A DNA stretch of 27,340 nt from positions 1-27,340 of IMG/VR virus record IMGVR_UViG_3300049217_000056; one strand, 5' to 3'. Shown here in pieces: positions 1 through 27,340 of this stretch (its first letter is position 1; every line of letters begins with the position of its first letter). The position numbers and the translations under genes were made by a program. Below the pieces are notes generated by a model, which was not told where the DNA came from, made no database searches, and saw only the letters and a list, made by a program, of their open reading frames with translations. The DNA comes from a virus.

Positions 1-1347
1 TGGGTGCAGTCCAGAAGAAGAATCCACCAGCTGACTGACAGTTCCTGATGGCTTCACACAGGTAATCGCAGCTGGCATGGGAATGCCCATGATCTCAGAG
101 GCCTTCTTGGCTACTTTGAGCGCCCTAGACTTATATGCCTTCTCTGATTCGGTCGTGAATAGCTGTGGAGCGTCCATCTGGCCGGTGATCGAGACGCCTA
201 AAAGCCTTTCTTCCTGACAATTCTTGGCCCAATTCGGATTCAGGTAGGGAAAATAGGTAAAACACGCCTGAATAATCCCCATCCACGTCGCCGTTTCAAC
301 TTTTTCAAGCATCGAGTCGATATCGTCCTCAGCTCGGGCGACAACTTCCGATAAATTACAGAATTCTTCAATTCTGAGCTGAATTTCTGCGCACGGATTG
401 GTCCCAACGATCAGTTCCGCGATCCTTCGCTTGGGAGCCATGTTCCTGGCAGCCTCAAGATTGAAAATCCCACGCTCACCGGACTTGGAAGCGATCAAAG
501 AAGACCACTCACTCATAAAAGTGACAATGTCAGGTTTTGAGTAGTACGCTGCAGAGTTGTTTGCCATGTATCGGCGCACCGGAAAGTTGCCAGACTTGGC
601 TTTCTGCATCAAGCCGCTGTATAAATCGGAAATTGAGATCTCGCTTGAGCGACGAACTCCGCCAACCACAACGATCTGTGCCACTTCGCACATCAAGTCG
701 TGACATTCTTCGTCGGTTAGCCTTCGGCCACGAGCATTGTAGAAAACTTGCTTCACAAAACCATGCAGCTGGGCCAAAGGACCAGGCCCGGAGGCGCGAC
801 CGCCCATAGTTTTCAGGCGCGTGCCAGCTGGACGCACCTTGTTGTAGCGCATTTCGATGTCCTGACCAGCGTATAGGCCGCGAATCAGGATTTTTAGCGA
901 ATCTCCCCAGCCAGCCTTCGAGTCTTCTACCTCATGGAACTGTCCGTTAGGTAAAATCTGCGCAGGGACTTCGGGAAGCTGACTAATATACTTCTCTTCC
1001 ACGGAAAATCCGAAACCGCAACCGCACATGAGGATGTAAAGAGCCTCGGCAAAGGCGTCCATATGGCTCACGGCACCGAAAGAACAGTTGTATATCGTTA
1101 CATTGTCCTGCTCAGCTGGCTCGCCTGCGGCCCAAAGGAAGCGCATCGACGGCATAACGCTAAACGATAAGACGTTTTCTTCAATTTTTCGCAAAACTTT
1201 CGGAGGAATTTTATCTCCGAGATGTTTCTTTACGAAATCGACGTATCGCTTTACCGTTTCAGGCCAATTTTCTCTTCGTTTCTGATCTTCTAACCAGCGT
1301 GAATATGTGCGCACATATACAAATTCGGAAGCCGGACTTCTGAACAC
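1..1347 (-). CDS. nrdJ: Adenosylcobalamin-dependent ribonucleoside-triphosphate reductase (class II), C-terminus beyond the left edge
   Basis: The enzyme reduces ribonucleoside triphosphates to deoxy forms using a B12-generated thiyl radical, supplying dNTPs for phage DNA synthesis. The 449 visible codons carry the family signature: the RTYSRWL block near residue 13, YNCSF with the first redox cysteine (C88), the glycine-rich LMCGCGFGFSVEE segment, VVGGVRRSSEI, then NPCAEI with the radical cysteine C319 and E321, the second redox cysteine C330 in FCNLSEVV, and VKPSGTVSQLVDSSSG at the end of the window. The spacing of 11 residues between C319 and C330 is that of the monomeric Lactobacillus-type enzyme. 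The likely start is GTG at 1345-1347, placed 9 nt after an AGGGG ribosome site; a nearby ATG is out of frame. The C-terminal part with the swinging-arm cysteines is not in the window. The preceding endonuclease gene stops 15 nt upstream in the same frame. Confidence 0.95.
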   Translation of the reverse strand, partial: MFRSPASEFVYVRTYSRWLEDQKRRENWPETVKRYVDFVKKHLGDKIPPKVLRKIEENVLSFSVMPSMRFLWAAGEPAEQDNVTIYNCSFGAVSHMDAFAEALYILMCGCGFGFSVEEKYISQLPEVPAQILPNGQFHEVEDSKAGWGDSLKILIRGLYAGQDIEMRYNKVRPAGTRLKTMGGRASGPGPLAQLHGFVKQVFYNARGRRLTDEECHDLMCEVAQIVVVGGVRRSSEISISDLYSGLMQKAKSGNFPVRRYMANNSAAYYSKPDIVTFMSEWSSLIASKSGERGIFNLEAARNMAPKRRIAELIVGTNPCAEIQLRIEEFCNLSEVVARAEDDIDSMLEKVETATWMGIIQACFTYFPYLNPNWAKNCQEERLLGVSITGQMDAPQLFTTESEKAYKSRALKVAKKASEIMGIPMPAAITCVKPSGTVSQLVDSSSGLHP

Positions 1348-1359
1348 GATAGCATACCC

Positions 1360-1809
1360 CTATGAACAATTTTTCTTGATGTAATCCAACATTCTCTCTG
1401 CAAAAAGAACGTTTTCTTTCAAATTACCCAATGCCAAATTGCATTGGTGACACAAAAGTTTTCTAACTCTACCAGAATTATGATCGTGATCGACCACCAA
1501 ACAAGAGACCGAATGGTCTTTGTCGCAAATGGCACATTTTCCATTCTGAGATCGAATCATTGCGTTATAATCCTGAATTGTAATGCCGAATTTTCTTTTT
1601 AAAGAGGCGTCCTTTGCCTTTTCTTTATTAGATATTTTCCAAGCAACCGACCTGTCGATTTCCCTTTGCCTATTCTTCTCGTAATACGACTTTCGCCTAA
1701 GTCCAACGCATGATCGACATTCCCAATGAAGGCCGTCCTTCATTGCACTATATTTATTGAACTCAGACGAGCTTTTACATAAAGAGCAAGTGGCACAGGT
1801 TTTGATCAT
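1360..1809 (-). CDS. Endonuclease VII-like HNH nuclease, copy 1
   Basis: A 149-residue nuclease of the recombination endonuclease VII family (phage His-Me finger resolvases, many of which behave as free-standing homing endonucleases). The N-terminus has a zinc-knuckle pattern (C5, C8, C31, C34). The catalytic part has CAIC (92-95), the VDHDH core at about 106-110 and LLCHQCN (C120, C123), the second zinc pair of the fold. The start ATG overlaps the stop of the upstream membrane-protein gene as ATGA, so translation is probably coupled. It sits immediately before the reductase gene. A paralogue lies at 2824-3282 with the same layout but limited identity. Whether it resolves DNA branches or acts as a selfish endonuclease cannot be told from sequence alone; two copies in one operon favour the mobile option. 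Confidence 0.88.
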   Translation of the reverse strand: MIKTCATCSLCKSSSEFNKYSAMKDGLHWECRSCVGLRRKSYYEKNRQREIDRSVAWKISNKEKAKDASLKRKFGITIQDYNAMIRSQNGKCAICDKDHSVSCLVVDHDHNSGRVRKLLCHQCNLALGNLKENVLFAERMLDYIKKNCS

Positions 1810-2093
1810 GAGGATAAAATCTTCTTGATCTCTTCTCTTAATGTATCATGATCTTTTCTGATCTTGCGGCCCTGGGCACGGAAAATGAAAAATATATTGA
1901 TAAAACTTCCGAAGAGAGCGAAGTTCGGATTCTCGATCTGAAACTGAACCATTAGAAAAGCCAAAACAATGTTTGCTGCGGTGAGCAAAAGGGCAGACTG
2001 AAAGCCCCAGCCGAGACATCGCCAGAACGACGCCATGTATAATTTCTTGATCTTGTCCATCTGCTCTTTGGTTGGTTCTTTTTGCGGTTCCAT
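1806..2093 (-). CDS. Small two-helix membrane protein, unknown function
   Basis: The product of 95 residues has a charged N-terminus, a hydrophobic stretch at roughly residues 29-50 (around LLLTAANIVLAFLMV), a short polar turn, a second hydrophobic stretch around FALFGSFINIFFIF, and a basic, charged tail. This predicts a two-pass inner-membrane protein. The start chosen is ATG at 2091-2093, which overlaps the preceding TAA as TAATG with an AGGTGG site just upstream; a GTG three codons earlier would put the initiator inside that site. The gene overlaps the next one (endonuclease VII-like) by ATGA. I do not recognise the family; a holin-like role cannot be excluded, but nothing in the neighbourhood supports lysis. 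Confidence 0.75.
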   Translation of the reverse strand: MEPQKEPTKEQMDKIKKLYMASFWRCLGWGFQSALLLTAANIVLAFLMVQFQIENPNFALFGSFINIFFIFRAQGRKIRKDHDTLREEIKKILSS

Positions 2094-2833
2094 TATCTCC
2101 ACCTATTTTTACCACGCTTTCCGGGTGGCTTGCGAAAGGAGTAAGGACCGTCATGACCCTTAGCGGCAGCCAAAACCTTATCTGACATTTTCTCTTTCGG
2201 CTTCGGCGGTGCGCCAAGGACTCCGCTCATGAACATATAGACATCCTGAAAAGCGCTTTGCGGATCTTTCATTTTCATGAAACCGAAGTCTTTCAGTACG
2301 GGATTCAGACACAGGCTTCTATTGCCAATGGAAAATACCGGAGTCCTGAAGGCATGGAAAAGTTCCGCGTATCCGTCAAGTCCTTCCTGGCTGAAAAATC
2401 CTCTGGCGCCCTTGGCATGTTCAATGTTGTACCTATCCCACCTGGGAGAAAAGTAACTCTTATTGAAAGATCTGCGAATTTCTTCTTTGACGAGAAAGGA
2501 GTTGAATTCTTCCTCGCTATACAGCCCAACAGACTTGCCCGTACCAAATCGAGGCTTGAACAACACCACGGGATAGAACTGGCCGCAAAATCCCACAATC
2601 TCCTGGCCCAATTCCCATTCGCCGGTCACGCCACGAGCAAACATCATCCTGGAACCACCGATACGGGCCAGCTTGAACGACTTTCCACTTGGCAACCGGA
2701 CAGAATAATCAGAATACCAGTGAGGACGCTCGATCTTAAATTGTTCCTGAGAACGAAGGTACACGCACGTCTTATCTATTCCATAAATAGACGCCGTATC
2801 GTAGTAGTCGTGGAATCGACTCACTATGAGCAT
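2093..2833 (-). CDS. Conserved phage-type protein, unknown function
   Basis: A 246-residue soluble protein starting MLIVSRFHDYYDT, rich in aromatic residues, with the segment CVYLRSQEQFKIERPHW and a long central part with many Tyr, Phe and Arg residues. The N-terminal phrase (a short beta strand followed by FHDYYD) resembles a widespread but uncharacterised protein of large phages; that resemblance is from memory and needs a search. The C-terminal 40 residues are basic and Pro/Gly-rich (PPKPKEKMSD, RKPPGKRGKNRWR), suggesting a disordered nucleic-acid-binding tail. The start has a GGAG site 5 nt upstream. It overlaps the upstream endonuclease gene by 10 nt and the downstream membrane-protein gene by TAATG. 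Confidence 0.8.
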   Translation of the reverse strand: MLIVSRFHDYYDTASIYGIDKTCVYLRSQEQFKIERPHWYSDYSVRLPSGKSFKLARIGGSRMMFARGVTGEWELGQEIVGFCGQFYPVVLFKPRFGTGKSVGLYSEEEFNSFLVKEEIRRSFNKSYFSPRWDRYNIEHAKGARGFFSQEGLDGYAELFHAFRTPVFSIGNRSLCLNPVLKDFGFMKMKDPQSAFQDVYMFMSGVLGAPPKPKEKMSDKVLAAAKGHDGPYSFRKPPGKRGKNRWR

Positions 2834-3282
2834 GCTTTCTCCATATATCTCAGTGCATTGGTCAAATTCTTCTTGTTTTCACCCAATAAACCAATTGCCT
2901 GGTTGCATCTATTGCACAGCAAACCTCTGATCGTGCCGGTATTGTGATCATGATCCACGTCCAGGCGCCTGCGTAGCTTAGTGGAATCAACACCGCAAAT
3001 AGCGCATTTGTTTTTCTGTAGTTTTAACAATGCGTTGTATTGGCATAGGGTTATTCCATAAACACTTTTCAACAACGTATTTAGTCTGGAATCGGGATTA
3101 TTCTTAAGATATTTTCTGGTCGCCCTCTTGTGTCGCTCAGGATTCGCAGCGTATCTTTTTCTATGATATTCCCTGCCGCATTCCTTGCATAAATACGATC
3201 GACCAAAAGAATGTGTGGAAGATTTATAAAAATCCAAAAGAGATTTTTCTACTCTGCAGATAGTACACGTTCTTTTTCTCAT
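2824..3282 (-). CDS. Endonuclease VII-like HNH nuclease, copy 2
   Basis: A 152-residue paralogue of the 1360-1809 product. The order of motifs is the same: CTIC near the N-terminus and CKECGREYH as a zinc-binding pair, a basic helical linker (KRYAANPERHKRATRKYLK), then CAIC, a DVDHDHNTG catalytic core and LLCNRCNQAIG. The family cleaves branched DNA or specific target sites by a His-metal finger. The gene starts with TAATG overlap to the upstream 57-residue gene and ends inside the start of the 2093-2833 gene (10-nt overlap), so it is inserted cleanly into a coupled operon without breaking neighbours, as expected for a free-standing homing endonuclease. Its actual target is unknown. Confidence 0.87.
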   Translation of the reverse strand: MRKRTCTICRVEKSLLDFYKSSTHSFGRSYLCKECGREYHRKRYAANPERHKRATRKYLKNNPDSRLNTLLKSVYGITLCQYNALLKLQKNKCAICGVDSTKLRRRLDVDHDHNTGTIRGLLCNRCNQAIGLLGENKKNLTNALRYMEKACS

Positions 3283-3455
3283 TACTTGTTCTCTTTTTCC
3301 ATCAACTTATTCAGGTAGGCGAGCATCTTAGACGGATCAACTCTCTCCGCCTGAATGGCCTTGGCAAAAATTTCAAGTGCCTCTTGAGGGGTGTCTGCAC
3401 CCGTCTTGAGCATGAGAAATTCTACCTGCTTGCGGTTGAAGTCAATTGAACTCAC
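3282..3455 (-). CDS. 57-residue protein, unknown function
   Basis: A small reading frame with a GTG start at 3453-3455 that overlaps the stop of the macro-domain gene as GTGA, and a TAA stop that overlaps the next ATG as TAATG. Both junctions are typical of this operon, which is the main evidence that it is real. The product begins MSSIDFNRKQVEFLMLKTG and continues with an amphipathic helix (DTPQEALEIFAKAIQAE) and a charged C-terminal helix. It is probably an all-helical small protein. I do not recognise it. Its coupling to the macro-domain gene could mean a shared role, but that is inference. Confidence 0.72.
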   Translation of the reverse strand: MSSIDFNRKQVEFLMLKTGADTPQEALEIFAKAIQAERVDPSKMLAYLNKLMEKENK

Positions 3456-3892
3456 AGGCAATAGACCGTCACGTCATAATCGACAAAGACATCTTTAAGG
3501 ATACCTTCGATTATAGTCCAGTCGCCACCGGCCAGTCCAGCACCGATTTTCGGGATGGCCACGTCGTACCCATTAGCTTTGGCGAAATCCTTGACCAATT
3601 CCATCGTCTTTCTGATGGCCGGATAATCCGCGTGACAGATACCTCGTGGCATATATCCATCTTGGGTTGCGCAGTTAGCAATGATCTTATCGCCAGACGT
3701 TACAAACTGTACGTCACCAAGCTCCCAGCCTTCTTCAGAATCATACTTGCTCAAGTACTGATTCTTTGCCAGCTTGTGCCATTTGGCCATTCCTGCGGCA
3801 ACGCCAGAGCCATAACCACCGCTGCAATTGCAGCCATGCGCCAAGATCTTCTCCGGAGCCTTGAACAGATCGCCTTTGACATAATTGATCAT
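3452..3892 (-). CDS. Macro domain protein (ADP-ribose binding or hydrolysis)
   Basis: The 146-residue product is a single macro domain. It shows the family landmarks in order: the N-terminal VKGDLF strand, HGCNCSGGYGSGVAAGMAK (the adenine-side and glycine-rich loop), the central IANCATQDGY segment, and IPKIGAGLAGGDW, the diphosphate-binding loop. Family members bind ADP-ribose and may remove it from proteins, nucleic acids or ADP-ribose-1''-phosphate. The GCNC and GAGLAGGDW features resemble the compact ALC1/TARG1/Poa1-like group. In a phage, such an enzyme could process ADP-ribose from NAD+ turnover or reverse ADP-ribosylation used in host defence; that is inference. It is coupled to genes on both sides by ATGA and GTGA overlaps. 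Confidence 0.9.
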   Translation of the reverse strand: MINYVKGDLFKAPEKILAHGCNCSGGYGSGVAAGMAKWHKLAKNQYLSKYDSEEGWELGDVQFVTSGDKIIANCATQDGYMPRGICHADYPAIRKTMELVKDFAKANGYDVAIPKIGAGLAGGDWTIIEGILKDVFVDYDVTVYCL

Positions 3893-4239
3893 GATTTACC
3901 TGCCTGTAAGTAGCTGTCGAGTTCGTAATCCAAATGACGACGATAGGAACGGGTCAGAAGCTTAAGCTCCGGAGTCTCCGCAGACTCTTCTAGTGCCTTG
4001 AATAAGATTCTGCCTTTGACCATCATTTCCGGAGTCAGCTGTCCCTCTTTGGATCTCCACTCTTGGAACCTGACCATCTCTTCCAGAAGATCCAGCTTGT
4101 CCATTCCGTCAATGAAATGCTGATAGGCGTCCTCGGCTGCGCATAGGCGAGGCTCCTTTGGACGAATGAACTTCTTTCTGCGATCTGCGAAATCAATCAC
4201 GTTATCCATAAAAGCACCGATACCATGTAGGAATCTCAT
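3889..4239 (-). CDS. Helical protein, unknown function
   Basis: A 116-residue, mostly charged and probably helical protein, with the segment FADRRKKFIRPKEPRLCAAEDAYQHF written here only in part: a basic FADRRKKFIRPKEP patch followed by alternating acidic and basic helices (LDLLEEMVRFQEW, LKLLTRSYRRHLDYELD). The annotated start overlaps closely with the preceding stop (2 nt between TAG and ATG), but a second ATG ten codons in (MDNVIDFADRRKK) is also possible. The stop overlaps the macro-domain start by ATGA. No family recognised. Confidence 0.68.
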   Translation of the reverse strand: MRFLHGIGAFMDNVIDFADRRKKFIRPKEPRLCAAEDAYQHFIDGMDKLDLLEEMVRFQEWRSKEGQLTPEMMVKGRILFKALEESAETPELKLLTRSYRRHLDYELDSYLQAGKS

Positions 4240-4241
4240 GT

Positions 4242-4451
4242 CTATTCAGACAGAACGAGCGCCCGGTAGAACCCTTTGTCGTCCTTCTCCACCTGGAGAC
4301 CAGCAAGCTTATTGGCTTCGATTACCCGAGTGATTTCCTTGTCCTTTTCATGGCCAATATCGATCCACAGGCCGCGCTCGAATGGACGGCGATACCTCTT
4401 CGCGTACTTGAGAACCTTTTCACCCTTTTCGTTCACATGTAAGTCGAACAT
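4242..4451 (-). CDS. 69-residue protein, unknown function
   Basis: A short basic/acidic protein beginning MFDLHVNEKGEKVLKYAKR with a WIDIGHEKDKE segment near the middle and a C-terminal DDKGFYRALVLSE. A GAGGG ribosome site lies 3 nt before the ATG, in the 9-nt gap after the previous stop. The next gene begins 2 nt after its stop, again suggesting coupled translation. The alternating pattern of strands suggests a small beta-rich fold. I do not recognise the family. Confidence 0.65.
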   Translation of the reverse strand: MFDLHVNEKGEKVLKYAKRYRRPFERGLWIDIGHEKDKEITRVIEANKLAGLQVEKDDKGFYRALVLSE

Positions 4452-4460
4452 AATCCCTCA

Positions 4461-5258
4461 CTATCTGTTGACGGTAATTCGATCGCTCAGATCATTCCAC
4501 CAATTGGAAATTGCAACGCATACCGACAAATAGCCCGTGGCAAAATCTGCAGCCTGATCAGTTTTGATATACCCTTCGATTGCATTGAGAAGACCTTCGC
4601 GATGACCGATCTCAAAGAACTTATGCCCTTTGATGTACTCTGCCGTGTACTCGTTCCGCCTAAGAGTACGAAGATGATTCTCGCACTTTTCAACCAAAGA
4701 GTCGAGGACGTAAAATTCAGGAATAGACGTGCTCTCGAAAGCCAGTATGGCTCCCGACTGAAAGGCGTTTGCTTTGGTTCTAAAGATCTTTCTCATGGCC
4801 CGCAGAAGAGTCCTAGTGACCTCTGAAGCCTCGTAATCATTGACATCGAAATCGAAGCTTAGCTTGTAGCCCGTGGAACCGCTGGAAGTGCTGGAAGTGC
4901 TTACCGTTTGATAATCCGACACTTCCTTACGCAGACACTTGAGCCATCCTCCCTGAAAGAATAGTCTGTATCCTATAGTGCGATACGAAGTCCAACTAGT
5001 AGAAGAGGTATTAGCATTCGCAATGAACGCTCCCTGCCAGCCAGTACCGTTTTGTATATGTACGCGCTGTCCAGGCGGAAAATTAGCAACATTTGGCAAA
5101 GTGACCGTTACGGCCCCATTCGCATCGGTGCTATGGATACCCGCCGAGGTGCCTTCTTCCCTGGCTATGACCTCTATTTCAATCGCATTTTTTTCTTCCC
5201 TGATCTCTATTCCGTTGCCATGCTCCGCAAACAGCCTATCACATGATAATATCGACAT
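4461..5258 (-). CDS. Two-part protein with beta-rich N-terminus, possible virion-surface or tail-associated protein
   Basis: A 265-residue product. The first ~105 residues look beta-rich and Gly/Thr/Ser-rich (GAVTVTLPNVANFPPGQRVHIQNGTGWQ written in part: GAVTVTLPNVANFPPG then NGTGWQGAF), a composition seen in phage fibre or baseplate domains. A low-complexity serine/threonine linker follows near residue 120 (STSSTSSGSTG), then a helical C-terminal part ending in ISNWWNDLSDRITVNR. The start ATG lies within the end of the upstream coiled-coil gene (20-nt overlap), with a GAAGG site just before it. No family recognised; the fibre-like reading of the N-terminus is inference from composition only. 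Confidence 0.68.
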   Translation of the reverse strand: MSILSCDRLFAEHGNGIEIREEKNAIEIEVIAREEGTSAGIHSTDANGAVTVTLPNVANFPPGQRVHIQNGTGWQGAFIANANTSSTSWTSYRTIGYRLFFQGGWLKCLRKEVSDYQTVSTSSTSSGSTGYKLSFDFDVNDYEASEVTRTLLRAMRKIFRTKANAFQSGAILAFESTSIPEFYVLDSLVEKCENHLRTLRRNEYTAEYIKGHKFFEIGHREGLLNAIEGYIKTDQAADFATGYLSVCVAISNWWNDLSDRITVNR

Positions 5259-5787
5259 GGCCCTTCTCCGCCTGGCTCAAGACATCCAGGGCATCTGCCT
5301 TGGACTTGAACTCTACGAGAGAAACGCGCTTTGTCTTCTTGTTGTAGACGGAACACGATCCACCGAAACCAGCAGCACCAGCAGGAGCAGCCTGAAGGGC
5401 CTTGCGGAGCTGGGCAAGCTTGGCTTTCGTGAGAGCCTTGCGGGCAGAGGCGTACTTAACAGGGGTACCATCGGCCTTCTCGTCAGCCTCTTCAAGACGC
5501 TGTTCGAGTTCCTTGATACGATCGTCGCGCTCCTGGAGCTGGCCCCGGACGCCTTCCAGGTTTGTTTCAGAATCCTCAAGCTTGGCCTTCAGGTCTTTAT
5601 TTGCACTCTCAAGAGTACCGACCTTCTGGATCAGGACGAGATTGTCCTTTCGAAGATTTTCAGATTCGGTCTCAAGATTCTCGATGTCTTTCTCGCAAGT
5701 GGCCACACACGAGTGGTACCCTTTGGACGCAGCTACCGGGGCCGACGGCGTTTTATTTTCTTCTTTTTTCTTTCCGAATCCGAACAT
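5239..5787 (-). CDS. Coiled-coil protein, unknown function
   Basis: A 182-residue protein. After a short basic N-terminus (MFGFGKKKEENKTPSAPVA) comes a long heptad-like coiled coil from about residue 30 to 110 (ENLETESENLRKDNLVL, LEQRLEEADEK). The C-terminal part is an Ala/Lys-rich helix, a glycine patch (AGAAGFGGS) and a compact SCSVYNKKTKRVSLVEF beta element. The start is strongly supported: AGGAGT lies 7 nt upstream of ATG. It overlaps the gene before it by about 55 nt in another frame and the gene after it by 20 nt. Coiled-coil proteins of this kind can be scaffolds, tail-tape-like spacers or regulators; nothing here decides. Confidence 0.75.
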   Translation of the reverse strand: MFGFGKKKEENKTPSAPVAASKGYHSCVATCEKDIENLETESENLRKDNLVLIQKVGTLESANKDLKAKLEDSETNLEGVRGQLQERDDRIKELEQRLEEADEKADGTPVKYASARKALTKAKLAQLRKALQAAPAGAAGFGGSCSVYNKKTKRVSLVEFKSKADALDVLSQAEKGHVDIIM

Positions 5788-5999
5788 TCTTGACTCCTAT
5801 CGTCTTCTGCTGCCCACTCTTCTAACTGAGCAGTTACAGCGGTTTGCCACTTTATGAAAGCGACCATTCGCTCTCTAAGTTTTCGATCACTTTCCTTGAA
5901 AATCCAAAAATAGCGCCTTCGCTTGAATCCATAGCTGGTAGCCAACAGATCGAGTTCTTTGCCTTCAGCAATGATCGATTGACGGCTAGAAAGGCACAT
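5733..5999 (-). CDS. 88-residue basic protein, unknown function
   Basis: The start ATG overlaps the preceding stop as TAATG. The body (GKELDLLATSYGFKRRRYFW, then KLRERMVAFIKWQTAVTAQLEEW) looks like a genuine folded helical protein. The last ~18 residues are an extremely basic tail (ERKKKKIKRRRPR) encoded inside the start of the coiled-coil gene in a different frame. Such an overlap of about 55 nt is longer than elsewhere in the operon, so the tail may be a by-product of overprinting. No family recognised. Confidence 0.6.
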   Translation of the reverse strand: MCLSSRQSIIAEGKELDLLATSYGFKRRRYFWIFKESDRKLRERMVAFIKWQTAVTAQLEEWAAEDDRSQECSDSERKKKKIKRRRPR

Positions 6000-6289
6000 T
6001 ATTCGAAAATTCCTCTGTGCTCTTCGATTACTCTACCATCGTCATCCGTCATTGTACAGATGATGCCAGCGCCATATCCGCTCTCATCGACCACACCAAA
6101 GGTGCGAGTAGAAACGTTTCTGTCCGAGAACTGAGCCGCCAAAAATCGGTCTAGCCAAAATCCTCCGGGAACGGAATAAGAGAAGTCCTCGCGAGACCTG
6201 CTCACCGTGTACACGAATACTCTCATTGGCGGGGTACGATCGGACTGATCTGAAACGAACTTTTCAAGGTAATCTGGTTGCAGATTCAC
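5999..6289 (-). CDS. 96-residue protein, unknown function
   Basis: A small, probably beta-rich protein with the segment MRVFVYTVSRSREDFSY and a GGFWLDRFLAAQFSD helix, then IICTMTDDDGRVIEEHRG. Two in-frame GTG codons are available. The first (6293-6295) overlaps the upstream TGA but would sit inside the GGAG site; the second at 6287-6289 lies 5 nt after GGAG and is chosen. The stop overlaps the next ATG as TAATG. No family recognised. Confidence 0.62.
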   Translation of the reverse strand: MNLQPDYLEKFVSDQSDRTPPMRVFVYTVSRSREDFSYSVPGGFWLDRFLAAQFSDRNVSTRTFGVVDESGYGAGIICTMTDDDGRVIEEHRGIFE

Positions 6290-6291
6290 GA

Positions 6292-6528
6292 TCACTCCAG
6301 TGTCAACTTATCGTTGACGGTCAGGTATTCTTCCATCATGGCCACTCGGGCCTTTTCAGCTTGCCTTGCCGCCTTGGGCGCAAGCCCTGCAGGCACAGAA
6401 AGGAACTTGTGAAAGAGACCGAGAAATTCTTCAGGGGCCTGGGAAACAGATGTTCCCTGCTTCCTAAGCTCGTTGCGAGCAATCGTTGCAGCCAAAATCT
6501 CTTCGCTAGCGCTCTTCATCGTAAGCAT
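6292..6528 (-). CDS. 78-residue helical protein, unknown function
   Basis: The product MLTMKSASEEILAATIARN... is Ala/Glu/Lys-rich and helical, with two helices (LAATIARNELRKQG and APKAARQAEKARVAMMEEY). The start used is the ATG with GAGG six nt upstream; an in-frame TTG four codons earlier would overlap that site. It is the first gene after a promoter-like sequence at 6545-6572, so a new transcript may begin here. The stop overlaps the next gene. No family recognised. Confidence 0.62.
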   Translation of the reverse strand: MLTMKSASEEILAATIARNELRKQGTSVSQAPEEFLGLFHKFLSVPAGLAPKAARQAEKARVAMMEEYLTVNDKLTLE

Positions 6529-6544
6529 AGTGTACCTCAAAGCC

Positions 6545-6572
6545 AGAATACCACTATCCCAGAAATGGTCAA
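6545..6572 (-). promoter_or_regulatory. Sigma70-like promoter for the 6528-to-1 gene run
   Basis: Read on the minus strand: TTGACC, a 16-nt spacer, then TATTCT, with the first start codon (ATG at 6526-6528) and its GAGG site about 10-20 nt further on. It lies in one of the few gaps between genes in the left arm, just downstream of the DUF1643 stop. It probably lets the reductase run be expressed separately from the upstream genes. Confidence 0.5.
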
Positions 6573-6578
6573 GAATTA

Positions 6579-7064
6579 TTAGTAACCCTGAAAATCTTCT
6601 AGAGGCTGATCCCCACGAACATAGAGAGGATGCCTAGGATCACCCTTAGCGGTCGTACCGAGACACTTGAGGCTTTCGTGATAAGTCGAAGCGATCTGAT
6701 CGGCCCTGTCAAAGGCGAATCTATGGGCGCCCCACGCAGCCACTACAATCCCTATATGTCTGTGATAGGCGATCTGCTCATCTATGAATCTGTCATTTTC
6801 CGGGCCAATAGGACTCGGGTGTTTCTTCAGCTCTTTCGGATCGGTAGCGCGTAGCGCAAACAGGTTCACCACGGTGAGCTTGGTGCAGCCTTCCCGCGCA
6901 GCGAACGAGGCGCACCTGCGAATCGTCGGATCATCCTTTGTCGCATCGGCTGTGCTCGGGTTCAACATGATGAAAAGCGCAGGCCTTACCCACCGCATGG
7001 GCTGTTTTATTTCGCGAGTCAACAGATATCTGTACTGTCCGCAAGGGCTGATTATTGCATCCAT
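6579..7064 (-). CDS. DUF1643 family protein
   Basis: A 161-residue single-domain protein matching the DUF1643 pattern seen in phages and mobile elements: YRYLLTREI near the N-terminus, then FIMLNPSTADATKDDPTIRR, VVNLFALRATDPKEL, IGPENDRFIDEQI and VVAAWGAH. The family function is unknown; it is often found near nucleotide and DNA metabolism genes. The ATG at 7062-7064 has a GGAGG about 12 nt upstream that overlaps the end of the preceding HNH gene. The order of conserved blocks and the length agree with a complete family member. Confidence 0.9.
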   Translation of the reverse strand: MDAIISPCGQYRYLLTREIKQPMRWVRPALFIMLNPSTADATKDDPTIRRCASFAAREGCTKLTVVNLFALRATDPKELKKHPSPIGPENDRFIDEQIAYHRHIGIVVAAWGAHRFAFDRADQIASTYHESLKCLGTTAKGDPRHPLYVRGDQPLEDFQGY

Positions 7065-7071
7065 CGGCTAA

Positions 7072-8022
7072 CTATACCTCCCTGTATCTAAAAGTCCAGC
7101 CCTTGTGCTGTTTCCTATTTTTGTCACCCCTGAGTACTCGACTTATATTAGACGATTGCAATCCCAACGATTTCGCAGCGTCTTCGCAGGAATCGAATGA
7201 TCTTTCTTCCTTCGTGGCCAGATTAATAGCTGTCACAGGCTTACGTAGGGTTGGGTACAAATTTTCTTCTCTGCTTTTCTTTCTATTCTCAGAATCAAAA
7301 CCCTTTCTAGATTCTGACATGGCATCGCAATGTTCTTGAGTAAAACCAACTCCTTTTCTAGGATTGCCATTCTTAGCGAATTTCTCCTGAATATCAGATT
7401 TTGTCTTGCCTTTATGACACAAAGCGCAAAGAACGCGATGATTTTCTAAACCTAGCGAAGTGCCACCTAGTGTAATCGCCAAGATATGGTCCACTTCCGC
7501 CCTAATACTTCTAGGCAATTGTTCTCTGAAAACTCTCATCAACAATCTAGAAATTTTGGTTCTAACAGAAGCCGGATCTATGGTTTTCCTGTATCTGTTA
7601 AGATAGGCGAGAGCTTTTTCTATGTAAGGCCAATAGGAAAGGTCGCACAGTAGACATTTGAAATCCTGTCTAACCAAAAGAACGTGTAGCCCTTCTTCGC
7701 ATTGTGGCCTAGCCCACGCCAGAGCAGAAGTGACACATTCTTCCGAACACCATTTTCTCTTGTTTCCATCGAGAATACCAAGACACCAAACACAATTCTT
7801 GTTTTTACCGTCTAGCCTGATGATTTTGAAATCAGAAAGACGATAAGCCCTCTTTTTGCAGGACTTGGTCAATTCTTCTATTTGCGGATTCTTTGGAGGT
7901 TTGTACATTTTGAAAGGTGGGCCGTTTATAGTCGTCGTTTGACCCCGCGAGACGGTTAGGCGGTATTCTTCTGGCACCCACGAAAAGTTTGTCCCGTCAG
8001 CTACGTTACAGCCAGACTTCAC
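7072..8022 (-). CDS. HNH homing endonuclease with C-terminal NUMOD1
   Basis: A 316-residue endonuclease. Two CxxC pairs in the first half (CVWC, CSEEC) and CLLC near residue 120 look like zinc-binding elements. The HNH core is AEVDHILAITLGGTSLG followed by ENHRVLCALCHKGKT at about residues 178-210. The C-terminal ~55 residues form a NUMOD1-type DNA-binding helix-turn-helix (VTAINLATKEERSF, CEDAAKSLG, NISRVLRGD, GWTFRY). This architecture is typical of phage homing endonucleases. The start is uncertain: GTG at 8020-8022 gives the length above, and an ATG at 7906-7908 (MYKPPKNPQ) would drop the first 38 residues; neither has a strong ribosome site. It sits next to a 162-nt gap, unusual for this operon. 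Confidence 0.85.
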   Translation of the reverse strand: MKSGCNVADGTNFSWVPEEYRLTVSRGQTTTINGPPFKMYKPPKNPQIEELTKSCKKRAYRLSDFKIIRLDGKNKNCVWCLGILDGNKRKWCSEECVTSALAWARPQCEEGLHVLLVRQDFKCLLCDLSYWPYIEKALAYLNRYRKTIDPASVRTKISRLLMRVFREQLPRSIRAEVDHILAITLGGTSLGLENHRVLCALCHKGKTKSDIQEKFAKNGNPRKGVGFTQEHCDAMSESRKGFDSENRKKSREENLYPTLRKPVTAINLATKEERSFDSCEDAAKSLGLQSSNISRVLRGDKNRKQHKGWTFRYREV

Positions 8023-8184
8023 GGGACCACGAAACCTGAGGACGATCAGAGAACGACATAGACCCAGAGCCCACCCATTCTCCGATCAAGCACGTAGCCT
8101 TCACTTACCGTGACGGTGGGCCCGCCGATAAATTACCTAGATTCTATCACAGACTCTCGACAAAGCAAGAGACCTGACGAAATA

Positions 8185-8541
8185 TCACACGGGATCGCAA
8201 TAACCAGCAGGAAGTGGCGGCAGGGGAACCTGCATTCCGGCCATCGAGTGCGTGCAGTCGCCACAAAAATTCAAGACCCCGTTGGTCAAGATATAATGGC
8301 AAATTTCAGGGATGGGATCACCCTTAGCGTCGTACAACCAAGCGTCTCGACCTTCGCCGACCCACTGCCCATCTACGATATTTCGCTTGAGGCTATGGTG
8401 CGCAAAGCTCGGAGAGAAGGTCGGCTTGTTCAGGTCGCCATTGAATGTCCAAGTATCTGGAAGCGAGTGCATCCCCTGGCAGGCGGAACACCAACGCATG
8501 TAGCGATCCGTAGCATGGCGTAGGTACGGACTCACTTGCAT
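8185..8541 (-). CDS. DUF6527-like small protein
   Basis: The 118-residue product begins MQVSPYLRHATDRYMRWCSAC and carries WTFNGDLNKPTFSPSFAHH, then CHYILTNGVLNFCGDCTHSMAG and a Pro-rich C-terminus. The WTFNGD..KPTFSPS and ICH..I..G...FC.DC.H blocks match a small family of phage and bacterial proteins (DUF6527) that I recall by pattern; function unknown, probably metal-binding given the conserved Cys and His residues. The start chosen is the ATG one base after the upstream TAG. An in-frame extension to 8649 would overlap the upstream gene by over 100 nt and is not used. Confidence 0.75.
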   Translation of the reverse strand: MQVSPYLRHATDRYMRWCSACQGMHSLPDTWTFNGDLNKPTFSPSFAHHSLKRNIVDGQWVGEGRDAWLYDAKGDPIPEICHYILTNGVLNFCGDCTHSMAGMQVPLPPLPAGYCDPV

Positions 8542-8542
8542 A

Positions 8543-8914
8543 CTAGGCCGACGGTACTCGCCAGGACAGGCCCATGCGAGTGGGATTCTTGGGCTGGGTG
8601 TTGAACGGAAGGAGCTGGTTGTTGAAGTAGGCGGCGAAGTCGGGACCAAACAGCTGGGCTGGCTGGCTGCCCTGCGCGGCCACGAAATCTGGGAAGGCGA
8701 CCGCGTAACCCAGGTTGAAGAAGTACTGTGACAGGAAACTCAGATCACACGGATCAACCGTATACAGGAAGACTTCAAACTTGCCCTGAGCGGTGGCTTC
8801 GGCAATGGCCGTTGCGGCCTGGTCGATGAACGCGTCGTTGGCCGCCGTTACCAGAGCGGCAAGGTCGGCATCTGAGTCGGTTTTGGATACGGAAGCTAGA
8901 GGAGGAGTTGCCAT
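8543..8914 (-). CDS. 123-residue protein, unknown function
   Basis: A mildly acidic protein with an Ala-rich helical first half (LAALVTAANDAFIDQAATAI) and a mixed second half with FEVFLYTVDP, then LSFLSQYFFNLGYAVAFPDF and QPAQLFGPDFAAYFNNQLL. The composition and the hydrophobic helix-strand pattern suggest a small folded alpha/beta protein. The start ATG directly follows AGGGG, so ribosome-site spacing is unusually short. One base separates its stop from the next ATG. No family recognised. Confidence 0.65.
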   Translation of the reverse strand: MATPPLASVSKTDSDADLAALVTAANDAFIDQAATAIAEATAQGKFEVFLYTVDPCDLSFLSQYFFNLGYAVAFPDFVAAQGSQPAQLFGPDFAAYFNNQLLPFNTQPKNPTRMGLSWRVPSA

Positions 8915-8931
8915 CCCCTAAAGATTAGCTC

Positions 8932-8954
8932 ATGGACTAGCCCTAAACAGGCTT
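8932..8954. other. Short inverted repeat between genes
   Basis: AGCCCT and AGGGCT form the ends of a 23-nt inverted repeat with one mismatch and a five-base loop, in the 130-nt gap between two leftward genes. There is no T-run on either strand, so it is not a canonical terminator. It may be an operator or an mRNA processing hairpin. Confidence 0.3.
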
Positions 8955-9046
8955 AAGGGCTAATGTATGATATCTTATTGAAAGAGTCAAATGATCAGTA
9001 TAATGATCAAGTAGTTGGAGAATATCTTCGAGAATCCAGTCAATTT

Positions 9047-9442
9047 TCATATGACTGGACTCCACGAGTTCTGAATGAATTCAATAGTTTCAGGCTCATT
9101 TTCCAGAATATCAAATACCCGCTTCAGCACCTTTTGCTCCACAGACGAGACGGGCGAATGCTTGAGTTTACGAATCAGATAAGAAATACCATCTGTTGCG
9201 ACCTGATGTGGCTCTAAGCCAGAGAATTTGACCAGAGTATCGGCGGTGCTATCCACAATAGCAGCGGCGGCCTCAAGGGCCTCTGAATAGGCCAGTTGTC
9301 TCTGGGATTCGACCAGCTCCCGGAGGGCCACCCGGAAGGATTCGTTGCCAGAAAGGGCCTCGCCGGTCCCATCAGCGCTTTGGGTAATGAGTACCAGCGC
9401 CCGGTGCGCCAACCACTGAATTTGTTCTTCGACTGTTTTCAT
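9047..9442 (-). CDS. 131-residue helical protein, unknown function
   Basis: The product starts MKTVEEQIQWLAHRALVL and is almost entirely helical by composition (LVESQRQLAYSEALEAAAAI, LIRKLKHSPVSSVEQKVLK, DILENEPETIEF). The ATG used has GAGG about 10 nt upstream; an in-frame GTG nine codons earlier is less likely because it would precede that site. The stop lies more than 130 nt before the next leftward gene. No family recognised. Confidence 0.65.
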   Translation of the reverse strand: MKTVEEQIQWLAHRALVLITQSADGTGEALSGNESFRVALRELVESQRQLAYSEALEAAAAIVDSTADTLVKFSGLEPHQVATDGISYLIRKLKHSPVSSVEQKVLKRVFDILENEPETIEFIQNSWSPVI

Positions 9443-9453
9443 GGGAACTGCCC

Positions 9454-9597
9454 TCAATCCTGGTAGCACTCAGCATACCGTTTATCGCCGATTGGAGTTA
9501 AACCAAATGTGCTAGCTGCGCACCCTTCTTGCCAGCCTCGGTTCCAGGCCAGAACCGCGAAGGCCATAGCCAAGGTGAACCAGAGAACTTTCTTCAA
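9454..9597 (-). CDS. 47-residue membrane-anchored small protein
   Basis: A short frame read from TTG at 9595-9597: a basic start (MKKVLWF), a hydrophobic helix (TLAMAFAVLAW), then NRGWQEGCAASTFGLTPIG and a polar end with two further charged residues. The layout is a signal-anchor followed by a short exported or cytosolic tail, common for small phage membrane proteins. An AGGT lies about 9 nt before the start, and GGAG further up. The stop is 12 nt before the start of the next gene, whose GAGG site lies inside this frame. The rare start codon lowers confidence; the strong hydrophobic N-terminus raises it. Confidence 0.6.
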   Translation of the reverse strand: MKKVLWFTLAMAFAVLAWNRGWQEGCAASTFGLTPIGDKRYAECYQD

Positions 9598-9759
9598 ATT
9601 GAACTGACCTATTTAATCTCCTTTTCGTGGGCCTACTCCGGCTTCAAAGACTTCTATGGGTTTCCCCTCCATCTCCACCGTTTCGGCCCCGGAACCGATA
9701 TCTTAGGCGGTTACCTGCTCAACGCTTCCCGCTGCGCTGGGTTGCGATCCCAGAAATAA

Positions 9760-9787
9760 AGATTATCACATGACTCAACTTTGTCAA
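9760..9787 (-). promoter_or_regulatory. Sigma70-like promoter with long leader
   Basis: On the minus strand TTGACA, a 16-nt spacer and TAATCT are followed about 150 nt later by the first supported start (9597). The leader contains a 5-bp hairpin (CTGGG/CCCAG around 9738-9754) and a 19-29 codon frame (from about 9690 to 9610) with ATG GAG GGG. The arrangement would suit attenuation or a leader peptide, but that is inference. Confidence 0.45.
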
Positions 9788-9859
9788 AAAATAAAAACGC
9801 CGGTAGACCTTCAATCCGCACCAAAAGGCTGAGACCCTTAGACGCGTTGCGGCACGAGT

Positions 9860-9933
9860 CGCTAATCGGGTCAAACGGCGGCCCAAATAAGGGCGCTAAT
9901 TGGGTCACGAACGCAAATAAGGGTCTTATTTGC
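9860..9933. repeat. Tandem two-part direct repeats plus palindrome
   Basis: CGCTAATCGGGTC (9860) and CGCTAATTGGGTC (9894) are followed in each case by CAAATAAGGG (9884 and 9914). The second copy of CAAATAAGGG is part of a perfect palindrome, GCAAATAA and TTATTTGC around a GGGTC centre (9913-9933). The block lies upstream of the promoter at 9760 and downstream of the HNH gene, where no convincing gene is read. It looks like a binding-site cluster. Confidence 0.6.
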
Positions 9934-9999
9934 GGGGGCGCGGTTTCATAGGAAGATAATACGGCTCTTTGTAGGAAGAATATACGCGATACCGTATAA

Positions 10000-10626
10000 T
10001 CACCAGTCCTTTGACGCTTCAATAAAAGCTTCCAGTGACGGGTATTCTTTTGGAAGGCTGACTGATTTAGAATAGTTATCCTTCTCCCAGACAGGTCTGA
10101 CGTTTCGATACTTGAGGGCCTTCCTCAAGACAGCTTCCCCGGCCTTATAGGCGATTGAAAGCGGAAAGATGTGATCTAACACCCACGAACCGCGCCCAGG
10201 GTTGTCCCACGTCATGCCGGGCTGAAAAAGGGCCTCCAGGTGCGATCTGAGTTGGGCTGGGGTACAGCCCAGTTCTTCCTGGAAAACGTCCACCTTTTTG
10301 GTCCCCAGCGCCCACCATCTGAGTCGCGCGGGAGCTTCTACCTTGAGCTTGAAGAGTGCATCGGTCGCTTTCCGGGTTGCGAAATACTCGCCCACGTAGG
10401 TTGGGTTATTTTTGTGCCATTCATTCACTTGGTCTAAGATGGCCTGCTTGTTGGCGGGGTCATGGTACCGCGCCAACTGATAGCGCCGTTTTTCTACCTT
10501 GTTCTTGTTGTAGTAATCCCGGACTTTGTTGATGCACGTCGAACAATTCAGGTTCACCTTGCTGTTACGCTTGACGGCGAATTCAGATTCGTTTTTGGGG
10601 GTTCCGCATGTTTTACATCGTTTCAT
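10000..10626 (-). CDS. HNH endonuclease with N-terminal zinc finger
   Basis: A 208-residue nuclease. The N-terminal CKTCGTPKNESEF and CSTC form a zinc finger often found in phage HNH endonucleases. A basic helical linker follows (NKNKVEKRRYQLARY). The C-terminal catalytic part is the GMTWDN-type HNH: LGCTPAQLRSHLEALF, GMTWDN, WVLDHIFPLS, then KYRNVRPVWEKDNYSKS, where the Asp-His pair, the Asn and the final Asn-x-x-Lys form the active site. The usual His before the Asp in this family (WHIDHI) is Val here. An extended -10 box lies so close to the ATG that the mRNA may be leaderless. It is the first gene of the leftward arm. Confidence 0.88.
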   Translation of the reverse strand: MKRCKTCGTPKNESEFAVKRNSKVNLNCSTCINKVRDYYNKNKVEKRRYQLARYHDPANKQAILDQVNEWHKNNPTYVGEYFATRKATDALFKLKVEAPARLRWWALGTKKVDVFQEELGCTPAQLRSHLEALFQPGMTWDNPGRGSWVLDHIFPLSIAYKAGEAVLRKALKYRNVRPVWEKDNYSKSVSLPKEYPSLEAFIEASKDW

Positions 10627-10632
10627 AAATCT

Positions 10633-10641
10633 AATATATCA
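10633..10641 (-). promoter_or_regulatory. Extended -10 box for a leaderless mRNA
   Basis: On the minus strand TGATATATT ends 6 nt before the ATG of the HNH gene. A start site 6-7 nt downstream of the -10 box would fall on the ATG itself. No ribosome site is visible. The -35 region is poor (TTTTGG). Confidence 0.45.
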
Positions 10642-10755
10642 CAATTTTTATTTCCAAAATCGGCCTATTTTTCCAAAAATTTTCGGGCGGATTTTTGAAA
10701 GATTCCCCTAGGGGAAAACCTTGTAAGTAATGAATCTATATACCAAATTTTTTAA

Positions 10756-10868
10756 TTGACTGGGGGACTCTTATAAATTTTTAATTTGAAGGTGAGGCCA
10801 TGTCGGAGTACATGGGGGCTTGGGTGTGTCCTAATAGACACACCCCGATAACCGGGATTTCTGTCTGA
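10756..10868 (+). other. Promoter-like sequence and 22-codon frame with strong hairpin
   Basis: TTGACT (10756), an 18-nt spacer and TTTAAT (10780) form a rightward promoter candidate. It is followed by GGTGAGG and an ATG at 10800 that opens a 22-codon frame ending at 10868. Inside the frame GGGTGTGTC and GACACACCC (10822-10845) form a perfect 9-bp hairpin with a 6-nt loop and no T-run. It could be a leader peptide with a regulatory hairpin, or the 5' end of a structured RNA. No promoter test is possible from sequence alone. Confidence 0.35.
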
Positions 10869-11191
10869 TATCAGTTACTTAGTCCTGTGTCACGCCGAGG
10901 GACGACCTAGGTCAACGCAGACATGCGTCTGTCCTTTGGCACGCTTCGTGGATATGCAAGGAACGAGCCCTTGCAAGACGTATGCCTTGACACATGGGTC
11001 AGACCTAGCGCGGTGCGCCGAGTCAGACATGACCCAAGTCATTGATACCCTAGGACATGTGCGACACATGCGTCACGCATGAGTTAGCCTAGCACTGTCA
11101 GATTCAACCTATTGTGTCCCTATAGACATGCCATGCAATGCACTGACTTGAGGCGGGTTAGTTCAGCGCTTGCGCTAGGTTAGCCAAAGGA
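10869..11191. other. Palindrome-rich non-coding stretch
   Basis: No gene is visible here. The stretch is full of short inverted repeats: CAGAC/GTCTG near 10918, GCAAGG/CCTTGC near 10957-10974, TGGGTCA/TGACCCA near 10994-11036, and a perfect CATGCGT-C-ACGCATG near 11067-11081. The word GACATG or GACACATG recurs at least six times. It may be a structured RNA, an origin or a multi-site binding region. The sequence alone does not decide. Confidence 0.4.
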
Positions 11192-11300
11192 ATAGAGGCA
11201 TTATGTTTGACAGAGTCATAGAGGCATTATGTTTGACAGAGTCATAGAGGCATTATGTTTGACAGAGTCATAGAGGCATTATGTTTGACAGAGTCATAGG
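11192..11300 (+). repeat. Four tandem 26-bp repeats carrying ribosome site and ATG
   Basis: Four exact 26-bp copies begin at 11192, 11218, 11244 and 11270, with the first five bases of a fifth at 11296. Each contains AGAGGC, then ATT, then ATG, so a ribosome binding site and start codon (11203, 11229, 11255, 11281) are repeated. Because 26 is not a multiple of three, the first three starts read a 14-codon frame that stops at the second next repeat, and only the last start reads into a longer peptide. Each copy also holds a TTGACA word. Confidence 0.9.
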
Positions 11301-11385
11301 CATGGTATTGGCGTCTATTGCAGTTTGGTCAGTAGTGGCCGCTTGCGGACAGTTAATTGAGATTAGTCGGGTTTTCGGGGGATAG
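11281..11385 (+). CDS. 34-residue membrane peptide
   Basis: Read from the fourth repeated ATG: MFDRVIGMVLASIAVWSVVA followed by ACGQLIEISRVFGG. The first two thirds is a single hydrophobic helix with one Asp and one Arg at its start; the rest is a short polar tail. The ribosome site AGAGG is 5 nt upstream. Length and layout resemble small phage membrane peptides (toxin- or holin-like), but there is no recognised family. The first five codons come from the repeat unit itself. Confidence 0.55.
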   Translation: MFDRVIGMVLASIAVWSVVAACGQLIEISRVFGG

Positions 11386-11948
11386 GACGCACAAAATCCC
11401 GCAATTTTGCATTGCAGGAAAACGGCGGCGCCGATCAATCGCGCGGCGGCGAAACGCAGGGTTTTCGCCTTTGGCCGTTGACACAGTGTTACCCTGACAC
11501 ATGGCCATGTATTAGCAGACAACGCGCAAGCGCTTGATTTAACTCAAGTATTTGGCGTGTGTCCATGCTAACACGTTTTTAACCCTTTGTTTACTAAGCG
11601 CAAGCGCCGTTTGACTTAGAGTTTCGACCGGTGCGCAATGGGATTGCGTCCGTATAGAGCCGTCCGTTGACTAGGGTCAATTAGGCCGTCCTATAGGCCT
11701 TGCGCTCCGCGCCTAGGGGCGTTGGGCGTGCAATGCCGTCGATACCCTTAAAGATTAGTCGGACAGCCTATAAAGGCGCCGGGAGTCATTCCATTCCAAG
11801 GGAGCCGCGTACCTTGACGATACGTTTAGACTTCATTAGACGCCCGGCTTGCCGCTCCCTTGGGAGTTTAGACTTGAATGGGGCGCGATACCCTTAAGAT
11901 TATGTGAAATACATTTGACGGGCCTCTGAACGCGCTATAACACAAATT
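11386..11948. other. Non-coding stretch with inverted repeats
   Basis: No convincing gene is read on either strand in about 560 nt. Visible structure: GCGCAAGCGC palindromic words at 11527 and 11600, CGCTCCGCGCC at 11703 (shared with the repeats at 12797-12847), an inverted pair CCAAGGGAG (11796) and CTCCCTTGG (11855), two direct copies of TTTAGACTT (11825 and 11867), and GATACCCTTAA at about 11741 and 11887. A 15-nt word CAAAATCCCGCAATT (near 11393) recurs at 13260. A weak rightward promoter TTGACG-15-TATAAC ends near 11940. Confidence 0.4.
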
Positions 11949-11981
11949 AAAAAACCCTCGGTACAATTGTACCGAGGGTTT
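11949..11981 (-). terminator. Rho-independent terminator of the 12532-12008 gene pair
   Basis: A perfect 13-bp stem, AAACCCTCGGTAC with GTACCGAGGGTTT around an AATT loop (11952-11981), is followed on the minus strand by six T residues (11949-11954 read in reverse). It lies 27 nt after the stop of the last leftward gene. On the plus strand only three T residues follow, so it should act mainly leftward. Confidence 0.9.
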
Positions 11982-12007
11982 GCATTGGAATGGAATTTCA
12001 ACTAGAA

Positions 12008-12193
12008 TTATGCCGCCTTGACTAATTTGAGCTTGGGCGATTCGCTCCGTTCAATAAGTAGTCTAGAGATAATAGACTGCTGCAGTGTAAAAACCAATCC
12101 AATCAAGCGTATACGTTCCAAGGTATCACATTCAGGATCGGCAGAGCGCTTGATAGAATACTCAACTATTTCAATCATTTCGTGGATTAACAT
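12008..12193 (-). CDS. 61-residue helical protein, unknown function
   Basis: The product starts MLIHEMIEIVEYSIKRS and is helical throughout, with a hydrophobic LIGLVFTLQQSIISRLLI segment and a basic end. The chosen ATG has GAGG nine nt upstream; the open frame extends 17 codons further up without a ribosome site. It is the second of two leftward genes that share a promoter region at 12620-12700 and a terminator. A role as a small regulator controlling the divergent switch is possible but not shown; no helix-turn-helix is obvious. Confidence 0.65.
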   Translation of the reverse strand: MLIHEMIEIVEYSIKRSADPECDTLERIRLIGLVFTLQQSIISRLLIERSESPKLKLVKAA

Positions 12194-12259
12194 AGAAATT
12201 GTCCTCTCTTGAGACAAGACATTCACTGCTACTACCAGGTACACGCGGTATATCCTGAC

Positions 12260-12532
12260 TTAGACATGAGAATCCTCCCAGTTATGATCATCGCGTACAG
12301 CGAATAGGTCGCCATCCTGATACAATCGCCAGATATGACCATTGTCGTCGTGGAATTCTGCATTTCGGAGTACATCGTCCCATGCGTCCCAATATAAGTC
12401 ATTGTATGGATTAGACAAATCCTTTAAGTCAGCGGTATCCAAATTCCACGAGTCTAAATCAAATCTCTCGTAAAAATTTCTGGGAACATATATTCCCGCC
12501 GCTCCGTCAATTAAACAAATAATGGTATCCAT
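12260..12532 (-). CDS. Conserved acidic phage/plasmid protein
   Basis: A 90-residue, very acidic and aromatic protein. The central and C-terminal part, YWDAWDDVLRNAEF followed by HIWRLYQDGDLFAV, is a pattern I recall from many small hypothetical proteins of phages and plasmids (the WD.VL.NA...D..G..W.L.QDGDL block). Its charge and aromatic content resemble DNA-mimic proteins, but that is only an impression. The start has a textbook AGGAGG seven nt upstream. It is the first gene leftward of the three-operator control region. Confidence 0.75.
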   Translation of the reverse strand: MDTIICLIDGAAGIYVPRNFYERFDLDSWNLDTADLKDLSNPYNDLYWDAWDDVLRNAEFHDDNGHIWRLYQDGDLFAVRDDHNWEDSHV

Positions 12533-12627
12533 GGTATATTCCTCCTGGGAATTTTTTCTAAACTCTTAGAGTGCAACGCATAGGCCACAATTTCGTCAAT
12601 CTATTTGCCATGCGTCAACTAGTTATA

Positions 12628-12710
12628 TGACAATTTTTGTCACCTTATCGACAATTTTTGTCAACTATTTAATAATATTGAGTAAAATGGTGACAAAAAT
12701 TGTCACCATT
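12628..12710. promoter_or_regulatory. Three-site operator between divergent genes
   Basis: Three near-identical palindromes: TGACAATTTTTGTCA at 12628-12642, CGACAATTTTTGTCAA at 12649-12664 and, on the other strand orientation, GGTGACAAAAATTGTCACC at 12689-12707. The last extends to an 11+3+11 palindrome over 12686-12710. The first two are 21 nt apart centre to centre (two helical turns) and the third about 42 nt further. They separate leftward genes (12532 down) from rightward genes (12925 up), in AT-rich DNA with TAATAT and TATAAC words that could be -10 boxes. This is the layout of a phage repressor control region. Confidence 0.8.
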
Positions 12711-12775
12711 AATAGGCATAGTCATTGCATCTATTTCCGCACAGACTAGAAGAAATGAAATTGAATGTGTCCTAT

Positions 12776-12886
12776 GTGTCCTGTCAGACACTTGGGGCGC
12801 TCCGCGCCTGCCTGGGGCGCTCCGCGCCTGCCTGTGGCGCTCCGCGCCTGGAGGTGTCCTGTCAGACAGGGGTGTCCTGTCAGACA
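12776..12886 (+). repeat. Two kinds of short palindromic repeats
   Basis: GTGTCCTGTCAGACA occurs at 12776, 12854 and 12872, and a reversed copy lacking its last base pairs lies at 13455-13467. Between the first two copies, a 20-bp unit with the hairpin GGCGCTCCGCGCC is repeated three times (12791-12850). Both units are palindromic (TGTC-A-GACA and GGCGC-TCC-GCGCC). Related copies of CGCTCCGCGCC or its complement lie at 11703 and 14535. An open frame runs through the block but its translation is simple repeat and unlikely to be protein. Confidence 0.8.
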
Positions 12887-12924
12887 AGGGTGTCCAGGGC
12901 GACACATGTCCAAAAAGAGTCAGT

Positions 12925-13095
12925 GTGTCAAAACCCATAGTGTGTCGCGGCGAATTCTACTTTTATTTCAATGGCAATATTATTGAAGTTTGGCTAGGCC
13001 AAATAAATGGGTCCGAGTCGGAATTCGTACTAAGCCTAGATAAGAGTTATTTGCCTGATTTAATAGCGGGATTGACCGCATTAACCCCAAGATAG
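12925..13095 (+). CDS. Small FYFY...VWLG protein, paralogue of the 18562 gene
   Basis: The product reads CRGEFYFYFNGNIIEVWLG then SESEFVLSLDKSYLPDLIAGLTAL. It aligns over its full length with the 18562-18726 product (RGGFYFYMVADVLVVWLG, SESERVMEVNESYLPQIIAG). This conservation shows that the C-terminal 50 residues of a longer open frame (from 12700) are the real gene. The start is uncertain: GTG at 12925 or GTG at 12940; the paralogue begins with GTG at the same place in the alignment as the latter. No good ribosome site is seen. The fold is probably three beta strands and a helix. No function known. Confidence 0.6.
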   Translation: MSKPIVCRGEFYFYFNGNIIEVWLGQINGSESEFVLSLDKSYLPDLIAGLTALTPR

Positions 13096-13320
13096 GGCCA
13101 AGCCAAGATAGAATAGGCCGGGGCCAAACTCACGCTATCTATAGAGGATTGTTAGAATATTTTCGTTTTTATCATATAGAGAATTCTGTTAGGTCGCTCT
13201 TTTCTAAAGCCTAAAAACTATACATTCTATAGGCCAATTCACTGCCTCTTATCGGGCCGCAAAATCCCGCAATTCCCCAAGTAAAATTCACCGAGTAAAT
13301 AGATTTTATTGGACCCTCAT

Positions 13321-13374
13321 AGGTCAAAATTCACCCTATACCAAAAACAATTCTCAGAAGTGAATTTTTAGATG
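13321..13374 (+). repeat. Start-associated element, copy A
   Basis: About 50 nt: GGTCAAAATTCACCC, then CCAAAAACAATTCTCAGAAG, then TGAATTTTTAG and ATG. It shares its layout with copies at 13375, 18278 and 19752. Here the ribosome site is changed (CAGAAGTG in place of CAGGAGTG) and the ATG opens only four codons. Confidence 0.65.
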
Positions 13375-13433
13375 GGGGATGGTTAAAAATCATTCGCCTA
13401 ATTTTCAATTCCCAGGAGTGTTTTTTAGGATGC
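13375..13433 (+). repeat. Start-associated element, copy D
   Basis: GGATGGTTAAAAATCATTCG, then TTTTCAATTCCCAGGAGTG, then TTTTTTAGG and ATG. The ribosome site is intact, but the frame from the ATG (13430) is only nine codons (MLYNSTKLV). Confidence 0.6.
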
Positions 13434-13605
13434 TTTATAATTCGACTAAACTAGTCTGACAGGACACGATTAAGCCTTGTACACTGTCTAAAAGATATGC
13501 AACTTAGCGAAATAACGAAATAAGGAAAACAAGGGGTTAGCGTGGTACGATCGCTGCAAATACTATCTGCATGGCGCTGACGAATGGCGCTTGGAGGAGA
13601 AAACG

Positions 13606-14286
13606 ATGGCCACCACGAAACTGAACCCGAATCGCCTCAAGGAACTCGAAACCCTATCGCTCGCCCGCTCTGGCCACCCCATGGGCATCAAAGACGGTGC
13701 CTGTGTCATGGAGGCAGTATCGTATGTGGCAGGCGAACCTTGGTCCGATTGCCCAAAGTGTGCCTGTCCCGTGCTGACGAGATTCGCCATTGCGGTCAAT
13801 GACCGCGTGGATGATGCGACCCGGCAGAAGCTAAAACCCCTAGTCGTCAGGTTGGCAGGCAGCAAGCTGGATAGGACGGCTGAAATCGCCCGGGCTCGCT
13901 TTTTGGTCTATTGGAGTATCACCGAAAACCTGCCCAAGCTGACCGATGTCCTTCAACTGCCTGAAATTTCGGCCCAGATCCGGGCGTTCAAGTACGGCGA
14001 GTGGATGGCCATGCGCGACTACTGCCGGGCGCAGAAGGGGGCCATCCGTGAGGCGGCCAGTAAACACGCCAACGCCGCCGCCGCCGCCGCGTACACCTGC
14101 CCTGGCGCGGCCAACGCCGCCGCCGTCGACGCTCTTGCCGCCGATGCCGCCATCGCCGTCGATGCCGCCAACGCCGCCGCCGCGGTGAGCGTTCGGTGGA
14201 TGGCAGTCAAGCAATCCATCTGGGACGGCATGGTGAGTGCGCTGGAGCGGGCGATTGATGTGACGGAGGAGCCGGGCGCAGGCTGA
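13606..14286 (+). CDS. Phage protein with CVMEAV domain and Ala-rich repeat tail
   Basis: A 226-residue protein. The N-terminal domain carries GACVMEAVSYVAGEPWSDCP followed by KCACPVL, then NDRVDDATRQKLKPLVVRL and a charged helical part. These blocks match a hypothetical protein family that is common in phages, known to me by pattern (CVMEAVAYVAGE, CACPVI, LLKPLIPRL). The C-terminal third is almost pure Ala with Asn/Asp and Val interruptions (residues ~150-200), the variable repeat tail seen in that family. Ala/GCC-rich repeats raise local GC strongly. The ATG has GGAGG eight nt upstream; an in-frame TTG five codons earlier lies over that site and is rejected. The Cys pattern suggests metal binding. 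Function unknown. Confidence 0.85.
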   Translation: MATTKLNPNRLKELETLSLARSGHPMGIKDGACVMEAVSYVAGEPWSDCPKCACPVLTRFAIAVNDRVDDATRQKLKPLVVRLAGSKLDRTAEIARARFLVYWSITENLPKLTDVLQLPEISAQIRAFKYGEWMAMRDYCRAQKGAIREAASKHANAAAAAAYTCPGAANAAAVDALAADAAIAVDAANAAAAVSVRWMAVKQSIWDGMVSALERAIDVTEEPGAG

Positions 14287-14299
14287 GTAGCTAAAGCGG

Positions 14300-14524
14300 A
14301 TGCATCGAGACGCAACCGAGCGCCTTAGCCAAGGCTACGTCCAGCTTGCTCGGGCGGGTCATCGGAGCCTCACAGGCCATATGCCGATTGGGCTTGCTAT
14401 AGAATTGTACCCCAATTGGGAGTTTACAACACCTGACTTTGAATCAACCTTTGAACGCGAAAGGCGCCTTGAATTGCAACGCAAGGCCAATGCCGAACGA
14501 AATAATAGCGAGTGTCCATTTTGA
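14300..14524 (+). CDS. 74-residue basic protein, unknown function (tentative)
   Basis: An open frame with an acceptable polar composition at its end (DFESTFERERRLELQRKANA). The first ATG (14300) lacks a ribosome site. An in-frame ATG at 14381 (MPIGLAIELYPNWEFTTPDF) has a weak AGG in front of it and may be the real start. The frame fills the space between the Ala-rich gene and the promoter of the DUF932 gene. No family recognised. Confidence 0.45.
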   Translation: MHRDATERLSQGYVQLARAGHRSLTGHMPIGLAIELYPNWEFTTPDFESTFERERRLELQRKANAERNNSECPF

Positions 14525-14528
14525 CACA

Positions 14529-14557
14529 TTGCGGAGCGCGGAGCGCCGCGTTATATT
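14529..14557 (+). promoter_or_regulatory. Sigma70-like promoter for the DUF932 operon
   Basis: TTGCGG, a 17-nt spacer and TATATT lie 46 nt before the ATG of the DUF932 gene. The spacer is built from GGAGCGC words that also occur in the 12791-12850 repeats. A small GAGTC/GACTC inverted repeat (14570-14585) lies in the leader. Confidence 0.5.
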
Positions 14558-14602
14558 GTCTCTATAACCGAGTCCGACCGACTCATTTGAAAGGAAAACA
14601 CA

Positions 14603-15394
14603 ATGTCTAATCCAATTATCATTTCAGGGTCATACGTTCAAAATCAACGCCATAGCAACGTGTCCGACCGATTCAACGTGGTACAGCCGTCCATGATCGG
14701 CGAAGTCATGACTAGTCATGGCTTGCAATTGGCGTCTCTCAAGACAGGCCGCGCAAGACACGTGGATAAGGTTGACTTTCAATCGACTTTCGCCCGGTAT
14801 CGCGGACAGGAATTATTCCAAGATGGCGGCAAGCCTGTCCATATTGACCTAGTGTATCGCTCGAAACACATGGGTCGCGGCGTGGACAAAATATTCCTTG
14901 GCGTATATCGCATGATTTGTGCCAATGGCCTAATGGCAGGATCAACGTTTTTCAGCGCTGATATCCGCCATGCCGGGAATACCTATGATAACTTGAATCG
15001 GGCCATTGAATCCGCCTTGAATTTCAAGGATAAACTCATGGTATCGCTCGACTCTATGCGAAACAAAATCCTAACCGACGCGGAGCGCGAGGCACTGGCC
15101 CTTGAAGCGGTCAAGTTACTGACTCCGCAAGACAGGAATGTCACGCAAGTTAGACACGCGTTGTTACAGCCGCGCCGCGCGCAAGACACGGGCAAGGATC
15201 TATGGACAACGTACAATGTTATCCAGGAAAACGGCACGTTAGGCAAGGTTGCATATCAGCTGCAATCCTATCCGACTCCAAACGGGCCTCTTGTTACCCG
15301 AAACATGACTGTCAGGCCGATTAGGCCGGACACATCAAAGGATTCAGACTTTAATCAAGCGTTGTTTGACGCGGCGGCGAAACTCGCCGCCTAA
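14603..15394 (+). CDS. DUF932 family protein
   Basis: A 263-residue protein with the DUF932 hallmarks: SHGLQLASLKTGRARHVDKV near residue 38, the ARYRGQELF block, VHIDLVYRSKHMGRGVDKI, the CANGL segment around YRMICANGLMAGSTFF, IRHAGNTYDNL and a C-terminal helical part. DUF932 proteins are widespread in phages and plasmids with no proven function; they often lie in early regions. GAAAGGA precedes the ATG at good spacing. A terminator-like hairpin at 15405 directly follows its stop, so this gene may be expressed more than the genes after it. Confidence 0.9.
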   Translation: MSNPIIISGSYVQNQRHSNVSDRFNVVQPSMIGEVMTSHGLQLASLKTGRARHVDKVDFQSTFARYRGQELFQDGGKPVHIDLVYRSKHMGRGVDKIFLGVYRMICANGLMAGSTFFSADIRHAGNTYDNLNRAIESALNFKDKLMVSLDSMRNKILTDAEREALALEAVKLLTPQDRNVTQVRHALLQPRRAQDTGKDLWTTYNVIQENGTLGKVAYQLQSYPTPNGPLVTRNMTVRPIRPDTSKDSDFNQALFDAAAKLAA

Positions 15395-15404
15395 GTCGGT
15401 CGGT

Positions 15405-15443
15405 CGGGCCGTGATTATCCCCCCTAGTCACGGCCCGGTTTTT
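15405..15443 (+). terminator. Rho-independent terminator or attenuator after DUF932
   Basis: CGGGCCGTGA (15405) and TCACGGCCCG (15428-15437) form a 10-bp GC-rich stem with a 13-nt loop, followed by GTTTTTC. The next start is only 19 nt downstream, so read-through must feed the later genes or they need another promoter. Confidence 0.75.
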
Positions 15444-15461
15444 CAATCGAAAGGATTGGAT

Positions 15462-15818
15462 ATGCGAAACTTTACTAGGCCGTTCAGCGTTGAAACGCCG
15501 CTGCTTGCGGCGAAACTCGAAATTAGACACGTTGTCAGGATATCAAACAATCGGGTATCGGTGCGCGTTGCAATCCCTGCAAGCCAATGGCATGAGTCAA
15601 AGCGCAAGGGGGATTTAGGACACTTGTATGGCGTTGATATCTCAAACTTTATTTATCACGCAACGGGAGTCCATGCCTATTATCCCACGGTTGACGATAG
15701 GACGCGTGCAAGCGGCGGAGTCAAGGTCATTGAATTGACCTATACCGATACCGATTGGGTCAAGGCACCTAACAACGTGATTCAAATTGACTTTATTAAC
15801 AAGCGAAAGGCGGGTTAA
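15462..15818 (+). CDS. 118-residue protein, unknown function
   Basis: The product begins MRNFTRPFSVETPLLAAKL and has alternating beta segments (LEIRHVVRISNNRVSVRVAI, KVIELTYTDTDWVKAPNNV) and a middle GHLYGVDISNFIYHATGVHA. A mixed alpha/beta fold is likely. The ATG at 15462 has AAAGGA at good spacing; an open frame extending upstream covers the terminator hairpin and is rejected. It is followed by the Cys-rich gene with 1 nt between stop and start. No family recognised. Confidence 0.7.
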   Translation: MRNFTRPFSVETPLLAAKLEIRHVVRISNNRVSVRVAIPASQWHESKRKGDLGHLYGVDISNFIYHATGVHAYYPTVDDRTRASGGVKVIELTYTDTDWVKAPNNVIQIDFINKRKAG

Positions 15819-15819
15819 C

Positions 15820-16023
15820 ATGCTGAAAACAGGTAACAACGCGCAAGCGCTCGAATTGGTCCTAGATTGCGAAAACGGCGGCGAGTGTGACACGGACGGG
15901 AGTGTCGATATTGACCTATGCACCGATTGCAAGGATCATGCCTCATTTTGCAGCGTTTGCGGCCTATCGGCATGTTGCGGCGCGGGACAGGTTAACACTG
16001 ATTTTGATTTTGAAAGGGATTGA
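15820..16023 (+). CDS. 67-residue cysteine-rich protein, probable zinc binding
   Basis: The product has eight or more Cys in a short space: LVLDCENGGECDTDGS, then LCTDCKDHASFCSVCG and LSACCGAGQ. Pairs CTDC and CSVC are typical zinc-ribbon knuckles. An acidic tail (TDFDFERD) follows. The start is the ATG at 15820, one base after the TAA of the previous gene. The stop is 2 nt before the start of the Gp88-like gene. Function unknown; its place directly before a second Cys-rich protein suggests a joint role. Confidence 0.72.
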   Translation: MLKTGNNAQALELVLDCENGGECDTDGSVDIDLCTDCKDHASFCSVCGLSACCGAGQVNTDFDFERD

Positions 16024-16025
16024 AA

Positions 16026-16910
16026 ATGACTCTCACGAATGACACGAATGTATGCGTTAACTGCGTCTCGCATGACTCAGGCATGTGTGACACTCATAGG
16101 CAAGCGTCAAAGCTTTTCGGCCTGTTAAACAAGGTCAATCTAGACTTGCGCTTGCAATTCGGAACGAAACACACTCACATTGAAGCAAGCGAAATTGAAG
16201 CGGTTTACTTTCGCAATGTCCTATCGGTGCAAGCTGACGCGAAAACCCGCAAGGGTACCGGCAAGGGATATCTCACGGGTATTATGTATTTCGCCCCCGC
16301 AAGCCTGTCAGGTGTCAACGTGTGTCCCAAGTCAAGCGCCGGTTGCCGGGCCGCTTGCCTATTCAGCGCGGGCCGTGGACGGTTTTACAGCGTGACACGC
16401 GCTCGAATTGTCAAAACATTGGCATACCATGCCGATCCAATCCGATTCACTGCGACTATTAAAAAATCAATTAAGACTCTGTTAGTAAAGGCGAAAAACA
16501 AGGGATTGACTCCCGTTGTCCGCCTAAACGGAACGTCCGATATCCTTTGGGAGCGGAATACCGATATCATTCAGTCATTTCCTAACGTGCAATTCTATGA
16601 TTATACTAAGATATCAAAGCGTTTCGCGTTTTCAATCCCCTCGAATTATCATTTGACGTTCAGCGTTTCGGAGTCGAATAGCGTTGACGCGCAAGCGGTA
16701 TTAGCTAAAGGATTCAACGTTGCAGCTGTATTCCGCAAGGATATTCCAGCTAAGCTATGGGGTTTTAAGACTGTCAACGGCGACGAAACAGACTTGCGGT
16801 TTTTGGATCGGCGCGGCGTTGTCGTGGGACTAAAAGCCAAAGGCAAGGCGAAGCGTGACACGTCCGGTTTCGTTATTGACCCACCGCAAGCGGCGCGAAA
16901 GGCGGCCTAA
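16026..16910 (+). CDS. Gp88/DUF7227-like phage protein with radical-SAM-like Cys motif
   Basis: A 294-residue protein matching the actinophage Gp88-type family by its order of blocks: MYFAPASLSGVNVCP, the C100-x6-C107-x3-C111 cluster, FSAGRGRF, RARIVKTLAYHADPIRF, VVRLNGTSDILWE, VQFYDYTK, NYHLTFSVSES, NVAAVFRKDIP and GDETDLRFLDRRGVVVGLKA. The family is uncharacterised; I recall a proposed radical-SAM-like fold because of the Cys cluster and the (beta/alpha)-type spacing, but this needs structural comparison. An extra N-terminal Cys set (C10, C13, C21, H24) looks like an added zinc knuckle. The ATG used has AAAGGG in front. It overlaps the next gene as TAATG. Confidence 0.82.
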   Translation: MTLTNDTNVCVNCVSHDSGMCDTHRQASKLFGLLNKVNLDLRLQFGTKHTHIEASEIEAVYFRNVLSVQADAKTRKGTGKGYLTGIMYFAPASLSGVNVCPKSSAGCRAACLFSAGRGRFYSVTRARIVKTLAYHADPIRFTATIKKSIKTLLVKAKNKGLTPVVRLNGTSDILWERNTDIIQSFPNVQFYDYTKISKRFAFSIPSNYHLTFSVSESNSVDAQAVLAKGFNVAAVFRKDIPAKLWGFKTVNGDETDLRFLDRRGVVVGLKAKGKAKRDTSGFVIDPPQAARKAA

Positions 16911-17116
16911 TGATCAAACGGTATAAGGTCACGTATAAAAACACGGTCGAAATTCGGGAGTTAACTGTCACGGGTAACACGGCGAAGGAATGCGAAAATG
17001 CAGCGTTCCGAGACGCCGAAACGATAATCGCGCCTAGATACCCGCTAGACTTCGATGCAGACTGGGACCTTGCGTTATGGGACCTTGACGCGCCGCAAGG
17101 GGTGCAGCATGGCTAA
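16910..17116 (+). CDS. 68-residue protein, unknown function
   Basis: A small protein starting MIKRYKVTYKNTVEIRELTV, then an Ala/Glu helix (AKECENAAFRDAETII) and an acidic end with DADWDLALWDLD. The beta-helix arrangement resembles single-domain phage proteins of about 60-70 residues whose role is unknown. TAATG overlap with the Gp88-like gene and an 8-nt overlap with the next gene support it. Confidence 0.7.
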   Translation: MIKRYKVTYKNTVEIRELTVTGNTAKECENAAFRDAETIIAPRYPLDFDADWDLALWDLDAPQGVQHG

Positions 17117-17342
17117 GTATTCTATGAAATGTCTGTTACTGCAATTAGACGGAACGCGCGAGACCGTGCTAGCCGACCTAGCGTTGAGGGGTCCGCACCG
17201 ATTGACGGCGAAGGAACGGACCTATATGCAAGGCCGATTGATTCAGCTGAATCAAACAATGGCAGTTATCAAGTTTATGATCGAAAAGAATACGGGCTTG
17301 CCCGTGTCAATGGAGACACTAGGGTTAAAAAAGACCCAGTAA
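17109..17342 (+). CDS. 77-residue protein, unknown function
   Basis: The product MAKYSMKCLLLQLDGTRETV is followed by a helical part (RLTAKERTYMQGRLIQLNQT, MAVIKFMIEKN). AGGGG lies seven nt before the ATG, inside the end of the previous gene. The alternative longer frame from 17055 has no ribosome site. No family recognised. Confidence 0.7.
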   Translation: MAKYSMKCLLLQLDGTRETVLADLALRGPHRLTAKERTYMQGRLIQLNQTMAVIKFMIEKNTGLPVSMETLGLKKTQ

Positions 17343-17378
17343 AAGTTGCCTGAGTCAATTCCGACACAGGCCTAACGC

Positions 17379-17396
17379 GACACACTGGGGTGTGTC
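17379..17396 (+). promoter_or_regulatory. Hairpin just upstream of a ribosome site
   Basis: GACACAC, TGGG and GTGTGTC form a perfect 7-bp hairpin ending 3 nt before the AAGGAG site of the next gene. A related inverted sequence is found at 10822-10845. It may limit or favour ribosome access or terminate weakly. Confidence 0.4.
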
Positions 17397-17412
17397 TTGA
17401 AGGAGACAGAGT

Positions 17413-17691
17413 ATGTCAAAAATCACACGGGAAAACGCTGAAAAACTCATTCGCTCTAGTAATGGGTCAATTTTTTCGGTCACGTTTCGCAAGACAGATG
17501 GAACGTTGCGGGACATGGTATGTCGGACGGGCGTCCGCAAGGGAGTTAACGGCAAGGGCCTTGCCTTTGATCCGTCCGAATATGACCTAAAGACTGTGTT
17601 TGACGTGCAGGCGAACGCGTTTCGCATGATTCGACTCGAAACCCTTGAAAGGATTGCAATTGACGGCAAGGAATACACTGTCATTCAATAA
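17413..17691 (+). CDS. SH3-like (DUF2693 type) phage protein
   Basis: A 92-residue protein. The block FSVTFRKTDGTLRDMVCRTG, a basic VRKGVNGKG loop, VFDVQANAFRMIRLETLERI and IDGKEYTVI match a small phage family with an SH3-like barrel (DUF2693 by my reading of the pattern). Members are small, basic and often present in early operons; function is unknown. AAGGAG is eight nt upstream of the ATG. A hairpin precedes the ribosome site. Confidence 0.82.
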   Translation: MSKITRENAEKLIRSSNGSIFSVTFRKTDGTLRDMVCRTGVRKGVNGKGLAFDPSEYDLKTVFDVQANAFRMIRLETLERIAIDGKEYTVIQ

Positions 17692-17699
17692 GGTGGCAT

Positions 17700-17873
17700 A
17701 TGGAAAACGATAACGGTTTGACAGCGCTTGCAATCCTGCGAACGCTTGTTATGGAATATCCGGGCCTAGTAGACGGGGAAACCCAAGTCAATGGCGCGGA
17801 TTTAGTAGACAGCGTTTCGCAATCCTTGGATGATTGCCCGGAATTAGCGCAAGCCCTGAAACAGGGGGGATAG
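17700..17873 (+). CDS. 57-residue acidic protein, unknown function
   Basis: A short frame with a good ribosome site (AAGGTGG, 3 nt before ATG) starting 8 nt after the previous stop. The product MENDNGLTALAILRTLVMEY is followed by PGLVDGETQVNGADLVDSVS and an acidic helix. Hydrophobic spacing suggests a small helical protein. Its far end abuts a decayed HNH gene on the opposite strand. No family recognised. Confidence 0.68.
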   Translation: MENDNGLTALAILRTLVMEYPGLVDGETQVNGADLVDSVSQSLDDCPELAQALKQGG

Positions 17874-17914
17874 GCAATTTTTGACATAGGTCGAATTCTA
17901 TTCCCAGGAATGTC

Positions 17915-18262
17915 GGGCAATACCTGTAGATTCCATGGCACGTGCAAGCCTGACACATTCTCGCCTTGTAGCGGAACGATGCGGTCAACATGTAAAGGCT
18001 TTTCACTAAGCCATTGTAATTCTTTAGCGAGGGAATAAAATGACTCAATTTCAGACAATTGATTATCTGTTAGCCAAGGAGGGGTCCGTTGAAGCATAGC
18101 AGCGCGTCGCTTGGCTTTAAGCGCGTTATTTTTAGCCCTGTGAGCCTTCTTCCAGGCGCGATTGTAAGCATTGGCTTTGTCCGAGTTGTCTCTTTGCCAC
18201 GCCGCGCGTGTTTCCTTGTATCGGCCTTTTGTATTTATTGCCTGTTTCCATACTCTTAAAGG
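17915..18262 (-). pseudogene. Decayed HNH endonuclease
   Basis: An open frame without a start codon begins after TAA at 18263 and translates as a basic linker (YKETRAAWQRDNSDKANAYN, WKKAHRAKNNALKAKRRAA) followed by PPWLTDNQLSEIESFYSLAK, HVDRIVPLQGENVSGLHVPW and NLQVLP. This is the C-terminal half of a well-known phage HNH family (W.....I..IY..A, HVDHIVPL.G..VSGLHV..NLQ). The catalytic HVDHI is HVDRI here, so an essential His is lost. The expected N-terminal zinc finger and the C-terminal end (EN..K) are missing. It is therefore a remnant that lies between two rightward genes. Confidence 0.75.
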
Positions 18263-18277
18263 TTATATCGTATGGGA

Positions 18278-18327
18278 TGGTCAAAAACGACTCAGGCCAA
18301 AACCAATTCTCAGGAGTGAATTTTTAT
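18278..18327 (+). repeat. Start-associated element, copy B
   Basis: GGTCAAAAACGACTCAGG, CCAAAACCAATTCTCAGG and AGTGAATTTTT are followed by the ATG of the next gene. This is the one copy with both an intact ribosome site and a normal gene behind it, so it gives the meaning of the element: a portable promoter or leader with ribosome site. Confidence 0.7.
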
Positions 18328-18565
18328 GAGCATGGCACGTATATTGCAAAACGCTGGGCTGACCAATTATGACACAGAGGACTTGCGTCACCTAATCACT
18401 GCGTCAAAGTCGCGCACTGGCGCCTTTTGCGAAAGCGATCGGTGTAGGGTCGACAAGACACGCGTTGAAAAATACGTGTCTCAAGACGTGAGTATGTGTC
18501 CAGATTGCGGACATGCGCTTGTGTGGCGCCAGACCACGGCGCCGCTCGAAAGCGAGGATTTGTGA
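18326..18565 (+). CDS. 79-residue zinc-ribbon protein
   Basis: The product starts MSMARILQNAGLTNYDTEDL and has a C-terminal zinc ribbon: CESDRCRVDK and MCPDCGHALVW, giving two CxxxxC/CxxC pairs about 35 residues apart. The ribosome site AGGAG belongs to the start-associated element. The stop TGA overlaps the GTG of the next gene. It may bind DNA, RNA or a protein partner; function unknown. Confidence 0.72.
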   Translation: MSMARILQNAGLTNYDTEDLRHLITASKSRTGAFCESDRCRVDKTRVEKYVSQDVSMCPDCGHALVWRQTTAPLESEDL

Positions 18566-18726
18566 TTGAACGCGGCGGCTTCTATTTCTACATGGTAGCA
18601 GACGTTTTAGTCGTTTGGCTGGGCAAGCCGCATGAGCCTGAAAGCGAGCGCGTCATGGAAGTCAATGAGTCTTATCTGCCTCAAATCATTGCTGGATTAA
18701 CGGCCATGAAAGGACGCAAGAAATGA
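18562..18726 (+). CDS. Small FYFY...VWLG protein, paralogue of the 12925 gene
   Basis: Read from GTG at 18562-18564, overlapping the previous stop as GTGA, with GAGG four nt upstream. The 54-residue product (ERGGFYFYMVADVLVVWLG, then ESERVMEVNESYLPQIIAGL) is a clear paralogue of the 12925-13095 product. The shared elements are RG-FYFY, VWLG, ESE and SYLP-IIAGLTA. It likely forms a small beta sheet with one helix. No function known. Confidence 0.75.
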   Translation: MIERGGFYFYMVADVLVVWLGKPHEPESERVMEVNESYLPQIIAGLTAMKGRKK

Positions 18727-18763
18727 TAGCCGCTCTCGTCTTGCGATGGCTGGAAAGAAACAA

Positions 18764-19204
18764 ATGATTTACTTGCTGCATTTCTCAACGCCATTCAAAC
18801 ACGCTAAGCATTACGTGGGCTTTGTCGAATCGCCTGAGATGTTACAGGCCCGCATGGGCAAACACAGAAGGGGTAGCGGTGCGAAACTAATGAGAGCGGT
18901 ATCAAATGCTGGGATTGATTTTTTGGTTGCAAGAGTGTGGCCAAATGGGGATAGAAATGCTGAGCGCAAGATAAAGAAGAGAAAGGAAACGCCCGCCCTG
19001 TGTCCCGTTTGCAACATCAACGCGATGGCGTTAGCCACTGACATAGGCGAAAGTAAAGCCCTTGCAACTCTTGCGCCTACCAGTAAGTACGCCGCTAATA
19101 CTGGACCTGCTTATTCCAATGAGCCTAGCGGCATCGACAACGGAAGCGTACAGGTTGCCGGTTTCATTACAAATGATGGCACGACGATTAGGTTGGGTCA
19201 ATGA
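18764..19204 (+). CDS. GIY-YIG nuclease-like protein with replaced C-terminus
   Basis: The product (146 residues from ATG at 18764) begins MIYLLHFSTPFKHAKHYVGF, the GIY-YIG core strand pair, followed by LQARMGKHRRGSGAKLMRAV, VARVWPNGDRNAERKIKKRK and LCPVC. This matches a group of small phage/bacterial GIY-YIG proteins that end shortly after LCP.C. Beyond residue ~85 the translation (NINAMALATDIGESKALATL and onward) is antisense to a homing endonuclease gene, so the original C-terminus seems to have been replaced by its insertion. The ATG overlaps the stop of a 14-codon frame (18723-18767) that itself overlaps the previous gene; this may couple translation. Confidence 0.75.
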   Translation: MIYLLHFSTPFKHAKHYVGFVESPEMLQARMGKHRRGSGAKLMRAVSNAGIDFLVARVWPNGDRNAERKIKKRKETPALCPVCNINAMALATDIGESKALATLAPTSKYAANTGPAYSNEPSGIDNGSVQVAGFITNDGTTIRLGQ

Positions 19205-19689
19205 AAGAGCGCGTTTGTTCTTATCGGACAGCGGTTTGCCGCGTCGCGTGGCCGACATCCTTGCCGTGTCTCATTGGACGCAATGCGTCCTAGTTTAGCT
19301 GCGGTCATTTTTGCCCGTGTCTCAGCCGAATGCGTCTTTCCTGACATGGGAGGGACTTGACGCTGCCTAGCTTTTCTCATGGCCGATTTGGCCGCGTCCG
19401 AATGAAAGGTATTGTTTCCGCCAGTCGTTAAGTTATACCCATTAGGAGATAGAGTATTGAAATGTTTAATATAATTGACTTCTTTCTCATTCAATTCCGA
19501 GAGGGTACTGCAAATAGCCAGCGTTTCTATCTTAAACGAATGCTTGCCGTACTTGGCTATAGCACGACGCAAGAGTGTGCACGCGCTCCCCGGCTTGCGA
19601 TGCGCCTTCCAGCGAACAGCAAGAGATCGAGTAGTTTGGCCTACATATTGCATGCCATTAACGGTGTTTGTGATGAGGTAAACCACCAT
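19031..19689 (-). pseudogene. Frameshifted GIY-YIG homing endonuclease
   Basis: The first part (ATG at 19687-19689) reads VVYLITNTVNGMQYVGQTTR, the GIY-YIG motif, then RWKAHRK, NEKEVNYIKHFNTLSPNGYN with the metal-binding Glu, NLTTGGN and a NUMOD3-type linker (KTHSAETRAKMTAAKLG). In this frame it goes off at about 19255 and stops at 19198. The expected continuation is found in another frame: TRRGKPLSDKNKRALSL (second NUMOD3 copy), then AIICNETGNLYASVVDAARL and SISGVLTGRRKS, a NUMOD1 helix-turn-helix, stopping at 19031. One indel near 19250-19258 would restore a ~218-residue I-TevI/SegA-like enzyme. It may be a sequencing error or a decayed gene. It converges on the plus-strand GIY-YIG gene. 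Confidence 0.85.
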
Positions 19690-19698
19690 ACTCGCAAG

Positions 19699-19704
19699 AT
19701 TATA
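19699..19704 (-). promoter_or_regulatory. -10 box close to the homing endonuclease start
   Basis: A perfect TATAAT on the minus strand ends 9 nt before the ATG of the GIY-YIG homing endonuclease. No ribosome site intervenes, so the transcript would have almost no leader. The -35 region is not recognisable. Confidence 0.45.
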
Positions 19705-19721
19705 TCGCAAAGGAATTCTAA

Positions 19722-20024
19722 ATGCGCGATCTATTTCGAATAGGCCCCCTAGTGGTCAAATTTGACCCATCCCCGAAACCATTTCCAGGAGTGAAATTCT
19801 GCCAGGACTTATTCAAGCGCCTATGTCAAGTGGCACGCAGGCCTTGGTGTACGCACTGGCGCCACGAATGGATTGAGCACGAAAGACACTGGACTTATAG
19901 CTGCGCGGCGTGTGGCGGGCATACCATCGGCGGGGAGTCAGTGAAGCTTGAATATCTGCCCAAGGTGAATTGGAAGAAATACGATTGGGCAGCGTATAAC
20001 AAACGACACTCGCCTAAGTCTTAG
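19722..20024 (+). CDS. 100-residue Cys/His/Trp-rich protein
   Basis: The product starts MRDLFRIGPLVVKFDPSPKP and has WCTHWRHEWIEHERHWTYSC followed by AACGG: several His, Trp and three Cys in 30 residues, likely a small zinc finger. The ATG has AAAGGA eight nt upstream. Codons 11-26 are encoded by a start-associated element (copy C), and a GTG within it could be an alternative start (VKFCQDLFKRL). The C-terminal part (KLEYLPKVNWKKYDWAAYNK) is basic and aromatic. No family recognised. Confidence 0.7.
   Translation: MRDLFRIGPLVVKFDPSPKPFPGVKFCQDLFKRLCQVARRPWCTHWRHEWIEHERHWTYSCAACGGHTIGGESVKLEYLPKVNWKKYDWAAYNKRHSPKS
19752..19800 (+). repeat. Start-associated element, copy C
   Basis: GTGGTCAAATTTGACCC, then CCGAAACCATTTCCAGG and AGTGAAATTCTG match the other copies but lie inside the 19722 gene. 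GGTCAAATTTGACC is itself a palindrome. The shared stretch is about 48 nt. Confidence 0.6.
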
Positions 20025-20099
20025 ACAGTAACGCTCTAGTAAAATCAAATGGTTATCTATAGCACACGGCGTGCAATAGTAGCGAACAAGGAGAACAGA

Positions 20100-20315
20100 A
20101 TGCGAAAGAAGAATCAGGTGCCAGTGCTTTGCAAAGACAGTGCGGACACGGTAGCCGCTCGACTGAAGAAGGGCGTTGGACTGGACAAGGCCAAGTCCAT
20201 TTCGGATGGCTTCGCCAAGACTTTCAGCGTAGAGAACCAAACCGATCCATACGAAGGCGCCAAGCTTGGGCGATTCTGGACTCAGGTAAACAATATCTTA
20301 AAGAAGGAAAAGTAA
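20100..20315 (+). CDS. 71-residue basic protein, unknown function
   Basis: The product MRKKNQVPVLCKDSADTVAA is followed by RLKKGVGLDKAKSISDGFAK and an acidic/polar end with LGRFWTQVNNILKKEK. It is probably helical. AAGGAG lies six nt before the ATG, in a string (CAAGGAGAAC) also used before the lipoprotein gene at 21806. From here on the wording of the sequence changes back to that of the right arm. Two nt of overlap link it to the next gene (TAAATG). No family recognised. Confidence 0.72.
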   Translation: MRKKNQVPVLCKDSADTVAARLKKGVGLDKAKSISDGFAKTFSVENQTDPYEGAKLGRFWTQVNNILKKEK

Positions 20316-21203
20316 ATGAGCACGATCAAGGGTTTCAAGGCGATGAGTGCAGACATGGCCTGTAAAGGTTTCAAGTTCGAAGTTGGAAAAACCTACGAAA
20401 CAGACGCTTTAGCAATGTATTCAAAGGGGTTTCATTTTTGCGAAAACTTTTTCGACGTTTACAATTACTACCCCAGAGAATCGGCCACGATCGTCTGTGA
20501 AATCGAAGCACTGGGGGCGGTACAGAAAGAAGACGATAGGTCAGTCACCAACAGAATCAAAATTGTCAAGAAACTCAATGACAACGAGCTTCTAGAACTT
20601 TGGATTAAACGGACGAACAGCGGCAACAGGAACAGCGGCGACTGGAACAGCGGCTACGAGAACAGCGGCAACGGGAACAGCGGCAACAGGAACAGCGGCT
20701 ACGGGAACAGCGGCGACTGGAACAGCGGCGACTGGAACAGCGGCGACTGGAACAGCGGCTACGGGAACAGCGGCAACAGGAACAGCGGCGACTGGAACAG
20801 CGGCGACGGGAACAGCGGCTATTTTAATACAACCATCCCGATGTATTTGTTCAACAAGCCGTCTGATATGAAATATACCAAGGAATTCGAAGCTCGGATC
20901 AGGTCCTTGAAAGTCAAGCCAATTTTGGAATGGGTTTCTGAATCCGCGATGAGCGAAAAGGAAAAGACAGACTTTCCTTCCCACAAAACCACTGGCGGAT
21001 TCCTGCGAAAGACTGAGCGATACGACTGGCGATTCTTGACTGAAGAGGATAAGGCGTTTATCAAGTCGTTGCCCAATTTCGACGATGCCGTCTTCAGGCA
21101 AATCAGCGGCGTAAGTTTGTCGGACGACGTAGAAGTTGTGGTTAACGGCCAAACCAAGATGATTTCTAGGGCCAAGGCTAAAGAACTCGGACTAATTGAT
21201 TAA
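20316..21203 (+). CDS. DUF7666-like domain with NSG pentapeptide repeats
   Basis: A 295-residue protein in three parts. Residues 1-100 match a phage domain (DUF7666 pattern from memory): KGFKAMSADMACKGFKFEVG, TYETDALAMYSKGFHFCENF, VYNYYPRESATIVCEIEALG and NRIKIVKKLND. Residues ~101-170 are 14 pentapeptides, each NSG followed by two variable residues (DW, NR, YG, DG, YE, NG, YF), which form right-handed beta-helices in the related MPTR/pentapeptide-2 repeats. The rest is a charged alpha/beta tail. The 15-bp DNA repeats (20616-20825) keep the frame whatever their number, so repeat number can vary freely. Function unknown; possible surface or binding protein. Confidence 0.85.
   Translation: MSTIKGFKAMSADMACKGFKFEVGKTYETDALAMYSKGFHFCENFFDVYNYYPRESATIVCEIEALGAVQKEDDRSVTNRIKIVKKLNDNELLELWIKRTNSGNRNSGDWNSGYENSGNGNSGNRNSGYGNSGDWNSGDWNSGDWNSGYGNSGNRNSGDWNSGDGNSGYFNTTIPMYLFNKPSDMKYTKEFEARIRSLKVKPILEWVSESAMSEKEKTDFPSHKTTGGFLRKTERYDWRFLTEEDKAFIKSLPNFDDAVFRQISGVSLSDDVEVVVNGQTKMISRAKAKELGLID
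20616..20825 (+). repeat. 14 x 15-bp coding repeats
   Basis: Units of 15 bp beginning AACAGCGGC, with two variable codons, from 20616 to 20825. Their third positions are almost invariant, so they arose by recent slippage or unequal exchange. The unit length preserves the reading frame. Confidence 0.92.
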
Positions 21204-21217
21204 AACAAGGCTCTCCG

Positions 21218-21271
21218 CCGCCAGCATTGGTGTGTCCGTTCAGACAACCAAAAGCCATCGATGTTGGCGGC
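21218..21271 (+). promoter_or_regulatory. Long-range inverted repeat before a ribosome site
   Basis: GCCGCCAGCAT and ATGTTGGCGGC can pair over 11 positions with one G-U, enclosing about 32 nt. The second arm ends about 10 nt before the CCTGAAAGGA leading to the start at 21295. It could be a leader structure. No T-run follows. Confidence 0.35.
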
Positions 21272-21294
21272 CTCCCTCCTGAAAGGAATGGGTA

Positions 21295-21714
21295 ATGGGC
21301 TACAATTCAACTCTAATCGTTTTGAACGACGCACTTCATCAAATCAGTGAGGACAAGGATTTCGGCAAGAAAGTTGCAGACGCTATCTCGCATCTCCAAG
21401 TATCTCACGGAGAACAGGTCGGCATCCATTCAGGTGGGCATTGCAATGCGGCTACCGCCGTCGAATCTCACCATGCCGATGGTATCAAGCTGATCGCCAT
21501 TGGCGGTAACTGCGCACAAGACTTGGGATATGTGGGCGGCTACAGATCGTCACCGCTGGATATGCTCGAATCTCTCGCAGACAGCCTGGGTTATAGCGTC
21601 GTGAAAAAGAAAGTGAAAACGAAGTGTTCTGCGTGCAATGGCTCTGGTTATTACGACAACACTGGAAATCCGCCTTGCGGTTGCTGCAATGGCAAAGGAT
21701 TTACCACTGACTAA
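21295..21714 (+). CDS. Conserved phage protein with DnaJ-type zinc finger
   Basis: A 139-residue protein. The N-terminal part, MGYNSTLIVLNDALHQI followed by HLQVSHGEQVGIHSGG and KLIAIGGNCAQDLGYVGGYR, resembles a conserved hypothetical phage family (NSTLIVLNDALH..I). The C-terminal 30 residues are a DnaJ-like double knuckle: CSACNGSGYYD and CGCCNGKGF (CxxCxGxG pairs), which binds zinc. A role in binding unfolded or partner proteins is possible. AAAGGA precedes the ATG by nine nt. The stop lies in a 22-nt stretch repeated at 23063. Confidence 0.78.
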   Translation: MGYNSTLIVLNDALHQISEDKDFGKKVADAISHLQVSHGEQVGIHSGGHCNAATAVESHHADGIKLIAIGGNCAQDLGYVGGYRSSPLDMLESLADSLGYSVVKKKVKTKCSACNGSGYYDNTGNPPCGCCNGKGFTTD

Positions 21715-21805
21715 AAGTTCTACAGATATTTTTTGACTCACAGTAGTGTTTTCAACAGCTTGTAGCTGGCATAGCGGATGCAGTAGGTATAACCAAGGAG
21801 AACGT

Positions 21806-22552
21806 ATGAGAGACATGAAGCAGCAGACCAGGGATGCGGTGATTCTACTATTTATCGGTGCGGCCATCTGCATCGCAATCGGTGGCAGCGGATGCGGACA
21901 AGGGCCAAAGGGCGATCCTGGCTCCGTTGGCGCAGCTGGCGCGACAGGAGCTACCGGGCCTGCCGGGGCGGGCTATACGCCGCCTGCCGAGACGCCCCTA
22001 CAGACCTTGGTAGACGCAGAGAACACCTACCGCGAAGGCCTGGGACAGACGGCTTTGACGGCTGGCCTGAGTTGCAGCGTGCAACTTGTGGGCGCTGGAC
22101 AATGGCTCTCCAGTTCAAGCCCCGGCTACAGTGCAGCGCAAGGCGTTGTCACGGCACTTGCGGGTTCTACGAACTACACTTATTTGTACCTCACGAGTTT
22201 CAATCAGCCCGACAGCGCGAGCGGGCCGAACAATGAAATCCCCGTGCCCTTGCAACCCCTGTTCCAGGGACAGAACTACAAGATCAGCTGCTCGGGCCAA
22301 TATGTCGTGGCTGACACGGCCTACTACGATTTCGACGTGAACAGCGATGACGGCTCTATCCTGACTGTGGACGGCGCGCAAGTGGTCAACAACGATGGAA
22401 ACCACGCGATCACCGACAAGCAGGGCACCAAGTACCTACGTCAGGGCGTACACACCTTCAGTCTCTTGTACGCGCAGTCTGGCGGAGGCAACTTTGGCCT
22501 AGTGGTCAAGGTAAACGGTGCCCTAATCACTGGCGACGCCTGGTATCATTGA
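21806..22552 (+). CDS. Collagen-like lipoprotein with PA14 domain
   Basis: The product (248 residues) starts MRDMKQQTRDAVILLFIGAA with a hydrophobic signal helix ending IGGSGC, a weak lipobox with Cys at about residue 30. A short collagen-like stretch of Gly-x-y triplets follows (GPKGDPGSVGAAGATGATGP). Then a helical segment (TLVDAENTYREGLGQTALT), and C-terminally a PA14-like beta domain: NYKISCSGQYVVADTAYYDF, then SDDGSILTVDGAQVVNNDG and LRQGVHTFSLLY. PA14 domains bind glycans or mediate surface contact. The ATG chosen follows AAGGAG by four nt. It ends just before a strong terminator. It may coat the host surface (superinfection exclusion or lysogenic conversion), but that is inference. Confidence 0.8.
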   Translation: MRDMKQQTRDAVILLFIGAAICIAIGGSGCGQGPKGDPGSVGAAGATGATGPAGAGYTPPAETPLQTLVDAENTYREGLGQTALTAGLSCSVQLVGAGQWLSSSSPGYSAAQGVVTALAGSTNYTYLYLTSFNQPDSASGPNNEIPVPLQPLFQGQNYKISCSGQYVVADTAYYDFDVNSDDGSILTVDGAQVVNNDGNHAITDKQGTKYLRQGVHTFSLLYAQSGGGNFGLVVKVNGALITGDAWYH

Positions 22553-22593
22553 GTTACCCCCGCTGTCACGCAAACGCGTGATGGCACCCCTGG

Positions 22594-22626
22594 CCCCGCA
22601 CGCTTCCCCCGCGTGCGGGGTTTTTT
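22594..22626 (+). terminator. Rho-independent terminator of the lipoprotein gene
   Basis: CCCCGCACGC and GCGTGCGGGG form a perfect 10-bp stem with a 7-nt loop (TTCCCCC), followed by six T residues, 40 nt after the stop. A smaller hairpin (TCACGC/GCGTGA at 22566-22581) precedes it. Confidence 0.95.
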
Positions 22627-22653
22627 AAAGGGGTATCGGGCAGCTTCAAAGCT

Positions 22654-22779
22654 TTGGACGCTCCCAAGCTAGCCCAATGCGCTATAAACGATGGTTACAG
22701 GGCGGTGCAGGTCGAACCAAATGCATGGGCAAATGCCGATGATAATGCGAGAGAGGAACTGATCGAAATCAATTTCTAA
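22654..22779 (+). CDS. 41-residue fragment, unknown function
   Basis: A frame open upstream into the terminator but with only a TTG at 22654-22656 as start. The product DAPKLAQCAINDGYRAVQVE then PNAWANADDNAREELIEINF has protein-like composition, so it may be a real small gene or the remnant of a longer one. AAAGGGG lies about 20 nt before the TTG, too far for normal use. It is followed by the frameshifted gene at 22807. Confidence 0.35.
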   Translation: MDAPKLAQCAINDGYRAVQVEPNAWANADDNAREELIEINF

Positions 22780-22806
22780 ATCAATTTCTGAGTGGAGAAA
22801 AGCACT

Positions 22807-23116
22807 ATGAAATTCTGTCACATTCTCCATATAAATTCCAAAGAAATCGAAGTCTTGTTGCGTGCGCTGACTATGTATAAGGCTCACGTAGACAAGATGT
22901 GGGAAACAAAAAGACTTCTCACCATTCGGCACCTCATTCCCTCAATATCGCTGCAAAGTCATCAACATGCTGCAAGTCATGGAAGAAATTAAGAATCTTC
23001 CCAAGCCCACCGCAAGCGAACAGGGCCAGATGACCAAGGAACTGTATAAGGAATTGACAACGACTGAAAGTTCTACAGACATTTCTAAGCCCGATCCAAA
23101 AGAATCAAGCTGTTAG
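22807..23116 (+). pseudogene. Small phage protein split by a +1 frameshift
   Basis: The first part starts MKFCHILHINSKEIEVLLRA and reads LTMYKAHVDKMW, with GGAG 13 nt before the ATG (22807). In this frame the translation then loses sense (IRHLIPSISLQSHQHAA) and ends at 22992. One base over, from about 22890 on, a sensible continuation runs GKQKDFSPFGTSFPQYRCKV, then INMLQVMEEIKNLPKPTASE and on to KPDPKESSC and TAG at 23116. The change point is at or near GTGGGAAACAAAAAG. The total open length is 310 nt, one more than a multiple of three. It is either a sequencing error, a recent mutation or a +1 recoding event. Confidence 0.6.
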
Positions 23117-23257
23117 CGCTGGCACAACGGCTGCAACTACTAGTCACCACGTACCAAGAGATCGCAGGTAGTTTCTGACTGCCTGCGGGTGCTGACCGGG
23201 CGATAGGGCTAGTCCGGTGAAAAAGCCCCATTTAACAGGGTAATCAAAGGGAAACAC

Positions 23258-25345
23258 ATGAGAATCGAAGGTCATACCAATAGTCTCGAAACCAATGTCG
23301 AAGGCGAGCGCCAGGAGTTTGGCATCGGCAACGCCAGCAAGATCATCAAGATCCTGCGAGATTATCTGTATAAGAACAAGGTGCAGACGCTTGTTCAGGA
23401 ATACATTTGCAACGCTCGCGATGCAATGCGCGAAGTTGGCAAGGGAAACCAATTCGAGATCACGGTGCCCACGAAGCTGAGCCCTGTGTTCAAGGTCCGC
23501 GACTTCGGGCCAGGCATCACGCCGGACAGAATGAAGAACGTCTTCATCATGTATGGATCGAGCACGAAAACCAACACGAATTCGCAGACTGGCGGCTTCG
23601 GCATTGGCGCAAAGAGCGCTTGGGCGTACACCGATTCATTCATGGTCGTGACGGTTGTTGACGGCACACGCCGCACCTATGCGGCGCACGTCGGCTCCAA
23701 CGATAATGGTCGATTGGATTTGCTGTCCACCGAGGAAACCAAAGAGGCGAACGGCACAGAAATCCAAGTGGCTGTGCAGCCCTACGACGTTGATGAGTTT
23801 CGCCGCGCCGTGTTTCGTGCGACCTATTTTTGGGTCGATAAGCCCACGTTCAAGGGAGAACTACATCCCCCGACGCTTGTCAGAGGCGAAGTGGTTAGCG
23901 ATCTTGTAGAAGTGATCGACCGTGACCTATTGCCCGAATACGTTCGGATGGGTCACTACGGTGACGAACTTCTCGCAGTCATCGACGGCATTCCGTATGT
24001 GATTTCAGGCGATCTTACCCGCAAGATCAAGAGCCTGCCTAAGCTCAACACGATCTGCAAGGGCGAAGTGATTCTGCACTTCGGCAATGGCGTGGTGGGC
24101 GTATCAGCCAGCCGCGAGTCAATCGACGATGGTACGCAGACGCAGCAAGGCCTTGAGAAATTGGCCGCCAAAGGCTTGCTCCAGGTTCAGACGCACATTT
24201 CGGACGCCTTCAACAAGGTGACAACCAATGCGGAATACTTGCAGACCTACAGCAAGCTGTCCAAGCTGTTCGATACGGACAAGTATGCGAAGTTCGGAGT
24301 GTATTCGATCAAGCATGGCGCCGTACTGAGCCCGTTGCTCAAGAAGGTCCGCCTGACTGTGGTTCACTGCCTGAACAGGCGTGGACACCGCATTCAGAAA
24401 GTGACCAAAACCGAATTGACAGAAGCGAAAAAAGAGATCCAGATTAAGGACTTGAACCATCTCTTCTACAACACTTCGCCTGAAACCAAGATTCAGCAAA
24501 ACAAGCGTGTCCGGGCGTACATGGAAGAGAATACCACGCTCGTGCTCATCGAGCCCTTGCTGGTCATCGAGTATAAGGATGCCAAGGATCAAGACGGCAA
24601 GGATATCAGAGTCGAATCGAACCGTTACCTTGATACCGCTTCATACGATCAGGTTGTCAAGGACTTGTCCGCCAGGAGTTTCCAGAGCATCACGTATGTC
24701 GAGGAGCCCAAGGTCAAGAAGGCCAAGACGAAGCGTGAGGATGCTGCGATCTGCCTGCACACCATGGACAGGAACCGGCACAGCTATACAACGATGGCCA
24801 CAAACAACCAGACGTGGCTGTACGTTCATCTGTGCGATGGCATGTGGCCCCAGGGCTTGAACAAGAACATCTTGGATGAGCTTGATACCTACCTCAAGGC
24901 CGACAGCGGCCTGCGTATCTGTGGCCTTGCGGAACGCGCCATGAAAATGGTCAAGGGCGACAAAAACTTCTCGCCCCTTGAGGATTGGCTTAAGGCTTAC
25001 AAGCCGTCTAAGGACTCGGTTACACGAGTGAAATACGACATGGCGAGGAACAATGAATCGGTGGAACTCATCAAAAGGCTCAAGGATATCAAAGATCCTT
25101 TTCTTGTTTACATGGTGGGCGAATACGGTAGCTTGAAATCAAAGGTGGGCCGTGTACCTGAGATTTTGGCTGAAAAGATCAGGGCTACCAAAGAAGTCAA
25201 GGACTTCGTTGCCTTGGATAAAAAGCTTGGCAAGGTCATGAATTCTGAGTACCCCTTGGTCGATGAATTGAAGTACAGCCAAAACAAAGCTGAAATCGTT
25301 TTTTACGTCAACGCAAAGTTCGCAAGCAAGAAGGGAAAGAAATAA
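23258..25345 (+). CDS. rIIA: RIIA-like protein with GHKL ATPase domain
   Basis: The product has 695 residues, close to T4 RIIA. The N-terminal ATPase of the GHKL type is complete: E48-x-x-x-N52 in EYICNARDAMRE, D82-F-G-P-G in the G1 box (VRDFGPGI), and GGFGIGAKSAW (113-123) as the G2 lid. The rest is a long helical body with a basic end (NAKFASKKGKK). RIIA and RIIB of T4-like phages are membrane-associated, affect lysis timing and counter the RexAB defence. AAAGGG lies six nt before the ATG. The RIIB homologue starts directly after the stop, so they share an operon. Confidence 0.92.
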   Translation: MRIEGHTNSLETNVEGERQEFGIGNASKIIKILRDYLYKNKVQTLVQEYICNARDAMREVGKGNQFEITVPTKLSPVFKVRDFGPGITPDRMKNVFIMYGSSTKTNTNSQTGGFGIGAKSAWAYTDSFMVVTVVDGTRRTYAAHVGSNDNGRLDLLSTEETKEANGTEIQVAVQPYDVDEFRRAVFRATYFWVDKPTFKGELHPPTLVRGEVVSDLVEVIDRDLLPEYVRMGHYGDELLAVIDGIPYVISGDLTRKIKSLPKLNTICKGEVILHFGNGVVGVSASRESIDDGTQTQQGLEKLAAKGLLQVQTHISDAFNKVTTNAEYLQTYSKLSKLFDTDKYAKFGVYSIKHGAVLSPLLKKVRLTVVHCLNRRGHRIQKVTKTELTEAKKEIQIKDLNHLFYNTSPETKIQQNKRVRAYMEENTTLVLIEPLLVIEYKDAKDQDGKDIRVESNRYLDTASYDQVVKDLSARSFQSITYVEEPKVKKAKTKREDAAICLHTMDRNRHSYTTMATNNQTWLYVHLCDGMWPQGLNKNILDELDTYLKADSGLRICGLAERAMKMVKGDKNFSPLEDWLKAYKPSKDSVTRVKYDMARNNESVELIKRLKDIKDPFLVYMVGEYGSLKSKVGRVPEILAEKIRATKEVKDFVALDKKLGKVMNSEYPLVDELKYSQNKAEIVFYVNAKFASKKGKK

Positions 25346-25346
25346 A

Positions 25347-26201
25347 ATGTCAGTCAAGTATCTGGTTTTGGAAAGTTCGATCATTCTCAACTACGACGGC
25401 AAGCGCGTGCTTGTTCCGAGCGGCGACCGTCGGTACGAAGGAGTCCTTGAGGCGATTCGCGCCAAGGATTTCGACAGTATCCCCGCCATCGTGGAAGTGG
25501 AACGAGGCTTCGAGGGATCTGCGATCGAATTGCGGGATGGCATCCTGTACGATGGCGACGAACCGTTGCCCACCGAACTGAACGATCGAATCCTGAAGTA
25601 CAAGGATCTGCGCCTTGACTACGATTCATTGCTCAATTTCTGGGAAAAGCTCAAGAAGAATCCCTCTTTCAAGGCCAGGCAAATGCTGTTCCATTTCCTG
25701 TCCCACAACGGACATCCGATCACCGAGGAAGGCGATTTCATTGCCTATCGCGGTGTTACCCAGGACTTCAAGGATAAGCATACGGGCAAGTTTGACAATA
25801 GCCCCGGCGCCGTCTGTGAAATGGAGAGACGCCAAGTGGACGATGATCCGAACAAGACGTGCTCGGCTGGCCTGCACGTTGCGTCATTCGACTATGCAAG
25901 GGACTTCGGCCCCAGGCTGGTCGAAGTGAAGGTCAACCCTGAGGATGTGGTTTGCGTTCCTGTGGACTACGACGGGACCAAGATGCGTACCTGCAAGTTC
26001 GAGGTTGTCCAGGAGTGCGCCGCTATCCGCGAGGAGCTTGTGTACGGCAAGGCCGACACGAAGCCTGTCACCGAAACGGATGACGATGAGCAAGAGGAAG
26101 AAGAATGCGAGGCAGAGGATGGCGAGTGCATTGTCTGTGGCTTCGAGAACGAGCCAGGATCGAAATTCTGCAACGATTGCGGCTCTGACGATATCGCATA
26201 A
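25347..26201 (+). CDS. rIIB: RIIB-like protein with C-terminal zinc ribbon
   Basis: A 284-residue protein. Residues ~100-230 show the RIIB conserved core: LFHFLSHNGHPITEEGDFIA, YRGVTQDFKDKHTGKFDNSP, VCEMERRQVDDDPNKTCSAG, LHVASFDYARDFG, VEVKVNPEDVVCVPVDYDG and KMRTCKFEVV. After an acidic linker (TDDDEQEEEECEAEDGE) the last 25 residues form a zinc ribbon (CIVCGF and CNDCG, a CX2C-X10-CX2C pattern) not usual for T4 RIIB. The start lies one base after the RIIA stop. RIIB works together with RIIA. Confidence 0.9.
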   Translation: MSVKYLVLESSIILNYDGKRVLVPSGDRRYEGVLEAIRAKDFDSIPAIVEVERGFEGSAIELRDGILYDGDEPLPTELNDRILKYKDLRLDYDSLLNFWEKLKKNPSFKARQMLFHFLSHNGHPITEEGDFIAYRGVTQDFKDKHTGKFDNSPGAVCEMERRQVDDDPNKTCSAGLHVASFDYARDFGPRLVEVKVNPEDVVCVPVDYDGTKMRTCKFEVVQECAAIREELVYGKADTKPVTETDDDEQEEEECEAEDGECIVCGFENEPGSKFCNDCGSDDIA

Positions 26202-26215
26202 CCGAAAGGAAACAT

Positions 26216-26488
26216 ATGACTCTCAAGAACAAGTATCCCCAGGATGGTCGCAAGGTGTTCGTGCGGTATGGAAACCGCAAGCTGTACGATATCGAAACCT
26301 CGAAGTACACGACGGTCGCAGCCGTCGCCAAGCTACCGCTCGGCAGCTTCGTGGTCTACGATCACACTTCCAAAGAGGACATTACGAACGATGTTCTTCT
26401 CAGTGCCCTGAACACGCACTTCTCAAACAATATCGAGGCTTTCGAGACCGTCAAGGCTGACCTCGTTACCCGGTTTCTCCAGAACTGA
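26216..26488 (+). CDS. PhaR N-terminal domain-like protein
   Basis: A 90-residue protein that corresponds to the DNA-binding N-terminal domain of PHA/PHB synthesis repressors (PhaR): VRYGNRKLYDIETSKYTTVA, then VAKLPLGSFVVYDHTSKEDI and TNDVLLSAL match the RKLYDT..S.Y.T....A......G..F.V.D..T.EDIT...L pattern. It is followed only by a short helix, so the C-terminal part of PhaR is absent. In bacteria PhaR represses PHA granule genes. A phage copy could act on host carbon storage or as an own repressor. AAAGGA precedes the ATG. Confidence 0.8.
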   Translation: MTLKNKYPQDGRKVFVRYGNRKLYDIETSKYTTVAAVAKLPLGSFVVYDHTSKEDITNDVLLSALNTHFSNNIEAFETVKADLVTRFLQN

Positions 26489-26499
26489 AAGGAAAGCAA

Positions 26500-26901
26500 A
26501 TGAAAAAGTCCAAGATGAAAGCATGGGTTAAAGCCCTTCGTTCCGGCAAGTTCAAGCAGGCCACTGGCGCCTTGATTGCTACGGAAGAGGATGACGACGG
26601 CAATTGTCTGGGTCAGCTCGGACACTGCTGTCTGGGAGTATTGGCACAGACTTCAAGAGTGGCCAAATTCAAGCTTATCGGAACTGAATTGCTCCCGCAT
26701 GACACGCTAAACCGCTGCGGTATTCGTACCAATGACGGTCAGCCTCTCGACGAGAACGGGATCGAATTTACCATCAAGGGCGAAAAGAAATATTTCGAGA
26801 GCCTTGCGGTGGCCAATGACGAGGGCATCACTTTCAAGCGTATCGCCCCGGTGGATCGAAAAGAACTACAAGCGTCTGTAGTTTCCAGGAGTGAATTTTA
26901 G
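26500..26901 (+). CDS. Conserved phage protein, unknown function
   Basis: A 133-residue protein with KAWVKALRSGKFKQATGALI near the N-terminus and GHCCLGVLAQTS next, a combination (W..ALRSG.Y.Q..G.L and CCLGVL) seen in a common phage protein of unknown function. The rest is a mixed domain with IRTNDGQPLDENGIEF and a long SFKRIAPV strand. AAAGGA lies seven nt before the ATG. The end includes part of an AGGAGTGAATTTT ribosome site used by the next gene. Confidence 0.75.
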   Translation: MKKSKMKAWVKALRSGKFKQATGALIATEEDDDGNCLGQLGHCCLGVLAQTSRVAKFKLIGTELLPHDTLNRCGIRTNDGQPLDENGIEFTIKGEKKYFESLAVANDEGITFKRIAPVDRKELQASVVSRSEF

Positions 26902-27057
26902 ATGAAAACACTACGTGTAATGGTAATGGTTGAGATCCGCGCAGACGAGGACGATGAGGATGCGGTGCGCGAAGCTGTGAAGGATGCTCTACAGGAGGCG
27001 ATCGACGATGACTCGGTTGACTTCTCTGTAGAGGAATCAGAGGACGAGCTAGGATGA
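26902..27057 (+). CDS. 51-residue very acidic protein
   Basis: The product MKTLRVMVMVEIRADEDDED followed by AVREAVKDALQEAIDDDSVD and FSVEESEDELG is strongly acidic, with one short beta strand and a helix. The ribosome site is CCAGGAGTGAATTTTAG, the same as in the start-associated elements. ATGA overlap with the next gene supports it. Such acidic small proteins can mimic DNA or bind basic partners; unproven. Confidence 0.7.
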   Translation: MKTLRVMVMVEIRADEDDEDAVREAVKDALQEAIDDDSVDFSVEESEDELG

Positions 27058-27161
27058 GTAACGTATTCAAGGGAATGCTGTACGGCTGGGGCGCTTGCCT
27101 CGGAATCTACGCAGTAGTAGAGGCCGCCAGCATCATTCTTGACTTAATCAGTAGGAGTTAG
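27054..27161 (+). CDS. 35-residue membrane peptide
   Basis: The peptide MSNVFKGMLYGWGACLGIYA followed by VVEAASIILDLISRS has a single hydrophobic helix with a short charged end. The ATG overlaps the previous stop (ATGA). The next gene begins one base after its stop, and GGAG of that gene lies in its last codons. Confidence 0.65.
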   Translation: MSNVFKGMLYGWGACLGIYAVVEAASIILDLISRS

Positions 27162-27162
27162 T

Positions 27163-27340
27163 ATGCTGTCTCTGATTATGGGTCTAATAGAAAGACGCAC
27201 CAAGGAAGGTTATGAGCTGCGTGTTCACGTGGACGCCCTCCGGGATGTTCAAAACACCACAGAAGAACAGTGGCTTCAAAACTGGATTTTAGGTCCAGAC
27301 GACAGTCCCTTCCTGCCAAGGTCTATCTGGATCGCCTATC
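27163..27340 (+). CDS. Protein of unknown function, continues beyond the right edge
   Basis: The first 59 codons read MLSLIMGLIERRTKEGYELR, then VHVDALRDVQNTTEEQWLQN and WILGPDDSPFLPRSIWIAY. AGGAG lies six nt before the ATG. The start resembles a short phage protein with a helical N-terminus. The family cannot be judged from this part. Confidence 0.6.
   Translation, partial: MLSLIMGLIERRTKEGYELRVHVDALRDVQNTTEEQWLQNWILGPDDSPFLPRSIWIAY

Follow-up and report, generated by a model that had tools for sequence, protein, structure and literature searches.

Sigma-54-like promoter elements flank tandem palindromes shared with bacterial pilin loci in a 27-kb virus record

Introduction

Which protein acts on three near-identical palindromes located where gene direction changes in a phage genome, and which promoters would it control? 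The question is raised by a 27,340-bp virus record, analyzed here at its full length and referred to as the window, which is probably a fragment. A preliminary description had interpreted the palindromes as a divergent switch bound cooperatively by a phage repressor. As regulator, it had offered the 61- or 90-residue protein encoded to the left, a phage gene product encoded outside the window, or a host factor. Accounts of phage transcription usually center on host sigma-70 or on factors that the phage itself encodes. In the lambdoid CI/Cro switch, three phased operators lie between divergent phage transcription units.

A different type of control operates at bacterial pilin genes. PilR acts on sigma-54 promoters, with the consensus mrNrYTGGCACG-N4-TTGCWNNw, and controls pilA (PMC2725144), and the PilR sites of Pseudomonas aeruginosa have been described as TGT-N11-AGA with GTCT elements (PMC6058289). 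NmpR, an NtrC-like regulator of Myxococcus xanthus, binds GCGCA-N5-TGCGC as two neighboring sites (PMC11841059). In the literature searched, which left most subscription journals outside its coverage, we found neither the palindrome of the window nor any description of sigma-54 promoters of phages or of PilR in connection with phages.

Results

Three helically phased palindromes in the window

The three palindromes were recovered as first described, with 0, 1, and 0 mismatches to the 15-mer TGACAATTTTTGTCA between 12628 and 12705 (Table 1). The centers of sites 1 and 2 are 21 bp apart, the two helical turns already recognized, and those of sites 2 and 3 are separated by 42 bp, or four turns, a spacing that had gone unmentioned. 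Site 3 is also the core of a longer, 23-bp palindrome, ATGGTGACAAAAATTGTCACCAT, at 12687-12709, centered on AAA. Matches to TGACAATTTTTGTCA with at most three mismatches number 8 in the record, compared with a shuffle mean of 1.16, and no shuffle reaches 8. A check for the palindrome elsewhere, proposed in the preliminary description, found no further copy with 0 or 1 mismatch in the 27-kb record, every other match having three mismatches.

The sites lie between the leftward gene at 12260-12532 and a rightward block. The proposed position between divergent units holds, with the qualification that some 850 bp separate the sites from the first convincing rightward gene, which begins at 13591.

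Table 1. Coordinates of features discussed in the text (distances are from site centers to predicted transcription starts)
Feature	Position	Strand	Details
Endonuclease genes	1360-1809, 2824-3282, 7072-8022, 10000-10626, 19198-19710		
Intrinsic terminator ending the leftward operon	11952-11981	-	13-pair stem; strong
61-aa protein, second gene of the leftward operon	12008-12193	-	predicted helical hairpin
90-aa protein, first gene of the leftward operon	12260-12532	-	phrog_21544; no assigned function
Ribosome-binding site of the leftward operon	12541-12546	-	AGGAGG; from sequence; start ATG at 12532-12530
Sigma-54-like promoter, leftward	12587-12572	-	TGGCCTATGCGTTGCA; GG-N10-GC; matrix score 8.7
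Site 1, putative PilR-class activator site	12628-12642	+	TGACAATTTTTGTCA; 0 mismatches; center 12635; -74 leftward, -105 rightward
Site 2, putative activator site	12649-12663	+	CGACAATTTTTGTCA; 1 mismatch to TGACAATTTTTGTCA; center 12656; -95 leftward, -84 rightward
Site 3, putative activator site	12691-12705	-	TGACAATTTTTGTCA; 0 mismatches; center 12698; -137 leftward, -42 rightward
Sigma-54-like promoter, rightward	12714-12729	+	AGGCATAGTCATTGCA; GG-N10-GC; matrix score 16.2

Candidate regulators encoded in the window

Family searches of the window neighborhood agreed with the earlier observation that no helix-turn-helix repressor gene adjoins the sites, and they recognized no replication initiator beside them. 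Neither product of the leftward operon is supported as the regulator. The 61-residue product has no family match and is confidently predicted to form a helical hairpin rather than a helix-turn-helix domain, and the 90-residue product has no match to a DNA-binding family, its structure model being of low confidence. Relatives of the 90-residue protein (about 39% identity), annotated as hypothetical, are encoded close to a genome end in jumbo phages such as vB_PcaM_CBB, GAP32, and BF, and one viral contig carries a relative of the gene without the sites upstream.

The one recognized DNA-binding regulator in the window is a 90-aa protein with a PhaR (PHB/PHA accumulation regulator) DNA-binding domain (PF07879, E 9e-12), encoded at 26216-26488 on the plus strand directly after rIIA/rIIB. 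A search of 50,697 phage records found no relative of this protein, whose presence may indicate a host that accumulates PHB. The TGACA-N5-TGTCA palindrome does not resemble the PhaR sites that are known.

The sites recur in viral contigs

In a scan of viral contigs, the exact 15-mer TGACAATTTTTGTCA was found in at least 120 viral stretches; among those listed, 33 have a second copy with at most 2 mismatches within 120 bp, often 19 to 23 bp away. Tandem GACAAWWWTTGTC pairs were present in 53 viral stretches, compared with 0 for a reversed pattern of identical composition. Many of the phage records have one cluster, and some large ones have several separate pairs with a spacing of about 21 bp. 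Several of the contigs are clear phages with terminase genes adjoining the sites, and the neighbors of most viral clusters are terminase genes, endolysin genes, or uncharacterized small genes, not initiator genes. The collection of tandem pairs was confined to those that are perfect or nearly so. When isolated phages were searched by BLAST with short queries, the only hits were single or degenerate sites; these were in Psychrobacter phage Y8A and Pseudoalteromonas phage ACA1 and had no strong sigma-54 element closer than about 3 kb.

At five viral loci (L022, L063 at 4561-4637, L065, L095, and L115), two near-copies 62 bp apart lie within the gene for an O-like replication protein, where they encode TVTTVVT-type repeats. 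These near-copies may be iterons or activator sites.

The same tandem motif precedes chromosomal pilin genes

Bacterial and archaeal genomes contain the tandem pair at 50 loci, many of them in Desulfobacterota, with others in Acidobacteriota, Moraxella, Hydrogenothermaceae, and further groups. With a strict pattern, a type IV pilin gene is located within 2 kb at 27 of the 50 loci, and no pilin was recognized within that distance at the other 23; pilin N-termini recur among the neighbors of the pairs. Several loci have a response regulator gene nearby, in some cases PilR-like and beside the pilin gene, that general NCBIfam models rank as NtrC-class without the curated cutoff being passed. In the region of the DNA-binding helix, the regulators at four loci (L169, L177, L196, and L202) have the pattern R..R.RL.. 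in common, and those at L176 and L205 have a different recognition helix.

Twelve carrier genomes contain one to three pairs each and 0 reversed controls. Within the phylum of one carrier, a perfect tandem pair was present in 1 of 198 sampled genomes, namely, the carrier itself. Perfect pairs are the strong tail of the site distribution. The motif flanks and the spacing modes (20 to 23 and 40 to 42 bp) are alike in phages and chromosomes, and the sequence of the window sites is that of the tandem motif upstream of chromosomal pilin genes. The chromosomal pattern is the trace expected of a specific PilR-class activator of pilin genes, an activator putatively assigned by gene neighborhood.

The palindromes can also be numerous. 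A dense array occupies 4071-4687 of an uncultured bacterium contig (L168), and one chromosomal cluster counted six perfect copies and 13 with mismatches.

Site clusters are associated with outward-facing sigma-54 promoters

For each cluster, we scored the 220-bp flanks on the outward-pointing strand, and the complementary strand of each flank served as the control. Removal of near-duplicates before counting left 42 chromosomal and 47 viral clusters. At a score threshold picked after the first loci had been seen, strong sigma-54 promoters faced outward at 32 of the 42 chromosomal clusters and inward at 3 (Fisher p about 7e-11); the corresponding counts for viral clusters were 29/47 and 2/47 (Fisher p about 2e-9), with 18 of the 47 having no strong promoter nearby. 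Viral sites with a degenerate partner showed 12 outward promoters in 35 cases versus 1 inward, and isolated exact single sites were at background (4/56 outward versus 5 inward). Relative to the predicted start, the nearest site center lies between -64 and -224 in the viral clusters and between -44 and -213 in the chromosomal ones.

The phage promoters aim mostly at small genes without known function, and several of them face away from terminase genes. At three loci (L030, L136, and L148), a divergent promoter pair has the sites between its members. A role of the sites at the promoter of the terminase small subunit was considered and dropped because the sigma-54 promoters face away from the terminase or terminase-like gene at six loci (L004, L089, L096, L132, L138, and L153).

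Sigma-54-like elements flank the window sites

The two elements flanking the window sites were scored with a matrix built from promoters of the other loci, which had been picked by the same score; the strand and isolated-site controls are independent of it. When compared with the sigma-54 consensus (GG-N10-GC near TGGCAYR-N4-TTGCW), the rightward element matches and the leftward one is marginal. The score of the rightward element is the third best of the whole window and falls among those of the reference promoters; it was equaled by none of the 148 distant control flanks and by 3 of the 191 inward ones. This element starts 8 bp past site 3, which is unusually close, and the next 850 bp contain no clear gene. 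The score of the leftward element was equaled in 0/148 distant and 7/191 inward control flanks and falls below those of nearly all reference promoters because its -24 part has a C where 71 of 71 reference promoters have an A. The surroundings of the leftward element are better, with a typical distance to the sites and AGGAGG followed by ATG directly downstream. Each predicted start has at least two phased sites about 60 to 200 bp upstream, all three sites in the leftward direction and sites 1 and 2 in the rightward direction, where site 3 is outside the usual range of upstream activating sites.

The activator is probably supplied by the host

A search of 34 site-bearing virus records found no Sigma54_activat domain, and the activator is therefore probably the host's. 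Sigma54_DBD was likewise absent from 31 site-bearing virus records, including contigs of 107, 132, 138, and 163 kb. On the simplest interpretation, activator and sigma-54 both come from the host, and a host factor is the candidate from the preliminary description that fits these results.

HTH_8 had two matches in 31 virus records; two site-bearing records, G004 and G008 (L217 and L218), encode a segment that matches the Fis-type HTH_8 domain and lacks the AAA+ activator domain. A phage protein of this kind could compete for the same sites.

Discussion

We conclude that the three palindromes are probably upstream activating sites for a PilR-class activator of the NtrC family, most likely the host's, that drives phage sigma-54 promoters. 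Activator dimers would bind the sites and oligomerize upon activation, and looping of the DNA would allow the activator to open sigma-54 polymerase held at the promoter. The target would be the leftward element, preceding the genes for the 90- and 61-residue proteins, the rightward element, or both. As a by-product, replicating phage DNA might titrate the pilin regulator. Counting against this interpretation are the low score of the leftward element, the position of the rightward one, the viral clusters that lack a strong promoter, the chromosomal loci with no recognized pilin, the differing recognition helices at L176 and L205, and the rarity of perfect pairs in the phylum of one carrier.

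This arrangement has parallels in known systems. PilS-PilR/sigma-54 control of pilA in Geobacter sulfurreducens (PMC2725144), P. aeruginosa (PMC6058289), and M. xanthus likewise combines a sigma-54 promoter with upstream sites at enhancer distance, and the window has the same tandem palindrome as chromosomal pilin loci. Unlike those at pilA, however, the window sites are phage-borne, precede small genes of unknown function instead of a pilin gene, and have no activator gene adjoining them; they also differ from the PilR sites of P. aeruginosa as described (PMC6058289). The NmpR enhancer resembles the window in being an inverted repeat with a 5-bp spacer, present as at least two neighboring sites before a sigma-54 promoter (PMC11841059). 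The geometry of GCGCA-N5-TGCGC is that of TGACA-N5-TGTCA, although the NmpR enhancer has another half-site sequence and another regulon and is chromosomal.

The lambdoid CI/Cro switch resembles the window in its three phased palindromes between divergent units in a phage, but no repressor gene is adjacent in the window, the flanking elements are sigma-54-like rather than sigma-70, and the window sites also occur at bacterial pilin genes. These differences bear on the reading of the palindromes as cooperative operators at divergent sigma-70 promoters, bound by a phage repressor or another phage regulator, which we consider unlikely. Helical phasing of palindromes between divergent units is what such operators would show, and the PhaR-domain protein at 26216-26488 offers a candidate regulator within the window; since the window is probably a fragment, a phage-encoded regulator could also lie beyond its ends. 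Site 2 shares sequence with one sigma-70-like element (12648-12676), which matches at 10 of 12 positions and on the plus strand only. Sigma-70-like matches in the region are barely more numerous than in shuffles (9 versus 4.3, sd 2.2). Moreover, no classical repressor family was found among 128 proteins adjacent to the 47 viral clusters, and the reading leaves unexplained the same tandem sites before pilin genes and their linkage to outward sigma-54 promoters. What survives of the divergent switch is thus a transcription control element with helically phased dimer sites between divergent units, and the phage-repressor operators are not upheld.

Two further explanations were weighed. The sites might serve mainly as decoys that titrate a host PilR-class activator, reducing pilin and superinfection by pilus-dependent phages, with the promoter-like elements being incidental. 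The viral clusters that lack a strong promoter nearby would suit this explanation, as would the perfection of the phage copies compared with the rarity of perfect pairs in chromosomes; yet a decoy would need neither the outward promoter found at enhancer distance in most viral clusters nor the separate pairs at several loci in large phages, and we regard this role as improbable. Titration as a side effect is compatible with control of sigma-54 promoters by a PilR-class activator. It is less probable still that the sites are origin iterons to which a phage replication initiator binds. Several repeat families in the gene-poor stretch beside the sites, the switch in gene direction, and the paired near-copies within O-like replication genes are in keeping with an origin, but the cumulative GC skew reaches its minimum near 8 kb, away from the sites, most viral clusters have no initiator as neighbor, and the sigma-54 promoters and pilin genes would be left unexplained.

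From the sequence comparisons, we suggest that this phage, like dozens of others unrelated to it, may borrow a host activator and sigma-54 RNA polymerase for the expression of small genes. Phage expression would then be tied to type IV pili, a host surface structure and common phage receptor. A more extensive version, which we consider possible but doubtful, is that unrelated tailed phages turn on early or accessory genes when PilS-PilR is active while their replicating DNA titrates PilR, leaving fewer receptor pili for other phages. The sigma-54/PilR model is directly testable, and tandem TGACA-N5-TGTCA sites about 21 bp apart with an outward GG-N10-GC element provide a signature for searches.

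Other features of the window

The window DNA has no meaningful similarity to sequenced phages, and a search for relatives of its DUF932 protein found none. The stretch of about 850 bp at 12720-13560 has no convincing gene and no Rfam match. It contains three 20-bp TGGGGCGCTCCGCGCCTGCC repeats at 12793-12852 and three GGTGTCCTGTCAGACA repeats (12775, 12853, and 12871), of which an inverted copy lies at 13454-13467. A 26-bp unit, TATGTTTGACAGAGTCATAGAGGCAT, forms a tandem array at 11176-11305. The phrog_14105 protein encoded at 20316-21203 on the plus strand has a central run of NSG[NDY] repeats, and genes for HNH/endonuclease VII-like and GIY-YIG endonucleases are unusually many for 27 kb.
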